Shown here: piece by piece, positions 1 to 64,000 of the stretch
Position numbering within the stretch: the stretch's first letter is position 1
Layout: the number at the start of each line of letters is the position of its first letter
Source: Deltaproteobacteria bacterium
GTDB taxonomy: Bacteria; Desulfobacterota; Syntrophia; Syntrophales; JAFGHS01
Length of the DNA: 64,000 bases
Direction: 5' to 3'
Assembly (NCBI GenBank): GCA_016930075.1
Contig: JAFGHS010000015.1
Location: forward strand, 1-64,000
Program-made: the position numbers and the translations under genes
Notes under the pieces: model-generated
The model's database searches: none
The model's input: the letters and a program-made list of their open reading frames with translations, nothing else
Told to the model about the DNA's origin: nothing

Positions 1-79
1 ACCACCATTTGGAATTCTCTTCGTCCCAAACGGCGCGCACTTCCCGATCATCAAAAAAACGGATAGATATTTTATGCAT
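1..79 (-). CDS. Bro-N/DinD-like protein, N-terminal fragment cut by window edge
   Basis: Only the first 26 codons are in the window. The ATG is at 79-77 and the reading frame is open to base 1. The start reads as a short basic lead followed by IRFFDDREVRAVWDEENSKW, which resembles the opening of Bro-N/DNA-damage-inducible-D-like proteins (from memory of the family). Such proteins are often encoded inside type I restriction operons, which fits the hsdS remnant upstream on the same strand. The ribosome binding site seems to be supplied by the neighbouring palindromic repeat: its GGAGGGG arm ends 8 bases before the ATG. The family call rests on about 20 residues, so it is tentative. Confidence 0.5.
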   Translation of the reverse strand, partial: MHKISIRFFDDREVRAVWDEENSKWW

Positions 80-81
80 AT

Positions 82-558
82 TTATTTCCCCTCCTGTGGA
101 GGGGTGCCCGTCAGGGCGGGTATATTCCCCTCCTGTGGAGGGGTGCCCGTCAGGGCGGGTATATTCCCCTCCTGTGGAGGGGTGCCCGTCAGGGCGGGGT
201 GGTTACTTAAAAATGTAACAACCCCCTCCATATTATTCAGTACGTCACCTGCTGATATACGAATTACCGTTAACCCCAACCCATTCAAGAAATTATCTCG
301 TGCTCTATCAGCCTCTATCTTACTATCGTGCGAAGTCCCATCAATTTCAATAACCACACCCTTCTCAGCGCAATAAAAATCGACAATGTAATTGCCGATA
401 ATTTTCTGCCTGTCAAAATCCAACCCATGCAGTTTTCGGGATTTAAGCTGTTGCCAAAGCAATGCCTCATGCATTATTCCGGCCCTACGCAAGGCTCTTG
501 CCCTTTCACGCAGATTGGGGTTGTAAGGAAGTGATTTGTATTTCTGCGTCGCTCTCAT
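82..558 (-). CDS. DUF559 (Vsr-like fold) nuclease-family protein with repeat-encoded C-terminal tail
   Basis: A 158-residue protein. Residues 1-120 match the DUF559 family, predicted PD-(D/E)xK endonucleases related to very-short-patch repair enzymes: an alpha-helical lead with E31, then IVDFY with D60, then VVIEIDG with E71 and D73, and the usual closing stretch LTVIRISAGDVL. The biological substrate of the family is unknown. From about residue 121 the protein is translated from three tandem 39-bp DNA repeats, giving a 13-residue unit PALTGTPPQEGNI twice and a clipped third copy, so the tail is probably not part of the fold. The ATG overlaps the TGA of the upstream hsdS remnant as ATGA, and an inverted copy of the same repeat lies directly before the start and offers a GGGGTGG ribosome binding site. 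Family call firm; function not known. Confidence 0.8.
   Translation of the reverse strand: MRATQKYKSLPYNPNLRERARALRRAGIMHEALLWQQLKSRKLHGLDFDRQKIIGNYIVDFYCAEKGVVIEIDGTSHDSKIEADRARDNFLNGLGLTVIRISAGDVLNNMEGVVTFLSNHPALTGTPPQEGNIPALTGTPPQEGNIPALTGTPPQEGK
86..203 (+). repeat. Three tandem 39-bp palindromic repeats
   Basis: Units start at 86, 125 and 164, exactly 39 bp apart. Each holds two hairpins: CCCCTCC-tgt-GGAGGGG, then GCCC-gtca-GGGC. The last copy ends in CGGGGTGGT, a 9-base block also present in the inverted copy at 561-602. Because 39 is a multiple of three, the units stay in frame inside the DUF559 gene on the minus strand. The unit nearest the left edge also supplies the Shine-Dalgarno of the gene starting at 79. 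Confidence 0.95.
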
Positions 559-719
559 GAGACCACCCCGTCGCTACGCGCCACCCCTCCAAAGGAGGGG
601 AATTCTTTAAAACTTAGCAGTTCATCCCGATAATATTCATACTGCTTCTTTCGCGCCTCCAGCTCCGCCTTCAGATGTCGCGCACGCCGTTTTAGCTCTG
701 AGAGAAATGCCGTATCGTT
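555..719 (-). pseudogene. hsdS: hsdS 3' remnant (type I restriction specificity subunit)
   Basis: An open stretch of 54 codons with no start codon, bounded upstream by an in-frame stop at 722-720. Its middle reads LKAELEARKKQYEYYRDELL, the very typical conserved C-terminal end of HsdS, the DNA-recognition subunit of type I restriction-modification enzymes. After LLSF the frame runs through the palindromic repeat at 561-602 and stops at TGA 557-555, overlapping the DUF559 start codon. The last 16 or so residues therefore come from the repeat and not from hsdS. The rest of the gene is missing; the brnTA terminator begins within 20 bases of the breakpoint. This is a truncated relic that cannot act as a specificity subunit. 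Confidence 0.8.
561..602 (-). repeat. Inverted copy of the palindromic repeat flanking the DUF559 gene
   Basis: Read on the minus strand it opens with TTCCCCTCC-ttt-GGAGGGG, 18 of 19 bases identical to the unit at 164-182, and closes with CGGGGTGGT exactly as that unit does; the 12-13 bases between differ. It points the opposite way to the copies at 86-203, so the DUF559 gene lies between inverted repeats whose hairpin ends face outward. Confidence 0.92.
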
Positions 720-733
720 TTATATAGACGCCC

Positions 734-770
734 AATAAAAAGATCACCGGGCGCGTCAGCGCTCCGGTGA
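734..770 (-). terminator. Rho-independent terminator after brnTA
   Basis: On the minus strand a GC-rich stem CACCGGAGCGC / GCGCCCGGTG with a small loop is followed by TCTTTTTATT. It lies 30 bases past the brnA stop and closes the brnTA unit. Confidence 0.8.
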
Positions 771-799
771 ATTGACATTGTTCTGTCGTTTATGAGCTT

Positions 800-1018
800 T
801 TACGGTACCCAGTTCATGTTGAGCTTGCGCTTTGAAGCAGAACAGTCTCTCAGGTAAAGGTTGATAAGGCTCTGATAAGGGATGTTGGTTTCCTCTGCCA
901 TTTTCTTGAAGTAATCAACAACATCCGGGCTCATCCTGATGGTAACGTGTTTTTTAAGATTCTTAGCGTATGGATTTGGCCTACTCTTCATCTTAGACAG
1001 GTCATATTCGTTTTTCAT
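800..1018 (-). CDS. brnA: BrnA antitoxin of a brnTA pair
   Basis: A 72-residue antitoxin. The C-terminal half has the ribbon-helix-helix pattern of BrnA (KHVTIRMSPDVVDYFKKMAE, then a second helix ending LINLYLRDC). In the known family BrnA binds BrnT, blocks its RNase activity, and the complex represses its own promoter. The start lies 4 bases after the brnT stop, and the toxin-first order is the normal brnT-brnA arrangement. A palindromic element over the promoter at 1314-1341 fits autoregulation. The pair is intact and followed by its own terminator. Confidence 0.88.
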   Translation of the reverse strand: MKNEYDLSKMKSRPNPYAKNLKKHVTIRMSPDVVDYFKKMAEETNIPYQSLINLYLRDCSASKRKLNMNWVP

Positions 1019-1022
1019 GTCA

Positions 1023-1307
1023 CTATCTCCTGTAAAATTTGGCTTCGTTCGCCGTGGCCTTCCGAGCCGAAATAATTCGTATCACGGACTCTCCTTCACG
1101 ATAACAGTGACAGACCATCACGAGTCGAAGCTGAGAACTAAGTCCAAGCAGAAGGAATCTATCCTCCCATTCCGAATGTGTATCATCATAGAATTCCGTA
1201 GCAAAATCGTCGTAGAAAACCGTCTGCGCTTCTTCAAATGATACGCTATGATTCCTGAAGTTCTCTTTAGCCTTTGCGGAATCCCACTCAAATTGAAATT
1301 CAATCAT
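1023..1307 (-). CDS. brnT: BrnT toxin (DUF497), ribonuclease
   Basis: A 94-residue BrnT family toxin, the RNase partner of BrnA; by family knowledge it has a RelE-like fold and blocks translation when free. The family signature is clear: FEWDSAKAKENFRNH near the N-terminus, VSFEEAQTVF, then ED-RFLLLG and the final IRIISARKAT. The length matches the family (about 90-95). No Shine-Dalgarno is seen and the likely -10 hexamer lies only 6 bases before the ATG, so the message may be leaderless. Next to an hsdS relic, the pair looks like part of a decayed accessory island. Confidence 0.9.
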   Translation of the reverse strand: MIEFQFEWDSAKAKENFRNHSVSFEEAQTVFYDDFATEFYDDTHSEWEDRFLLLGLSSQLRLVMVCHCYREGESVIRIISARKATANEAKFYRR

Positions 1308-1313
1308 ATTTAC

Positions 1314-1341
1314 ATTGTATTTACGATTAAGAATTAGTCAA
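1314..1341 (-). promoter_or_regulatory. brnTA promoter and likely BrnA operator
   Basis: On the minus strand TTGACT, a 16-base spacer and TACAAT. The -10 lies in the near-palindrome AAATACAATGTAAAT (perfect core TACA-A-TGTA), a plausible site for the ribbon-helix-helix antitoxin. Confidence 0.65.
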
Positions 1342-1464
1342 TTGTTTTTTTAGGTCTCATGCGGTCACAGAACAATTATTATATGAATTGTTTCTGCATC
1401 CGATATTGCTGATGGACAAGGCGCATGCTTGACCTTAAGCCCCGCTTGCCCTGCCTCTTATCTA

Positions 1465-2901
1465 CTATCCCCAGACAGGCGGATGCCTGTCTTTCCATGG
1501 CCGGGCCTGCTCGATCTGACCGGCGAGTCTGAAAAGCGTTGCCTCGTCCCCATACCTTCCGCCGAACAGCACTCCAAGCGGCAGTTCATCGGCCGTCCAG
1601 TGGAGGGGAAGCGATATGGCCGGTTGGCCGGTGATGTTGTAAACCGGGTTCACATGCGTGAAAATCATGATCTGCCGGTCCATCAGGGAGGATGACGGAC
1701 TTTGTAAATCGATGGCGCCGACCGCCGGCGGCGGGCACCCAAGGGCGGGGGTAAGCCAGACGTCGTATGTTTCAAAGAAGGCGGCGAACTGCCGGGACAG
1801 ACTCTGCAACGTCATCACCGCCATCAGGTACTGTGCCGCGGTAATTTGTCGCCCGATCTCATAGAAGCTCATCGTCATGCCCTCCAGGGTCTCAAGGGTC
1901 GGCTGCACGCCGGTGAACTGCTTCACCGTTTCGATGGTCGAAGCGAGTCCGGCGGCATAAACCGAAATGAAAGCGGCAGCCATATCACCTTCGCCAAGGC
2001 CGATGGTCGGTGCGGCTTCTTCCACGTCGTGCCCCAGTTCGGAGCAAAGCCCGGCGGCTCCGCGAACAGCCGCAAGAGCTTCTTCATGGACCGGTTTGTC
2101 GTCAATACCCCTCTCCCAGAAAGCGATCCTCAGCCGTCCCGGCGCCGCTGAGACCTCCTCGACATATGGGCGCGCCTTGGGTGGTGCAAAATACGGGTCG
2201 CCGGCGACCGGCCCCTCGGTGGCGTCCAGTGCCGCCGCGCTGTCTCGAACGCTCCGGCTTATGACATGCTCGCAGATAAATCCGCCCATCAAGTCCCCGA
2301 AGCTCGGCGCCAGCGAGTTTCGGCCACGCGTCGGCTTAAGGCCGACCAGCCCGCAGGCGGCTGCCGGTATCCGAATGGAACCGCCGCCGTCGTTGCCGTG
2401 GGCAAGCGGTACGATCCCCGCTGCCACAGCCGCTGCCGACCCGCCGCTCGAACCTCCGGGCGTGTAATGGGTGTTCCAGGGATTTCGAGCCGGTCCGTAG
2501 AGCTGAGGCTCGGTTATGGGCGGAAGGCCTATTTCCGGTGCATTCGTCTTCCCGAAAGGGATGAGCCCCGCGCGCTTGTAGCGTGCCACAAGTTCGGAGT
2601 CGGCAAGCGAAGGGAGAATGGGGATGTAACGGCTCCCCAGCCGCGTCGGAACGCCTTCACAATCGCCTAATATGTCTTTGAGAAGAAACGGAACGCCCTC
2701 AAAAGGCCCGTGACCTGGTTTTCTCCGTGCCGCCTCGCGGGCCTTGTCATAGAATTCGTAAACAATGGCGTTAATCTTGCCGTTGTGGCGCTCCACGCGG
2801 GCTATCGCTTCTTCCAGGAGCGCTGAAGCCGTCACCTCGCCCTTGCGCACAAGTTCACCCAAACCGAGGCCGTCGTATGAAGAGTATTCCTGAAAAGCCA
2901 T
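1465..2901 (-). CDS. Amidase signature family hydrolase
   Basis: About 478 residues from the ATG at 2901, which has AAGGAGA 6 bases upstream; a longer frame to 2934 lacks a good ribosome binding site. It carries the amidase-signature Ser-cisSer-Lys triad: Lys in FLLKDI, the cis-Ser and nucleophile region [16 protein letters not shown] and [12 protein letters not shown]. The family hydrolyses amide bonds of small amides, carbamates or oligomers; similarity in layout is to 6-aminohexanoate-cyclic-dimer hydrolase-like and aryl-amidase members more than to GatA, because no gatB or gatC is near. It stands alone between the accessory patch and the Pho operon. The substrate cannot be read from sequence. 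Confidence 0.88.
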
Positions 2902-3171
2902 GGCGTTCTCCTTTCTCCTGCAAACAATAATCAATTTGATCCGAGTTGAACCGTTTTTCCAGATATTAGTTGAGTCTTTGTTTGTTGCCTTATCTTTTGG
3001 CGGTGCTGCAGTATTTCAACCATGCATTTGTCGGCCATCGATCCCCGCGTTATATATATCTCATATTTTAAAATTATCATCAATGATGACTGATCGAAAG
3101 GTTGGATACCGAGGTAGATTTACGTTCCGCTAATATCAGGAAGCACACATCAACCGGATTAACCAAAATAA

Positions 3172-4929
3172 TCAAACGGAAGCGTCGTCTTCTATTTTCG
3201 GAAAATGGAGGGAAACGATCGTTCCCTTGCCCAACTGGCTGTCGATTTTCATGGCGCCCCCATGGGCCTGCATCAAATGCTTGACAATGGATAATCCCAA
3301 GCCGGTACCGCCCAGTTCGCGGGAGCGGGTTTTGTCGACCCGGTAGAAACGCTCGCCCATTCTGGCAAGGTCCTCTTTAGGAACGCCGATGCCCGTATCG
3401 CTGATCCGCACAACGAGATCGCCGTTCATCTCCTCTGCCGAAAGGACCACCTCGCCGTTTTCCGGCGTAAATTTCACGGCGTTGTCGAGGACGTTGAGGA
3501 AAATCTGGGTCAGACGGTCCCGGTCCCCCTTGATGGCCGGCAGGGCTTCCGGAATCCGGTCCCAAACGGCGATCTGCTTTTCGACGGCTTTCGGTTCGAT
3601 GATGGGGATCGCATATCTGATGATGTCCCGGACGGAGACGGTCTCAAACCGGAAACGCATTTCGCCTAATTCTATCTTCGAGATGACGAGCAAGTCCTCG
3701 ACGAGACGGTTGAGGCGCATGGCCTGCCGTGAGATGATGTCGAGGAATTTCACCGCCTCGGCCCTGTCTTTGATCGTTCCCGCCTGGAGGGTTTCGACAT
3801 AGCCTAAAATGGCGGTGAGGGGCGTCTTGATCTCGTGCGTCACATTGGCCACAAAATCGGCCCGGATATTTTCCAATGCCTTAAGCCGGGTCACATCGTG
3901 AAACACGATCATAGTTTTTTCGTCGCCGGGCAATCCTTCAACGGGCGATATGGCGCAATCGAGGATAACCTTTTTGGCGTCGCCCAGAACAATTTCCTGA
4001 GTTACGGGCAGGCGGCTTTCCCGATGCCTTTGAAAGGCATTTTCCAGTTCGACGTTCCGGAGGGCCTCCATCAGGGTCTTGCCCCCGATTTGACCGTACC
4101 GGGCATCGAGGATGTTCTCCATGGCCTGGTTGCAGAATTCGATGCGCTGCTGACGGTTTAAAATGAGAACCCCCTCGTTCATGCTGGCAAAGGCGGCAAG
4201 CAGTTTCCCTTTTTCTTCATCGGCTGCCTGTATTTTGCTTTTCAGCTCATCGACAAGATAGTTGATGTTGCCGGCAAGCGTCTTCAATTCATCCGATGTG
4301 TTGATCAGGAGGATGCCCGAACCGTCGCCCTTCCGGATGTGTTCCGTGTACTCTTCCATAGCCTTGATGGGGGCCGTGAGCCGGTAGGAAAAGATGAGAG
4401 CGATGATGAGGGCAGCGGGAATGACGATGAGAACGGCGGTCAACAGCGATTCGTAAAGATTCTGGAGGGATGCGGTGATGGCGTACAAGGGCCTGGCCAG
4501 TCTGATGTAGCCGCTGATGAAATCCCGGCTGTATATGGGTATGGCCGTATACAGCATATCCACATGGAGGGTCTGGCTGTAGCGGATGGCCTTGCCTTTC
4601 CCCTTGAGGCGGGCCTCCTGGATTTCCGTCCGGTTGAGGTGATTGTCCAACTGGGCGACATCATGCTCCGAATCCGCCAGCACCTTTCCGCCGCCGTCGA
4701 TCAGGGTCAGGCGAGCGTTTGCCGAACCGGCCAAAAGATGGAGATTTCTTTCAATATCTTGTTGTGGGGATTGAGCAATGATCCTTCCGTATGTCGTCAA
4801 CTGATCTTCAATGTGTTCTATGGTTTGCTTTTTGACCTGACCGTGGATAAAAAGGCTCAGGACGAGAATGGACAGCCCCCCGATAATCAAATAACTTCTG
4901 AAGATGCGGAACAAAAGTCGGCTGTTCAA
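3172..4929 (-). CDS. phoR: PhoR-type phosphate sensor histidine kinase
   Basis: A 585-residue membrane kinase. Transmembrane segments are at about 13-30 and 163-181, enclosing a roughly 130-residue extracytoplasmic sensor. A HAMP linker (about 182-235) and a PAS domain (about 240-350) follow. The dimerisation box is ANVTHEIKTPLT with His365. The ATPase shows the N-box around N483, DTGIG at 511-515 and GTGLGLS at 541-547. It lies 12 bp after phoU at the end of the pst operon, so phosphate sensing through PstSCAB-PhoU is the natural role. No phoB-like response regulator is adjacent or elsewhere in the window, which is unusual because phoB and phoR are normally neighbours. Confidence 0.9.
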   Translation of the reverse strand: MNSRLLFRIFRSYLIIGGLSILVLSLFIHGQVKKQTIEHIEDQLTTYGRIIAQSPQQDIERNLHLLAGSANARLTLIDGGGKVLADSEHDVAQLDNHLNRTEIQEARLKGKGKAIRYSQTLHVDMLYTAIPIYSRDFISGYIRLARPLYAITASLQNLYESLLTAVLIVIPAALIIALIFSYRLTAPIKAMEEYTEHIRKGDGSGILLINTSDELKTLAGNINYLVDELKSKIQAADEEKGKLLAAFASMNEGVLILNRQQRIEFCNQAMENILDARYGQIGGKTLMEALRNVELENAFQRHRESRLPVTQEIVLGDAKKVILDCAISPVEGLPGDEKTMIVFHDVTRLKALENIRADFVANVTHEIKTPLTAILGYVETLQAGTIKDRAEAVKFLDIISRQAMRLNRLVEDLLVISKIELGEMRFRFETVSVRDIIRYAIPIIEPKAVEKQIAVWDRIPEALPAIKGDRDRLTQIFLNVLDNAVKFTPENGEVVLSAEEMNGDLVVRISDTGIGVPKEDLARMGERFYRVDKTRSRELGGTGLGLSIVKHLMQAHGGAMKIDSQLGKGTIVSLHFPKIEDDASV

Positions 4930-4941
4930 GGCAGGCCTCCC

Positions 4942-5616
4942 TTAATATTGGTGTCTTACGCTCTTGCCCGTCACCAGGTAAATCACCATGTCGGCAACGC
5001 CTTTGGCGTGATCGGCAACCCGTTCCAGGTTCTTTGAAATCTGCATGATGATGGTCGCCCGCGTGATCGTCCGGGTATCCTCAAGCATGAAGGTGAGCAG
5101 CTCCCGGAAGATCTGCTCGTTTAATTTGTCCACCTCGTCTTCCTCCAAAGCAACTTTTTCGGCCGTTTCCAGATCCTCATTGACGAAGGAATCGAGGCTT
5201 TCCCTGATCATGTTCCGTACAATCTCCGCCATGCGGGGCAGATCGATGTAGGGTTTGAGCTGCGGCTCCGCATTGAGGATAATGGCTTTTTCGGCAATGT
5301 TGACGGCCATGTCGCCGATGCGCTCCAGGTGCCCGTTCACCTTGATGGCCGTCGTTATGAACCGCAAATCCTTCGCCGCAGGCTGTCTGAGGGCCAGGAC
5401 GCGGATGCACCTTTCTTCCAGTTCCATATCGAGACGGTCGATTTCGCTGTCGGCCGCAATCACCTTCCGGGCCTGATTCGTATCCCTCTGCAGGAGGGCA
5501 TCCATGGCCGATGCGATGGCTTTTTCGGTCAGGACGCCCAAATAAATCAGGTTGTCCTTGATATCCTGAAGTTCCATCTCATATTGCGAACTGGTGTGCC
5601 TTGTTCCTTCCATCAT
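4942..5616 (-). CDS. phoU: PhoU phosphate signalling regulator
   Basis: A 224-residue protein, the usual PhoU length, built of two three-helix repeats. Each repeat carries the metal-cluster motif: ERIGDMAVNIAEKA in the first and ERVADHAKGVADM in the second. PhoU links the Pst transporter to the PhoR kinase and keeps the Pho regulon off when phosphate is plentiful. It lies 18 bp after pstB and 12 bp before phoR on the same strand. Confidence 0.96.
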   Translation of the reverse strand: MMEGTRHTSSQYEMELQDIKDNLIYLGVLTEKAIASAMDALLQRDTNQARKVIAADSEIDRLDMELEERCIRVLALRQPAAKDLRFITTAIKVNGHLERIGDMAVNIAEKAIILNAEPQLKPYIDLPRMAEIVRNMIRESLDSFVNEDLETAEKVALEEDEVDKLNEQIFRELLTFMLEDTRTITRATIIMQISKNLERVADHAKGVADMVIYLVTGKSVRHQY

Positions 5617-5634
5617 TCCCCTCCATTGCTGAGA

Positions 5635-6411
5635 TCAGCCGAATCTGCCCGTAATGTAGTCTTCCGTCTGTTTAAGATCGGGCTTTGTGAAAATCTTCGC
5701 CGTTTGATTATACTCTATCAATTTCCCCAGGTAAAAGAAACCTGTTTCGTCGGAAACGCGGGCGGCCTGCTGCATATTGTGCGTGACGATGATGATGGTG
5801 TAATCTTTTTTCAGTTCATCGATCAATTCCTCGATCTTGGCTGTGGAAATGGGATCGAGGGCGGAGGTCGGCTCGTCCATCAGAAGGATGTCGGGGTTCA
5901 TGGCCAGGGCCCGGGCGATGCAGAGCCGCTGCTGCTGACCGCCGGACAGGCGCATGGCCGACTGGTTGAGAATGTCCTTGACCTCGTCCCACAGGACGGA
6001 CTGTTTGAGGCTTTTTTCAACCAGGGCGCTCAGGTCGCTGCGGCTGCCGGCACCCGAAAGCGTGGGACCATAGATGATGTTGTTGAAGATGGATTTCGGA
6101 AAGGGATTGGGCTTTTGGAAGACCATGCCGATCTTCCGCCGGATGTCCACGGGATCGACGTGTGGGTCATAGATGTTCTTCCCCTCGAAGTAGACCCGAC
6201 CTTCCACGCGGGTTCCGTCGATGAGGTCGTTCATCCGGTTTAAGAGCCGCAGGAGGGTCGATTTTCCGCAGCCCGAAGGCCCGATCAGGGCGGTGACCTG
6301 ATTTTTTTTGAACGACATGTTGATGTCCGTCAGGGCCTTGGAGGCGCCGTAATAAAAATTGACGTCCTGAACGGAAATAATGGATCCGTCATGTTCATTG
6401 AGCTTGACCAT
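5635..6411 (-). CDS. pstB: PstB, phosphate ABC transporter ATPase
   Basis: A 258-residue ATPase. Walker A is GPSGCGKST, the signature is LSGGQQQRL and Walker B is [12 protein letters not shown]. The spacing and the RMNDLIDG stretch are typical of PstB. The ATG at 6411 lies one base after the pstA stop; a longer frame to 6558 overlaps pstA and translates out-of-family sequence, so it was rejected. It powers phosphate import through PstC/PstA. Confidence 0.96.
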
Positions 6412-6412
6412 A

Positions 6413-7282
6413 TTACCAGCTTTTCCTCCGTCTCGTATAACTCCGAAATAAAATGGCGACAAAATTGATGCCGAGGACCAGGGCAATGAGGACCAGGGCC
6501 GTTCCATACTGAAGGGGCCGGGTTTCCTCGATGCGGGTCCCTGCCGTGGCCAGGACATAGATGTGATAGGGCAAGGCCATGACCTCGTCGAAGATGGACG
6601 CAGGCAGCCGGGCCGTAAAAAAGGCGGCGGCCGTAAACATGATGGGCGCCGTCTCCCCCGCCGCCCGGCCGATGCCGAGGATGGAGCCGGTCAGAATGCC
6701 CGGCAGGGCGTTAGGCAGGACGATGTGGTAAATCGTCTGCCATTTGGAGACCCCCAGGGCAAGCGACGCCTCCCGGAAGGTCTGCGGCACGCCCTTGAGG
6801 GCCTCTTCTGAGGCCCCGATGATAGTGGGCAGAATGAGGATGCCGAGAGTCAATGACCCTGCCAGGATGGATGAGCCGAACTTCAGATAGACGACAAACA
6901 ACCCCAGGCCGAAAAGGCCGAAGACGATGGACGGAACGCCGGCCAGGCAGTTGATGCCGATCCGGATGATCCGGAGGGTTCGGCTCTTTTTGGAGTATTC
7001 GCTCAGATAGACGGCGGAAGCGACCCCCAGGGGCAGGGAGACGGCAATGGAGCCCACCATCAGATAAAAGGTGCCGATAATAGCGGGCATGATGCCGCCC
7101 TTCGTCATGGCGTCCGTCGGCGGCTTGGTCAGGAAATCCCAACTGATGGCCGAGTAGCCCTGCATCAGCAGATACAGCAGGATGCCGCCCAGGGCCAGGG
7201 CGATGAGCGCGACAGCCAGCTTGACGAGACCGAAAAAAAGAAACTGTTTGATGTAGCGCCATCTCAGATTCCCGGATTTCAT
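6413..7282 (-). CDS. pstA: PstA, phosphate ABC transporter permease
   Basis: A 289-residue inner-membrane protein with six predicted hydrophobic segments. The coupling-helix motif [20 protein letters not shown] is the EAA loop of ABC permeases, and the PstA-like [15 protein letters not shown] follows. The start ATG overlaps the pstC stop by four bases (7279-7282), so the two permease subunits are translationally coupled. Confidence 0.95.
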
Positions 7283-8175
7283 AGCGTCGCCGACCCCTCT
7301 TCCCTGAATTTGTGTGAAACATAATCGGCGATGAGATTGAAGGCAAGGGTCAGAAAGAACAGCACCACGGCAATGGCGAACAGGGCGTGATAATGGTCGC
7401 TCCGGAACGGGGTTTCGCCCATTTCCGCAGCGATGCTTGCCGGCATGGGCCGGACGGAATCAAAAAGGCTTTCGGGAACGGCGGCGGCCCCCCCCGCCAC
7501 CATGAGAACGACCATGGTCTCGCCGATGGCCCGCGACATGCCGAGAATGACGGCCGTCGAGACGCCGGACAGGGCGGCGGGAACGATAACGCGGACAATG
7601 GTTTCATATTTGGTAGCCCCCAGGGCGTAGGACGCCTCTTTGAATTCCCGTGGGACGCTGTAGAGGGCATCTTCGGAAATGCTCGAGATCGTCGGGATCG
7701 CCATGATGGCAAGCATCAGGGACGCATTGACGATGTTGAGGCCCGTCGGAAGATCGAAGGTGTCTTGAAGCCACGGGGCCAGGACGACCATGCCGAAAAA
7801 GCCGAGAACGACGGACGGCAGACCGGCGAGCAATTCGATGACGGGTTTGAGGATTTCCTTGGCGCGGGGGTGCGCCAGCTCGGAGATGTAGATGGCCGAC
7901 AGGACCCCGATGGGGACGGCGATGAGGGTGGAGCAGACCGTCACGATGAGGGAGCCCACAATGAGGGGCCAGATGCCGAAAGAAGGCGGATCGTAGGTCG
8001 GATACCACTCCGTCCCGAACAGGAAATCTTTCATGGACGTTGCGCGGAAAATGGGCCAGGCCTCTCGGAACAGAGACAGAATGATCAGGCCCAGTATGAT
8101 GACGGACGTGGCGGCGATAATAAAAAAGAAGGCCTTGATGATTTTTTCTTTCGTTGTTCTGGTTATGCCGGTCAT
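7279..8175 (-). CDS. pstC: PstC, phosphate ABC transporter permease
   Basis: A 298-residue permease, first gene of the operon. It has six hydrophobic segments, the EAA loop EASYALGATKYETIVRVIVP and the PstC motif MSRAIGETMVVLMVAGG. The ATG at 8175 follows GGAGAG closely. A Pho-box promoter lies about 40 bp upstream. The periplasmic phosphate-binding protein gene pstS, which normally precedes pstC, is absent: the upstream neighbour is a divergent phosphoesterase. The binding protein must be encoded elsewhere. Confidence 0.95.
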   Translation of the reverse strand: MTGITRTTKEKIIKAFFFIIAATSVIILGLIILSLFREAWPIFRATSMKDFLFGTEWYPTYDPPSFGIWPLIVGSLIVTVCSTLIAVPIGVLSAIYISELAHPRAKEILKPVIELLAGLPSVVLGFFGMVVLAPWLQDTFDLPTGLNIVNASLMLAIMAIPTISSISEDALYSVPREFKEASYALGATKYETIVRVIVPAALSGVSTAVILGMSRAIGETMVVLMVAGGAAAVPESLFDSVRPMPASIAAEMGETPFRSDHYHALFAIAVVLFFLTLAFNLIADYVSHKFREEGSATL

Positions 8176-8214
8176 TGCTCTCCAAATTCGATTTTACATG
8201 TTGTCTTTTTGCAG

Positions 8215-8248
8215 TTTATACGCTTTTAATGTTACCGTTTTATGACAA
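8215..8248 (-). promoter_or_regulatory. Pho box and promoter of the pst operon
   Basis: On the minus strand TTGTCATAAAACGGTAAC (8248-8231) matches the two-repeat PhoB site: TTGTCAT, four A-rich bases, then a weaker half. Exactly 10 bases further is the -10 TATAAA (8220-8215), the spacing seen in classical Pho promoters where the box replaces the -35. Two extra TTCACCA heptamers lie 11 bp apart just upstream (about 8250-8268), possibly a second, weaker box. Confidence 0.75.
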
Positions 8249-8263
8249 TCTGGTGAAGATATG

Positions 8264-8292
8264 GTGAAAAGGAAATCTTTTTAACGTATACT
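8264..8292 (+). promoter_or_regulatory. Candidate promoter for the phosphoesterase gene
   Basis: GTGAAA, a 17-base spacer and TATACT, reading away from the pst operon towards 8380. The -35 matches 4 of 6. It overlaps the extra Pho-like heptamers, so phosphate control of both directions is possible but unproven. Confidence 0.35.
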
Positions 8293-8379
8293 CCCCGGCA
8301 GAGCATTGCTCAATTGAACGGAAACGTTGTTCCCTTCATGATGAGCAAAAAATACAGCACGTAAAGGGAGTCGCACACA

Positions 8380-9111
8380 TTGACGGATATTCGCAGGCCG
8401 ACAAGGCGCTTGCTACATACGTCCGATCTGCATCTGGAATCGCTGGAACACCACAGCTGTCGTTATTTTACGCAGTTGATCATTGCGGCACGATTGACAA
8501 AGGCCGATCTGGTCATCATTGCGGGCGATCTTTTCGACAGCCAGCGGGTCAAGGACGATCTGATAAATTATGTCGTCGAGGAATTGAGGAGCTTGCCGGC
8601 CCCGGTGGTTATCCTGCCGGGGAATCATGACTGCCTGACCCCGGCCTCGGCATACGGAAGGTCTCAAATCTGGGATCATTGCCCCAACATCAAAATCTTC
8701 AGATCGCCGGAGGGTGAAACGCTGAAGCTGACGGATATGGGATTCACGCTGTGGGGAAAGGCCTCGACATCCTATGAAAAAGAGATCGCGCCGCTTGCAG
8801 ACATCCCCCGCCCTGAGGATGACGGAAGCTGGAAAGTGGCCGTGGCCCACGGCTTATACATCGGCAACATTGAACCTTACGGCACGGGTTACCAGATCAG
8901 CCGCCGGGAAATTGTTGAATCCGGATGGGACTATGTCGCCCTGGGCCATGTGCCCGTTTTTGACGTCATCTGCAGCAAACCGGTGGTTGCCTGCTACAGC
9001 GGCTCGCCCGGTGCAAGCGGGGGATTTTTTTTAATCGTCGACTTCCGTGAAGAGACGGGCATCACGCTGAGCCGGTATGCTGCACAATACGGTACGTCGC
9101 GGATTTCTTGA
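8380..9111 (+). CDS. Calcineurin-like metallophosphoesterase (SbcD/YkuE-like)
   Basis: A 243-residue protein read from TTG at 8380, preceded by AAGGGAG at 9-10 bases; an ATG further upstream runs straight into a stop. All metallophosphoesterase motifs are present in order: SDLHLES, AGDLFDS, LPGNHDC, VAHG and LGHVP. These bind two metal ions and hydrolyse phosphodiesters or phosphomonoesters. The lead HTSDLHLE is close to SbcD-type nucleases, but there is no SbcC partner and the SbcD capping domain is missing, so a small-molecule or nucleotide substrate is equally possible. It is divergent from pstC. Confidence 0.85.
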   Translation: MTDIRRPTRRLLHTSDLHLESLEHHSCRYFTQLIIAARLTKADLVIIAGDLFDSQRVKDDLINYVVEELRSLPAPVVILPGNHDCLTPASAYGRSQIWDHCPNIKIFRSPEGETLKLTDMGFTLWGKASTSYEKEIAPLADIPRPEDDGSWKVAVAHGLYIGNIEPYGTGYQISRREIVESGWDYVALGHVPVFDVICSKPVVACYSGSPGASGGFFLIVDFREETGITLSRYAAQYGTSRIS

Positions 9112-9142
9112 TTCCTATCAATGAGGAGATGAAAACCGCCGG

Positions 9143-10546
9143 TTAACGCCTCCTTTTGATCTCGCCGTACCGGACCAGGGCGGACATGGTGAGGACGCAA
9201 TCCTCGATCACTTCATGGTTCGGTATCTTGACGATTTTCAGGATTTCGTCGATCCGCATCTGGGGCAGCCAGGACAGTGTAACTATCGGTTTGCCGTATT
9301 TATGGGGAATGCGGCCGAATTCATAGGCGGCGTCGAGAATCTCCCGGCTCTTTTCCTCCGGCGTTTTTTTGAAGCTCACTTCACGGGGCGTGCTGGTCAG
9401 GATGGCGTCGATATAATCAAAGGAGGCCAGCATATCGATCATGCGGATTTCTCCTGCCGTATCGAACACGCCGGTGGCAAAATCCACCGGATTTCCGGGA
9501 ATGGGCATATTGGACGGCAGGATGCTCTTCAAACGGCGCCGGTCCTCCGCCGTAAATTCAGGAACCTCCATCCCCAGTTTCATCAGGTTGTCCGATGAGA
9601 CTACGCCCTGCCCGCCGTTGCCGACGACGGCGATTCTCTTGCCCCTCGGAATAGGCTGGCTGAAGAGGGCTTCCGCCATGATAAAGAGGTGCTCCAGTTG
9701 TTCCACCCGAATGATTCCCGCCTGACGGCACACGCCGTCGAAAACGGCGTCGGACCCGGCAATGGAAGCCGTATGGGAGAGCGTCGCCCTGGCCCCTACG
9801 GATGAAGACCCGCTTTTCAGGACAAGAACGGGCTTCTCTCTAACAACCCTGCGGGCCGTTTCAATAAATCGCGGACCGTCTTTGAAGCCTTCCATATACA
9901 GGCAGATGACTTTCGTGTCGTCGTCCTGGCCGAGATACTCCAGATAATCCGTCGCCGTCAGATCGGCCTGATTGCCGATGCTGATGAACTTGCTGAACCC
10001 GAACCCCCGGGCCACGGCAATCCTGTTGGCCGTGCCCCCGAAGCTGCCGCTCTGACTGATAAAACCCACCGGCCCCGGCGTCCTCGGCTCCGTCGGTGAA
10101 ATATTCAGTCCCACGGCGGATGTCCACACGCCGTTGCCGTTCGGTCCGACAAAGCGCAAATGGCCTTCGCGGGCGATTCTCACCGTTTCTTCTTCAAGGG
10201 CCCTGCCCTGCTCGCCCGTTTCCGCAAAATCGGCGGAGATGACCACGCCGCCCCGGACGCCCTTTTCGACGCAGTTTTTCATCATCGCCGGCATCTGTGA
10301 AGACGGCACGGTAAAAACGGCCAGGTCCACGGGATCGGGAATGTCCCGGATATCTTTATAAGCCGGCAGGTTCATGATTTCTTTTTCCTTGGGATTGACA
10401 GGGTAGAGCCTTCCCTGGAATTTGGCGCGGATCGCCCGGTCCAGTATTTTGCCGCCCCACTTGTTGACGTCGTTGCTCGCGCCGATGACGGCCACGGATT
10501 TCGGCTTGAAGATATAATCCATCTGTTCAATCAAACTCTCCGCCAT
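9143..10546 (-). CDS. ADP-forming acyl-CoA synthetase, alpha (CoA-ligase) subunit
   Basis: A 467-residue protein with the alpha-chain layout of NDP-forming acetyl/acyl-CoA synthetases: an N-terminal CoA-binding Rossmann domain (KSVAVIGAS near 16-24, VGPNGNGVW near 133-141) and two succinyl-CoA-ligase-like flavodoxin domains. The phosphorylated histidine is H258 in LSHTASIAGSD. In known systems this subunit couples acyl-CoA breakdown to ATP synthesis together with an ATP-grasp beta subunit. No beta subunit is fused or encoded nearby. GGAG lies 6 bases before the ATG. The acyl substrate is not evident. Confidence 0.85.
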   Translation of the reverse strand: MAESLIEQMDYIFKPKSVAVIGASNDVNKWGGKILDRAIRAKFQGRLYPVNPKEKEIMNLPAYKDIRDIPDPVDLAVFTVPSSQMPAMMKNCVEKGVRGGVVISADFAETGEQGRALEEETVRIAREGHLRFVGPNGNGVWTSAVGLNISPTEPRTPGPVGFISQSGSFGGTANRIAVARGFGFSKFISIGNQADLTATDYLEYLGQDDDTKVICLYMEGFKDGPRFIETARRVVREKPVLVLKSGSSSVGARATLSHTASIAGSDAVFDGVCRQAGIIRVEQLEHLFIMAEALFSQPIPRGKRIAVVGNGGQGVVSSDNLMKLGMEVPEFTAEDRRRLKSILPSNMPIPGNPVDFATGVFDTAGEIRMIDMLASFDYIDAILTSTPREVSFKKTPEEKSREILDAAYEFGRIPHKYGKPIVTLSWLPQMRIDEILKIVKIPNHEVIEDCVLTMSALVRYGEIKRRR

Positions 10547-10885
10547 GCCACACTCCTCATTCTCTTTGTTTCCCGTATTCGGGAATTTTTATTTATGACA
10601 ATTCGCCGTATTTGGCAACGAAATATGCGGCGCCGTGACGCCGGTTTTCAGAACAACCTGTCATGCCGTCGGGTAAAAAACACGGGAACGCCATGAAAGG
10701 TGACAAAAACAGGCAAAGGCCTGATTTCGGGATTATTTTCACCAGAAACCTCTTGACACGCAGATACCTTATTCATATGTTTACCTATGCCGACGGATGA
10801 AGAAGCATGGACAACCGTATAGATTCGGCAATAAGACGGCGCAGCGAAGGCTGCAAAACATCTAAACGGGATAAAGGCAAGCCGG
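10547..10885. other. Intergenic region between divergent genes
   Basis: 339 bp separating the acyl-CoA synthetase and the large helicase. It contains the helicase promoter at 10753-10781 and the ribosome binding site of the synthetase. No further ORF, hairpin terminator or repeat is visible. Confidence 0.6.
10753..10781 (+). promoter_or_regulatory. Sigma-70-type promoter for the fusion helicase
   Basis: TTGACA, a 17-base spacer and TATGTT, about 105 bp before the helicase start. The -35 is perfect and the -10 matches 4 of 6. Confidence 0.55.
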
Positions 10886-13800
10886 ATGCAACACATCGCC
10901 TTTTTTGATACGGAAGTGGAGCCGACAAGCGGGAGAATTCTTGACATCGGCTGCATCAAAGACGACGGCAGCAAGTTTCACTCCGCTTCAATCACCGACT
11001 TCATCGCTTTTATCCGCGGCACGCCCTTCATTTGCGGTCATAATATTTTCAATCACGACCTGCTTTACATCCGTGAAGCCGTCAATGAGGCAGGCGTTTC
11101 AGCGTCCGGCATGATTGATACGCTCTACCTTTCTCCTCTGCTGTTCCCTGCCCGGCCCTATCACGCCTTATTAAAGGACGATAAACTCCAGAGCGGGGAT
11201 CCCAACAATCCGTTAAACGATTCCATAAAGGCCCGGGACCTTTTTTTTGATGAATGCGGCGTCTTTCAAAAAACGGATGAAACGCTGAAACGGATTTATT
11301 ACACACTGCTGCATGACAAAAAGGAGTTTCTGCCTTTCTTTCGCTTTGTCGGTTATGAAATTCACAACGCAGACACGGAAAAACTCGTACGCCGTATGTT
11401 TTCCGGCCGGATTTGCGGGCACGCAAACCTGCCGAAATACATCTCGGAACATCCCGTTGAAATAGCCTATTGTCTGGCCCTCATCCACTGCGGCAACCGC
11501 TATTCCATCACACCCCGCTGGGTCTTGAAAAACTATCCCGCCGTGGAACGCCTCATGGTTGTCCTGCGCAACAAACCCTGCTTGACCGGTTGCCCTTACT
11601 GCAATGAGGCATTGGATATTCATAAAGGATTAACGCGGTTTTTCGGTTTCAATTCTTTCCGGACTTACGCAGGCGAGCCGTTGCAGGAAAGGGCCGTTCA
11701 GGCCGCCGTCGATAATAAATCGCTGCTTGCCGTATTCCCGACCGGCGGCGGCAAGTCTCTCACCTTTCAGCTTCCGGCCCTCATGAGCGCCCAAAGCACG
11801 AAAGGGCTTACGGTTGTCATCTCCCCTCTTCAATCATTGATGAAAGATCAGGTCGATAACCTGGAAAAAGCCGGGATCTCGGATGCCGTTACGATTAACG
11901 GCATGCTCGACCCCATTGAAAGGGCAAAATCCATCGAACGGATTGAAGACGGGTCCGCGTCCATCCTTTATATTTCTCCCGAGTCGCTTAGGTCCATAAC
12001 CATTGAGCGGCTGCTTTTGGGAAGAAAGATTGCCCGGTTTGTCATCGACGAGGCCCATTGCTTTTCCGCGTGGGGGCAGGACTTCAGAGTGGATTATCTT
12101 TACATCGGCGATTTCATTCAATCCATTCAGAAAAAGAAAAACCTTGAAGACGGGATTCCCGTTTCGTGCTTCACGGCCACAGCCAAACAAAAAGTCGTAG
12201 AAGATATTGTCGCTTATTTTCAGGAGAAGCTATCGCTCAGGCTCGACGTACTGAGATCCAAGGCGTCGCGAACCAATCTTCATTACAAGGTATTTGAAAA
12301 AGAGGGCGATGAAGAAAAATACAATACGCTTAGATCACTCATAGAAGAAAAGAAATGTCCCACCATCGTTTATGTGTCGAGAACGCGAAGAGCCTATCGT
12401 CTGGCCGAAAGATTAACCCAGGACGGCCTGCCGGCCAAGCCTTATCACGGCAAAATGAACGTCCAGGAAAAGGCCCTGAATCAGGATGCGTTCATTGCAG
12501 GTGATGTCGATATTATGGTGGCTACTTCGGCGTTTGGGATGGGCGTGGATAAAAAAGATGTGGGCAGGATTATTCACTACGACATATCCGATTCCCTGGA
12601 AAACTATATTCAGGAAGCGGGGCGGGCAGGACGCGACGACAACGTCTCGGCGGAATGCCTGGTGCTGTTTAACGATGAAGACCTGAGCAAGCACTTCATT
12701 TTGCTCAACCAGACCAAACTGAGCATCAGGGAAATCCAGCAGGTCTGGAAGGCGATCAAAAGCATAACCCAGCTCCGCTCCTCTGTTTCTCATTCGGCAT
12801 TGGAAATCGCGCGCAAAGCAGGTTGGGACGACGACGTGGCGGAAATAGAAACCCGTGTGAAAACAGCCGTCGCCGCCCTGGAAGAGTCGGGCTATCTGAA
12901 GCGGGGGCAAAACATGACGCGCATTTTCGCCAACAGCATTCTGGCGAAAACCGCCCAGGAAGCCATCGATAAAATTAACGCGTCAGACGGGCTCGGCGAA
13001 AATCAAAAAATAAAAGCGGTCCGCATTATCAAGAAACTGTTTTCCAGTAAAAGCCGGAGGTACTCCAATGACGAGGTTGCCGAATCGCGCATCGATTACA
13101 TTTCCGATCATTTGGGCATCGTCAAAGAAGAAGTCATCGGCATTGTAAACGTCCTTCGCGAATTAAAGATCCTGGCGGACGCCAAAGACCTGACCGCTTT
13201 CATCCGAAAAGGAGAACACAAAAATCATTCCCTCGATATTGTGGAAACCTACGGCAAAATCGAACACTTTCTTTTGCCTTTTCTTGAAGAAGGAGAAAAA
13301 ACGTACCACCTCAAGGAACTCAACGAAGCAGCCCAGGAACATGGCTGCGACGCCGTAACGCCCCATAAGATAAAAACCATTTTCAATTTCTGGACCATCA
13401 AGAATTGGATTAAACGCCATATCCCGGAATATTCCAGAAATCACATCGCCATCCAATTTATTCAACCAAAAACCGACCTGAAAGATAAAATGGAAAAGCG
13501 GTATGATCTTGCGCGCTTCATCGTAGATTATCTGTTTGAACAAAGCAAACTTGAACCGGATAGCAAGACCGTTGAAAAAGAAGCCGTATTGATCGAATTT
13601 TCCGTCCATGAATTGAAAGATGCCTACGAAAAAAGGCCGGCGCTATTTAAGTTCAAGGTTTCCATAGAAGATATTGAAGATGCGCTTTTTTATCTGTCGA
13701 GAATCGAAGCGGTAAAACTTGAAGGCGGATTTCTGGTTGTTTACAACCGGCTGACGATCAACCGGCTGGAACAGGACAACAAGAGAAGATACCGGGTTGA

Positions 13801-15721
13801 GGATTACAAAAAACTTGATCAGTTTTACGAAAACAAGGTTCAGCAAATTCATATCGTCGGCGAATATGCGCGAAAAATGCTTGAGGATTACAAAAACGCT
13901 TTGCAGTTTGTGGAAGATTACTTCCAGTTGAACTACCCTTCATTTCTGAACAAGTACTTCAAGGGAAGCCGTCTGAATGAGATCAAACGCAACATCACGC
14001 CCGCCAAATTCAGACAACTGTTCGGCGAACTGACTCCGACGCAACTGAACATCATCAAGGACAATGAAGCAAAATTCATCGCCGTTGCCGCCGGTCCGGG
14101 AAGCGGAAAAACCAAGGTGCTGGTTCACAAACTGGCTTCCCTGCTGTTGATGGAAGATGTCAAGCATGAGCAACTGCTGATGCTGACTTTTTCAAGAGCA
14201 GCCGCCACGGAATTTAAAAAGAGACTTCTGGCCCTCATCGGTAACGCCGCTCTCTACGTTGAAATAAAAACCTTTCACTCCTACTGCTTCGATTTGTTGG
14301 GCAAGGTCGGCAGCCTGGAAAAGTCCGACGCCATTCTCAAAAAAACCGTTGAGAAAATAAAAAACGGTGAGGTCGAAGCCGGCAGGATTACCAAAACCGT
14401 CCTTGTTATTGATGAAGCGCAGGACATGGATGCAGACGAGTTTGCCTTGATAAACGTCTTGATGGAACAAAACGAAGACATGAGAGTCATTGCCGTCGGC
14501 GACGACGACCAGAACATCTTTGAATTCCGGGGCGCCAGCGCCAAATACTTGGCTCAGTTTATTCAGGAAAAGCGGGCCGTCAAGTACGAGCTGATAGAAA
14601 ATTTCCGGAGCAAAAACAATCTGGTGGAGTTTACCAATGCCTTTGCAAAAACCATTCGACATCGCTTAAAAACAAGCCCCGCCGTTGCCAGACAACAAGA
14701 CAACGGGTTGATAAAACTGGCAAAAGGTCAGGATGATCAACTGACAATGCCACTGGTGGAAGATCTTCTTGCAACGGATCTTTCCGGCACGACCTGCATC
14801 ATGACCAGAACCAATGAGGAAGCCCTGCAGATTGCCGGGTGTCTGAATCATCAAGGCATGCCGGCAAAACTGGTTCAAACCAACGACGGTTTCAGCCTGT
14901 TCAATCTCCGGGAAGTGCGCTTCTTCTTAAACCGGCTGCGTCTTACCGATGATGTATTCATCATCGGCGATGGGGCATGGGAGAATGCTAAAAGAGATTT
15001 AAACAATGCCTTCGGCAAAAGTTCAAAGCTTGATATATGCATTAATCTCATAAAAGATTTTGAAGCGACCAATCCCAAGCAGAAGTATAAATCGGATTTG
15101 GATGTCTTCATCAAAGAATCAAAACTTGAAGATTTTATCCATGAAAGCGGGCGCACTATCCTTGTTTCCACCATGCATAAAGCCAAGGGAAAAGAATTTG
15201 ACAATGTTTTCATCATGCTGACAAACCACAATGCCTCATCGGATGAAGACAAGCGGCTGCTGTATGTGGCCATGACGAGGGCGAAGCAGCGCTTGAATAT
15301 CTATTTCAACGGCGATCATTTTAAAGGCATTGCCGCAGAAGGACTGGAACGGCAAATAATTCGGAGTGGATATTTGCCGCTGTCGGAAATGGTCATGCAC
15401 CTGAACCATGAGGACGTTCATCTCGGCTATTTTAAATACAGCCAAAAGCGCATGGAAAACCTGATGTGCGGCGACAGCCTTGTTAAAACCGGAGATGGCT
15501 GGGCCAATCCGGACGGACAACCGGTTTTGAAGTTTTCAAGGCGATTCAATGAAAAATTGTCTGCCATTGAAAACAGCGGATTTTCCCTTCAGGAACTCAG
15601 GATCGGCTTCATTCTTTACTGGAAAGGAGAGGATGCAAAAGAAGAGGTAAAAATCATCCTTCCGGAACTGTATTTCAGCAAACAGCCCGACAAATTAATC
15701 GGAGCCCATATCACACCATAA
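10886..15721 (+). CDS. Giant fusion helicase: DEDD exonuclease - RecQ - UvrD
   Basis: A 1611-residue protein with three enzyme modules. (1) Residues 1-125 look like an RNase-H-fold 3'-5' exonuclease: FFDTEVEP (D8, E10), GHNIFNHD (51-58), and a closing D in NDSIKARDLF. (2) A CxxxCxxC cluster (C232, C236, C239) precedes a RecQ helicase at about 255-610: PTGGGKS (285-291), DEAHC (388-392), FTATAK and QEAGRAGRDD (576-585). (3) After about 430 residues of helical linker comes a UvrD/Rep superfamily-1 helicase at about 1048-1475: AAGPGSGKT (1068-1076), DEAQD (1176-1180), GDDDQNIFEFRG, STMHKAKGKEFD and YVAMTRAKQRL. All ATPase motifs look intact. RecQ and UvrD helicases both unwind 3'-5' in DNA repair and recombination; a single chain with both plus a nuclease suggests a self-contained resection or fork-processing machine. 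It is a single gene with its own promoter, and its physiological role is not known to me. Confidence 0.88.
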   Translation: MQHIAFFDTEVEPTSGRILDIGCIKDDGSKFHSASITDFIAFIRGTPFICGHNIFNHDLLYIREAVNEAGVSASGMIDTLYLSPLLFPARPYHALLKDDKLQSGDPNNPLNDSIKARDLFFDECGVFQKTDETLKRIYYTLLHDKKEFLPFFRFVGYEIHNADTEKLVRRMFSGRICGHANLPKYISEHPVEIAYCLALIHCGNRYSITPRWVLKNYPAVERLMVVLRNKPCLTGCPYCNEALDIHKGLTRFFGFNSFRTYAGEPLQERAVQAAVDNKSLLAVFPTGGGKSLTFQLPALMSAQSTKGLTVVISPLQSLMKDQVDNLEKAGISDAVTINGMLDPIERAKSIERIEDGSASILYISPESLRSITIERLLLGRKIARFVIDEAHCFSAWGQDFRVDYLYIGDFIQSIQKKKNLEDGIPVSCFTATAKQKVVEDIVAYFQEKLSLRLDVLRSKASRTNLHYKVFEKEGDEEKYNTLRSLIEEKKCPTIVYVSRTRRAYRLAERLTQDGLPAKPYHGKMNVQEKALNQDAFIAGDVDIMVATSAFGMGVDKKDVGRIIHYDISDSLENYIQEAGRAGRDDNVSAECLVLFNDEDLSKHFILLNQTKLSIREIQQVWKAIKSITQLRSSVSHSALEIARKAGWDDDVAEIETRVKTAVAALEESGYLKRGQNMTRIFANSILAKTAQEAIDKINASDGLGENQKIKAVRIIKKLFSSKSRRYSNDEVAESRIDYISDHLGIVKEEVIGIVNVLRELKILADAKDLTAFIRKGEHKNHSLDIVETYGKIEHFLLPFLEEGEKTYHLKELNEAAQEHGCDAVTPHKIKTIFNFWTIKNWIKRHIPEYSRNHIAIQFIQPKTDLKDKMEKRYDLARFIVDYLFEQSKLEPDSKTVEKEAVLIEFSVHELKDAYEKRPALFKFKVSIEDIEDALFYLSRIEAVKLEGGFLVVYNRLTINRLEQDNKRRYRVEDYKKLDQFYENKVQQIHIVGEYARKMLEDYKNALQFVEDYFQLNYPSFLNKYFKGSRLNEIKRNITPAKFRQLFGELTPTQLNIIKDNEAKFIAVAAGPGSGKTKVLVHKLASLLLMEDVKHEQLLMLTFSRAAATEFKKRLLALIGNAALYVEIKTFHSYCFDLLGKVGSLEKSDAILKKTVEKIKNGEVEAGRITKTVLVIDEAQDMDADEFALINVLMEQNEDMRVIAVGDDDQNIFEFRGASAKYLAQFIQEKRAVKYELIENFRSKNNLVEFTNAFAKTIRHRLKTSPAVARQQDNGLIKLAKGQDDQLTMPLVEDLLATDLSGTTCIMTRTNEEALQIAGCLNHQGMPAKLVQTNDGFSLFNLREVRFFLNRLRLTDDVFIIGDGAWENAKRDLNNAFGKSSKLDICINLIKDFEATNPKQKYKSDLDVFIKESKLEDFIHESGRTILVSTMHKAKGKEFDNVFIMLTNHNASSDEDKRLLYVAMTRAKQRLNIYFNGDHFKGIAAEGLERQIIRSGYLPLSEMVMHLNHEDVHLGYFKYSQKRMENLMCGDSLVKTGDGWANPDGQPVLKFSRRFNEKLSAIENSGFSLQELRIGFILYWKGEDAKEEVKIILPELYFSKQPDKLIGAHITP

Positions 15722-16011
15722 GCCCTGATAAAGAATCGGATAATAAATGCCTCATCGCCTTCCGACCATAGACATCCATGCTTTCTTCTGAAAATCCTCC
15801 TGCATCGTCTTGACACGTATATTCCTTTCAACGGCAGACCGTCTTGCCTTATTCTGAAAGAGGGTATGGACATCTCCGCAAGATTGGTGTACATTTTTTT
15901 AAAATCATGGAAGCAGGCCCGCGGAATTGATCAATGTGCATTTCCTGCACGGACCTGAGGTAATTTTCCTTTTGTTTTCCTTGTCTACGAAACATCAAGA
16001 GGTGACAAACG

Positions 16012-16515
16012 ATGAAACCGATGAAAAAAATGACAACGGCCTTTTTGATCATGGCCGCTGCGGCTGTCAGCTTCGCGACCGGCGCATGGGCCAAGGAAAT
16101 GACCGTTCAGGTCAACATGACCCAGTTGCGCGCAACGCCGGCCTATTACGGCGCCGTTGTTGCGACCGTGGACTACGCCGCCCGTTTGCAAATCCTGGAA
16201 ACGAAAGGCTCCTGGGCAAAAGCGACAGACCCGAAAAATAACAAGACGGGCTGGCTCCATCTTTCCGCCCTCACCAGTAAACGGCTGACGCCGAAGGCCG
16301 GCGCAAAAAGCGCACCGACATCCGTATCGACGGGTGAATTGAGTGCAGCGGAAAAGGGATTTACGGAACAGATCGAGAAGGATTACCGGCAAAAGAACCG
16401 GACCATTGACTTTACCTGGGTGGACCGGATGGAACAGATCAACATCAACCCGCAGAAGAGCGTGGCCTTCCTCAAGGACGGCCAGCTCATCGCCACGGAA
16501 GGAGGCCGCCCATGA
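16012..16515 (+). CDS. Secreted SH3-domain protein
   Basis: A 167-residue exported protein. The signal peptide is about 27 residues, ending GAWA-KEM. A bacterial SH3-type domain follows (about 30-90: VNMTQLRATPAYYGAVVATV and GWLHLSAL), a fold that usually binds cell-wall peptides. The C-terminal 70 residues are not recognised. The stop overlaps the start of the M48 lipoprotein protease by ATGA, so the two are co-translated and probably work together in the envelope. Confidence 0.75.
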   Translation: MKPMKKMTTAFLIMAAAAVSFATGAWAKEMTVQVNMTQLRATPAYYGAVVATVDYAARLQILETKGSWAKATDPKNNKTGWLHLSALTSKRLTPKAGAKSAPTSVSTGELSAAEKGFTEQIEKDYRQKNRTIDFTWVDRMEQININPQKSVAFLKDGQLIATEGGRP

Positions 16516-17432
16516 GACAGCTTCTTGCCGCCTTTGTGATGGTTGTGACAATACTGTTCCTCCTTGCCGTGCAGGGATGTCAAACGGTGGGCACCGTTGC
16601 CGGTTTGGGCGCCGATATTGCGGCGGCCACGGGCAAAATATCGGCCAAGGAAGCCGAGTCCATCAAACGTGGCGCCCAGGCCGCTGGTCAGGCCTTTGAG
16701 GAATTCACGCCGGAAAACGAGTATTATATCGGCCGGACCATCGCCGCCAACATTTTAAGCCGTTACAAGGCCTATGAGAACAACAGGGCCAACTACTATG
16801 TAAACCTCGTCGGCCAGACCCTCGCTATGGCATCGGACAAACCGGAAACGTTTAGCGGTTATCATTTTCTGATCCTCGATTCGGATGAGATTAACGCCTT
16901 TGCCGCGCCGGGAGGGCTGATTCTCGTCACGCGCGGATTGATCCGGTGCTGCCGCGACGAAGACGCCCTGGCCGCCGTTTTAGCCCATGAGATCGGCCAT
17001 GTCCAGCTCGGCCACGGCATGGGCGCTATCCGGGGGGCTCGATACACGTCCCTGGGAAAGGTTGTCGGCGTCGAACTGGCGAAGAATTTAGGCGGCGGTC
17101 AGCTTGCGCAGGTTGCGGAAATTTTTGACGGGACCGTGGGGGACATTATGAAGCAACTCGTCGATACGGGCTATCAGAGCAGTCAGGAATATGCCGCCGA
17201 TCAGGCCGCCGTCGTCATCATGAAGCGCGTCGGATACAATCCGTCGGCCCTCAAAGACATGCTTGAGGAAATGGGCAAACGGCTGGGGCCAAAATCCGGC
17301 GGCTTCGGGAAGACCCATCCTTCGCCTGCAAACCGGCTGCAAAAAGTAGGATCTTCCCTGGCAGGTTCCGGCCCCACGGTTGCCGCCGGCATCCGGAAGG
17401 CGCGGTTTGAACAGGCGATGACCGGCATATAA
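16512..17432 (+). CDS. M48-family zinc metalloprotease lipoprotein
   Basis: A 306-residue protein. The N-terminus is a lipoprotein signal with lipobox AVQGC (Cys23). The protease domain has HEIGH at 159-163 (in LAHEIGHVQLGH) and a later glutamate in SQEYAADQAA as the third zinc ligand. Periplasmic M48 lipoproteins of this kind (LoiP/BepA-like) are envelope quality-control proteases. It lacks the TPR domain of BepA and is closer in size to LoiP. It overlaps the SH3-protein stop by four bases. Confidence 0.88.
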   Translation: MRQLLAAFVMVVTILFLLAVQGCQTVGTVAGLGADIAAATGKISAKEAESIKRGAQAAGQAFEEFTPENEYYIGRTIAANILSRYKAYENNRANYYVNLVGQTLAMASDKPETFSGYHFLILDSDEINAFAAPGGLILVTRGLIRCCRDEDALAAVLAHEIGHVQLGHGMGAIRGARYTSLGKVVGVELAKNLGGGQLAQVAEIFDGTVGDIMKQLVDTGYQSSQEYAADQAAVVIMKRVGYNPSALKDMLEEMGKRLGPKSGGFGKTHPSPANRLQKVGSSLAGSGPTVAAGIRKARFEQAMTGI

Positions 17433-17447
17433 CCCCGTGAAAGACGC

Positions 17448-17576
17448 GAGACCTTTGACTTTGTCATTTCGGGGAGCGTGAACAACAAGAAATCTTAACC
17501 AATTAAGACCAATAAGATTTCTCCCCGCAAAATGCGGGGTCGAAATGACGGAAAATCGGTATTATTCAAAGATTTC
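17448..17576 (+). repeat. Palindromic intergenic repeat, family member R1
   Basis: A 129-bp element with nested inverted repeats: GTCATTTCG / CGAAATGAC outside and AGAAATCTT / AAGATTTCT inside. Its ends GAGACCTTTGA and TCAAAGATTTC are imperfect inverted repeats (9 of 11). The same end and layout recur at 19826 and 54707. Confidence 0.85.
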
Positions 17577-17598
17577 GACGCCCTAAAGGACAAAAACC

Positions 17599-19731
17599 AT
17601 GAAAAAGCTGGTTCACGGCATTAGCGTGGGGCTTCTGGCGGCTGTTTGCGCTTTACTGCTTTACGCGTCCGGTTCTCTTGCCTGGCTGGAGAACGCCACC
17701 TGGGACTGGCGGGCAAGGCTTTTTGCCGAACCGGGCCGGGCCGGCGACCGGATCCGTCTTGTCGTGATCGACCAGACCAGTCTTGACTGGGCCAAAGAAA
17801 CCCTGAAAGTCCCCCTGTCCTGGCCCTGGCCGCGGCAGCTTTACAATCCCGTCCTCACGGCCCTTCAGGAAGGCGGCGCCAAAGCCGTTGCCTTCGACCT
17901 CATCTTTACGGAATCGTCTTTTGCCGGCGTTGACGACGATGACGCATTCGGTCAGGCCATCAGGGAAAAGGGAACCGTTGTCGCCGCATTGAACTTGAGC
18001 GACGAGCAGGGACTGGAGACCCGATGGAATCCCCGTGCCAGAGAAAACCGCATCCGGGCGGCGGGTCTTGCCGATTATCTGGCCGCTCCCGTAGGGGCGC
18101 AGGCGGTAAAGAGCCGGGCATCCTTTCCCGTCCCGCAGGTCGCCGAAAATGCCGCTGTTCTGGGCGGCGTCATGATCACGCGCCAGGACGCCGATGCTGT
18201 TATCCGCCGGGCCGTCCCTTTTCACGTCTTCGACAACCGCTTTGTTCCGTCTCTCGGACTGGCCGCCTTCATCGCCGCTCATCCGGATGCCCCCGTAAGC
18301 ATTACGGGGAGAACGCTTCGCCTAGGCGCATACCGGGTCCCCCTGGATAAAAGCGGAAATGCCATCCTCCGGTACCGCGGCCCCAGCCAGACCCACAAGG
18401 CGATCAATGCCGCCGCCGTCATGCAGGCCGGAATTCAACGTCTGGAAGGCGGCATACCCGCCCTCGATCTGTCCGTCTTCAAAGACGCCTATGTTTTCAT
18501 CGGCGTCACGGCCCCCGGCTTCAAAGACCTTCGCCCGACGCCGCTGCAGCGTGATTATCCCGGCGTCGAGATCCACGCCACCATGCTCGACAATCTCCTG
18601 TCGGACGACTTCATGACCGAAGCCCCCCTGTATCTCACGATTTTATGGGTCATCGGGTTGTCCCTTGCCGCCGGAATCGGCATCCGGATGCTCGGCAAAG
18701 GCGTTCACGACGCCCTGGCCGCCGCCGTCTTTTTATCCCTGCCGTTCCTTGCGGGATGCGCCTTTTACCCGTCCAATGTCTGGATGCCCGTCGCGGCGCC
18801 CACGGCGGCTGTTTTTTTGGCGATCTCCGCATCAATCATCGTCAATTACGCCCAGGAGGGCCGCCAGAAGCGATACATCAAAACAGCCTTTAAGCAGTAT
18901 CTCTCTCCCGCGGTGATCGACCGGATCGTGGAGAACCCGGATAAGCTCGCACTGGGCGGCGAATTGCGGGAACTGAGCATTTTCTTTTCCGATATTCAGG
19001 GATTTACGGGCATATCCGAGCAGTTGGGCCCGACAAAACTGACGGCCCTTCTCAATGACTATCTCACCGCCATGACCGACATTATCCTGGCCGAAGGCGG
19101 CACCATCGATAAATACGAAGGCGATGCCATTATCGCCTTCTGGAACGCCCCGCTGGATGTTCCCGATCACGCCGTCCGGGCCGTCCGGTCGGCCCTTCAG
19201 TGCGGCAGGAAGCTGGCAGATCTCCGTCCGGAATTCAGGGAGCGCACCGGGCGCGACATCTACGCCCGCATCGGCATCAACACCGGACAGGTCGTCGTCG
19301 GAAACATGGGGTCCCACCAGCGTTTCGATTACACCTTTCTGGGCGACGCGGGAAACCTCGCATCGCGGCTGGAAGGAATCAACAAGCAGTTCGGCACGTA
19401 CCTGATGATATCGGAATATACGCTGGCAAAGCTCGGAGACACGTTCGCGGCCCGCGAGCTCTCCCGCGTCCGCGTCGTCGGGCGCAACGAACCCCTGCGC
19501 GTCTATGAACCCATGTTCAAGGAGGATTATGCCGCAAGAGCCGATGTCCTGAAAACATTCGATGAGGGACTGCAAAAATTCTATGCCGGATCATTCAAAG
19601 ACGCCCTCGGCATTTTCAATGCCCTTAAGGAAAAAGACCCCGCCGCCGGGGCCTATGCCGCCAAATGCCTCGCCTTGCTGGACAAGCCGCCTGATCAGTG
19701 GGACGGCGTCTGGGTAATGACCGAAAAATAA
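17599..19731 (+). CDS. CHASE2-domain adenylate/guanylate cyclase
   Basis: A 710-residue membrane signalling enzyme. It has an N-terminal transmembrane helix (about 8-28), an extracytoplasmic CHASE2 sensor (about 35-330, with typical DLIFTE and FKDAYVFIG motifs), three closely spaced transmembrane helices (about 345-415) and a class III nucleotide cyclase (about 445-620). The two metal-binding aspartates are visible: D465 in FFSDIQGFT and D509 in YEGDAIIAFW. The product is probably cAMP, but the specificity residues were not checked by alignment. A short helical tail ends the protein. The gene follows repeat R1 and a 22-bp gap; no cAMP receptor gene is nearby. Confidence 0.9.
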   Translation: MKKLVHGISVGLLAAVCALLLYASGSLAWLENATWDWRARLFAEPGRAGDRIRLVVIDQTSLDWAKETLKVPLSWPWPRQLYNPVLTALQEGGAKAVAFDLIFTESSFAGVDDDDAFGQAIREKGTVVAALNLSDEQGLETRWNPRARENRIRAAGLADYLAAPVGAQAVKSRASFPVPQVAENAAVLGGVMITRQDADAVIRRAVPFHVFDNRFVPSLGLAAFIAAHPDAPVSITGRTLRLGAYRVPLDKSGNAILRYRGPSQTHKAINAAAVMQAGIQRLEGGIPALDLSVFKDAYVFIGVTAPGFKDLRPTPLQRDYPGVEIHATMLDNLLSDDFMTEAPLYLTILWVIGLSLAAGIGIRMLGKGVHDALAAAVFLSLPFLAGCAFYPSNVWMPVAAPTAAVFLAISASIIVNYAQEGRQKRYIKTAFKQYLSPAVIDRIVENPDKLALGGELRELSIFFSDIQGFTGISEQLGPTKLTALLNDYLTAMTDIILAEGGTIDKYEGDAIIAFWNAPLDVPDHAVRAVRSALQCGRKLADLRPEFRERTGRDIYARIGINTGQVVVGNMGSHQRFDYTFLGDAGNLASRLEGINKQFGTYLMISEYTLAKLGDTFAARELSRVRVVGRNEPLRVYEPMFKEDYAARADVLKTFDEGLQKFYAGSFKDALGIFNALKEKDPAAGAYAAKCLALLDKPPDQWDGVWVMTEK

Positions 19732-19776
19732 TCCCCATGCCCTGGGATAAACACCGGCGGGAATGGTGGGAATAAA

Positions 19777-19812
19777 GCAGCGGCAAGGTCTCATAACGTT
19801 GCCGCTGCTTTA
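19777..19812. terminator. Hairpin terminator after the cyclase gene
   Basis: A perfect 10-bp stem GCAGCGGCAA / TTGCCGCTGC with a 12-base loop and short T-runs on both strands (TTTAT). It is about 45 bp past the cyclase stop and could work in both directions. Confidence 0.6.
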
Positions 19813-19825
19813 TCCGGAACACTGA

Positions 19826-20102
19826 GAGACCTTTGAAAAACGCCTCTTTTATCATTGCAAGCAAAGCGAGACCTTTGCACAACTCCTCTTTTCGTCATAC
19901 CGGCGGAAGCCGGTATCCAGAAGCTATTGAAATTACTGGATTCCGTGTCGCGCTTTGCTTGTACGGAATGACAAAATTGTTGGTTCTACATAGTTGTGCA
20001 AAGGTCTCAAAGCGAAGCAATCTCATAAGCATCCGATAGCATAAGAATTTGCCGCGGCGCTCCGCGCCTCGCCATACCAGGAAAAACGGAAATTCAAAGC
20101 CC
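19826..20102 (+). repeat. Palindromic repeat R2, split by a nested insertion
   Basis: A copy of the same repeat family as 54707-54839. With the insertion at 19868-20008 and one AAAGC duplicate removed, it aligns without gaps to the full length of R3. It opens with GAGACCTTTGAAAAACGCC and closes with GGAAATTCAAAG. Confidence 0.88.
19868..20008 (+). mobile_element. MITE-like insertion with 17-bp terminal inverted repeats
   Basis: A 141-bp element bounded by perfect inverted repeats GAGACCTTTGCACAACT (19868-19884) and its complement (19992-20008), flanked by the direct duplicate AAAGC (19863-19867 and 20009-20013). Inside is another imperfect palindrome (CGTCATACCGG.. / ..CGGAATGAC). It has no coding capacity, so it needs a transposase in trans. 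Repeat R3 shows the uninterrupted target. Confidence 0.85.
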
Positions 20103-20141
20103 TCCCTGAATGAAAAGGATGTCAGCTTCCCATGCTTGGGA

Positions 20142-20528
20142 TTACTTCTTCATTGATTTGCGGAAAATGACATCCGCTTTTTCAGCCTTTTCCTCTGCGG
20201 CCGCCGTTTTTTCTTCCGCCATTTTCGCCCTTTCTTCCGCCATTTTCGCCCTTTCTTCAGCCATCTTGAGAGCATTTTCAGCACGGGCTGCGGCATCGGC
20301 CGCCTTCATGGCGGCGGCATTGGCCTGCTCAAGCTGCGCCGCCGTATCCACCTTAGCGGCAGTGGCTGCCGCCTGTGCATCCTGTGCGGCCTGAAGTGCC
20401 TGCTCGGCTTTTGCGCTGGTTTGCTTTTCCTGTGCCTGAACTTTTTCGAGGTCGCGCGTTGTTGCACAACCTGCCAGGGTAAAAGCGATAAAACTCATGA
20501 TTAAAATCGCCCAAAGACTCTTTCTCAT
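20142..20528 (-). CDS. Alanine-zipper (Lpp-like) outer-membrane lipoprotein
   Basis: A 128-residue lipoprotein: signal with lipobox TLAGC (Cys about 21), then an almost uninterrupted alanine-rich coiled coil, and a final FRKSMKK. A 7-residue unit (AEERAKM) is repeated near the C-terminus and is visible in the DNA as a 21-bp repeat around 20215-20260. Braun lipoprotein of E. coli has the same plan: lipid anchor, alanine-zipper coil and C-terminal lysine joined to peptidoglycan by YkuD-type L,D-transpeptidases. Two such enzymes are encoded directly upstream. The ribosome binding site is an exact extended match to the 16S tail (AAAGGAGGTGATC, 5 bases before ATG), which suggests high expression. 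Cross-linking to the wall is inferred. Confidence 0.75.
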   Translation of the reverse strand: MRKSLWAILIMSFIAFTLAGCATTRDLEKVQAQEKQTSAKAEQALQAAQDAQAAATAAKVDTAAQLEQANAAAMKAADAAARAENALKMAEERAKMAEERAKMAEEKTAAAEEKAEKADVIFRKSMKK

Positions 20529-20619
20529 CCGTTGATCACCTCCTTTCTCCTCCGTTTTTCATGCTTTAACAGCAACCCTTGCATTCGGCGTTTCCGGTCA
20601 TTCCTCTTTCCTCCAAATA

Positions 20620-20643
20620 CGAAAAAAAAGACGGAGACGTCTG
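20620..20643 (-). terminator. Terminator after the L,D-transpeptidase gene
   Basis: On the minus strand AGACG-tctc-CGTCT is followed by eight T residues, immediately after the stop codon at 20644. It separates the L,D-transpeptidase transcript from the lipoprotein gene. Confidence 0.65.
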
Positions 20644-22020
20644 TCATTTCCTTGCGGGCTCCATCAAAATGCCTTCTATTTCCAAATCGATTTTCAAGCG
20701 CTTTGCGGCTTGCCTCGCTTCGTTGAGATTATTGAAAGGTCCGGCGATGACGCGGTGAGAGTCGGTCTTCGACAAGACCCTTGCCGGAATATGCGGCCCC
20801 TGGTGGTTGATGACAGCGGCCAGTTTGGCGGCATCTTTTTCGTTGCGCAGGTCGGCAGCCAAAATATACCATCCTTCTATTTGCCATTCCGGTATCTCCG
20901 GTTTGCCGTAGAATTTGTCCGGCCGCTTCAGCTCGACGATACCCGCCATATCCTTCCCGCTTTGCTTTTGCCCCCCGCCTATGGGAACAGGAATCCCCCG
21001 CGCCTCGGCCAGTACTCTTTTAACCGCTTTCCAGTCGATCCGGCGATCCCGTTTCCTGTCGAGATACTTTAATTTTGCGTAGACCTTGTCGAACGCCTCC
21101 GCGTCCAATTCCGCCGGGGTCAGATGAACTTCCATGTAAATCATTCCGTCGCGATGACCGATGAGATACGGCTGGTTGACGATAAGGACCGGCGTCTTAA
21201 CCGGCGTGCTCTCATAAAGTTTCCTGATGTCTTCCGGATACAGCCTGATGCAGCCATTGGTCGCCCGCAGCCCGATGCTGTAAGGTTTATTCGTGCCGTG
21301 AATCAAATAAGACGACTTATTTAAATACAGGGCGTACTCCCCCAGGGGATTCATCGGTCCCGGCGGAACTATCGGCGGCAGAGGGTCTCCTCTTTTGCGA
21401 TGATCGTCGGCAATGGAGGCCGGCACATACCAAGTCGGCCGGTACATCTTGCGCTCGATGTACATTTGACCTGTCGGCGAGGGCCGCTCTTCCGTACCGA
21501 CACCGATGGGGTAGGTCGTCACCGACAGGGAATTGCCGTCTTCTTTAAATTGAAAGAGCCTCATTGCGGCCAAATTGATCACAATGCCTTTTCTTTGGAC
21601 ATCCGGAAGGATAAAACTCAGCGGCAGCACGGCCTGTTTTCCGGCCTCCGGCGCCCATATATCCATCACCGGATTAGCCGCGCGGACGGCATCGATTCCC
21701 AGGCTGAAGTGTCTTGAAATATCCGGCAGCGTATCGCCTTTTTCGATTCTGACGGCAGCCAGCCGGCCGACGACGTCGTCTTCCTTCGCCACGGGAAAGT
21801 CGTTTCTTTCAATGTTTTCCTCCAGCGGCTTTTCTTCCGGCGCCTTTTTTTGTTCGATCTTTGGTTCCGGCCGGCGCGGCGCAGGAAAGGGCTCCACCGG
21901 CGCGTTTCTCGGTAAAGCGCATCCGTACAGGAATGTGAAAAGCACGAACGCAAAAAAGAGAGGCCGCCTGTCCGACGCAAATATGCGTGCAGAGATTCGT
22001 CCCGGCGTCAAAAAAAACAT
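20644..22020 (-). CDS. L,D-transpeptidase lipoprotein with LysM and SPOR domains
   Basis: About 458 residues from the ATG at 22020; the frame is open to 22158, but this start places the lipobox FLYGC 34 residues in. No start has a good ribosome binding site, so the N-terminus is uncertain. Domain order: lipid anchor, proline-rich linker, a LysM-like segment (VRIEKGDTLPDISRHF), a YkuD catalytic domain with the motif HGT-(N6)-SIGLRATNGCIRLYPED (Cys nucleophile), and a C-terminal SPOR-like domain that binds denuded glycan. ErfK/YbiS-type enzymes join peptidoglycan chains or attach Lpp to the wall. It lies directly after a second L,D-transpeptidase gene and before the lysine-ended lipoprotein. 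Confidence 0.88.
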   Translation of the reverse strand: MFFLTPGRISARIFASDRRPLFFAFVLFTFLYGCALPRNAPVEPFPAPRRPEPKIEQKKAPEEKPLEENIERNDFPVAKEDDVVGRLAAVRIEKGDTLPDISRHFSLGIDAVRAANPVMDIWAPEAGKQAVLPLSFILPDVQRKGIVINLAAMRLFQFKEDGNSLSVTTYPIGVGTEERPSPTGQMYIERKMYRPTWYVPASIADDHRKRGDPLPPIVPPGPMNPLGEYALYLNKSSYLIHGTNKPYSIGLRATNGCIRLYPEDIRKLYESTPVKTPVLIVNQPYLIGHRDGMIYMEVHLTPAELDAEAFDKVYAKLKYLDRKRDRRIDWKAVKRVLAEARGIPVPIGGGQKQSGKDMAGIVELKRPDKFYGKPEIPEWQIEGWYILAADLRNEKDAAKLAAVINHQGPHIPARVLSKTDSHRVIAGPFNNLNEARQAAKRLKIDLEIEGILMEPARK

Positions 22021-22163
22021 TTTGTTGTCGTCAGAAAAATCAGAAATCATTTTTTCGTAAAGCTTTCCATCATATTGACGTGCCGGACATCGTTTTCTCA
22101 CAGAACCGCCACGGTCACTCGTCATGATATACCGCATATCCGCCTGCCGATCCGACACGTCTT

Positions 22164-23171
22164 CTATGGCCTTATCTCAATAATCGTACCGATCGGCGCC
22201 AGTTTGTCGATTTCCTCTATCTCTTCATCCGTAACGGCAATGCATCCCCTTGTCCAGTCGTATTCCGCGTGCAGGGCGCCGATCTGGGATAAACCGTTCT
22301 TAATGCCGTGAATCATGATGTCTCCTCCCGGAGAAACGCCAAGTTCTTTTGCCCGTATTTTGTCTTTTTCGTTGGGATAGGAAATATGAAGCGACAGGTG
22401 ATAACGGCTGTCCCCGTTCCGGGCATCGATGACGTAGGTTCCTTCCGGTGTTTTGTTGTCGCCCTGCCTCTCTTTGGGGCCTTCCGGATCTCCCCCCAGG
22501 GCTATCTTGTACGTCCTTAACACCTTATCCTTCGACAGCAGGGTCAATCGCCGTTCCTTCTTTTCAACCAGTATCTTGTCCGCCGGCCCGTTGACGAAGG
22601 CAAAAACCTTCTGTTCAAGGACGTCAATCTTTTTTTGCTGAGCCAGGATTTCATCTTCCTTGATTTTGAGCTCTTTTTCGAGGGCGGCTATCTCCCTCTG
22701 CTGTGCCGTGACTTCATTCTTTTTCATCCCAACCTCTTTTGCGAGGCCCTCAATTTGTGTTTGCTGCGCAATAAGCCTGCCGTCCTTCAGAATGACGTTA
22801 TTGATATGATAGATCATCATCTCCGCATCCTGCCGGTAGACGCTCCCCGGATACTCCCTGATAAGTTTCTCAAAACATTCCAGAGACTTTTTATAATCTT
22901 TCCGCTCATTGTTCGGATGCGAGTAAATAATCCCCATTTCAAAAAGAACCCTGTCGCCTACAGCGGGATATTTCCCCATAATCTGTTCATATTTACCGAG
23001 AGAGGCCTGATAGCTTCCCCGGTTGTAAAAATCATCCGCTTCATTGAAGGTCGACTTGGCCATGACCCGCTCATATGAGCGACTGCATCCGCCTGCCGGA
23101 ATCAATATCAGGATGATGCAGATAAGGAAAAAGCCGCGATGCGCCATTGTCCTTCCGTGTTTTTTAACCAT
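22164..23171 (-). CDS. L,D-transpeptidase lipoprotein with TPR and coiled coil
   Basis: A 335-residue protein: lipoprotein signal with lipobox PAGGC, a TPR-like helical region (about 40-120: ADDFYNRGSYQASLGKYEQI), a coiled coil (about 130-190) and a C-terminal YkuD domain with the catalytic motif MIHGIKN and DWTRGCIAVTDEE. An alternative start at 23147 has a closer GGAAGG. It differs from the next enzyme in its accessory domains but shares the transpeptidase core, so the pair could divide the work between 3-3 cross-links and lipoprotein attachment. Operon with the downstream L,D-transpeptidase. Confidence 0.88.
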   Translation of the reverse strand: MVKKHGRTMAHRGFFLICIILILIPAGGCSRSYERVMAKSTFNEADDFYNRGSYQASLGKYEQIMGKYPAVGDRVLFEMGIIYSHPNNERKDYKKSLECFEKLIREYPGSVYRQDAEMMIYHINNVILKDGRLIAQQTQIEGLAKEVGMKKNEVTAQQREIAALEKELKIKEDEILAQQKKIDVLEQKVFAFVNGPADKILVEKKERRLTLLSKDKVLRTYKIALGGDPEGPKERQGDNKTPEGTYVIDARNGDSRYHLSLHISYPNEKDKIRAKELGVSPGGDIMIHGIKNGLSQIGALHAEYDWTRGCIAVTDEEIEEIDKLAPIGTIIEIRP

Positions 23172-23467
23172 ATTGACATTCGCCCTTGCGTATGATCTGC
23201 TCCGCCATCCCGGAACCGTTTCCGTCCGTCATCGGACTGCACCCTTGGACATCTAACACATCCCCCGTAAGAATTCTTCACCTATTTAAGCATGGCCGTC
23301 TTAAATTTTATACGACTATGTATATTAAAATCAACGGAACATACAAATTCGTTTTTTAGAATCGTTTTATGGCTTCTTGTTTTACCGGGATCGGACTCAG
23401 ATAAGATGTATGGTGGGCGTTTTTGAGACTGACGAATAATCCGGACAATATCCGTAAATCAAGCGGT

Positions 23468-23845
23468 CTATATGAAATAACTGTCGACCACCCGCAACAG
23501 CTCGTCCACCGTAATCGGCTTGGACAAGGTGGTGTGCTTCAACCGCGCAGAGGAAAGCGATTCCTCGCTTTTACGGATGAGTCCCGTCAGAAACACAATG
23601 GGAATGCCGCTGGTATCGTCATCCTCTGCAAGGCGGGCGGCTACGGCCCTGCCGTCTATATCCGGCAGATCGACATCGAGAATAATCAGAGAGGGACGCT
23701 CTTTTTGGGCAACGTCAACCGCCTCTTCACCCCGGGTTGCCGCAGAAACCTCATATTTCTGACGCTTTAAAACCGATGAGAACAACTCAACGAGCTCAAT
23801 GCAGTCATCAACGATCAGGACTTTTCTATTGTGCTTTTCTTTCAT
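23468..23845 (-). CDS. Stand-alone response-regulator receiver protein
   Basis: A 125-residue CheY-like receiver with no output domain. Acidic pocket residues D13-D14, phospho-acceptor D57 in LIILDVDLPD, T87 in VFLTG and K109 in SKP are all present. The partner kinase is not in the window apart from PhoR, 19 kb away, and no physical link supports that pairing. No strong ribosome binding site is seen. It may be a diffusible phosphorelay or signalling intermediate. Confidence 0.88.
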   Translation of the reverse strand: MKEKHNRKVLIVDDCIELVELFSSVLKRQKYEVSAATRGEEAVDVAQKERPSLIILDVDLPDIDGRAVAARLAEDDDTSGIPIVFLTGLIRKSEESLSSARLKHTTLSKPITVDELLRVVDSYFI

Positions 23846-24079
23846 GGCTTTACAGGATGAACCTCCGTTTTTTCAAACGACGTTATTCGGCATTTATGTA
23901 TCACATGCCGTCGCACTTGTCCAAATGATCTTTTCAGACTGCGGCAGAGGCGTTGCCGGTTTATCGATTTTCTCCGAATCAATCATCCGAATCAATCCAA
24001 TGCGGGTATTTCTTTTGCCACAGCGTCATCCATCCAAAAAAAATTGATCTTTCCAACATAACGTTTTTATATATATAAT

Positions 24080-24156
24080 TGGTCGGGGCGGCAGGATTTG
24101 AACCTGCGACATCCTGCTCCCAAAGCAGGCGCGCTACCAGGCTGCGCTACGCCCCG
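24080..24156 (-). tRNA. tRNA-Pro (UGG anticodon)
   Basis: A complete cloverleaf: 7-bp acceptor CGGGGCG / CGCCCCG, anticodon loop TTTGGGA giving TGG, T-arm GCAGG-TTCAAAT-CCTGC, discriminator A and an encoded CCA. It begins 19 bp after the rdgB stop on the same strand and may be carried on the rph-rdgB transcript. Confidence 0.95.
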
Positions 24157-24175
24157 GCAATCAGGTGACGGCTTC

Positions 24176-24793
24176 TCAAGTTTTTATGATGGTCTTTGCA
24201 TCAAATACGTTATCCAGGCTTTCTTTGAGCTTATGTAAGGCCTGCGCCCGGTGGCTGACCGTATTTTTTACATCGTCCGGCAGCTGCGCCACCGTCATGC
24301 CGCGGTCGGGGAGAAAAAAGACCGGGTCGTAGCCAAAGCCCCCCGCGCCGACGGGTTCATCACTGATCCGCCCATGCCACAGGCCTTCGAAGGTCTCATA
24401 TCTGCCGCCGGGATAATACAGGACCAGACTGCAACGGAAACGGGCCGTCCTTTCTTCCGCAGGCACGCCGGCCATTTTGTCCAAAAGTTTGCGGTTGTTC
24501 TTTTCGTCCGTTGTATCCTCGCCGGCATACCTTGCTGAAAAGATGCCCGGTTCCCCCCCCAGCCAATCCACCTCAAGACCCGAATCATCGGCCAGAACAA
24601 TCTCACCGGTAAATTCGCATATCACCCGCGCTTTTTTCAGGGCATTTTCAAAAAAAGTCTTCCCGTCTTCAACGATTTCAGGCACATGAGGATAATCACC
24701 GAGGGAAGAAAAATCAATGGGGAAACCGTCGAGGATGGACCGTATTTCCCTGATTTTCCCTTTATTTCCGGATGCAATGACTATTTTCGTCAG
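24176..24793 (-). CDS. rdgB: XTP/dITP pyrophosphatase RdgB (CTG start)
   Basis: Non-canonical purine NTP pyrophosphatase that removes ITP, dITP and XTP from the nucleotide pool. The first ATG (24685) would drop the nucleotide-binding N-terminus; in the same frame upstream lies [16 protein letters not shown], the family's SGNxxK signature. The only sensible start for it is CTG at 24793-24791, which overlaps the rph stop as CTGA and has GGGAG 7 bases upstream. That gives 205 residues, close to the usual 195-205. Later motifs [22 protein letters not shown] and GFGYDPVF are intact. Translational coupling to rph may make the weak start work. Confidence 0.9.
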
Positions 24794-25515
24794 TTTATAT
24801 CTCCCAATATCTCCGTCTGTTTTTCCCGGAGCCGCCGGATGCCGAGGACGGCCAGATCGGTCAGACCATTCAGTTGGCCGCGGTCAAAGGGCGTTTTTTC
24901 AGCCGTCCCCTGGACTTCGATGAACAGCCCACGGCCCGTCACCACAAAATTCATATCGACCTGCGCCTGCGAATCTTCTTCATAGTCGAGGTCAAGCAGA
25001 AGGGTTTCATCAATAATGCCCACACTGACGGCGGCGACGCCATCGATTATGGGCATTCGATTCAGCTGCCCTTTCTGCATCATTTTGCGAAACAATTCCA
25101 CCACGGCGATAAAGCCGCCGGTGATGGCGGCCGTCCGCGTTCCGCCGTCGGCCTGAATCACGTCGCAATCGACGGTGATCGTTTTTTCGCCGAAGGCGTT
25201 CAAATCCGTGACCGCCCGCAGGGACCGGCCGATTAATCTTTGAATTTCATGCGTCCGGCCGCCGATCTTGCCCCGCGTCGCCTCCCGTTCCATGCGCGTG
25301 TGCGTCGAGCGGGGCAGCATCCCGTATTCGGCCGTCAGCCAGCCCCTGCCGGAATTTCTCAAAAACGGAGGGACCTTGTCCTCAAGCGTCGCCGTACAGA
25401 TCACCTTGGTATTGCCCATCGCCATCAGGACGGAGCCTTCCGGGTGCAGCAAAAATGCGTTCTCGATACGGATCGGCCTCAGTTCGTCCCATTTTCGACC
25501 ATTAGCTCTTTCCAA
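24790..25515 (-). CDS. rph: Ribonuclease PH
   Basis: A 241-residue phosphorolytic 3'-5' exoribonuclease that trims tRNA 3' ends. The core is typical: [25 protein letters not shown], the phosphate-binding region and [17 protein letters not shown]. The start is TTG at 25515 with GGAGG 9 bases before. It forms a tight unit with rdgB (4-base overlap) and a downstream tRNA-Pro gene, so it is encoded next to a possible substrate. Confidence 0.95.
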
Positions 25516-25553
25516 TGACGGCGACCTCCAAACCGGACAACTCTCAGGATAAA

Positions 25554-26273
25554 TTAAAAAAATTCTTGAATGCTGCGGATAAGGGCCTGGACAATCGCCT
25601 GCTGCGATTTTGCGTCCATTAATGCGGCCTTGTCTTCCGGATTCGTCGCAAAACCGATCTCCAAAACAACGGCGGGGATGGTCAGACCCTCGAGGATCGG
25701 CATATCGGCGTCTCGCAGTCCGCGCCCCTTGCGGGGAAACACGCTTTGCAGGTTTCGCTGGATGATCTGCGCCACTTTAACGCTGTCATTCAAGTATTTA
25801 TTTTTCGTCATGTCCGTCAGAATGGCCGCAGACTCGTCCTGGCCGGAAGGCACCGTCGAGAAGCCCGGGAAATAGACCTCATAACCCGATGCGCTTTTTC
25901 CGAAGCCCGCATTGACGTGAAGGCTGATAAACAAATCAGGGTGATCCTCCTGCACCTTTTTTATCCTTTCGGCAATGGACATCTGTTTGTCCGTTGACCG
26001 GGTGAGGCGGACCTGAAATGTGTCGGAGCCTTCCAACGCCTTCTGAATGGTCACGGCAACGGCCAGCACCAGGTCCTTTTCATAGTATCTGTCGGTCAGG
26101 CTGACGCCCGTCTCCGCGCCGCCGTGGGCCGGATCGATCATGACGACATATTTGCCTTTTGCAGGCTGAGCCTGTGATACGGCAACGGGACAGGCAATCA
26201 GAACCGACAAAACAAGGCCCATCATCGTCCAAAAAATCTTTTCCATACGCATTTTTTTCACCCGATCAATCAT
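25554..26273 (-). CDS. N-acetylmuramoyl-L-alanine amidase (Amidase_3)
   Basis: A 239-residue exported cell-wall amidase. A signal sequence of about 35 residues precedes a single catalytic domain. Zinc ligands and catalytic residues are visible: MIDPAHGG, a Glu in YYEKDL, SLHVNAG and VVLEIGF. It has no AMIN or SPOR domain, unlike AmiC. An ATG at 26252 with GGGTG before it is an alternative start. It cuts the amide bond between muramic acid and the stem peptide, for example in daughter-cell separation. Confidence 0.88.
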
Positions 26274-26336
26274 CTTTTAAAAGTGTGCGCTTATTACAGC
26301 AAAGGAGCAGGGAATGTCAATAGGTCTTGATGATAT

Positions 26337-28484
26337 TCAACGTTTTCTCACGCGTTCGACGGACACGACATCCTTCAGCTTCTTGATGGCCGAGGCAATC
26401 TGATTGAACTGGTTGAGATCGTTGACATCGATCCGGAAATCAAGGACGGCTTCGATATCGGGATCCGTATTGATCTCCGCCCGGCTGATGTTGGTATCGA
26501 GGGATGAGATGACGGCGCTGACTTCCGCCAGAATGCCCTTTTTGTCCCGGCAGACAACGCGCATATCAACGGGATAGGTGTGTTTTTCCTTGATGCTCCA
26601 CTCCACATCAACCAGCCGCTCCGAATCCATATCCCTCGCTTTCGGACACATGGCCGTATGAACGGCAATGCCGCGGCCCCGTGAAATATAACCGACAATT
26701 TCATCGCCGGGGATGGGATTGCAGCACTTGGCAAACCGCACCATGACATCCTCAATGCCTGTCAGGGAAATGCCGACGGGCGATTGTTCGGAACCTTTTG
26801 TCCGCACCTTGGCAACGGCGGCACCGCCTCCGGCTTTATCCGTCTCCGGAAGGAACTGATGGACGATCCGCTTTGCCGACACCCTGCCGTAGCCGATGAG
26901 GGCGAGCAAGTCGTCAAGAGATGCAACGGAGTATTCTTCATAAACTTTTTTCATCTCATCCGATTTGATGATCTGATTGAGCTTCAGATGGTTCTTGCGG
27001 AATTCCTTTTCCAGAAGCTCCCTGCCGAGGCCGACGCTCTTTTCCCTTTCCTCAATCTTGACCCAGTTTTTAATCTTAGCGACGGCCCGGGATGTGACGA
27101 CGAACTTCAGCCAGTCCTTGCTGGGGTGATGTCCCGCCTGGGTGATGATTTCCACCGTATCGCCGTTCTGGAGTTCATATTTCAGCGGCACGATGGCCCG
27201 GTTCACCTTTGCCCCGATGCACTGGTTGCCGACGTCCGTATGGATGCTGTAGGCAAAATCGATGGGCGTCGCGCCCTTGGGAAAAGCCTGCACATCGCCT
27301 CTCGGCGTAAACACATAGACCTCGTCGGGGAAAAGGGCGAGTTTCAGATTGGACATGAACTCCCTGGGATTCTTAAGCTCCTGCTGGGTTTCAAGCAGTT
27401 CGCGAAGCTTTTTTATCTGCTCTTCGTCGTTGCCCAAATCCGCCCGCTTCTCCTTGTAACGCCAATGGGCGGCGATCCCTTCCTCCGCCCATTCATGCAT
27501 CACCCTTGTGCGGATTTGTATCTCCACGCGTTCCCCGTAAGGACCGATCACCGTTGTGTGGAGGGAACGATAATTATTCGCCTTCGGCATGGCGATATAA
27601 TCCTTGAAACGCCCCGGCACGGGCTTCCAAAGGGCATGGACCATGCTCAGGGCCTCATAGCATTCCCTTTCCCTGTCCGAATCGAGAATGATGCGGAACG
27701 CCGTGAGGTCATAGACATCGTCAAAATTGAGATTCTGCTCCTGCATTTTCTGGTAGATGCTGAAAAAGTGTTTTGCCCGGCCCTCAACTTCGCCCGGCAG
27801 CCCGGCCTTCTCCATTTCTTTTTTAATAATGCTTTTGACCTCTTGGGTATACTGATCCCTTTTTTCCTTTTTCTTGGTTACCCGCCTGGCCAAATCATTA
27901 TAGGCCTCATACTCCAGAAACCTGAACGCAAGATCCTCCAGTTCCACTTTCATCCAGTTGATGCCGAGGCGGTTGGCCAGAGGGGCATACAGATCGAGGG
28001 TTTCCTTGGCGATGTAGCGCTGCTTTTCCGGCGTTTGATACTCGAGGGTCCGCATATTGTGAATTCTGTCGGCCAGCCGGACCATGAGAATCCGGATGTC
28101 CGACGACATGGCGAGCATCATCTTCCGGAAATTCTCCGCCTGTTTTTCCACCTGGCTGCCGAAGGTGATCTTGCTGATTTTCGTCAGTCCGTCGACAAGG
28201 AAGGCCACCTCCTTGCCGAAGCCTTCTTCAATCTGTTCGATCGTCGCCACCGTGTCTTCAACGGTGTCGTGAAGGATTCCCGTCAAAATTGTCGGGGCAT
28301 CCAGTTTTAAATCAGCCAGAATGCCGGCCACCTCCATCGGGTGCGTCAGATAAGGCTCGCCGGAAAGCCGCACCTGCCCCTGGTGTACGGAAGCGGAAAA
28401 GACATAGGCCTTCTGTATCATCTCCATTTCTTCCTGAGACAGGTAACTCTGCGTTTTATCCAGAATGTCCGTAATGCGTATCAT
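26337..28484 (-). CDS. Bifunctional (p)ppGpp synthetase/hydrolase, RelA/SpoT family
   Basis: A 715-residue long RSH protein. The hydrolase domain is intact: H34, H48 and the HD pair H72-D73 in ILHDTVEDT. The synthetase has GRFKDYIAMPK, NNYRSLHTTV and EIQIRT; the charged motif RFKD is the RXKD form found in bifunctional enzymes rather than the EXDD form of synthetase-only RelA. A TGS domain (VYVFTPRGDVQAFPKGATPIDFAYSIHTDVG), a helical region with a CC motif (FAKCCNPIPGDEI) and a C-terminal ACT domain follow. It controls the stringent response. Being the apparent only long RSH here, it should both make and degrade the alarmone. Confidence 0.95.
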   Translation of the reverse strand: MIRITDILDKTQSYLSQEEMEMIQKAYVFSASVHQGQVRLSGEPYLTHPMEVAGILADLKLDAPTILTGILHDTVEDTVATIEQIEEGFGKEVAFLVDGLTKISKITFGSQVEKQAENFRKMMLAMSSDIRILMVRLADRIHNMRTLEYQTPEKQRYIAKETLDLYAPLANRLGINWMKVELEDLAFRFLEYEAYNDLARRVTKKKEKRDQYTQEVKSIIKKEMEKAGLPGEVEGRAKHFFSIYQKMQEQNLNFDDVYDLTAFRIILDSDRERECYEALSMVHALWKPVPGRFKDYIAMPKANNYRSLHTTVIGPYGERVEIQIRTRVMHEWAEEGIAAHWRYKEKRADLGNDEEQIKKLRELLETQQELKNPREFMSNLKLALFPDEVYVFTPRGDVQAFPKGATPIDFAYSIHTDVGNQCIGAKVNRAIVPLKYELQNGDTVEIITQAGHHPSKDWLKFVVTSRAVAKIKNWVKIEEREKSVGLGRELLEKEFRKNHLKLNQIIKSDEMKKVYEEYSVASLDDLLALIGYGRVSAKRIVHQFLPETDKAGGGAAVAKVRTKGSEQSPVGISLTGIEDVMVRFAKCCNPIPGDEIVGYISRGRGIAVHTAMCPKARDMDSERLVDVEWSIKEKHTYPVDMRVVCRDKKGILAEVSAVISSLDTNISRAEINTDPDIEAVLDFRIDVNDLNQFNQIASAIKKLKDVVSVERVRKR

Positions 28485-28500
28485 ATAAAAACCGCGTCAG

Positions 28501-28533
28501 GGTCCGGGGGTCAGGGGTCAGGGACCGGGGGCC
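28501..28533. repeat. Low-complexity GGGTCAGGG tract
   Basis: The proS-to-RSH gap contains GGTCC-GGGGGTCAGGGGTCAGG-GACC, with direct copies of GGGGTCA and a 5-bp GGTCC/GGACC inverted pair. It may be a worn relative of the GGGGTCA-ended hairpins at 32851 and 44909. Confidence 0.5.
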
Positions 28534-28579
28534 ATTTGTTTATAATCCCTGCTTTGGGCCCTTCTTCACTCATCATGAT

Positions 28580-30301
28580 TTACAATAAACCATCCTGCTG
28601 CGTAACGTATTCGATAAGTTCATCGACAATATTGTCAACGGCGATCTCTTTTATTTCTCTGGTCTTTCTTATCATCAACTCGACCTTTCCCTCGGCAAGT
28701 TTTTTTGGACCGATCGTCACACGCAAGGGGATGCCGATGAGATCGGCATCCTTGAATTTAACGCCCGCCCGTTCATCCCGGTCGTCCAGGATGACCTCGA
28801 TGCCCCGGTCTAAAAGGGATTGATATATTTTTTCCGCTGCCCCGGCAAGGGACGCCTCATTGATGTTGACGGGGGTAATGATGACCTGATAGGGGGCAAT
28901 CGGCATGGGCCAGATGATGCCGTCCTTGTCGTTGTTCTGTTCAATGGCGGCGGCGACGGTCCTGCCGATGCCGATGCCGTAACAGCCCATGATCATGGTC
29001 TGTTCATGGCCGTTCTGATCAAGGTACACGGCCTTCATGGCCTTGCTGTATTTTGTTCCCAGCTTGAAGACATGACCCACCTCGATCCCTCGGGCAGATT
29101 TTAACGCTTTGCCGCAACGAGGACAGGCATCCCCTTCCCTGGCAACCCGTAAATCGGCAAAGTCATCCACCTTGAAATCCCTGCCGATATTGACGTTTTT
29201 CATGTGATAATCTTCCCGGTTGGCGCCCATGACGACATTCATCATATTCGTGAGAGAATAATCGGCAATGACCCTGGCCCTGATGCCGACGGCGCCGGCA
29301 AATCCGCGAGGAGACCCGGTGGCGGCGTAGATCATGGCGTCGTCCGCCAGTTCCAGTTCGTTGCACTTCAGATAATTTTTCACCTTGATTTCATTGACAT
29401 CGTCGGCGCCGCCCACCAAAACGGCAACGGGTTTGCCGTCGGCATTGAAGACCAGAGTTTTTACAATATCCTGCGGCTGCACATTCAGAAAGGCGCAGAC
29501 TTCCTCAATCGTTCTCACGGCAGGCGTGTGGACTTCGGACACCGGCAAAAAGTTTTGCCCGTCCATGGTTTCTTTTTCAGGAACGGCCCCTTCGGCCTTT
29601 TCCATGTTTGCCGCATATTGACAGGCGCCGCAAAATACGATGCCGTCTTCCCCGGAATCGGCCATGACCATGAATTCGTGGGAATAACTGCCGCCGATCT
29701 CGCCCGAATCCGCTTCGACAGGCCTGAAATGCAAACCACAGCGCGCAAATATTTTCATGTAGGCGTCGAACATTTTCCGGTAGCTCATCTCAGCGCCTTG
29801 TTCATCGGCGTCGAAACTGTACGCGTCTTTCATGCCGAATTCGCGGCAGCGCATGACGCCGAAGCGCGGCCTGATTTCGTCGCGAAATTTGGTTTGAATC
29901 TGGTAGAGGTTTTTGGGCAATTGCCGGTAGGTTTTGATTTCATAGCGGACCAGGTCGGTGATGACCTCTTCATGGGTCGGCCCCAGACAATAGTCGCGAT
30001 CATTGCGATCCTTGAACTTAAGCAGCAGGTTGCCGTAGTAATTCCAGCGGCCCGATTCCTGCCAAAGCTCTGCCGGTTGAACCATGGGCAGATAGACTTC
30101 CTGGGCTCCTGCCCTGTCCATCTCCTGTCGGATAATGTTTTCAACTTTTTTAATGACCCGATAGCCCAGGGGCAGATAGGAATAGATCCCGCTGGTCAAT
30201 TTCCTGATCATCCCCGCCCTGATCATAAGCTGATGACTGACGACTTCCGCATCGGAAGGCACCTCTCTTGCCGTGGGCAGGAACATTTCTGAATAGCGCA
30301 T
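28580..30301 (-). CDS. proS: Prolyl-tRNA synthetase, bacterial type with editing domain
   Basis: A 573-residue class II synthetase. Motif 1 region (GIYSYLPLGYRVIKKVENIIRQEM), TFRDEIRPRFG-like motif 2 and motif 3 (GIGIGRTVAAAIEQ) are present, with GPTHEEVIT. Between motifs 2 and 3 lies the INS editing domain (about residues 225-385, including VKTLVFNADGKPVAVLVGG), which removes mischarged Ala-tRNA-Pro. A C-terminal anticodon domain ends the protein. It is 11 bp after ispG in the same transcript. The tRNA-Pro gene 4.5 kb away is on the same strand. Confidence 0.96.
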   Translation of the reverse strand: MRYSEMFLPTAREVPSDAEVVSHQLMIRAGMIRKLTSGIYSYLPLGYRVIKKVENIIRQEMDRAGAQEVYLPMVQPAELWQESGRWNYYGNLLLKFKDRNDRDYCLGPTHEEVITDLVRYEIKTYRQLPKNLYQIQTKFRDEIRPRFGVMRCREFGMKDAYSFDADEQGAEMSYRKMFDAYMKIFARCGLHFRPVEADSGEIGGSYSHEFMVMADSGEDGIVFCGACQYAANMEKAEGAVPEKETMDGQNFLPVSEVHTPAVRTIEEVCAFLNVQPQDIVKTLVFNADGKPVAVLVGGADDVNEIKVKNYLKCNELELADDAMIYAATGSPRGFAGAVGIRARVIADYSLTNMMNVVMGANREDYHMKNVNIGRDFKVDDFADLRVAREGDACPRCGKALKSARGIEVGHVFKLGTKYSKAMKAVYLDQNGHEQTMIMGCYGIGIGRTVAAAIEQNNDKDGIIWPMPIAPYQVIITPVNINEASLAGAAEKIYQSLLDRGIEVILDDRDERAGVKFKDADLIGIPLRVTIGPKKLAEGKVELMIRKTREIKEIAVDNIVDELIEYVTQQDGLL

Positions 30302-30312
30302 TGACTCTCTCC

Positions 30313-31380
30313 TTACTTGCTGATCTTTTCAGGTATCATGGATTCGATTTCCTGAAGCAAAACATCGATAAAATCTTTTTCTTTTATTTTTTTTACCACC
30401 TGCCCTTTTTTAAAGAGCAGGCCGAAGCCCTTGCCGCCCGCAATCCCGACGTCCGCTTCGGCGGCCTCTCCCGGCCCGTTGACCACGCAGCCCATGAGGG
30501 CAATTTTGATATAGCTTTTAACGCCGGCAAGCCTTCTCTCAACATCCTGAGCCAACCGGAAAAGATCAATTTCGCAGCGGCCGCAGGTAGGGCAGGCGAT
30601 GATGTCGGGGCCGATTTTTCTGAGACCCAAAGCTCGAAGAATATTGTAGGCCAGGGCAACCTCCGATATGGGATCGCCCGTGACGGACACGCGGATCGTA
30701 TCCCCGATGCCTTCATACAGGAGCGCGCCGATGCCGATGGCGGATTTGACGGCGGCATTGACCAGGGTGCCCGCCTCCGTAACGCCAAGATGGAGGGGAT
30801 AATCGGTTTTTTCGGAAATCATGCGACAGGCTTCGATCATGGCGGCCACATCGGACGATTTTAAAGATAATTTAATCGCGTAAAACCCCATATCCTCCAT
30901 CAGGGCAACCTGACGCAAGGCGCTTTCAACAAGGGCATCGGCCGTCGGAGACCCGTATTTTTCCAGCAGATCCTTCTCGACGGAACCGGAATTGATGCCG
31001 ATGCGGATGACCACGCCGTTTTCTTTTGCCGCCTTGACGATGGCCCGGATTTTCCCGCGCGGCATATTACCGGGGTTGATGCGGATGCCCTGAGCGCCGC
31101 TTTCGATTGAAGCGAGGGCCAGGCTCTGATTAAAGTGAATGTCGGCGACCAGGGGAATGCGGATTTTTTTTTTGATGGCCCTGATGGCCTGAGCGGCCTC
31201 CTGATCGGGAACGGCAACCCGAATCAATTCACAGCCGGCCTCTTCAAGACGCTTAATCTGCGCAATGGTCGCCTGAATGTCCCTCGTATCGGTGCAGGTC
31301 ATGGACTGGACGCTGACGGGCGCCCCGCCGCCCACCTGAAGTGGACCGAGGAAAACAGCCTTCGTTTTCTTCCTGTTCAT
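30313..31380 (-). CDS. ispG: 4-hydroxy-3-methylbut-2-en-1-yl diphosphate synthase IspG
   Basis: A 355-residue iron-sulfur enzyme of the MEP isoprenoid pathway that converts MEcPP to HMBPP. It has a TIM-barrel domain (VPLVADIHFNQSLALASIE) and a C-terminal cluster domain with cysteines in ACPTCGRCEIDLF and GCVVNGPGEA; the glutamate of the latter is the fourth ligand. The ATG overlaps the purF-like stop by four bases. With dxr and uppS also in the window, much of the isoprenoid-to-undecaprenyl route is encoded here. Confidence 0.96.
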   Translation of the reverse strand: MNRKKTKAVFLGPLQVGGGAPVSVQSMTCTDTRDIQATIAQIKRLEEAGCELIRVAVPDQEAAQAIRAIKKKIRIPLVADIHFNQSLALASIESGAQGIRINPGNMPRGKIRAIVKAAKENGVVIRIGINSGSVEKDLLEKYGSPTADALVESALRQVALMEDMGFYAIKLSLKSSDVAAMIEACRMISEKTDYPLHLGVTEAGTLVNAAVKSAIGIGALLYEGIGDTIRVSVTGDPISEVALAYNILRALGLRKIGPDIIACPTCGRCEIDLFRLAQDVERRLAGVKSYIKIALMGCVVNGPGEAAEADVGIAGGKGFGLLFKKGQVVKKIKEKDFIDVLLQEIESMIPEKISK

Positions 31381-32813
31381 AAACCCTCAAGAAGGGAACC
31401 CTGCACCATATCCGGCCCGCGCCAGCAATACAGACATAACTCTTTTTCCGGCAGGCCGATGGCCTCGATCATATCGTTGATATTCAGATATTTCAAAGAC
31501 GTTACGTTCAAATCCTGGCGGATCCACTCAATCATTTTCCGGTATTTATCCGTGCCGGGATCAAGATAAGCGCCGACATCATCAATATCTTCGCCCTCGA
31601 TGGCGCGGATGGCGCGGCGGCAGGCCAGCTCCGATATGGATCGCGTCGACGCCCCGTAGCGGCAGGTGAACATCAAAGGCGGACAGGCGGGCCGGATGTG
31701 GATCTCCTTCGCCCCGTTGTCCCACAACTTTTTGATGGTAAAATTTCTCAATTGCGTCCCGCGGACGATGGAATCGTCGCAGACGATCATCCGGCTGCCG
31801 TTGATGATGTCTTTGACGGCAGAAAGCTTCATGGTGGCGACGAGGTCCCGGATGTCCTGGGAGGGCGGCGTGTAGCTCCTCCCATAGCCCGGCGTGTATT
31901 TCACAAGAGGTCTTCGATAGGGAATTCCGGATTCGATGGCATATCCGATGGCATGACCGATGCCGGAGTCGGGAACGCCGGTCACATAATCGGCCTCGAT
32001 CTTATCGTTCCTGGCCAGCGCTCTGCCGCAGCGTTCACGGGCATTTTCCACATAGATTCCTTCATAGGCCGATGAAGGATAGCCCGTGTAGATCCACAGA
32101 AAAGCGCAGACACGCTTTTCCCTGTTTTCAGGCTTCTGATTCCTGAGCCCCGTCGTTGAAAGCAGCACAATCTCTCCGGGCCCCAGAGACTTCAGAAAAT
32201 CGTAACCGATGTTCGGAAATGAACTCATTTCCGTGGCGACGACAAAACCCCCCAGGCTCGATCCGTTCTTGACGCCGATACTGAGCGGAAACCTTCCATA
32301 CTTGTCTCTGGCGGCATAGATGCCTTCGGGCGTCATGATGAGCATGCAGATGGATCCTTCAATCAGGTCCTGTGCAATCTGAATGCCTGCGACGATAGAA
32401 TCCCCTTTGTTGATCAAGCGGGTAACAAGCTCGACGGTGTTGACGCCGCCGCCCGTCATTTCATTGAATGAAAATCCTTCTTTTAACAGCTGGGCGGCAA
32501 GGATGTCTTTATTATTGATGAGGCCCGTGGCGGCAATGGCAAATGTTCCGAACTTTGAGCGAACGATCAGGGGCTGCGGCGATTCATCGTCGATGGCGCC
32601 GATCCCCATATGGCCTGCCATTTCTTTATAATCGTCGACGAATCGGGATTTGAATTGCGCCTGGCTGATGCTGTGAATGGTATTATGAAATCCGCTGTCG
32701 CCAAAAACGGCCATTCCGCCGTTTTCCGTCCCCAGATGCGAGTGATAATCGGTCCCGTAAAAAAGTGTCTGGGAACAGTTTTCATTGGTCACTACGCCAA
32801 AAAGTCCACCCAT
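31377..32813 (-). CDS. PurF-like amidophosphoribosyltransferase paralogue lacking glutaminase residues
   Basis: A 478-residue protein with both PurF domains in order: an N-terminal Ntn-hydrolase-like glutaminase domain and a C-terminal phosphoribosyltransferase domain. The PRPP loop is intact (VCDDSIVRGTQL). The glutaminase looks dead: the nucleophile Cys after Met (canonical MCGIFG) is Gly (MGGLFG), the oxyanion-hole HNG is ATG in FAIAATGLINN, and the RYST-type arginine motif is missing after HMGIGAI. No propeptide is seen. It is coupled to ispG by ATGA. It may use free ammonia, bind PRPP for regulation, or catalyse a different transfer; a canonical purF would be expected elsewhere. Confidence 0.8.
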   Translation of the reverse strand: MGGLFGVVTNENCSQTLFYGTDYHSHLGTENGGMAVFGDSGFHNTIHSISQAQFKSRFVDDYKEMAGHMGIGAIDDESPQPLIVRSKFGTFAIAATGLINNKDILAAQLLKEGFSFNEMTGGGVNTVELVTRLINKGDSIVAGIQIAQDLIEGSICMLIMTPEGIYAARDKYGRFPLSIGVKNGSSLGGFVVATEMSSFPNIGYDFLKSLGPGEIVLLSTTGLRNQKPENREKRVCAFLWIYTGYPSSAYEGIYVENARERCGRALARNDKIEADYVTGVPDSGIGHAIGYAIESGIPYRRPLVKYTPGYGRSYTPPSQDIRDLVATMKLSAVKDIINGSRMIVCDDSIVRGTQLRNFTIKKLWDNGAKEIHIRPACPPLMFTCRYGASTRSISELACRRAIRAIEGEDIDDVGAYLDPGTDKYRKMIEWIRQDLNVTSLKYLNINDMIEAIGLPEKELCLYCWRGPDMVQGSLLEGL

Positions 32814-32850
32814 CGTTTTCCGTCCTCAAGATCATGAATTTAAGAGAATT

Positions 32851-32911
32851 AGGGGTCAAATCCTTGCTTTTGACATCCCGTGAAAATGTCAAGCGTAAGG
32901 ATTTGACCCCT
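32851..32911. repeat. Long hairpin with AGGGGTCA ends (REP-like)
   Basis: Outer arms AGGGGTCAAATCCTT and AAGGATTTGACCCCT pair perfectly over 15 bp, with an inner TTGACAT / ATGTCAA pair. It fills the gap between coaD and the purF-like gene. It shares its terminal AGGGGTCA and inner TTGACA with the hairpin at 44909. It could act as a transcription terminator, but no T-run follows. Confidence 0.85.
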
Positions 32912-32922
32912 ATGCCTGCTGC

Positions 32923-33435
32923 TTACGATCTTTTTCTTTTACTTGTTTCCTTCTTGTCCGCGGCATATTTTTCCTGCAGCTTCCGATAGACCAGCTCAGG
33001 CACCAAACCGTTGACGTCGCCGCCCAGGCCGGCAACTTCCTTGATGAGCCGGGAACTTGTATACAGCCATCGATAATCCGTCATCAGAAAAACTATTTCC
33101 ATATCACGGTTCAGGTTCCGGTTCATCAGGGCCATCTGGAACTCGTTCTCAAAATCAGACAAGGCCCTCATCCCCCGGATGACGATGTTCGCCTCTGATT
33201 TCCTCACATAATCGACGAGAAGGCCCGTATAACAATCGACAGCCAGGTTCTTGTTGCCGATGACGTCTTTGATGATCGCCATTCTCTCTTCCACCGTGAA
33301 GAGAGACTTCTTGTCCGGATTATAAGCGACAAGAACAATCAGTTTGTCGAATATTTTAAGAGCCCTCTGGATAATGTCCACATGCCCGTTTGTAACGGGA
33401 TCAAAAGATCCGGGATATACCGCAACTTTTTTCAT
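32923..33435 (-). CDS. coaD: Phosphopantetheine adenylyltransferase
   Basis: A 170-residue CoA biosynthesis enzyme joining 4'-phosphopantetheine and ATP to dephospho-CoA. It has the nucleotidyltransferase motif YPGSFDPVTNGH, RGMRALSDFENEFQMALMN and a C-terminal TSSRLIKEVA (usually SSS). The ATG at 33435 overlaps the rsmD stop as ATGA and has GAGGA 4 bases upstream; a longer frame to 33495 runs inside rsmD and was rejected. The basic tail KKETSKRKRS is a lineage extra. Confidence 0.95.
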   Translation of the reverse strand: MKKVAVYPGSFDPVTNGHVDIIQRALKIFDKLIVLVAYNPDKKSLFTVEERMAIIKDVIGNKNLAVDCYTGLLVDYVRKSEANIVIRGMRALSDFENEFQMALMNRNLNRDMEIVFLMTDYRWLYTSSRLIKEVAGLGGDVNGLVPELVYRKLQEKYAADKKETSKRKRS

Positions 33436-33998
33436 AGGTTCCTCGTTTCCCCTCCATTGAATTTCAAAAAAGACAACAGGGTATCGCCATAGCATCTCTG
33501 ATCGGATAATTCAAAACAACCCGAATCCACAATGCCTTCCCTGATGGAATGCTGCATGACTGCAAGGCCGCCTTCAGCAATCAGCCGGCCTTCGCCGATG
33601 AGCCTGACGGTATCTTCAATCAGTCCTTTTTCATACGGCGGATCGGCAAAAAGAATATCAAATGTCTCCCGTCTGTTTTCCAAAAGCCGGATGCCTTGAC
33701 GAACGTCAAGCGCCAGGATGTCGCAGGGATCGCCAAAACCGCATCCGCGAAGATTTTCCCCGATGGCACGAACCAGGGCAGGATTTTTTTCAACAAACAC
33801 GACTCTGGCTGCGCCCCTGCTGAGCGCCTCAATTCCTATGCTGCCGCTCCCCGCATAAAGATCGATAAAGGCCTTTTCAGCCACCGGTCCCAGCAAATTG
33901 AAAAGCGCCTCTTTGATCCCGTCGGAAGTAGGCCGTATCCGGCATCCCCTGGGTAAGCCAAAACGCCGGCCTTTTGCCCTGCCTCCGATAATTCTCAT
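33432..33998 (-). CDS. rsmD: 16S rRNA (guanine966-N2)-methyltransferase RsmD
   Basis: A 188-residue SAM-dependent methyltransferase. The start MRIIGGRAKGRR is the family's usual opening, so the ATG at 33998 is chosen over an extended frame. It has IRPTSDGIKEALFNLL, the SAM loop DLYAGSGSIGIEALSRGA and the catalytic DPPYEKG. It modifies G966 of 16S rRNA during 30S assembly. Coupled to coaD by a 4-base overlap, a common pairing. Confidence 0.94.
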   Translation of the reverse strand: MRIIGGRAKGRRFGLPRGCRIRPTSDGIKEALFNLLGPVAEKAFIDLYAGSGSIGIEALSRGAARVVFVEKNPALVRAIGENLRGCGFGDPCDILALDVRQGIRLLENRRETFDILFADPPYEKGLIEDTVRLIGEGRLIAEGGLAVMQHSIREGIVDSGCFELSDQRCYGDTLLSFLKFNGGETRNL

Positions 33999-34070
33999 AA
34001 AAAATTCTCTAAACAGCCGATAGCCCGGGCGCAAAAGCAATCTCACTCCTGCACCCCTGCATCTTCAGAA

Positions 34071-34847
34071 TTAATGATTGACCTTCACGGACCGCTTTTC
34101 TTTCGCATCCAGGCAGAATTTTTTACTTGCCTTGTAGAGAAGCCATACGGGACCTGAAAGGCTGTAGCCGACGGAAAACGTAAAGATCATGATCTCGGGC
34201 TCCATGACCACAACGCTTAAAACCAGGACAATCAGAAAAAAAGATACAAACGGCTGCCGGGAAAAAAAATTCAAATCCTTAAAGCTGTAATATTTAATGC
34301 TGCTGACCATTAAAAAAGCCAGGCAAACAAAGCTGAGAAGGACGGCAAAGTCTGTAAACTTGCCCTTGCCCCCCAGATAATAATACAGCAGCACCCCCGT
34401 TGCGGCGGCGGCGGCAGCGGCCGGGATGGGCAACCCGTTAAACACCCTGCTGTCGATCAATTCTATCTGAATATTGAACCTTGCAAGCCTCAGGGCGCCG
34501 CACATAACAAACAGGAACGCCGCCAGCCATCCCCACTTCCCATAATGAAACAATGACCAGGCATATATCATAACGGCCGGCGCAACGCCGAAGGCGACCA
34601 GGTCGGACAGAGAATCATATTCGGCGCCGAATTTGCTCATTGTGTTGGTCATTCTGGCGATCCTGCCGTCAAGACCGTCAAAAACAATGGAAATGATAAT
34701 CGCCGTGGCGGCAATGGAAAAATCACCTTTGACGGAAGCGATGACGGAATAAAACCCGCAGAAAAGGCTGGCCGTCGTGAAAAGATTGGGCAATACGTAA
34801 ATGCCCCTTTTCATTCTTTCTTTTTTCAATGGAGGAGGTTTATTCAT
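34071..34847 (-). CDS. pssA: CDP-diacylglycerol-serine O-phosphatidyltransferase
   Basis: About 258 residues, an integral membrane enzyme of the CDP-alcohol phosphatidyltransferase family. The catalytic motif D-G-x2-A-R-x8-G-x3-D-x3-D is present as DGLDGRIARMTNTMSKFGAE followed by YDSLSD, and about seven hydrophobic segments follow. It makes phosphatidylserine. The ATG at 34847 overlaps the psd stop as ATGA, so the two steps to phosphatidylethanolamine are coupled. Confidence 0.94.
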   Translation of the reverse strand: MNKPPPLKKERMKRGIYVLPNLFTTASLFCGFYSVIASVKGDFSIAATAIIISIVFDGLDGRIARMTNTMSKFGAEYDSLSDLVAFGVAPAVMIYAWSLFHYGKWGWLAAFLFVMCGALRLARFNIQIELIDSRVFNGLPIPAAAAAAATGVLLYYYLGGKGKFTDFAVLLSFVCLAFLMVSSIKYYSFKDLNFFSRQPFVSFFLIVLVLSVVVMEPEIMIFTFSVGYSLSGPVWLLYKASKKFCLDAKEKRSVKVNH

Positions 34848-35491
34848 GGCCAATATCCTATGGGAGATTCTCCTGCTTTGACCTTATCCCCGATTTCAAC
34901 ACAGAGACGCGCGTCACAGGGCAAAAACACCTCAAGCCGGGAGCCGAACCGGATAAGCCCGAATCGATCTCCCCGTTCAACCGTCATCCCTTCCGTGATC
35001 CAGCAAACGATCCTTCTGGCGATTAATCCCGCAATCTGGACGACGATCAGGTCCCTGCCGTCGGGCATCCTGATCAGAACGGAATTTTTTTCATTCAGAT
35101 CAGAGGCCTTATCCAGATTGGCCGATAAAAATTTCCCTTTTTTGTAACCCACGGCAACGACTTGACCCGAACAGGGAAGCCTGTTGACGTGAACATTGAA
35201 AATATTCATGAAGATGCTGACTTTTTTGAAAGATCCCCCGGCCATATCATTGACAACAACGTTATCTTCTATCTTGATGACCCTGCCGTCGGCGGGAGAA
35301 ACAACCGCATGGGGATCATCCGGCGTTTTTCTTTCCGGATTTCGGAAAAACCAGGTGCAGAAAACCGTCAAAAGAAGGAGGAGCGCCGTCAGCAAAACAC
35401 TGCCTGCCGCAAGCGAGGCAACGGCAAGAACGCCGAACAAGAAAACAAAAGGCCATCCTTCGCGAACGATGAAGTTGCTGTGATCCATCAA
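34844..35491 (-). CDS. psd: Phosphatidylserine decarboxylase, short (archaeal-type) form
   Basis: A 215-residue proenzyme. Two N-terminal hydrophobic helices are followed by VVSPADGRVI, FMNIFNVHVNRLP and the self-cleavage site RFGSR, where the serine becomes the pyruvoyl group. This short class is distinct from the roughly 300-residue E. coli enzyme with its LGST site. The product is phosphatidylethanolamine. It is the first gene of the psd-pssA pair. Confidence 0.95.
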   Translation of the reverse strand: MMDHSNFIVREGWPFVFLFGVLAVASLAAGSVLLTALLLLLTVFCTWFFRNPERKTPDDPHAVVSPADGRVIKIEDNVVVNDMAGGSFKKVSIFMNIFNVHVNRLPCSGQVVAVGYKKGKFLSANLDKASDLNEKNSVLIRMPDGRDLIVVQIAGLIARRIVCWITEGMTVERGDRFGLIRFGSRLEVFLPCDARLCVEIGDKVKAGESPIGYWP

Positions 35492-35593
35492 ATATCATCC
35501 CTCCGTACAGGGCTCTTGGCGCAAACAGGTAAAATCGCCAATCTCACCAAAAATAGTCTACATATAAACAGTCTGCCTTCTGTGATATGCCCT

Positions 35594-35818
35594 TCACATC
35601 TTGCGATATTTTTCCAGAATTTTATAAATCTTCTCTTTTCCCAGGAGCTTCTTTTTTTGGAGATTTTTCTTCTCCATTTCCTCTTCCGGGGTCAGATAGA
35701 TGCGTTTATTGAAATCCTCAAGCTCCGCTTCGAGCTTCCGGTGGTCCTCCCAATACCGTTTCAACTCTTCATCCTGTTGTATATGCTGCTGAATCAAGCT
35801 TTCTTCAGCTTCTTCCAT
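35594..35818 (-). CDS. DUF465 (YdcH-like) small coiled-coil protein
   Basis: About 74 residues from the ATG at 35818, which has GGGAGG 11 bases upstream; the frame extends four codons further to a GTG inside the ribosome binding site. The whole protein is a charged helical hairpin with the family pattern (KLEAELEDFNKRIYLTPEEE, then KKKLLGKEKIYKILEKYR). DUF465 proteins are widespread in proteobacteria and their function is unknown. Confidence 0.82.
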   Translation of the reverse strand: MEEAEESLIQQHIQQDEELKRYWEDHRKLEAELEDFNKRIYLTPEEEMEKKNLQKKKLLGKEKIYKILEKYRKM

Positions 35819-35922
35819 AAGCGTCATCACCTCCCTCGTATTTTCTTATATTAGTTATGCCCATATGTCAATCTTCCCGTTCTTTACCGCCCTTCAGGAT
35901 TGCGCCTCGCACCGTGATCCGC

Positions 35923-36603
35923 CTATATCTTCGCTTCCGCTTCGGATACGCGCAAATACTGCGGCGCAAAGGTTAACATATCGAGTAGGTCGTTCGCCCT
36001 GAATTTCCTTATTCCCATATGACCGACGGCGGCAGCCCGGATCTGCTGCTGGATGGGAGACCCGAAACGGGCATACGCCGGCAGCCCTTTTTTTATCATG
36101 TCCCGGTAAACGAAGGCCCCGTCTCCGAAGAAAAGGCAATCCTCATGAATATCCGGGAGAAATTTTTCCACGGCAACGGCTTTATCATGGCAGATTCTTT
36201 CGATACCGCCGGCTGATCCACCCCGGTACAGGGCCGTATAGACCTGCTTTTTTTTGGCATCAAGCATGGGACAGATGAGCAGGGGCGAATCGGCAAAATT
36301 GAAAGCAAGGGCATCGAGGGTTGAAACGCCCGCCACCGGCTTGCCCGTCGCCGCGGAAAAGCCCTTCACGGTGCTCACCCCGATACGAAGCCCCGTAAAG
36401 GATCCCGGACCCGTCGTACATGCATAAAGATCGATGTCGGCCATCGTTATCCCCGCCAGCATGATGATCCGGTTTATGGAAGGCAGGAGCGACACCGAAT
36501 GGTTCATGCCGAGGTTGATCAGCATTTCGGCGCAGATCGTCTCCCCTTCCAGGAGAGCGACACCGGCCGTGTTTGTTGAGGTATCAATCGCCAAAGTCAG
36601 CAT
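35923..36603 (-). CDS. tsaB: TsaB, tRNA threonylcarbamoyladenosine biosynthesis protein
   Basis: A 226-residue ASKHA-fold protein. It has LAIDTSTNTAGVAL, HSVSLLPSI and TTGPGSFTGLRIGVSTVKGF, the TsaB hallmarks. TsaB scaffolds TsaD in adding threonylcarbamoyl to A37 of ANN-decoding tRNAs. The ATG comes one base after the rseP stop, so it belongs to the uppS-to-rseP transcript. Confidence 0.93.
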   Translation of the reverse strand: MLTLAIDTSTNTAGVALLEGETICAEMLINLGMNHSVSLLPSINRIIMLAGITMADIDLYACTTGPGSFTGLRIGVSTVKGFSAATGKPVAGVSTLDALAFNFADSPLLICPMLDAKKKQVYTALYRGGSAGGIERICHDKAVAVEKFLPDIHEDCLFFGDGAFVYRDMIKKGLPAYARFGSPIQQQIRAAAVGHMGIRKFRANDLLDMLTFAPQYLRVSEAEAKI

Positions 36604-36604
36604 A

Positions 36605-37705
36605 TTATTTTTGAATCGTCTTCGGACTTTCCTGAAGCGGTTTAGGGTTATTCATTTTATCGATATCCATGATGATCACAAAGATCATCAGGGCAATCAG
36701 AATGACAAACCCGATCTGCTGGGCCCGCTCCCGCCATTTGATATTGACCTCCCGCCCCAAGAAAAGTTCGATGATGAAAAACAAAAGATGCCCGCCGTCG
36801 AGAACGGGGATGGGTAAAAGATTCAATATGCCGAGGTTGATGCTCAATAAAGCCATGAACATGAGAAAGGGAATCAGCCCCGCCTTGGCCTGATCGCCGG
36901 CGATCTGCGCGATCAGGATGGGACCGCCCAGATTCTTGGGAGAAATGACGCCCTCAATCATCTTGACCAGACTCAAAACAGTGAGTTTGCTGATCATCCA
37001 GGTTTGCACAAGAGAAGCCCCGAAGGCTTTTATCGGATTCATCCTTTCGATCAGGGTATTTCCCGTGGGCATAACGCCGATTTTATAGGCATCAATATCT
37101 TCGCCGAACATACTTTTTGCTTTTTGGAGCCGGGGGGTCAGGGTGACGTCCTTTACCTGCCCATTCCTCTCCACGGTAATCCTCAATGCCTTGCCTTTGC
37201 TGTTCGTGATCAGATCGGCCATCTTCGTCCAGGTGGATACCTTTTGCCCGTTGACGGCAATCACCACATCGTTGATCGCAAGCCCTGCCTCCATGGCCGC
37301 CGAATCTTCCTGAATGTCCCCGATCTGCGTCGTCAAATGCGGAAGGCCCCACATATAGACAAAGGTGAAAACAATAACGGCAAGAACAAAATTAAAGGCG
37401 GGACCGGCAACGACTATGCCGATTTTTTTCCAGACGGATTGCTTCAGGAAAGACCTTTTCTCATCCTCGGCGGAAAGATTTTCATCTTCAGCCTCGCCTA
37501 AAAGCTTTACATAACCGCCCAAGGGTATGGCGGAGAGAATATATTCCGTTTCGCCGATCTTCTTGCCCATCAATTTGGGGCCGAAGCCTAAAGAAAATTT
37601 CAGGACGCCGACGCCGGCAAACTTGGCGGCCAGAAAATGACCCAGTTCATGGGCAAAAATCAGGATGCCGAGTAAAATAACAACAGCAACAATCGTTGTG
37701 GTCAA
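36605..37705 (-). CDS. rseP: RseP site-2 zinc protease
   Basis: A 366-residue intramembrane protease. HELGHFLAAKFAG near the N-terminus holds the zinc histidines, a single PDZ domain spans about 115-195 and the second motif NLLPIPVLDGGHLL is near the C-terminus. E. coli RseP has two PDZ domains; this form is shorter. The start is TTG at 37705, overlapping the dxr stop as TTGA. Likely roles are cleavage of anti-sigma factors and leftover signal peptides. Confidence 0.94.
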   Translation of the reverse strand: MTTTIVAVVILLGILIFAHELGHFLAAKFAGVGVLKFSLGFGPKLMGKKIGETEYILSAIPLGGYVKLLGEAEDENLSAEDEKRSFLKQSVWKKIGIVVAGPAFNFVLAVIVFTFVYMWGLPHLTTQIGDIQEDSAAMEAGLAINDVVIAVNGQKVSTWTKMADLITNSKGKALRITVERNGQVKDVTLTPRLQKAKSMFGEDIDAYKIGVMPTGNTLIERMNPIKAFGASLVQTWMISKLTVLSLVKMIEGVISPKNLGGPILIAQIAGDQAKAGLIPFLMFMALLSINLGILNLLPIPVLDGGHLLFFIIELFLGREVNIKWRERAQQIGFVILIALMIFVIIMDIDKMNNPKPLQESPKTIQK

Positions 37706-38865
37706 TGGTCTTTCTCCTCAATGCATTTTTGCGCTTCTTGTCTTGCCCAGCCGTCCGCTTGAAGGATGTCGTCCAAAGACGGATTTTGCTCCAAACGGTG
37801 ACGGGAAAGAACCTTGCCGATAACATCCGGCATATCCATAAAACCGATCCTTCCGGCAATAAACGCCTCCACGGCGGCTTCGTTGGCCCCGTTTAAAACG
37901 GCCGGCATGGTCCCGCCCTTTCTCCCCGCTTCACAGGCAAGTCCGAGATTCGGGAACCTGTCAAAATCGGGCTCGGAGAATTCAAGGACGCCTGCTGCCG
38001 CAAGATCCAGGCCCGCCTCCTTCCGGGGAAGCCTGTCCGGATAAGAAAGGGCATAGGCAATGGGGATGCGCATATCCGGAATGCCGAGCTGTGCCATAAC
38101 GGCGCCGTCGACATATTCCACCAGGGAATGTATAACGCTTTGCGGGTGAATAAGCACGGCAATTCTGTCGATGGCGACGTCGAAAAGCCACCGGGCCTCC
38201 ATGATCTCCAGTCCTTTATTCATCATGGACGCCGAATCGACGGTGATTTTCTTCCCCATTTTCCAGGTCGGATGCATCAGGGCCTGTTCGGGCGTCACCC
38301 CTGCAAGCTGTCTGCGGGAGAATTTGCGGAAGGGGCCGCCCGATGCCGTCAGAATGATCCTCCTTATGGCTTTACGGTCATGACCTTCCAGACATTGGAA
38401 AACGGCGCTGTGTTCACTGTCGACGGGCAGGATGTGTACCCCTTTTTCCGCCGCCTTTTCGCAAACCACTTGCCCGGCCATTACCATGGTTTCCTTGTTG
38501 GCCAGGGCTATATCCTTGCCGGCTTCGATGGCGGCCACCGTCGGCAGCAGACCCGCAGCCCCGACCATGGCGGAGACGACCATTTGACTCTCTTTGACGG
38601 CGGCTACTTCCCTGTATCCGTCGGGGCCGAAGAGGATGCCCGTTGCCGCAGCCGGTCCGAGCCTGTCTTTCAACGCCCTCGCACAGTCCTCATCCATGAC
38701 GGAAACGACGCCGGGCCGGAATCTTTCGATCTGCTGTGCAAGCAGGGCGATGTTGCGGCCGCCGGCCAGGGCGCAAACCTCAAATGCGGACCGGTTGTTT
38801 TTGATCACATCGAGGGTGCTTACGCCAATGGAACCGGTTGATCCGAGAATAGTTATTTTTTTCAT
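37702..38865 (-). CDS. dxr: 1-deoxy-D-xylulose 5-phosphate reductoisomerase
   Basis: A 387-residue NADPH enzyme that makes MEP from DXP. The ATG at 38865 starts MKKITILGSTGSIGVSTLDV, the standard opening; an extension to 38919 lies within cdsA. It has LANKETMVMAG, PVDSEHSAVFQC, LTASGGPFR and HPTWKMGKKITVDSASMMNK. It overlaps cdsA by four bases upstream and rseP downstream. Confidence 0.96.
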   Translation of the reverse strand: MKKITILGSTGSIGVSTLDVIKNNRSAFEVCALAGGRNIALLAQQIERFRPGVVSVMDEDCARALKDRLGPAAATGILFGPDGYREVAAVKESQMVVSAMVGAAGLLPTVAAIEAGKDIALANKETMVMAGQVVCEKAAEKGVHILPVDSEHSAVFQCLEGHDRKAIRRIILTASGGPFRKFSRRQLAGVTPEQALMHPTWKMGKKITVDSASMMNKGLEIMEARWLFDVAIDRIAVLIHPQSVIHSLVEYVDGAVMAQLGIPDMRIPIAYALSYPDRLPRKEAGLDLAAAGVLEFSEPDFDRFPNLGLACEAGRKGGTMPAVLNGANEAAVEAFIAGRIGFMDMPDVIGKVLSRHRLEQNPSLDDILQADGWARQEAQKCIEEKDH

Positions 38866-39680
38866 TTTATAATGAACGCGTAATAGTAATAAACAAAAGG
38901 GGCAATGAACAACAGGCAATCCAGCCGATCCAGTATCCCCCCATGACCGGGCAGAATGACGCCGGAATCCTTTACGCCCGAGGCCCTTTTAATGAGCGAT
39001 TCGCACAAATCGCCCAACTGCCCCAGGATGCTGCCGACAAAACCGAGGATGACGGCGTGAAAAAGGGGCAACTGGGGCAGCAATATCTGCTGATACAAGG
39101 CGCAGGCCAGGATGCTGCCGCCGATCAATCCGAGGATGCCTTCCGCCGTTTTCCCCGGACTGACGGCGGGGAGGAGTTTTCTCTTCCCCCATGTCCTGCC
39201 CACGTAAAATGCGGCGGTGTCGCCGGCAAACGCCAGCACCAGGACGAAAAATACCCACAGGACTCCTTCTTCAAAACGGCGGATCAGAATGAAATGGGAC
39301 ATGGCAAGGGGGATGTACACGAAACCCAACACCACTTTGGCGACGGGCGTAATGTCGAGGGCCTGTTCCTTAATCCGCAACAAATGAAGAATAAACGCCG
39401 CAATGACGGAGAAGATCACCACCGCCAAAACGAGGGCCGGATCGCCGAAATAAACGGCAAGCGACATGAAAAGGGCGATAATCAGTCCTTCCCGTTTTTC
39501 CCAGGCGAACGATTCGTCAAAGACCAGGGCATTATACTCATGGACGCCCACCAGGATAAGGGCGCCGATGACGACGGCAAACAATGCCTCCCCGCCTGAG
39601 ATGATAATCAGCAAAAGCAGCGGAACTGCAATAACGCCTGTGATCCATCTTTTGATATGGGGGCTTATTCCATCAGCCAC
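38862..39680 (-). CDS. cdsA: Phosphatidate cytidylyltransferase
   Basis: A 272-residue membrane enzyme with about eight hydrophobic segments and the CdsA signature near the C-terminus (KRASGVKDSGVILPGHGGILDRLD). It makes CDP-diacylglycerol, the substrate of PssA encoded 4 kb away. It starts with GTG at 39680, sharing one base with the uppS TAG stop. Confidence 0.94.
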   Translation of the reverse strand: MADGISPHIKRWITGVIAVPLLLLIIISGGEALFAVVIGALILVGVHEYNALVFDESFAWEKREGLIIALFMSLAVYFGDPALVLAVVIFSVIAAFILHLLRIKEQALDITPVAKVVLGFVYIPLAMSHFILIRRFEEGVLWVFFVLVLAFAGDTAAFYVGRTWGKRKLLPAVSPGKTAEGILGLIGGSILACALYQQILLPQLPLFHAVILGFVGSILGQLGDLCESLIKRASGVKDSGVILPGHGGILDRLDCLLFIAPFVYYYYAFIIK

Positions 39681-40444
39681 TAGTCCGAATTCCCCTGTCC
39701 TTTCCCTTGTCCGTCCTGTATCTGATCGGATGTCAGTCCGAATCTTCTCTCCCGCTTCTGATACGCCAAAATGGCCTCCATCAGATCATCGCGCCGGAAA
39801 TCGGGCCACAGGACATCGGTAAAGTAGAATTCCGTATAGGCCGACTGCCACAGGAGGAAATTACTGATCCGGTATTCGCCGCTCGTACGGATGACGAGAT
39901 CCGGATCAGGCAGGGCGTTTGTATCAAGGCATGTTGAAAAATACTCTTCCGTGACATTCTCCGGCGTGATCTTTCCTGCGGCATAATCCCTCAATACTTT
40001 CTTTACAGCCCCCACAATTTCGTCCCTGCCGCCGTAGCTCAATGCCAGATTGAGAATCATATCCGTATTCTGCGATGTTTTTAAAATCACATCCTCAAGA
40101 ACTTTTTTTACGGTCTCTCTTAACGCATCGATATTTCCGATCATCGTGAGGCGGATGCCTTTATCGATAAGTTCCTGAGCTTCCGAATGGAGAAATTCCT
40201 CCAGCAGATTCATCAGGCCGTTGACCTCGCTTGAAGGCCGCAGCCAGTTCTGAACGGAAAAGGCATACAGGGTGAGGCATTTAATTCCCAGCTCCCGGCA
40301 GGCGCGAACGGTCTCCCTGACAGATTCGGCGCCTTTCTTATGTCCGGAGATCCGTCCCATGGTATGCTTGGCGGCCCAACGGCCGTTGCCGTCCATGATA
40401 ATGGCTATATGGCGGGGGAGATTTTGAGGATCGATATTCGTCAT
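39680..40444 (-). CDS. uppS: Undecaprenyl diphosphate synthase
   Basis: A 254-residue cis-prenyltransferase. The catalytic Asp is in IAIIMDGNGRWA, with GHKKGAESVRE, TLYAFSVQNWLRP and the C-terminal DLVIRTSGEYRISNFLLWQSAYTE region (split here only for description). It makes the C55 lipid carrier for peptidoglycan. It starts 240 bp after frr, the largest gap in this housekeeping run, and so may have its own promoter. Confidence 0.95.
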   Translation of the reverse strand: MTNIDPQNLPRHIAIIMDGNGRWAAKHTMGRISGHKKGAESVRETVRACRELGIKCLTLYAFSVQNWLRPSSEVNGLMNLLEEFLHSEAQELIDKGIRLTMIGNIDALRETVKKVLEDVILKTSQNTDMILNLALSYGGRDEIVGAVKKVLRDYAAGKITPENVTEEYFSTCLDTNALPDPDLVIRTSGEYRISNFLLWQSAYTEFYFTDVLWPDFRRDDLMEAILAYQKRERRFGLTSDQIQDGQGKGQGNSD

Positions 40445-40591
40445 AGAAAACTATCTTAAGTCCTAAAAGATAAAACTGCCTGTATTGATTCGATCCGGAC
40501 GTTAACATAAGGAACGACAACTTTCAAGTTGCTTGTAAATCGGATAGCTAAATTGTGATGGATCTTGCGGAATCAATATGAAAAGATTGCG

Positions 40592-40617
40592 GATCATCTG
40601 CTTTTGGGCAGATGATC
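40592..40617 (-). terminator. Hairpin in the frr-uppS gap
   Basis: A perfect 10-bp inverted repeat GATCATCTGC / GCAGATGATC with a 6-base loop. On the minus strand it is followed by a loose T-rich stretch (CTTTTCAT) instead of a clean T-run, so it may be a weak terminator or attenuator after frr. Confidence 0.45.
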
Positions 40618-40683
40618 AGGAAGGATTTGACGCAAAGGGAAAAACCGGCAGCGGGCCTCTGAAAACCGCAGGCGGGAGCGACA

Positions 40684-41247
40684 CTATATCTCCATGATCT
40701 CCTTTTCCTTGGCGGCCAGGACGCCGTCCGTTTTCTGGATGTATTTATCCGTCAGTTTCTGGACGTCTTCCTGATAATCGAACAACTGGTCTTCCGATAT
40801 GTCGCCGTCTTTTTTCAACGCCTTCAACTGCTCGTTGGCATCCCGCCGGTCATTGCGGAGTTTGATCTTGCATTCCTCCGCCATTTTCTTGACGACCTTG
40901 ACCAGTTCTTTGCGACGTTCCTCCGTCAGTGTGGGGATGTTGATCCGGATCAGTTTTCCGTCATTGGACGGCATTAACCCCAGATCGGACTTCTGGATGG
41001 CCTTTTCGACGGCGCCGATGACGGTGCTGTCCCACGGGGAGATGACGATCGTCCGGCTTTCCGGCACGGACAGACTGGCAACCTGGTTTAAAGGCGTCGG
41101 TGTCCCGTAGTATTCCACCTTGATGCCGTCGAGCAATGAGAGGGATGCCCTGCCCGTCCTTACCTTGCTAAAGGATTTCTCAAGAGATTGAATCGCTTTA
41201 TCCATGCTTTCCGTCAATTCTTCAAAAATCAGTTCCTTCATCTTCAT
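40684..41247 (-). CDS. frr: Ribosome recycling factor
   Basis: A 187-residue factor that, with EF-G, splits post-termination ribosomes. It has the usual three-helix bundle and motifs: [46 protein letters not shown] and [17 protein letters not shown]. The ATG overlaps the pyrH stop by four bases. Confidence 0.97.
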
Positions 41248-41990
41248 CCCCCAACGATTGTTCCGACGGATTTTCCGCAGATCACTTTTTTGATATTTCC
41301 CTTCTTCCGGAGGTTAAATACGACAAGGGGAAGGCGGTTGTCCCGGCAAAGGGAAATTGCCGCGGCATCCATAACCTTCAAATCTTTCGTCAGTACGTCG
41401 GTATAGCTGATTTTTTTATACATGACGGCGCCGGAATGTTTTTCCGGGTCTTTATCATAAACGCCGTCCACCCTGGTGGCCTTCAGGATAACGTCCGCTC
41501 CCGTCTCCAAAGCCCGCAGAGCCGCCGCCGTATCGGTTGTGAAATAGGGATTGCCCGTGCCGGCGGCAAAAATGACCACCCTGCCCTTCTCCATATGGCG
41601 GATGGCCCGCCTGCGAATATAAGGTTCCGCCACCTCCCGCATATCGATAGCCGTCTGAACCCGTGTTATAATGTGCAGCTTTTCGAGATGGTCCTGCAAG
41701 GCAATGCCGTTCATCACCGTGGCCAACATCCCCATGTAATCCGCCTGCGACCGGTCCATCCCTCTGGCGCCGGCTTCCATGCCGCGATAGATATTGCCGC
41801 CGCCGATGACAATGCCCAACTGAACACCGAGTTTGGCGACATCCCTGACTTCGCCGGCGATTCTCGCAACGGTTTCCGGACAGATGCCGTAAGACAGGTC
41901 GCCCATGAGGGCTTCCCCGCTCAATTTTAAAAGGACCCGGCCATATACGGCCTTGTCCGCCCGCTTGCCGCCGGGAGATGCTTTTTCCAT
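41244..41990 (-). CDS. pyrH: UMP kinase
   Basis: A 248-residue amino-acid-kinase-fold UMP kinase. It has [40 protein letters not shown] and [12 protein letters not shown]. The ATG shares one base with the tsf TGA (TGATG). The 13 or so extra N-terminal residues are unconserved. The rpsB-tsf-pyrH-frr order is ancestral in bacteria. Confidence 0.97.
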
Positions 41991-42604
41991 CAGCCCTCTT
42001 TTATTTCCTCGCCAAGTTGAAACCGTGAAAACCGCCGAATCAGGATGTTTTCACCGGTCTTGGCAATCATGTTGTTGACCATCGTTTCAACCGTGACATC
42101 CGTATTCTTGATAAACTTCTGTTTGACAAGACACACTTCTTCATAAAATTTATTCAGCTTGCCCTCGATGATTTTTTCCCAGATTTTTTCCGGCTTCTTC
42201 TCCGCCAGGGCCTGCTCCCGGTAAATGGCCTTCTCCCGCTCCAGGGCGCCTTCGGGAATTTCTTCCGGCCTTACATACTGGGGATTGGCTGCCGCTATCT
42301 GCATGGCAATATCTTTGGCCATGGTCTGAAAATCATCGGTTTTGGCAACAAAATCGGTCTCGCAATTGACTTCCAAAAGGACGCCGATCTTGCCCCCCAT
42401 ATGGATATAAGAGACAACGATGCCGTCTTTTGCGGCTTTTGAAGACCGTTTGGTCGCCGCCGACATCCCTTTTTTTCTCAGAAAATCGACGGCTTTTTCA
42501 AAATCGCCGTCTGCCGCCGCCAGGGCTTCCTTGCAATCCATCATCCCCGCGCCCGTCTTCACCCTTAACTCTTTAACCATAGCTGGTGTAATATCCACTG
42601 TCAT
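41990..42604 (-). CDS. tsf: Elongation factor Ts (short form)
   Basis: A 204-residue EF-Ts, the nucleotide exchange factor of EF-Tu. The N-terminus has the UBA-like [18 protein letters not shown], followed by [15 protein letters not shown]. At about 200 residues it belongs to the short class without the duplicated core of E. coli. The ATG at 42604 lies only 3 bases after AGGAGG; a GTG at 42598 with 9-base spacing gives the more typical opening [11 protein letters not shown] and may be the true start. Confidence 0.96.
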
Positions 42605-43459
42605 CTACCTCCTTGAATAGTCATTCTCATCACTGTCTTCATCACCGGCAATATCTTCCTCTTCATCCGACAAACCATTCCGCTCAATGCTTTCCGGCAC
42701 ATCGGATTCATCGTTATCCTGTTTGGAAAGGTTGTCGGAAGGGTCCTTGTCGCTTTTGGCCTGGAGACGTTCCTCAAAACGTTTTTTGCCCTCCAGGACG
42801 GCGTCGGCGATTTTCGAAGAGAACAACTTTATCGCCCGGATAGCGTCGTCATTTCCGGGAATGATGTAATCGATGGCATCGGGGTCGCAGTTGGTATCCA
42901 CAATGGCCACGATGGGGATTTTCAGTTTCCGGGCTTCATTGACGGCGATGGTTTCCCGTTTGGGATCGACAATAAACAAGCCGCCCGGATAGCCGCCGAT
43001 GCTGCGGATGCCGCCTAAAACCTTCTCCAGTTTGTCGAGTTCCTTTTGCAGTTTCAGGATTTCTTTTTTGGGAAAAGCCTTGATGCTGTCATCGGCAAAC
43101 ATCTTATCCAGATAATTCAATCGGTCGATGCTCTTTTTCACCGTGGCAAAGTTGGTAATCATGCCGCCCAGCCATCGCTGATTGATATACGGCATGCCGC
43201 AGCGCTCCGCTTCCTCCCTGATCGCTTCCTGAGACTGCTTTTTCGTCCCGACAAACAGAAGCTTGCCACCGCCGGCGACCATATCGGCGACAAAATTATA
43301 GGCCGCCTGAAACATGCCCACGGTCTGCTGCAAGTCGATGATATAAATGCCGTTTCTCGCCCCGAATATATAGGGCTTCATTTTGGGATTCCATTTATTG
43401 GTCTGGTGACCAAAATGAACGCCCGCCTCTAACAACAACTTCATGGAAATACTTGCCAT
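42605..43459 (-). CDS. rpsB: 30S ribosomal protein S2 with acidic C-terminal extension
   Basis: A 284-residue S2, against about 240 in E. coli. The body is typical ([52 protein letters not shown]). The last 55-60 residues form a highly acidic Asp/Glu tail ending [11 protein letters not shown]. Acidic S2 tails occur in some lineages and their role is unclear. AAGGAG lies 8 bases before the ATG. It heads the rpsB-tsf-pyrH-frr operon. Confidence 0.97.
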
Positions 43460-43501
43460 CTTACAACTCCTTTCTTGTTTTTATCCGCCATCCCCGTCAC
43501 C

Positions 43502-43538
43502 TTGAACGAAAACCCCTTCCGGAGCAACGCCCGTTCAA
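43502..43538 (-). promoter_or_regulatory. Possible S2 leader hairpin upstream of rpsB
   Basis: A 7-bp perfect pair TTGAACG / CGTTCAA encloses a 23-base loop in the rpsB 5' leader, 40-80 bp before the ribosome binding site. S2 represses its own operon through a leader structure in E. coli; the resemblance here is only positional. Confidence 0.3.
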
Positions 43539-43574
43539 TCAAGGGATGTGAGAATTGTGTGTAAACCGCGCAGG

Positions 43575-43603
43575 CACATAACATAAAGACCTGAAATGAT
43601 CAA
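43575..43603 (-). promoter_or_regulatory. Candidate rpsB promoter
   Basis: On the minus strand TTGATC, a 17-base spacer and TATGTG, about 115 bp before the rpsB start. The -10 is weak. Confidence 0.35.
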
Positions 43604-43621
43604 GAGAAAAAACCTTGCGTC

Positions 43622-43683
43622 GGGGGGGGGGGCGGCGGATGGCGGACGGGGACGGATCAGAAATCTGTCCCCGTCCGCCATCC
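43622..43683. repeat. Long hairpin beside an 11-G homopolymer
   Basis: GGATGGCGGACGGGGACGGA pairs with TCTGTCCCCGTCCGCCATCC over 20 positions with one mismatch and a 7-base loop. Eleven consecutive G (43622-43632) precede it. It sits between argJ (stop 43690) and the rpsB leader. The GGGGAC-A-GAT core resembles REP-type palindromes mobilised by REP-associated transposases, none of which is in the window. Confidence 0.8.
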
Positions 43684-43689
43684 GGACCT

Positions 43690-44892
43690 TTACGTTGTGT
43701 AATGCGCGTTAATTTCGACGTATTCAAAGGATAAATCCGATGCGTGGAGGCGGAACGTTTTTGCACCCATTCCCAGCTTGATGGTGAGACGGATATTGGC
43801 TTTTTTCATGACCTCCGCCACCGTTTTTTCATGGCCGTATACCCCCCGGCCGTTTTCAAAAACCGCGATGCCGTCAAAGTAAACACCAACGGAATCAACC
43901 GGCAACGGTATCCCGACGGCGCCGGCGGCCTGTATGATTCTTCCCCAGTTGGGATCGCCGCCGAAGAATGCCGTTTTCACGAGATTGGAATTAGCGACGG
44001 CATAGGCAACCTTCTTGGCATCGCCGGCCGTTTTCGCCTCTTCGACCACAATTTCAACGACCTTGGTCGCCCCCTCGCCGTCCCTCACCATGTCCTGGGA
44101 AAGATCGGACATCACGGCCGTCACCATGTCCCGGAAAATGACGGCATCCTTTGACCGGCCCTTAATGGGCGTGTTGCCCGCCCGGCCGTTGGCCAGGATA
44201 ATAGCCGTATCATTGGTGCTCATGCAGCCGTCGACGGAGATGGCATTGAAGGATTTTCCCACGGCATACCGGAAAATCCGGTTTAAGGTCTGCGACTCCA
44301 CCTCCGCGTCCGTTAAAACATACGTCAACAGGGTTGCCATGTGCGGTTCGATCATACCCGCTCCTTTGGCGAGGCCGCATACTGTTATCTCCTTCGATCC
44401 ACAGACACCGCGCCTGACAGACATCTTGGGGAACTTATCCGTCGTCATCATGGCTTCTTCCGCCGCCGGAATTCCGCCGGCATTCAACCCTGCCACAAGA
44501 CTTGCCATGCCTGCTTCGATTTTGTGCACAGGGAGTCTGCGGCCGATGACGCCGGTTGATGCCGCCAGCACCAACGTCTCCGGTATCCTGAGTTGTTTCG
44601 CAGCCGACCGCGACATGGCAACAGCATCGTCGTATCCGGCAGACCCGTTTGCGGCATTGGCATTCCCGCTGTTGGTCAGGATCGCCTGGGCCATTCCGCC
44701 CTTGATCTTTTCCATATCCAGAATGACCGGCGCCGCCTTGAAGATATTTGTCGTAAACAGACCCGCCGCCTTCGCCGACCTTTCCGAATAAATGAGGGCA
44801 AGATCTTTCTTCCCATCCTCCTTAATGCCGCACGCTATCCCGTTTGCCAAAAAACCCGGAACAGCAAACAATTCATCTTTTTTTTCAAGCAT
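43690..44892 (-). CDS. argJ: Glutamate N-acetyltransferase / amino-acid acetyltransferase ArgJ
   Basis: A 400-residue arginine-pathway enzyme that recycles the acetyl group between N-acetylornithine and glutamate. It self-cleaves before the Thr of GAGMIEPHMATLLTYVLTD, which is intact, to give alpha and beta chains. Other motifs are LTNSGNANAANG, STGVIGRRLP and DGCMSTNDTAI. No other arg genes are nearby. It follows secA with only a long hairpin between. Confidence 0.95.
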   Translation of the reverse strand: MLEKKDELFAVPGFLANGIACGIKEDGKKDLALIYSERSAKAAGLFTTNIFKAAPVILDMEKIKGGMAQAILTNSGNANAANGSAGYDDAVAMSRSAAKQLRIPETLVLAASTGVIGRRLPVHKIEAGMASLVAGLNAGGIPAAEEAMMTTDKFPKMSVRRGVCGSKEITVCGLAKGAGMIEPHMATLLTYVLTDAEVESQTLNRIFRYAVGKSFNAISVDGCMSTNDTAIILANGRAGNTPIKGRSKDAVIFRDMVTAVMSDLSQDMVRDGEGATKVVEIVVEEAKTAGDAKKVAYAVANSNLVKTAFFGGDPNWGRIIQAAGAVGIPLPVDSVGVYFDGIAVFENGRGVYGHEKTVAEVMKKANIRLTIKLGMGAKTFRLHASDLSFEYVEINAHYTT

Positions 44893-44908
44893 ATCAAACT
44901 CCCTTGGG

Positions 44909-44975
44909 AGGGGTCAGGTCTACACTCTTGACACACCGCTGGGAGCGGTGTGTCAAGAGTGTAGACCTGACCCCT
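44909..44975. repeat. Perfect 32-bp-stem hairpin with AGGGGTCA ends
   Basis: Arms 44909-44940 and 44944-44975 are perfect complements over 32 bp with a GGG loop. They open with AGGGGTCAGGTCTACACTC and include CTTGACACACCGCT. Six T follow on the plus strand only. Its ends and inner TTGACA match the hairpin at 32851, so the two are members of one family. It fills the secA-argJ gap. Confidence 0.92.
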
Positions 44976-44981
44976 TTTTTC

Positions 44982-47510
44982 CTACATGCCGCAGCATTTT
45001 TTATATTTTTTCCCGCTTCCGCAGGGGCAGGGATCGTTCCGGCCCACCTTTTTTACGTCCCTTTTGACCGTCGCCGAAACCGACCCGTCGCCTCCCCGGC
45101 TCATGATCATCTCCTGCTCCCGCGCCGCCCGCGCCTCCATTTCCGCAACCTCTTCCTGCGTCCTGATCTGAACCATGCAAAGCTTTCTTAAGCTGTCGTC
45201 CTTGATGCGTTCGATCATTTCCATGAACATGTCATACCCCTCCTTCTGATATTCCCGAACGGGGTCTTTCTGTCCATAGCCTCGCAAACCAATGCCTTCC
45301 TTGAGGTGATCCATTTCCAGCAGATGTTCCTTCCACTGGATGTCAATGGATTGAAGCATGATCATTTTGATCAGATGATCCATCAGGGGCTTGCCGAAAT
45401 CCGCCTCTTTTTTTCTTAAGTGCTCTTGAACTTTGGCCGTTATTTCCTCGATTACAATCTCTTTATTGAGTTGAGCGCGGTTTGCAGCGCTGAAATTGAG
45501 CTTTAATGCGAATTGGCCGTACAGGGCGTCATCCAACCCTTTTAAATCCCATTGATCGGGGTGGCTCTTTTCGGGAATATAGACGGCCGCAAGATTTTCC
45601 GCTGTTTCCTCCAGCATCTCATCGATATCGCTCCACAGATCCTCGCCTCTGAGCACCTTCTTGCGCTGCTCATAAATCACCTTCCGCTGGCGATTCATGA
45701 CGTCGTCATATTCGAGGAGGTGTTTCCGGATATCAAAATTCTGGCCTTCAACACGCCGCTGGGCGCTTTCAATGGCTTTGGAAATCATTTTATGTTCAAT
45801 CGGCTGGTCTTCTTCAATGCCGATGCGGTCCATGATGGATGAAATCCGCTCGGCCCCGAATATCCGGAGCAGATCGTCCTCCAGGGAAAGATAAAACCGA
45901 GAAGACCCCATATCGCCCTGCCTGCCGGACCGTCCGCGGAGCTGGTTGTCGATCCGGCGGCTTTCATGCCGCTCCGTCCCCAGGATATGAAGGCCGCCCA
46001 GATCGGCGACGCCTTCTCCCAGCTTGATGTCCGTCCCGCGGCCCGCCATATTGGTCGAGATGGTCACCATGCCCGGCTGGCCGGCCTGGGCGACGATCTC
46101 CGCCTCCCGTTCGTGGTTCTTGGCGTTCAGCACATGGTGTTTGACGCCGTTGCGCGTCAAATAACGGCTCAAAAGCTCGGATTTTTCGATGGAAATCGTG
46201 CCGACGAGAACAGGCCTTCTCGCTTTGTTTAAGTCCTTGATTTCACGAATGACGGCCTTGAATTTCTCTTCTTCCGTTTTATAAATGACGTCCGTATGAT
46301 CGTTCCTGATCATGGGCATATTCGTCGGAACAACAACGACGTCGAGATTATAAATCTTTTTAAATTCCGCCGCTTCCGTATCCGCCGTGCCCGTCATGCC
46401 CGCAAGTTTCCCGTACATGCGGAAGTAATTCTGAAAGGTGATGGAGGCAAGGGTCTGATTTTCACGCTCCACCTTCACATGCTCCTTGGCCTCCAGGGCC
46501 TGATGGAGGCCGTCGCTGTAACGCCTTCCCGGCATGACCCTGCCCGTGAATTCATCGACGATGATCACCTCGCCGTCTTTGACCAGATAATCGACGTCCC
46601 GCTTGAAGACCGTATGGGCCTTCAGGGCCTGGTTGACATGGTGCAGGATTTCAATATTCCTCGGTTCATAGAGATTCTGAACCTTGAGGATGTTTTCCAC
46701 ATGCGCCACACCTTCTTCCGTCAAAACAACGGTACGGCTCTTTTCTTCGATCGTATAATCCACATCTCTTTTGAGCCTGGGGATGACCTGGTTGATCTGG
46801 TAATATTTATCCGTCGATTCTTCCGAAGGTCCGGAAATGATAAGGGGCGTTCTCGCCTCATCGATCAGGATGCTGTCCACCTCGTCCACAATGGCATAAT
46901 GGAAGTCCCGCTGGACATAATCGTCGAGGCTGAACTTCATATTGTCGCGCAGGTAATCGAATCCGAACTCGTTGTTCGTTCCGTAAGTGATGTCGCAATG
47001 ATACGCATCTCTTCTTTCGCCGTCGTCCAGTCCATGGATGATGACCCCGACGGACAAACCGAGAAAATTATAAATGGGACCCATCCACGCAGCGTCTCTG
47101 CGGGCAAGGTAGTCGTTAACCGTCACAAGATGAGCGCCCTTTCCCGCAAGGGCATTGAGATAAAGCGGCATGGTCGCCGCCAGCGTCTTTCCCTCGCCGG
47201 TTTTCATCTCCGCGATTTTTCCCTCATGCAGGACCAGGCCGCCGATGATCTGAACATCGAAAGGCCGCATCTGCAACGTCCGCCGCGAAGCCTCCCTTGC
47301 AACGGCAAAGGCCTCCGCCACCAGATCATCGATGTTCACGCCGTCCGCCGTCTTTTTTCGAAAGACATCCGTTTTCGCTTTGAGTTCCGCATCGCTTGCG
47401 GCCATCATGGCCGGTTCAAGGCTGTTCGTCTCTTCCAGTATCAGGGCATACCGTTTCAAATCCCTGTCGTTTTTAGATCCGATCACTTTTCGTAGTATGG
47501 CGTCGAGCAT
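44982..47510 (-). CDS. secA: Protein translocase ATPase SecA
   Basis: An 842-residue motor of the Sec export pathway. It has [17 protein letters not shown], Walker [44 protein letters not shown] and the helical scaffold. The C-terminus keeps the zinc-binding SEC-C motif [16 protein letters not shown], which binds SecB and phospholipid. Length is within the usual range. It lies about 100 bp after the M23 peptidase and its weak terminator. Confidence 0.97.
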
Positions 47511-47523
47511 ATAAATACCCTTT

Positions 47524-47548
47524 AAAAAAAAACCGGCCTAAGCACCGG
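47524..47548 (-). terminator. Probable terminator between the M23 gene and secA
   Basis: On the minus strand CCGGTGC-ttag-GCCGG, a short bulged stem, is followed by nine T. Confidence 0.5.
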
Positions 47549-47612
47549 AAGAAATGAAACCAAAACCTATTACATACCGTTGTGTCGCTGACAGCATAAG
47601 GACGCGCAGCAT

Positions 47613-48530
47613 TTACCTGAGATATTTTCGGGGGTTGACAGCCACGTCGTTGACGTACACGGCATAATGAAGATGGGGACCCGTGCTGCGCCCGCTGTTG
47701 CCGACATAACCGATGACGTTTCCCTTTTTTACCACGCCGCCCCGTTCCACCGCCGTTTTCGACAGGTGGGCGTAAACCGTTGCAATGCCGTAACCATGAT
47801 TGATCCTGATCATCAGCCCCTCTTCCGGCAGTCGGGCAACGGCGGCGACAACGCCGTCGGCGGGTGCAATAATTTCTTTTCCCATTCGGGCGGCAATGTC
47901 TATACCCCTGTGAAATTCACGCCCTCCCGTAAACGGCGACGTCCGATACCCGAATCCCGAGGTAACCCAACCCTCTGTGGGCCACAGGTGCGGTTTTGCC
48001 GCGAGGATCGACTTCTGCCCCTTGAAATGCTGAAGAAGCCCGTTGAAACTCGCCTCCTGCAAAGCGGCATCGGTCATCAGTTTCTCCATGTTTTTATTCA
48101 TATCTCGGATAAATGCCTGGCGGTCGCCGTCGAGACGGGTCTGGAGAAAGGCGCCGTCGCTGACAGGCCCGCCGATGCCGAGGGTCTGTTGCTTCCTTCG
48201 ATTGCCCTCAAGGTTCGCCATGATTCTGACTTTTTTATCGAACTGCCTTAAATCTTCCAGGCGGACGGCAAGCTCATTGACCTTTGCCACCAGCCCTTCC
48301 AATTGCTTGTTCTGCTCTTTCGTCCGGGCCATCAGGCCGGAAAGTTCGACCTTGACTTTTTTTAAATGGATATAATCGTAAACGACATAACCGCCCAGCA
48401 GGACAATGACCGCACAGAAAACGCAAACGGCGCGAAGCTGCACGGCGGAAACCGTGATCTTTTTTGCCGCTCTTTTTTTCTTGGAAGTAATCAGGAGGGT
48501 ATAGAAATTATCCGACATCTCTTGCTCCAT
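47613..48530 (-). CDS. M23-family (LytM) peptidoglycan endopeptidase, membrane anchored
   Basis: A 305-residue protein: cytoplasmic basic lead, one transmembrane helix (about 32-52), a coiled coil (about 55-115), and a C-terminal M23 domain. Zinc-site motifs are complete: HRGIDIAA (H..D) and GPHLHYAVYVN (HxH). The SGFGYRTSPFTGGREFHRG pattern is the classic opening of the domain. With intact ligands it should cut peptide cross-links, or regulate amidases as EnvC does. It precedes secA in the transcript direction. Confidence 0.9.
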   Translation of the reverse strand: MEQEMSDNFYTLLITSKKKRAAKKITVSAVQLRAVCVFCAVIVLLGGYVVYDYIHLKKVKVELSGLMARTKEQNKQLEGLVAKVNELAVRLEDLRQFDKKVRIMANLEGNRRKQQTLGIGGPVSDGAFLQTRLDGDRQAFIRDMNKNMEKLMTDAALQEASFNGLLQHFKGQKSILAAKPHLWPTEGWVTSGFGYRTSPFTGGREFHRGIDIAARMGKEIIAPADGVVAAVARLPEEGLMIRINHGYGIATVYAHLSKTAVERGGVVKKGNVIGYVGNSGRSTGPHLHYAVYVNDVAVNPRKYLR

Positions 48531-48650
48531 TGCATTTCCGCTGGATTTATCCGATCAAACGAAAAAACGAGGCGCAATCATACCAGAACAAACAAAAAAT
48601 TCAAGGAATGATTGTATAAAGATCGTAACAACTTGATATTATATATTTTA

Positions 48651-50594
48651 TCAATCACTTCTTTTAATGGTCATCAACGGATCACCCACGTCCACCCGGT
48701 CGCCGGGAGCGACGATGATCTCCGTCACTTTTCCGTTGATGGCCGCGACAACGTTGTTGAGCATCTTCATGGCTTCCAGAACGATCAGAATCTGACCCGC
48801 AGAAATCTCTTCGCCTTCCGCCACGGGAATGTCGTTGACAGTGCCCATGATATGGGAACGAATATCGCCCGTTTTGGCCAGCGCTTCAACCTCATTGATC
48901 GATATGGCCGGCTTCCTCTTCTGATGGGCCCCTTCCGGTTCCAGTTCCGTCAAGACCGGTTCGGGATGATGATCGATGGTGATCTGCGTCACCGCATCCC
49001 CCGTCTTTGTCCGGCGCATCGGACCGATTTCAATGGCGTGCAGTTTTCCGGCGTAATCGGATATTTCAAACTTTTCCCCCAGTTCAAACCCGCCTTTCCT
49101 GAACCAAACGGCGGGAGACAGAGACCAGGTCTTCCCGTATTTCTCCTGAAACTTGAAATAATTCACCGCATCGTTGGGATGCTGGAGATAAAGCACCAGT
49201 TCATCATCCGTCGCCTCGCGCCCCAGGCGGCGTCCCAAAACCTTCTTTTCAATATCCAGATCAATGTCATCAATCTTCTGATACCCCCGGTCGCGTTCGA
49301 CGATTTTTTTCCAGTCGGCGCCGAAAACGGCATGATAGATTTCATCGGCGGGCCAGTAAAAGGGCAGGTCGCCATACCGTCCGAGCATCAGATTTTTCAG
49401 ATCGTCGCTTGCGTCCCAATACCTTTGCTTTTTTAAGACGTTGTTTGCCGCCGTCGTCCACAATATCTGCGATCCCGGCGTGACGCTCCACCAGTTGCCG
49501 AGTTCGACATGCACCCGTGGCAGTTCCCGCTGCAATATCCTCGGCATGAAATGGAGAAATCCGCCCTTCACGGCCTGTTCGAAGCTGGACCCCGTGGCGC
49601 CGCCCGGCAGTTTGTGAATCTGGACGGTCGGATCGAATCCCATAAACTGCGATTCAAAATCCCTGTAATGCTCCCGCTCGGGCCGCAGCCGGTTGGATGT
49701 TTCAATGAGCGCCCGGCGATCAAGACCGGCGGCGCGAAATCCATAGCCTTCCAGGGTGTCCACGACCGTCAGCAGAGGCGGGGGACCGTAAAACCCCGTC
49801 AAGGCGTGATCGGAGGCATCGCAAATCTTCGCGCCGTTTAGCACGGCCTCGACAATCCGCCCGATCTCATTGCCGTCTGTATTGTGGCCGTGATAATGGA
49901 TCACCAGATCGGGATAGCGGGCAAGAATCGCCTTTACGAGGCCGCCGATGCGCCGGGGCGTCCCCAGCCCCCCATGATTTTTAATGCACAATATGATGTC
50001 GCCGCCCGTGACCTCAAGAATCTCGCCTACCTTGCCGACGTAGTATTCATCCGTATGCTCCGGCCCCGTGGAAAAACAGACAGCCGCTTCCAGGATGCAG
50101 CCTGCCGCCTTGACTTCCTCGAAAACCGTCGTCATGTTCGGGATATAATTCAGAAAATCGAATACCCGCCAGACATGGACATAACGGGCAAAGCTCCTGA
50201 CGGTCAGACGGATGACATTATCGGGATAGGGACGGTAGCCGAACAGGTTGATGCCGCGGCACAGGTTCTGTAAAAGCGTGTCCGGCATGTCGGCGCTCAA
50301 AACCTCCAGCTTTTCCAAAGGGTTGATCTGCTTGTAGAGCATATCGACGTGAACGGAGGCCCCGCCGGAAATCTCAATGGAAAAAAAACCCGCGTCGTTT
50401 CTCGGCTGGGCGGCAAGCATCTGGGTGTGGGGCATGATCCGGTTTTTGTAATCGGATTGGGAAAGGTCCCGTTCCGTATTGGTCATGTAATATCCGTCGG
50501 CGGCCCTGATCTTATCGAGGATATGCCGCACCCCCTTCGCTTTCAACTCCCGGGGCGTTATCCTCTCATTAAATCTATATGGGGTATCTTTCAT
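48651..50594 (-). CDS. Carboxyltransferase-biotin carrier subunit (pyruvate carboxylase B-like)
   Basis: A 647-residue protein. The N-terminal DRE-TIM/HMGL-like barrel has the metal-site opening TERDLSQSDYKNR and H-x-H in IHYHGHNTDG, the PYC-OADA conserved domain follows, and the C-terminus is a biotinyl domain with Lys610 in LEAMKML. It should move CO2 from biotin to a keto acid, forming oxaloacetate if pyruvate is the acceptor. Around the carbamylated lysine the sequence is IKNHGGLGTP where pyruvate carboxylases have IKDMAG, so the acceptor may differ. It lies 24 bp after the biotin carboxylase gene; together they form the two-subunit enzyme. Confidence 0.82.
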   Translation of the reverse strand: MKDTPYRFNERITPRELKAKGVRHILDKIRAADGYYMTNTERDLSQSDYKNRIMPHTQMLAAQPRNDAGFFSIEISGGASVHVDMLYKQINPLEKLEVLSADMPDTLLQNLCRGINLFGYRPYPDNVIRLTVRSFARYVHVWRVFDFLNYIPNMTTVFEEVKAAGCILEAAVCFSTGPEHTDEYYVGKVGEILEVTGGDIILCIKNHGGLGTPRRIGGLVKAILARYPDLVIHYHGHNTDGNEIGRIVEAVLNGAKICDASDHALTGFYGPPPLLTVVDTLEGYGFRAAGLDRRALIETSNRLRPEREHYRDFESQFMGFDPTVQIHKLPGGATGSSFEQAVKGGFLHFMPRILQRELPRVHVELGNWWSVTPGSQILWTTAANNVLKKQRYWDASDDLKNLMLGRYGDLPFYWPADEIYHAVFGADWKKIVERDRGYQKIDDIDLDIEKKVLGRRLGREATDDELVLYLQHPNDAVNYFKFQEKYGKTWSLSPAVWFRKGGFELGEKFEISDYAGKLHAIEIGPMRRTKTGDAVTQITIDHHPEPVLTELEPEGAHQKRKPAISINEVEALAKTGDIRSHIMGTVNDIPVAEGEEISAGQILIVLEAMKMLNNVVAAINGKVTEIIVAPGDRVDVGDPLMTIKRSD

Positions 50595-50618
50595 AACGCT
50601 CTGATTTACCTTCTTAAA

Positions 50619-52076
50619 TTAATATGCAAACGGATTTCCCTTCTTGGCATGGATCTCCGCGATCAGTCTCGTCAGTCTGGCGACTTCCCTCTCCTCATCC
50701 GGATAATCGAAGATATCCCTGTGGGAATCCAGATAGGACGTATCGAATCTGCCGGCGACAAAGTCGGGTTCATCGCAGATGGCAAGATAAAAGGGGATCG
50801 TGGTTTTCGGACCGACAACGAGGAACCCGCTCAGGGCCCTTTTCAAACGCTGTATGGTCTGCTCCCAGTCGTAGCCGCGGATGGTCATTTTGACCATGAG
50901 GGAGTCGTAGTCCGTGGGAATCTTGTAGCCCTGATACACCGCGCCGTCGAGCCTGACACCAGGGCCGCCGGCCGACTGATAGACTTCGAGGCGCTTGCCC
51001 CCTTCGGGCAGGAAGTTGTTTTTCGGATCTTCCGCATTGATCCGGACCTGGACGGCCTTGCCGAAAAGCCGCACGCGCTCTTCCGGTATGTCGAGGGCAT
51101 GGCCTTCGGCAATCTTGATTTGCTGCCGGACAATATCCACGCCTGTGAGCTCTTCCGTCACCGTATGCTCCACCTGGAGCCGCGTATTCATCTCCATAAA
51201 CCAGAATGCATTCGTCTGCGAATCGACAAGAAATTCAACGGTCCCGGCGTTCACATATCCCGCGGCGCGGGCGCCCTCAATGGCTTTTGCGTACATGGCG
51301 TCAAGAACGTCGCCCGGGAGATCCGCCGGGGCTATTTCCAGCAGTTTCTGATGGCGGCGCTGGATGGAACAATCCCGCGATCCCAGGTGGATGATGCGAC
51401 CGTGCCCATCGGCCAGTATCTGTATCTCCACATGCCGGGGCGCTTCGATGCACTTTTCCACATAAACGCTTTCATTGTTGAACGCCGAGCGGGCCTCGGC
51501 GCGCGCTGACGGCACTTGCGAGGCAAGGTCCGTTTCATTGACGATTTTCCGGATTCCCCTGCCCCCGCCGCCCATGGATGCCTTGAGCATGACGGGGTAA
51601 CCGACCCTCTCGGCAAAGGCAATCGCCTCCCGGATGCCTGCTTCGCCTGCGGGCAGATTGGCGGTCCCCGGGATAAAGGGCAGGTCGGCCTTTTCCATGA
51701 TGCCTCTCGCCGTCACCTTGTCTCCGAGATTTCTGATGACATGGGCCGGCGGACCGATAAAGACGATGCCTGCCCTCTCGCAGGCCTCCGGCAGGTCCGG
51801 ATTTTCCGACAAAAAACCATATCCGGGATGGACGGCGTCGGCATGACACCGCCTTGCGGCCCAGATGATCCGGTCGATATCGAGATAATCTTTCCGCGGG
51901 CCGTCGCCGATGAGGATGGCTTCATCGGCCTGGCGGATAGGGTAGGATTCGCTGTCGGGCTTTTCATAGACGACGGCGGCCTGAAGGGACATCTCCTTCA
52001 CCGTCCTCATGATCCGCAAGGCGATCTCGCCCCGGTTGGCGATCAATATTTTCTTCATTTTTCTGGGTTTTTTCAT
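50619..52076 (-). CDS. Biotin carboxylase subunit (pyruvate carboxylase A / AccC-like)
   Basis: About 485 residues from the ATG at 52076, which has ACGGAG 5 bases upstream. It is an ATP-grasp biotin carboxylase: KKILIANRGEIALRIMRT, ADAVHPGYGFLSENPDL, the glycine-rich loop MLKASMGGGGRGIRK, RHVEIQILADGHG, SRDCSIQRRHQKLLEIAPA and EMNTRLQVEHTVTE. It carboxylates biotin on the downstream subunit. Because its partner carries carboxyltransferase and carrier in one chain, the pair is pyruvate-carboxylase-like and not acetyl-CoA carboxylase. Confidence 0.93.
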   Translation of the reverse strand: MKKPRKMKKILIANRGEIALRIMRTVKEMSLQAAVVYEKPDSESYPIRQADEAILIGDGPRKDYLDIDRIIWAARRCHADAVHPGYGFLSENPDLPEACERAGIVFIGPPAHVIRNLGDKVTARGIMEKADLPFIPGTANLPAGEAGIREAIAFAERVGYPVMLKASMGGGGRGIRKIVNETDLASQVPSARAEARSAFNNESVYVEKCIEAPRHVEIQILADGHGRIIHLGSRDCSIQRRHQKLLEIAPADLPGDVLDAMYAKAIEGARAAGYVNAGTVEFLVDSQTNAFWFMEMNTRLQVEHTVTEELTGVDIVRQQIKIAEGHALDIPEERVRLFGKAVQVRINAEDPKNNFLPEGGKRLEVYQSAGGPGVRLDGAVYQGYKIPTDYDSLMVKMTIRGYDWEQTIQRLKRALSGFLVVGPKTTIPFYLAICDEPDFVAGRFDTSYLDSHRDIFDYPDEEREVARLTRLIAEIHAKKGNPFAY

Positions 52077-52109
52077 GAAGCTCCGTTTCCCTTCCAACGT
52101 AAAAGAGCT

Positions 52110-52138
52110 TTTATACTTTTATCAAAAATGAATGTCAA
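52110..52138 (-). promoter_or_regulatory. Strong sigma-70 promoter of the carboxylase operon
   Basis: On the minus strand TTGACA, a 17-base spacer and TATAAA, 34 bp before the biotin carboxylase start. Confidence 0.75.
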
Positions 52139-52607
52139 TCTTATTAAAACATGCCATTTAAATCAAGAAACAGCCGCCCTACGGATTCCATATCTGCAAT
52201 AAACCTATTGAATGATTTAAAAAATAATTTTTAGTTAAAAATATCTTGACATCGTTTACGCAGATGGAGTAACCACTCACTTGACAATTGCAAAAGCTGG
52301 AATTGTGGAAAAATTTGTAATTATCGAATGATTTCAAGCAACAATCGAATTGCAGTATTAACAATCGAATAACGTTTAGTTCTGTGGCCTATCGGGAATA
52401 TTGTGTTTTCGTCATGAGTAAGAACGATGAGGCGAATTCTCTTGAATACTGTGCCGTCTGATCATCATACATGTAATATTGTTCCAACAGCGCTGCATCT
52501 CCGTGCCTTGTGTTTTACGCAACAAGAAGTGATTTGTTCATGTCGTGCCCTCCGATTAGTTTCAATCGAAACATCGGAGTAAAATAATCACGAGAAGGGA
52601 GGTGATC
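52139..52607. other. AT-rich regulatory gap upstream of porin 1
   Basis: About 470 bp without a gene. Two TTGACA hexamers (near 52246 and 52281) have no convincing -10. Three ATCGAAT boxes lie near 52324, 52345 and 52365, about two helical turns apart, and a fourth CAATCGAAA near 52563. No terminator or known riboswitch fold was recognised. Confidence 0.5.
52324..52371. promoter_or_regulatory. Triple ATCGAAT box, possible operator
   Basis: ATCGAAT occurs at 52324, 52345 and 52365 (spacing 21 and 20 bp); the last two are within identical AACAATCGAAT decamers. Helical phasing suggests a regulator binding one face of the DNA between the carboxylase and porin genes. Confidence 0.4.
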
Positions 52608-52634
52608 ATGCATACCCTCATAACATTGGCCTGA
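52608..52634 (+). CDS. Candidate 8-residue leader peptide before porin 1
   Basis: ATG at 52608 is preceded directly by AGGGAGGTGATC, nearly the full complement of the 16S rRNA tail, and opens an 8-codon frame MHTLITLA ending in TGA. The quality of the ribosome binding site is the main reason to take it seriously. It may be a translated leader controlling the porin 140 bp downstream, or a chance match. No family is recognisable at this length. Confidence 0.3.
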   Translation: MHTLITLA

Positions 52635-52772
52635 ACGTATTTGGATATATTGTCTAAGTATTTTGTTTCTCAGGCTGTTCAGGAAAGCCGGGGATTAAAT
52701 GCCATGCCGATTGATCACCCGGCGCATTGTGTAACAAAATCTAATGAACGGATGTTAAAAAAGGAGGAAGGA

Positions 52773-54275
52773 ATGAAGAGATTTTGGATTTTTTTACTAT
52801 CTGTTGGATTGATCATGGCCTTCGGTACAACGGTATTTGCCGCCGACGCCAAGTTCAACGGCGAGTTTTATTTGCAGGGCTGGTATAATAAGAACGCCTC
52901 CCTCATCGATCAGGATTCGACCGTCGGTCCGAGCTACCGAGGTTCAACGGCGTTTTACACCCAGCGCCTGCGGATGGGGATGGAGTTTAATGTTGCCAGG
53001 GGTCTCAAGCTCGTTACGCGGTTTGACGCCCTGGAGAGAAAATGGATGGCCGCCCGTCGGGCCGCACCCGCAGGTGGAGCATCGCCCGGCTATGCATCAA
53101 CAGACAGCGAAGCGGAAAACATCGCTTTTGAAGTGGCCTATCTGCAGTTCGCCCTGCCCGTCGGCATGTTCGCCATCGGCAATATCCCCGCCAGCAATAA
53201 CAACTTCGGCTCGCCCTACGGCGAGAACCACGGATTTTCCAGCGGCGTCATGTCCTATACCTATGCCAAAGGGGCCTGGTACATATCCGCCGGCTACAAG
53301 AGAAGCACGGACGGTTATGTCAAAACCACATCCGGAACTTGGCCGATGGGCACTCCAGGCACCCCCATCGGCGCCGGCACGGACAATGACTCCACCACGT
53401 ACTCCATTTCAACGGGCTACCGCTGGAAAGGCGGCGCAGCCGGTTTGCATATCGGCGACGTCAGATCCCGGACCGCCAATGTCCCCCATCCGGGCGGATC
53501 GACGAATACGGTCTCCCGGAAAACCGAAATCCCATACGGGAGCATCTGGTTTCAGCAGAAGTTCGGCAGATTTTTTATCGAAGATGAATTCGGCATCTGT
53601 CCCTTCGGCGATTATGTAAAGTGGAACGAACCGTTCACGCCGATTTACCCATACTACAAGAATATTGAAGCCGACATGGCCATCAGCAACTACTTCGGCA
53701 TCAACATCGACCTGTCCCCCGTCAAGCTCGGATTTTTCTTCATCTACAGCCGCGGCGACGACCCGGAGACCATGGACAAAAAGGAAGGCGGCTTCCGTCA
53801 GGTCCTCGACCTCGATCGGGACTTCAACCCTTGCCTCATCCTCTTTAACGAAAGCTACATGCAGTGGATGGGCCCCAACGGCACGGGCGGCGCGACGCAG
53901 CAGGCCGCTATTATCGGCAATACGACTGCAGCCAACGGCATCAACACCTATGTCCAGAACGTCTGGCTGTATCAGTTGAACGGCGACTACAAAGTGACTC
54001 CGAAACTCAATATCGGCGCTTCCTTTACTTACGCCTATGCGGACAAAAAACCTACGAACACAGGGTATCCCACCGCTTACGGCGGCAAGACGTACTTAAG
54101 CGACGAGTACGGCTATGAGGCGGACCTCACGCTGAAGTACAAAATTTTCGACAATCTGGAGTACATGGTCGGCGCCGCCTATCTCTGGACAGGCGACTAC
54201 TTCAAAGGCATCGACGACAAGGTGAAATTGAGCAACAACTACCTCCTCACGCACAAGCTGACCTTGACCTTCTAA
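52773..54275 (+). CDS. Outer-membrane porin-like protein (paralogue 1)
   Basis: A 500-residue exported protein. The ATG at 52773 has AGGAGG 5 bases upstream and opens a signal peptide MKRFWIFLLSVGLIMAFGTT ending VFA-ADAKF; an upstream extension to 52641 lacks a signal and was dropped. The mature part is rich in alternating aromatic and polar strands (GEFYLQGWYN, FYTQRLRMGMEF, LNIGASFTYAYADKK) and ends in LTHKLTLTF with a terminal Phe, the beta-barrel insertion signature. Porin 2 at 55034 is a clear paralogue. Substrate unknown. A strong terminator follows. Confidence 0.82.
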   Translation: MKRFWIFLLSVGLIMAFGTTVFAADAKFNGEFYLQGWYNKNASLIDQDSTVGPSYRGSTAFYTQRLRMGMEFNVARGLKLVTRFDALERKWMAARRAAPAGGASPGYASTDSEAENIAFEVAYLQFALPVGMFAIGNIPASNNNFGSPYGENHGFSSGVMSYTYAKGAWYISAGYKRSTDGYVKTTSGTWPMGTPGTPIGAGTDNDSTTYSISTGYRWKGGAAGLHIGDVRSRTANVPHPGGSTNTVSRKTEIPYGSIWFQQKFGRFFIEDEFGICPFGDYVKWNEPFTPIYPYYKNIEADMAISNYFGINIDLSPVKLGFFFIYSRGDDPETMDKKEGGFRQVLDLDRDFNPCLILFNESYMQWMGPNGTGGATQQAAIIGNTTAANGINTYVQNVWLYQLNGDYKVTPKLNIGASFTYAYADKKPTNTGYPTAYGGKTYLSDEYGYEADLTLKYKIFDNLEYMVGAAYLWTGDYFKGIDDKVKLSNNYLLTHKLTLTF

Positions 54276-54311
54276 TCCGTTCGTCAGGCCGTTTGTGACA
54301 TCAACGTTAAC

Positions 54312-54348
54312 GAGCCCCGTGGAGAAGTCTCCGGGGCTCTTTTCTTTT
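54312..54348 (+). terminator. Terminator of porin 1
   Basis: GAGCCCCG and CGGGGCTC form a GC-rich stem followed by TTTTCTTTT, 37 bp past the stop. Confidence 0.88.
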
Positions 54349-55033
54349 ATTGAACCTTGTTCACACAATACCCGAAAAAAATTCTTGACAACACCGCTTG
54401 TTTATGGACTAATCAGGCAAAATTTAACCGATTGTTCATTAGATTGCGAAATCATCAAGTATCATCATGAAACAGCTTCGGCACACGGCTTGACGTCTTG
54501 TTCCGCAGTTGTTCTCTTCCATCAATTACTCGCGCTTGTTGGCGCGATTGAAGGGATCCTCCGTTGTAAGAGTTTTTGCGTCATCACTTTCTTAACTGAA
54601 TTATTGCAAATCATAAAATATCGTATCCATCCATAAAAAAGTCATCCCCGGAAGAGGGGATGCGGTCTTGATATTTAAAGACACCAACATCAGGCATCGG
54701 CGGAATGTGACCCTTGAAAAACGCCTGTCTTGTCATGGCAAGCGAAGCGATGCAATCTCATAAGCGTCCGATAATATAAAAGATTGCCACAGCGCTTGGC
54801 GCCTCGCAATGACGGGAAAAACGGAAATTCAAAGCTTTCGGAACCAATTGACGGGAAGGGAGGTGGTATTTAGTCAAAACCCCGGCCTGGCGGTTTTTGC
54901 CGCGCCTGCGGAGAGGACAGGCTTGGCATCCAGGCATCTCTCCAATGCTGTGCAGCTTACGGAATGTCGTTTTTCGATAGACGTACGGAAAGGTTGTTTA
55001 TGAACTCAAAAATTCATAACAAAGGAGGGAAAC
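54349..55033. other. Gap between the two porin genes
   Basis: About 685 bp. It holds a possible promoter (TTGACA near 54394, 17-base spacer, ACTAAT), the palindromic repeat R3 (54707-54839) and the porin 2 leader. A riboswitch was looked for in 54840-55030 and none was recognised. Confidence 0.5.
54707..54839 (+). repeat. Palindromic repeat R3, uninterrupted copy
   Basis: A 133-bp element collinear with R2 (19826-20102) over its whole length once the R2 insertion is removed; identical blocks include TTGAAAAACGCCT, GCAATCTCATAAGC and GGAAAAACGGAAATTCAAAG. It marks the empty target site of the MITE-like element. Confidence 0.9.
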
Positions 55034-56533
55034 ATGAAGAGATTTTGGATAGGTTTGCTGTCATGCGCGCTCATTATGCTCTTCGGTACGGCGGTCTTTG
55101 CCGCCGATGCCAAATTCAGCGGCGAGTTTTATTTGAAAGGCTGGTATAATAAGAATCATTCCTTGATCGACCAGGATGCCCCTGCCGGTATCGGTCAGTC
55201 CGGCGTAGGACGGGGAGCAACGGCTTTTTACACCCAGCGATTAAGAATGGGAATGAACTTCCAGATAGCAAAGGGTCTGCGGTTCGCCACAAGATTCGAC
55301 GCCCTCGAGAGAAAATGGATGGCGGCCAGAAAGCCTGCCCCTACAGGCGGCGAGTCCCCCAGCATCACGACGACAGACTCTGAAGCGGAGAATATTGCCT
55401 GGGAAGTCGCTTATGTCAATTTCGCCACGCCCCTCGGCCTGTTCACCGTCGGCAGCGCTCCCAGCGGCGGCTGCTTCGGCACATGCTTCGGCGACGCCGT
55501 CGGTTTTACGGGCAGCGTCATTTCCTGGGCCAATGCGTTCGGCCCCCTGACCATATCGGCGTCGATGAAGAAGAACCAGGACGGCGTCTGGGCCAGGGCC
55601 ACGACGGCGACCCCAGCCCTTCCGGCAACCGGGATTGGCCAGGGAACGGATAACGACTCCGAAAGCTACACCATCGCGGGATCATACCGGTGGAAGGGCG
55701 GCGCCTTGGGCATGGCCGTTGGCGATGTCAGGGCCCGGACAGCCAACACCTACTACACCTCCATTTACGGAACCCCCGTTTACGGCCGAAAGACCGATTT
55801 GCCTTATATTACGTTGTGGGCCATGCAGAAATTCGGCAAGCTGTTTGTGGAATGGGAAGCAGGAATGATCCACTTCGGACATTATGTCAAGTACAACGAA
55901 CCGAAGGAGTCATTTTATCAGAACGTCGATCCGGACAAAGCCTGGAGCTCGTACTTGAACATCAACTACGATCTTTCACCCTTCAAGATCGGCTTCATGT
56001 TCATCCACAGCACCGGTGATGATCCCAACACAAAGGATAAACGGGAGGGCGGCTTCCGGGGAATCCTCGATCTGGACAGGAGCTTCAACCCCTGCCTCAT
56101 CCTCTGGAACGAAGACTATATGCAATGGATGAGTCCCACAGGTTCCGGCGGTGCCCAATATGGGACGATCTACGGCAATGCCACGGGAAACCCCATTTCA
56201 ACGCCCATGAATAACATGGAGTTTTTCCAGATATACGGCGACTTCAAAGCGACGCCCAAACTGACTCTGAGCGCCGCCTTCACGTACGCCTATGCGAACG
56301 AAAAGCCGACCAGTGACGCCCAGCCGGTCAATGCAACCGGTTCGAATCTGTTTTTGGACGACGAATACGGCAAAGAACTGGATCTGACGCTGAAGTATAA
56401 AATTTACGACAACCTCGAATACATGATCGGCGCCGCATACCTCTGGACGGGAGATTACTTCAAAGGCACGAACTCCAAAACGATACTTTCAAACAACTAC
56501 CTCATTACGCACAAGCTGACCCTCACCTTCTGA
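55034..56533 (+). CDS. Outer-membrane porin-like protein (paralogue 2)
   Basis: A 499-residue protein with the same plan as porin 1: signal peptide ending VFA-ADAKF, shared blocks RLRMGM, TRFDALERKWMAAR, TDSEAENIA, and the same LTHKLTLTF end. They differ most in the segments after about residue 140, where exposed loops would be; porin 2 has two nearby cysteines (GGCFGTCFG). AAGGAGG lies 6 bases before the ATG. It has its own upstream region and terminator, so the paralogues can be regulated separately, perhaps for different growth conditions. Confidence 0.82.
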   Translation: MKRFWIGLLSCALIMLFGTAVFAADAKFSGEFYLKGWYNKNHSLIDQDAPAGIGQSGVGRGATAFYTQRLRMGMNFQIAKGLRFATRFDALERKWMAARKPAPTGGESPSITTTDSEAENIAWEVAYVNFATPLGLFTVGSAPSGGCFGTCFGDAVGFTGSVISWANAFGPLTISASMKKNQDGVWARATTATPALPATGIGQGTDNDSESYTIAGSYRWKGGALGMAVGDVRARTANTYYTSIYGTPVYGRKTDLPYITLWAMQKFGKLFVEWEAGMIHFGHYVKYNEPKESFYQNVDPDKAWSSYLNINYDLSPFKIGFMFIHSTGDDPNTKDKREGGFRGILDLDRSFNPCLILWNEDYMQWMSPTGSGGAQYGTIYGNATGNPISTPMNNMEFFQIYGDFKATPKLTLSAAFTYAYANEKPTSDAQPVNATGSNLFLDDEYGKELDLTLKYKIYDNLEYMIGAAYLWTGDYFKGTNSKTILSNNYLITHKLTLTF

Positions 56534-56560
56534 GAAAACCGCCCCAAGCGTCATCTCCAT

Positions 56561-56594
56561 AAAAAAGCCCCGGCAAGTGCGCCGGGGCTTTTTC
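56561..56594. terminator. Bidirectional terminator between porin 2 and the ABC operon
   Basis: AAAGCCCCGGC and GCCGGGGCTTT pair around a short loop, with A-run before and T-run after. It serves the converging porin 2 and ABC transporter transcripts. Confidence 0.9.
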
Positions 56595-56619
56595 TCAAAA
56601 ACAGTCCATCTCCCCATTT

Positions 56620-57768
56620 TCATTCTACCCCTTCTTCCTGCACAGGAATGGCTTTCTCCGTATCGGCGTCAAAGAGATATATTTTTTTTGCATCGACACA
56701 GACGTCCAGCGGTTCCCCCGCGTCTGCATCCGCCGCCGCATCGTCCTTGACAATCATCGTTTGCTTTTTGTCAAAATCGGGGGAAACATCCAGGTAATAC
56801 AGAACATCATCGCCGAGGCTTTCCTTGAGAATGAATCGGCCCGCCATGCTCTGCATGTCTTCATCGGGCTTCAAATCATCCCGCAGTCTTTTCAGGTAAA
56901 GGTCCTTGGGCCGGATGCCGACGATGACTTCATTTTTTTTATAGCGGACGAGACGGCGTACATGACCGGGCGTTGCCATGATTCGAAGACGACCGCTCGT
57001 TAAATACAACCCGTCTTTCGACTGCTCAATGTGCATCGTTAAAAAGTTCATCGGCGGCGTCCCGATGAAGCCGGCCACGAAGCAATCTGCGGGGCGCCTC
57101 ATCAGATCGCCAGGTGTCGCATATTGCCTCAGCCTGCCGTCTTTCATGACCATGATCTTCTCTCCCATGGTGACCGCCTCCACCTGGTCGTGGGTCACAT
57201 AAACGAAGTTGGTTTTAAGCCTCCGGTGCAGTTGGGCGATCTCAATGCGGGTTTCCGCCCGCAGTTTGGCGTCCAGGTTGGACAGGGGTTCGTCGAAAAG
57301 AAACACCTTCGGCTCCCTCACCATGGCGCGGCCCAGGGCCACCCGCTGACGCTGTCCGCCCGAAAGCTCGCGGGGCATGCGCTGGAGAAGCGATTCAAGA
57401 TCGAGGCTCCGGGCAACATCAACGACGCGCCTGTCGATGACATCCTTCGGCATTTTCCGCAGTTTGAGCGGAAAGGCCATGTTGCCGTAAACGGACAGGT
57501 GCGGATAGAGGGCATAGCTTTGGAAGACCATAGCCGTTTCCCGTTTTTGCGGGGGAACAGGGTTCATAACGACGCCGTCCATGAAAAACTCCCCCTCTGT
57601 CAGATCCTCAAGCCCGGCCATCATGCGCAGAACCGTCGATTTTCCGCAGCCCGACGGCCCGACGATGACGGTAAATTCTCCATGGGGAATCGTGAAGTCG
57701 AGCCCATCGACGGCACGGACGCCTTTTCCGTAGATTTTTGCGACATGCCTGAATTGAAGATGCGCCAT
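56620..57768 (-). CDS. Sugar ABC transporter ATPase (MalK/UgpC-like)
   Basis: A 382-residue ATPase of the carbohydrate CUT1 type. Walker A is GPSGCGKST, the Q-loop is MVFQSYALYPHLSVYGNMAFPLK, the signature LSGGQRQRVALGRA and Walker B VFLFDEPLSNLDAKLR. A C-terminal TOBE-like regulatory domain (about 240-380) is present, with IVGIRPKDLYLKR. Last gene of the solute-binding protein-permease-permease-ATPase operon. Confidence 0.93.
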   Translation of the reverse strand: MAHLQFRHVAKIYGKGVRAVDGLDFTIPHGEFTVIVGPSGCGKSTVLRMMAGLEDLTEGEFFMDGVVMNPVPPQKRETAMVFQSYALYPHLSVYGNMAFPLKLRKMPKDVIDRRVVDVARSLDLESLLQRMPRELSGGQRQRVALGRAMVREPKVFLFDEPLSNLDAKLRAETRIEIAQLHRRLKTNFVYVTHDQVEAVTMGEKIMVMKDGRLRQYATPGDLMRRPADCFVAGFIGTPPMNFLTMHIEQSKDGLYLTSGRLRIMATPGHVRRLVRYKKNEVIVGIRPKDLYLKRLRDDLKPDEDMQSMAGRFILKESLGDDVLYYLDVSPDFDKKQTMIVKDDAAADADAGEPLDVCVDAKKIYLFDADTEKAIPVQEEGVE

Positions 57769-57789
57769 TCGATACTCCGTTTGTTTGGG

Positions 57790-58599
57790 TCAGCCTTTGA
57801 CCGCCCCCGATAAATAGCCCGATTGCAGGTACCGCTGAAAAAAATAGGTAAAAAAAAGAACCGGAATCGTCACAATCAGGGCATACATGGACGAGAGAAA
57901 CCAGCCGCCCCGGTTCACGTAATAGAAAACCGTCAGGGGCAGCGTCTTGTTCATGAGTGAAAGATACGCCGCATAGATGAACTCGTCCCAGGAATTGAGG
58001 AAACCGAAGATCAGACCGACCATAATGCCGGGTCTGGCCACGGGAAGGACAATCCGCCACAAGACCTGCGCCTTGGAACACCCGTCCATGCGCCCCGCTT
58101 CCTCAATATCTTTGGGCAAAGATTTAAAGGTGCCGATGAGAACCCAGGCGACCAGAGGCAAGACGCGTATCAGATGGGCCAGGACCAGGCCCGCGTCCGT
58201 ATCGAAAAGCCCCAGGCGCGCCACATTTAAGGAGATCGGCAGGGCAATGCCCACTTCGGGAAACATGCGCGTGAAAAAAATCGCCATCAGGAAAAAATAA
58301 CCGGTCCTGCCGGGAATCTTCGCCAATACATAGGCCCCGGGGGCGGCAATGAGAGTGGACAAAAAAGCCGTTGCACAGGCGACTGTAAAGGATTTTCTCA
58401 AAGCCGGCCACAGATTGCCCGACAAAAAAACGGCTTTCAGATGCTCGAAGGTAAACTCGAATGCCTGATCATTCATGAACGCTCCGGGATCGGCAAAGGC
58501 AATTTTCACCATGAGGTAAATCGGAATGCATGTAAACAGAAGGATAAGCCCCAGGGATCCGTAAAGGAAAATGGCCGGCAATATTCGGTTCGTTTTCAT
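57790..58599 (-). CDS. Sugar ABC transporter permease (MalG-like)
   Basis: A 269-residue permease from the ATG at 58599 (GGGGG 4 bases upstream). It has six hydrophobic segments and the EAA loop EAGRMDGCSKAQVLWRIVLP, and the conserved FLNSWDEFIYA found in MalG-type subunits. It lies 14 bp after the MalF-like permease and 21 bp before the ATPase gene. Confidence 0.92.
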   Translation of the reverse strand: MKTNRILPAIFLYGSLGLILLFTCIPIYLMVKIAFADPGAFMNDQAFEFTFEHLKAVFLSGNLWPALRKSFTVACATAFLSTLIAAPGAYVLAKIPGRTGYFFLMAIFFTRMFPEVGIALPISLNVARLGLFDTDAGLVLAHLIRVLPLVAWVLIGTFKSLPKDIEEAGRMDGCSKAQVLWRIVLPVARPGIMVGLIFGFLNSWDEFIYAAYLSLMNKTLPLTVFYYVNRGGWFLSSMYALIVTIPVLFFTYFFQRYLQSGYLSGAVKG

Positions 58600-58613
58600 A
58601 TTCCCCCCATTCC

Positions 58614-59495
58614 TTACGGGTAAGAGACATCCTTTGTCCCCGTCAGCGATAAATAAGCTGCAACGCAAAAAAGGATCAACAAAAGCAGAATGACCGATGC
58701 CGCCGCCGATGTATAGGGATTCAGGGCCTCATGGTACTCGGCATAGACGAATGTGCCGAGGACGGGCTCCGCCTTGCCCGCAAGGACGAGGGGCAGTTCG
58801 AATATCCGGAACGAATCGATGCCCCGAATCACAACAGCCATGGTAATGGACGGCTTCAGCAGGGGCAGTGTAATATGTCTGAAGGTCTGCCAGGGGCCGG
58901 CCCCGTCCATCCGGGCCGCTTCATAGACGTCTTCGGGAATATTTTGCAGCCCCGCCAGCAGAACCAGCATCACCAGCGGCGTCACCTTCCACATGTCTGC
59001 GACAACCACGGCAAAGAGGGTCACAAAACCGCCGCCGCCCCAGTCGACGGGCAGGGTGATCATGTTGAGCTTCATCAGCAGACTGTTGAGAAACCCGTTC
59101 GTATCGAAGATATACCGCATGTTTGCCGCGGCAACGATGGTGGGGATACCGAGAGGGAGGATGTAAAGCGACCGGATCATCCCCCGGAATTTGATCCGTT
59201 TGTTTAACTGGACGGCAACGTAAAGTCCCAGGGCAAGTTCCAGGAAAAGACCGCAAACGGCAATAAAGACGGTATTGAAAAAGGCTTTTGCAAACTGGAA
59301 ATGGCCGAAAATCAGATGATAATGATGGAATCCGAAAACAAAACCCGGGCGGCTGCCGCTTTTGTCAAAGGACATGGCAATGACCTGCATGACCGGAGCG
59401 TACGTAAAAAGAACCAGATAAAGGAAAAGGGGCAACGCCAGGGAGATTTCAAAATAGTGTTTTTTTATGAAAGAAATCGTCTTTGCCGTCTTCAT
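58614..59495 (-). CDS. Sugar ABC transporter permease (MalF-like)
   Basis: A 293-residue permease with six hydrophobic segments and the EAA loop EAARMDGAGPWQTFRHITLP. It pairs with the MalG-like subunit. The start overlaps the solute-binding protein stop by four bases. Confidence 0.92.
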   Translation of the reverse strand: MKTAKTISFIKKHYFEISLALPLFLYLVLFTYAPVMQVIAMSFDKSGSRPGFVFGFHHYHLIFGHFQFAKAFFNTVFIAVCGLFLELALGLYVAVQLNKRIKFRGMIRSLYILPLGIPTIVAAANMRYIFDTNGFLNSLLMKLNMITLPVDWGGGGFVTLFAVVVADMWKVTPLVMLVLLAGLQNIPEDVYEAARMDGAGPWQTFRHITLPLLKPSITMAVVIRGIDSFRIFELPLVLAGKAEPVLGTFVYAEYHEALNPYTSAAASVILLLLILFCVAAYLSLTGTKDVSYP

Positions 59496-60745
59496 GATGG
59501 ATGCTTTTGTGTGATGTGCTTCATTCTGGTCTGCAACGACTCGAGAATGTCGATGCTTTCGCCGTTGACGACAATCCGCAAAAAAGCTTCCTCAAAAAGC
59601 TTTTGATACTCGGACCAGTAAGGAACGTTTTTTCTGAATACGCCGTAGTGCAGGGCATCCTGAATAGCTTTGAAAGCCGGCCCGGACGACGCGTCGTTAT
59701 AAGCGTCGGACCGCACGGACGGCCATGCCAGGTCTTTGACGAAAACGGCCTGCACATCCCGGCTCAGCATGTATTCGATAAAATTCAGGGCCAGGACCTT
59801 ATTCTGCGATCCCGCCGGGATGCCGAATACATCGCCCCCGATCACATGGGCCTCCCGGACGGGTCCCGGAAAACCGTGATAAACCTCCACATCCTGTTTG
59901 CCGTACTGCTCCGTAATAATCTTGTAGCCGAACGTCCAGTTCTGCATCAGATAGACCGAATCCCGTGCAAAATAATCATTGGAGGTATCCCATTTGGCTT
60001 TCCGGCTGTCGGGCGATGCCGCTTTCCATAACCGCTGGAAGAAAAGAAATGTTTTTTTTGTGCCCCCATCGTTGAAAACAAAAGGATCGCCGCCTGCAGC
60101 GACGATATATTCATACATCTGCGTGACCGTCGGATTTCCGCCGACGCCGGTGATCAATATCCGACCGACTTTTTCCTTCTCATAAAAAAACTCGGCAATT
60201 TTCAGCCATTCATCCCACGACCGGGGCGGAGAAAGACCGTACCGGTCAAACACCGCCTTGTTGTAATAGAAGATCTGGACATTCGTCCGGAAAGGAATAA
60301 AGTAATAGGCGTCGGCGAACCGCCCGATCTCAAGAAGAGACGGATAGACTACATTCCGGTACTGTCGAACAAGATCGGACATATCCTCCACCAGGCCGTT
60401 CTTTACGAGAACAGCCAGTTCCATATTGTCCTGGGCAAACAAATCGACCTTGCTTTCACCGGCACGCTTTCCCAGCAAAAGCAGCTTCGGCAAATCCGCC
60501 GCGTCGATTTGCACCGCTTCGATCTTGCAGCCATGCTTCTCTTCAAAGGGGGGAATGACCTTCTTGCGAAAAACGTCCCATTCCGATTCCGTCAGGGAAA
60601 AAGACACTTTCAATACGGGCTGTTTGGGTTTCTTTTCGCCGCAGCCAAAGGCCATGAGGACGGCCGGAAGGATTAAAAGCATCCGGGGCATGAATCTGAA
60701 AATCCGCACGGCATCCCCTTTCCCCGCCCTTTTGAGTTTTAACAT
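59492..60745 (-). CDS. Sugar-binding lipoprotein of the ABC transporter
   Basis: A 417-residue extracellular solute-binding protein, family 1. The N-terminal signal has lipobox LMAFGC and is preceded by a basic stretch, so an internal ATG could be the true start. The body shows the family pattern: VDLFAQDNMELAVLVKNGLVED, IPFRTNVQIFYYNK, SWDEWLKIAEFF and VFGIPAGSQNK. TreT encoded just upstream hints at trehalose, maltose or related alpha-glucosides as ligand; this is inferred from context. Confidence 0.88.
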   Translation of the reverse strand: MLKLKRAGKGDAVRIFRFMPRMLLILPAVLMAFGCGEKKPKQPVLKVSFSLTESEWDVFRKKVIPPFEEKHGCKIEAVQIDAADLPKLLLLGKRAGESKVDLFAQDNMELAVLVKNGLVEDMSDLVRQYRNVVYPSLLEIGRFADAYYFIPFRTNVQIFYYNKAVFDRYGLSPPRSWDEWLKIAEFFYEKEKVGRILITGVGGNPTVTQMYEYIVAAGGDPFVFNDGGTKKTFLFFQRLWKAASPDSRKAKWDTSNDYFARDSVYLMQNWTFGYKIITEQYGKQDVEVYHGFPGPVREAHVIGGDVFGIPAGSQNKVLALNFIEYMLSRDVQAVFVKDLAWPSVRSDAYNDASSGPAFKAIQDALHYGVFRKNVPYWSEYQKLFEEAFLRIVVNGESIDILESLQTRMKHITQKHPS

Positions 60746-60771
60746 GGGACCTCTTTTCTTATCCTTACATT

Positions 60772-62010
60772 TTATACAAAAACCGAATGGCCTCTGTCCT
60801 TCAACAGGTAGAGAAACAATGTCAGATACTCCCGGATTTGGCGCGTCAGGAGAAAATTTTCCCGGACAAATTCCCTGGCCGTCTTCCCCATTTCCCGCAT
60901 CTTTGCGCGATGATGGAGCAGGTACCGGATGCGATGGGCGGCGCCTTCGGGGCTGTTGACCAGATAGCCCGTGTAATGGCTGATGACCTGGAGCCTGATG
61001 CCCCCCACATCGCCGCCGATGACGGGTTTTCCTTTCCAGAGACCCTCCGTGACCGTCAACCCGAAGCCTTCCTTGGTAGACTTCTGGATGACGATGTCCG
61101 CCAGGCGCTGTAGGGCGTTGATCTGCCGGTGGGCATCGGGCGGCAGCAGAAGGACATGAATATCCGGATCATTGTCTGCGGCTTCCATCACCTCATCGAA
61201 AATCTCTTTCCCTTCCGGATCATCCGTCGCGCCGCTGCCTGCCAGAACGAGCTGAACGGGGTTGACCCTGCGGACCATCCGGTAGGCCTCGATGACGCCT
61301 ATGGGATCTTTGAAACGATCGAACCGCGATATCTGGACAATCAGGGGCCTGGTCTGGTCCAAATTGAACTCCCGCGCAACCCCGCTGATGAATTTCTTAT
61401 CGAGAGGCATGTTCTTTTCACTTAAGGGATCGATGCTCGGGGCGATGATAAACTGCTCGTGAGGCAGGACCTGCGCGAACGAATTGAGGGAAAAGATGCC
61501 GGCATCGAATTCCTGAACGAATGGTTTGAGGGCCTTCCAGACAGGATGATGGGGCCTGCTGATATCGATATGGGCACGCCAGATCCACATGCCCCGGCGC
61601 CGCGCCATGTGCTTTAACAGCGCCGCCGGCTGGGGATCGTGGATGATAACGACATCCGCATCTCCGAGAAGGGGCGCCAGGCGTTCGATGTTATTGTTAT
61701 TGACGGCCTCATAAACATCCCAGTCCTTTTTATGCAGTGTTACAGGATAACCCTGCAAACCGTTATGGATACTTTTGGTAACGGTGAAGAAATCGCCGTT
61801 ACCCTCAATGACCTCCCATGTGGCATTGAGCCCCAGGTCGTTCATGAGGGGAACCATCCAGTTGAGGATTTCCGCAACGCCGCCGCCTTCGCGCGTGGAA
61901 TTGACGTGAACGATGCGGACGTCCTGAAGCCTTTCGCCCAGACGGCGCAGTTGATCGACAACGGGATCGCCGACAACGTCTCTGTATAAGTCAATGGAAT
62001 ATGCCGTCAT
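60772..62010 (-). CDS. treT: Trehalose synthase TreT (GT4 glycosyltransferase)
   Basis: A 412-residue GT-B glycosyltransferase. The opening VHVNSTREGGGVAEILNWMVPL and later WRAHIDIS, PSIDPLSEKN, QISRFDRFKDPIGVIEAY and the donor-site KEGFGLTVTEGLWKGKPVIGG match TreT, which reversibly joins NDP-glucose and glucose to trehalose. In Thermococcales and Thermotoga treT sits with a trehalose/maltose transporter, as here. It can make trehalose as an osmolyte or break imported trehalose to NDP-glucose. The start overlaps the DUF5752 stop by four bases. Confidence 0.88.
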   Translation of the reverse strand: MTAYSIDLYRDVVGDPVVDQLRRLGERLQDVRIVHVNSTREGGGVAEILNWMVPLMNDLGLNATWEVIEGNGDFFTVTKSIHNGLQGYPVTLHKKDWDVYEAVNNNNIERLAPLLGDADVVIIHDPQPAALLKHMARRRGMWIWRAHIDISRPHHPVWKALKPFVQEFDAGIFSLNSFAQVLPHEQFIIAPSIDPLSEKNMPLDKKFISGVAREFNLDQTRPLIVQISRFDRFKDPIGVIEAYRMVRRVNPVQLVLAGSGATDDPEGKEIFDEVMEAADNDPDIHVLLLPPDAHRQINALQRLADIVIQKSTKEGFGLTVTEGLWKGKPVIGGDVGGIRLQVISHYTGYLVNSPEGAAHRIRYLLHHRAKMREMGKTAREFVRENFLLTRQIREYLTLFLYLLKDRGHSVFV

Positions 62011-62672
62011 GCATCGCCTTTATTTTGTTGCAGAACATAAAGAAGTTCCTGTTTTAATTCCGGCAGAGAATAGAAGATAAAATCGATGGTGCGCAGAGTC
62101 TTGACGAGGGACTCCCATTCGCCGCCGAAATTCTCCATCCACAGGGAAAAATCATCCGTTAAGCCGGGCGTCCGTCTGCGCGCTTCGAGAAAATGATAAT
62201 AGATGCTGCTGTTCGTCAAAAGGGCCATGATCTCCAGCATTTCGCCGGGATGATGCATGACATGACCCGTTTCGAAGACCATCGTAATGGCTTCCTGGAA
62301 ATAAAATTCATGCCCCGGCGGAACAGACGACATGACGTACGATTCGCACAGTCTTTCATCTATGATGTCGAGCGTAAAAGCCCTCAGGTCTTCCAGCGAT
62401 TTGAATTGATACGGATCGATCATGCCCAGCCGCTCAGCCAGGACATTATCCTCCAGTTGACGCTTCACCCAGACGGCAAAATCATTGCGGAAATCCGGAT
62501 AGTCGAAGGTGGGCGCCAGGGGGGTTTCACAAAAATGATGATAGATAACGGCCGGGCGGCACAAGGCGATCCGGTCCCGCAGGTCCCTCATGTCAAAAGC
62601 AGGCGATAAGCCGCTCATTTTTGTAAGGAGGGTGCAGTCTTTAATGTAAAACGGCATGGTCCCGTCGTTCAT
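62007..62672 (-). CDS. DUF5752 family protein
   Basis: A 221-residue, mostly helical protein with no signal peptide. The sequence pattern (MPFYIKDCTLLTK, LRDRIALCRPAVIYHHF, YPDFRNDFAVWVKRQLED, LAERLGMIDPY) matches what I recall as DUF5752, a family of unknown function often found next to TreT or related glycosyltransferases. First gene of the operon leading through treT to the ABC transporter and coupled to treT by a 4-base overlap, so a role in trehalose metabolism or its control is the natural guess. Confidence 0.7.
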   Translation of the reverse strand: MNDGTMPFYIKDCTLLTKMSGLSPAFDMRDLRDRIALCRPAVIYHHFCETPLAPTFDYPDFRNDFAVWVKRQLEDNVLAERLGMIDPYQFKSLEDLRAFTLDIIDERLCESYVMSSVPPGHEFYFQEAITMVFETGHVMHHPGEMLEIMALLTNSSIYYHFLEARRRTPGLTDDFSLWMENFGGEWESLVKTLRTIDFIFYSLPELKQELLYVLQQNKGDA

Positions 62673-62906
62673 TTGATTATTCCATCCTGATGTTTTCTCA
62701 CTAAAGCATTACCGTGCGTTTTGTATACCAACTATCTTGAAATGAATCCACTATTATCGGGTTTTAAGGGGGCAGCAAATTATTTTTAATAATCAGAACA
62801 ATGCGTTACGATTCCCAAATTTGTCTTGATTTAAAAGACCGAATACGCTAAACAGCGCAAGCAGATAGAACCGTTTTGGGCGGTGTTTCATACGAAAGGA
62901 GTTTTC

Positions 62907-64000
62907 ATGGCAAAATACGAATCTAAATCTTTAAGAAATGTGGCGTTCATCGGCCACGGCGGAACAGGAAAAACCTCTTTATGCGAGTCCCTCTTGTTTG
63001 TAACCGGCAAGACGGACCGGCAAGGCAGGGTGGACGACAATTCATCCTCCATGGACTACGAACCGGAAGAACAGAAACGGCATATCTCCATCAGTTCGGC
63101 CGTCAACTTTTTCGACTGGGAAAAGCATAAAATCAATATCATTGACACGCCGGGGGATTCGAATTTCGCCTATGACACCCGAAACTGCCTGCGCGTCGTC
63201 GATGCCGCCGTTGTTGTCATCGACGCCGTCAGCGGCGTTGAATTCCAGACGGAGAAGGTGTGGGAGTACGCCGATGATTACAGTTTGCCGCGCATTGTCA
63301 TGATCAACAGGATGGATCGGGAGCGGGCGGATTTTAATAAGGCCGTCGAGAGCGTAAAAAGCCGTCTCGGCAAGAAAACAACCCCCCTGTTTTTGCCCAT
63401 CGGCAAAGAAGATTCCTTCACCGGCCTCATCGATCTGCTCAACATGAAAGCCTTGATTTTCGGAGACGCAAAAGGAACTTATAAAACCGAAGACATCCCG
63501 GCGGACATGAAAGACGCCGCCGCCGGTTATCGTGAAACGATGATCGAAGACATCGCCGAATCGGACGAAGGCTTGATGGACAAATATCTCGAAGCAGGCG
63601 AACTGACCTCTGATGAGCTGAAATCGGGCCTCAAGAAAGGCGTTGCCTCAGGCGGTCTGATCCCCGTCATCTGCGGTTCCGCATCGAGGAATATCGGCAT
63701 TATCCCCCTGGCTGAGTTGATTGTCGGCTGTCTGCCCTCCCCCGCGGACCGGGGTGTCGTTTACGGTAAAAAACCGGGAACGGATGAAGCAGAAGAGCGC
63801 CTACCGGAAGAGACGGCGCCGTTTTCCGGGCTGGTGTTTAAAACCATTGCCGATCCCTATGCAGGCAAACTGACGTTGTTCCGGGTCTATTCGGGATCGA
63901 TCATGACATCCGATGCCAATTTTTACAACATGACCCGGAAAATCAACGAACGGTTCGGCAGCATTTTCTTTTTAGAGGGTAAAACACAGAAAACGGCGGA
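62907..64000 (+). CDS. Elongation factor G-like GTPase (EF-G paralogue), cut by window edge
   Basis: The first 364 codons are present and the frame is open to the right edge. AAAGGAG lies 6 bases before the ATG. G1 is GHGGTGKT (16-23), the switch I block is RHISIS where EF-G has RGITI, G3 is DTPGD (80-84) and G4 NRMD (134-137). Canonical EF-G has DTPGH with a catalytic His; here it is Asp. These changes match the EF-G2-like paralogues seen in several phyla instead of the main translocase. The gene is alone and divergent from the trehalose operon; rpsL, rpsG and tuf are not near. Confidence 0.85.
   Translation, partial: MAKYESKSLRNVAFIGHGGTGKTSLCESLLFVTGKTDRQGRVDDNSSSMDYEPEEQKRHISISSAVNFFDWEKHKINIIDTPGDSNFAYDTRNCLRVVDAAVVVIDAVSGVEFQTEKVWEYADDYSLPRIVMINRMDRERADFNKAVESVKSRLGKKTTPLFLPIGKEDSFTGLIDLLNMKALIFGDAKGTYKTEDIPADMKDAAAGYRETMIEDIAESDEGLMDKYLEAGELTSDELKSGLKKGVASGGLIPVICGSASRNIGIIPLAELIVGCLPSPADRGVVYGKKPGTDEAEERLPEETAPFSGLVFKTIADPYAGKLTLFRVYSGSIMTSDANFYNMTRKINERFGSIFFLEGKTQKTA

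Follow-up and report, generated by a model that had tools for sequence, protein, structure and literature searches.

The locus and its repeats

At the first bases of a 64,000-nucleotide stretch of DNA from a Deltaproteobacteria bacterium (contig JAFGHS010000015.1, positions 1 to 64,000; hereafter the window) lies a small gene of the DUF559 family, and repeats are found on both of its sides. The features are as follows.

1–79, minus strand: downstream gene (MHKISIRFFDDREVRAVWDEENSKWW), of which 26 codons, counted from the ATG at 79, are present before the contig end cuts it off
82–558, minus strand: DUF559 (YcjD-like) gene for a predicted PD-(D/E)XK / Vsr-like endonuclease of 158 aa, with ATG at 558 (PF04480, E=6e-31)
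86–124, plus strand: outermost tandem 39-bp copy, which on the minus strand gives the next gene a GGAGGGG 8 nt 5' of its ATG
125–163, plus strand: tandem 39-bp motif copy with truncated third strand (GGGTATA), in frame and encoding part of the protein tail
164–203, plus strand: innermost full copy of the 3'-side (right-end) triplex motif, CCCCTCC-TGT-GGAGGGG-TGCCCGTCAGGGC-GGGGTGGT, in the opposite orientation to the 5' motif
555–558, minus strand: ATGA overlap of the DUF559 start with the stop of the upstream open reading frame that reads through
557–718, minus strand: 3' stub of the upstream gene, its final codons made by the repeat (hsdS-like by eye only)
561–602, minus strand: 5'-side (left-end) triplex motif, CCCCTCC-TTT-GGAGGGG-TGGCGCGTAGCGAC-GGGGTGGT, with the purine third strand directly 5' of the ATG

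Repeat comparison confirms the arrangement given in a preliminary description of this DNA, namely inverted repeats that bracket the gene with one unit on its 5' side and three tandem 39-bp units on its 3' side. Two of the tandem units (86–124, 125–163, 164–202) are identical and the innermost is 90% alike, and they pair in inverted orientation with positions 582–603 (22 nt, 95%) and 562–586. A full inner arm had been ascribed to both sides; of the 3' units, the innermost (164–203) alone has it, and the two outer ones end in GGGTATA. The 39-nt length keeps the reading frame, and translation shows the units as the tail of the DUF559 protein (...SNHPALTGTPPQEGN-IPALTGTPPQEGN-IPALTGTPPQEGK), as had been proposed. 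On the other side the upstream fragment reads through the 5' unit and ends in ...YEYYRDELLSFKEFPSFGGVARSDGVVS, its stop overlapping the DUF559 start. The ATGA junction described earlier is therefore real, but the broken gene was called hsdS, a label left unconfirmed by a profile search in which the 54-aa stub had no Pfam match. The outermost 3' unit does place GGAGGGG before the start of the next gene, which is incomplete because the window starts at contig base 1.

The pattern CCCCTCC-n(2-8)-GGAGGGG occurs six times in the 3.8-Mb draft genome, and all four genomic copies of its n3 version are the units of the window, so that these repeats are not a product of chance. At the one other DUF559 gene of the genome (L001) the pair is a different one, with a 35-nt inverted repeat TGTCCCCCTTTGGAGGGGGTGCAGGGGGAGGTTAT, and the motif on both sides is of the same structural kind as in the window (TCCCCCTTTGGAGGGGGTGCAGGGGGAGGTT). 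Upstream the unit is adjoined by a BrnT/BrnA toxin-antitoxin pair (800–1307, minus strand; PF04365, E=2e-27; PF14384, E=1e-9), and an amidase gene (1465–2934) comes after that pair.

Repeats of the intrastrand-triplex kind

Judged by their sequence, the repeats of the window are class II purine intrastrand-triplex motifs, the structural kind of BoxC, PIT and TM-ECO. In them the pyrimidine arm CCCCTCC is followed by its complement GGAGGGG and then by GGGGTGG, which mirrors the purine arm but has T where that arm has A. This pattern of pyrimidine arm, purine arm and mirror purine third strand is perfect at 166–202 and 563–600. In the class found in the window a small inner hairpin separates the arm from the third strand. 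The units had first been read as double hairpins; a better description is a hairpin joined by a mirror-image third strand, the two being often separated by an inner hairpin. Stem and third strand are exactly concordant in 33 of 36 long-spacer CCCCT-stem motifs near DUF559 genes, a concordance partly conditioned by our detector, which requires a near-mirror and allows one mismatch. Among the 36, the variants are CCCCTCC-GGGGTGG (20 times), CCCCTCT-GGGGTGT (8 times) and CCCCTTC-GGGGTAG (5 times).

Work on BoxC/PIT-type intrastrand triplex motifs reportedly includes that of Hoyne and Maher in 2000. BoxC, PIT and other triplex repeats have been known since the 1990s from hundreds of genomes and mark unstable loci, with no enzyme, origin or function assigned to them, and folding of TM-ECO into a triplex has been demonstrated in vitro (PMC4666352). 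The motifs of the window share with them the pyrimidine arm, the purine arm and the mirror purine third strand of class II. Their spacer differs: the TM-ECO consensus has 3 nt where the window class has a long spacer with an inner hairpin. They accordingly do not fit the consensus CCCTCNCCC-n3-6-GGGNGAGGG-n3-GGGNGAGGG, having CCCCTCC stems and a spacer of 13–14 nt. An Rfam search gave sub-threshold chance matches only. The preliminary description took the element as possibly uncatalogued, which is incorrect for the repeats, since they belong to this known kind (PMC4666352).

The predicted nuclease

The protein matches the DUF559 profile PF04480 at 106.9 bits against a curated cut-off of 20.6 (E=6e-31), and PF04480 and MTES_1575 are the only Pfam families that match it. 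Its sequence finds the gonococcal protein NGO0050 (3hrl) in phmmer at E=1e-16. An AlphaFold2 model (pLDDT 81.6) searched with Foldseek retrieved the same NGO0050 structure (E=9e-7) and the catalytic domain of the homing endonuclease I-Bth0305I (3r3p, E=1.5e-4), with Vsr matching more weakly, and in the model the core and fold of PD-(D/E)XK/Vsr-like enzymes are predicted to be conserved. Alignment A1 has E31, E71 and D73 invariant and D60 and H77 near-invariant; the five residues fit a PD-(D/E)XK/EDxHD active site, their roles in it being putative. DUF559 thus has its fold class in common with Vsr and with EDxHD homing endonucleases such as I-Bth0305I. The Escherichia coli member YcjD was placed in this superfamily earlier, and it detects Vsr (PMC1189080).

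Association of the gene with the repeats

We scanned two sets of DUF559 loci with a detector that requires stem, loop and mirror third strand, and counted motifs within 300 nt of the gene. The first set comprises 31 loci from the order to which the window belongs; the second has 80 loci, which span at least 20 phyla and were collected solely through protein similarity. Such motifs accompany small stand-alone DUF559 genes at 30/31 and 60/80 loci, respectively, and relaxed or mutated versions are present at about 15 of the 21 negative loci. The gonococcal NGO0050 gene likewise has triplex-type motifs around it. Random positions in the same loci have a motif in 10 of 613 cases, and the background more than 1 kb from the gene amounts to 38 motifs in 952 kb. 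DUF559 domains within proteins of 700–1800 aa lack the motif (0/14), and so do the Vsr (PF03852) genes in the genomes of the same relatives (0/30), which sets Vsr apart despite the common fold. The presence of similar sequences beside DUF559 genes in unrelated bacteria, mentioned at the outset, is thus borne out, and the flanks of 300 bp on each side, whose comparison had been suggested as a check, do carry recurrent inverted motifs.

The geometry is strict. The nearest upstream motif lies on the gene strand at 18/20 loci of the window's order and at 44/51 of the multi-phylum set, and the nearest downstream motif lies on the opposite strand at 23/25 and 39/45 (P<0.001 throughout). At 26 of the 41 measurable loci the purine third strand stands 3–19 nt 5' of the ATG, a position that would suit the ribosome-binding site of DUF559. 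As to the restored translation of downstream genes suggested in the preliminary description, what the sequences show is limited to SD-like purine runs near start codons. The host contexts of the unit are diverse and include genes for an SLH protein, PIN, RHS/HipA, hemB and a T2SS gene, as well as pheST and sapF-fabI.

At the level of whole genomes the link between motif count and DUF559 presence is weak among 149 relatives (median 3 vs 2, p=0.016, draft genomes). Four relatives (G042, G065, G083, G069) hold 33–83 triplex-type hairpins, and no stand-alone DUF559 gene was found in them; the drafts may be incomplete, the nuclease may have been lost, or a different mobiliser may act there. The weak correlation in draft genomes together with repeats that lack the gene indicates that the repeats can persist after the nuclease is gone or be acted on in trans.

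Nuclease and repeat type are inherited together

Within a locus, left and right motifs resemble each other far more than permuted ones do, at 0.64 vs 0.21 (n=36; P<=1e-4) and, in a second comparison, at 0.53 vs 0.29 (n=15; P<=1e-4). Mapped on the DUF559 tree, motif class changes 8 times compared with at least 18 in 300 shuffles; the upstream class changes 22 times (at least 36 when shuffled) and the downstream class 17 times (at least 34). The tree is short, with 102 columns and many open forks, so that these counts are rough, yet they are far from the shuffles. The long-spacer class of the window clusters with DUF559 proteins of Bacteroidota, Calditrichota, Nitrospinota and Bacillota, and this grouping across several phyla indicates that gene and repeat type travel together between hosts. 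Some subclades (L060/L088, L068/L090) have distinct left and right motif types.

Gene-less pairs and occupied and empty sites

Gene-less inverted pairs are dispersed in several genomes. Relatives contain pairs of about 105 bp (L151–L160) with the same combination of left and right motif as the DUF559 loci L017 and L015. In Bradyrhizobium, 30 genomes each hold a gene-less pair of about 125 bp in 12 copies or more. The same genus shows several states of the pheS-pheT junction, which we compared in 58 genomes chosen non-randomly to cover those states. The two genes abut directly with a GTGA overlap in 14; DUF559 and its motifs lie between them in 30 (pheS-DUF559-pheT), an example of the occurrence in operons that had been suggested; a gene-less motif pair and a single motif are found once each, and a short spacer in 7. 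The remaining five (L186, L187, L197, L200, L219) carry an ASCH-domain gene (PF04266, E=9e-27) in place of DUF559, and this substitution points to the gap in an essential operon as a hotspot for small genes.

Two sites of dispersed pairs in Bradyrhizobium also exist in both states. At the first, the pair is present in 2 genomes and absent from the other 16–17 compared, and in G234 GCGCC(C)TAGCC flanks the pair in duplicate, a target duplication of about 10 bp seen at this site only. At the second, 3 genomes have the pair and the others do not. The comparison of occupied and empty sites in related species, proposed at the outset as a sign of mobility, therefore finds both states at pheST and at these two sites. 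Precise excision was not found among these comparisons, and the pheST states could include deletions.

Other repeats share such places. In G001 and G019 the gene-less pairs (L151–L160) are nested in an outer inverted repeat, TTCGTAAAAAGTC...GACTTTTTACGA, which also stands beside a motif in G131 (L169) and is possibly a separate MITE serving as landing site. At the two orthologous Bradyrhizobium pair sites (L354, L355, L375–L386) other species hold unrelated hairpin repeats; one has CGTCATTCCGGG...CCCCGGAACGAC ends that resemble CGTC-tagged REPs, and another has GCCCGGGTGGAGC and a duplicated GCGCCCTAGC. With other hairpin repeats at the same two sites, these are shared insertion spots.

ycjD and BoxC in Escherichia coli

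The stand-alone DUF559 gene of E. coli is ycjD, found in 3366 of 5426 complete genomes at one fixed site between sapF and fabI. A degenerate BoxC lies directly 3' of ycjD and a full BoxC before fabI; its upstream side is without a triplex motif and has a 16-bp hairpin as 5' flank (L118, L120, L121, L122). A clean empty site was not found in E. coli; strains lacking ycjD hold the eef efflux operon there, and ycjD and eefRABCD are mutually exclusive alleles at sapF-fabI. In an even-spread BLAST sample of strains, those with ycjD have 14–32 BoxC places (median 22, n=37) and those without it 2–23 (median 7, n=22); this correlation follows the phylogroups, is confounded by phylogeny and is suggestive only. 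According to published K-12 data, every close inverted BoxC pair is made of one type A and one type B copy (PMC4666352), as expected if the left end of an element differs from its right end. At ypfG-tkt (L132, L241–L246), BoxC and REP are alternative alleles across strains.

Comparison with known repeat systems

The closest parallel in logic is REP/REPIN-RAYT, and the resemblance is that short palindromes are inverted around a small single-copy nuclease gene while gene-less inverted pairs are dispersed; we found both features here. RAYTs (TnpA-REP) are HUH tyrosine transposases, and REPs have a GTAG tag. Neither a HUH (Y1) transposase, by the Pfam matches of the window protein, nor GTAG at the ends of the window repeats is present, the DUF559 enzyme being predicted as PD-(D/E)XK/Vsr-like and the ends being purine triplex motifs. 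The analogy drawn in the preliminary description is apt in the sense of "works like" and does not make the unit a member of the family.

CGTC-tagged REPs are similar as widespread palindromic dimers reported without a dedicated transposase (Di Nocera et al., 2013; PMC3733652), and they differ in their AT-starting stem, CCA tail and lack of a triplex mirror. Some long-spacer ends of the window class carry CCACCCCGTC next to the inner hairpin. A CGTCAT...ATCCA repeat did not flank the surveyed DUF559 genes except for one chance-like match. With the tag in some motifs and the defining stem and tail missing, a relation of the window class to CGTC-REPs is only a lead.

BoxC, PIT and TM-ECO themselves have been described as orphan intergenic repeats; their origin was left unexplained and no mobility function was found near the motifs (Holder et al., 2015), and neither the DUF559 link nor a two-ended unit appears in that paper (PMC4666352). 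Our literature search, which covered open-licence PMC papers, returned no report linking DUF559 to BoxC or triplex repeats. The repeats and the DUF559 family are each known, and within the papers covered their link appears to be new.

A proposed nuclease for these repeats, and the alternatives

We consider DUF559 the best candidate so far for the enzyme that spreads triplex repeats. The reading we prefer, to which we give a probability of roughly two in three, is a compact two-ended unit in which DUF559 serves as the nuclease dedicated to its own type of repeat. The association, the inverted geometry, the matching ends, the co-inheritance of nuclease clade and repeat class, the gene-less pairs and the occupied and empty sites are observed directly; that this protein is the catalyst, that its substrate is folded DNA, and how the unit moves are what we infer. 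The unit would consist of a left triplex motif, the DUF559 gene and an inverted right motif, to which the window adds two tandem right-end copies. DUF559 would recognise the purine-rich hairpin or triplex ends, probably when the DNA is extruded or folded as a single strand, and cut or nick at its own end repeats. Cutting would allow copying or insertion at new places of the gene-bearing unit, of gene-less pairs and, more rarely, of single ends, the targets usually being intergenic gaps and operon junctions, and repair of the target would leave a short duplication. The third strand (GGAGG/GGTGAGG-like) may double as the ribosome-binding site of the nuclease, and with units that are short and often frame-neutral, insertions into operons would be tolerated. 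Several facts count against DUF559 as the mobiliser. Some genomes in which no DUF559 gene was detected keep the repeats, at times in tens of copies, and the genome-level link among relatives is weak. The E. coli correlation follows clades, and ycjD has one fixed site and no triplex motif upstream. The target duplication was seen once, precise excision was not found, and the fold resembles repair (Vsr) and homing nucleases and no known transposase. With slightly less confidence we extend the reading to stand-alone DUF559 proteins in general, including YcjD and NGO0050, as probable dedicated mobilisers of bacterial BoxC/PIT-type repeats, which would form a phylum-wide minimal class of mobile elements made of a Vsr-like PD-(D/E)XK nuclease and folded triplex ends.

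The match to I-Bth0305I, second best among structures, and the location of the gene mostly between two copies of its presumed target recall a free-standing homing endonuclease that cuts triplex motifs, the motif-bracketed gene being copied into the break by recombination and the repeats pre-existing or arising as by-products; most dispersed BoxC copies are indeed single and gene-less (PMC4666352). Homing would however predict a gene inside one interrupted target with homologous flanks, whereas the contexts here are diverse; gene-less left/right pairs and the target duplication look more like insertion, and no intron or intein host was seen at the DUF559 loci. We regard this explanation as unlikely, although it is the strongest of the alternatives.

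More doubtful still is a role in repair or genome maintenance, in which DUF559 would be a domesticated nuclease acting on secondary structures, with motifs that are regulatory (autoregulation, ribosome-binding site, terminator) or kept through protein binding and with no mobilisation. The Vsr-like fold found by Foldseek on the model agrees with it, as do the fixed site of ycjD in E. coli, the third strand before the ATG, and the Caulobacter DUF559 protein VsrA, which drives a DNA-damage response in cells lacking a methyltransferase (PMC12907096); but it predicts neither downstream inverted copies nor dispersed gene-less pairs, neither co-transfer of clade and motif class across phyla nor occupied and empty sites. 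Already disfavoured, and in our estimate very improbable, is hitchhiking, in which the GC-rich triplex repeats owe their spread to some other mobile element or to a fragile-site process, and DUF559 just lands in the same unstable gaps. Repeats do exist without DUF559, some sites hold other repeats (REP at ypfG-tkt, hairpin repeats in Bradyrhizobium), and the motifs are tied to genomic instability (Holder et al., 2015; PMC4666352), yet hitchhiking is at odds with the strict orientation and spacing, the matching ends, the nuclease-specific motif classes and the zero motifs at Vsr or fused DUF559 genes of the same genomes.

Significance

The link gives a widespread, uncharacterised nuclease family and a set of orphan repeats each a partner, and as E. 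coli K-12 carries both ycjD and BoxC, both questions become testable at the bench. If the preferred reading is true, REP/RAYT would be joined by DUF559 and its repeats as a second system of repeat plus nuclease that evolved independently, and the folded triplex would be its likely recognition signal.
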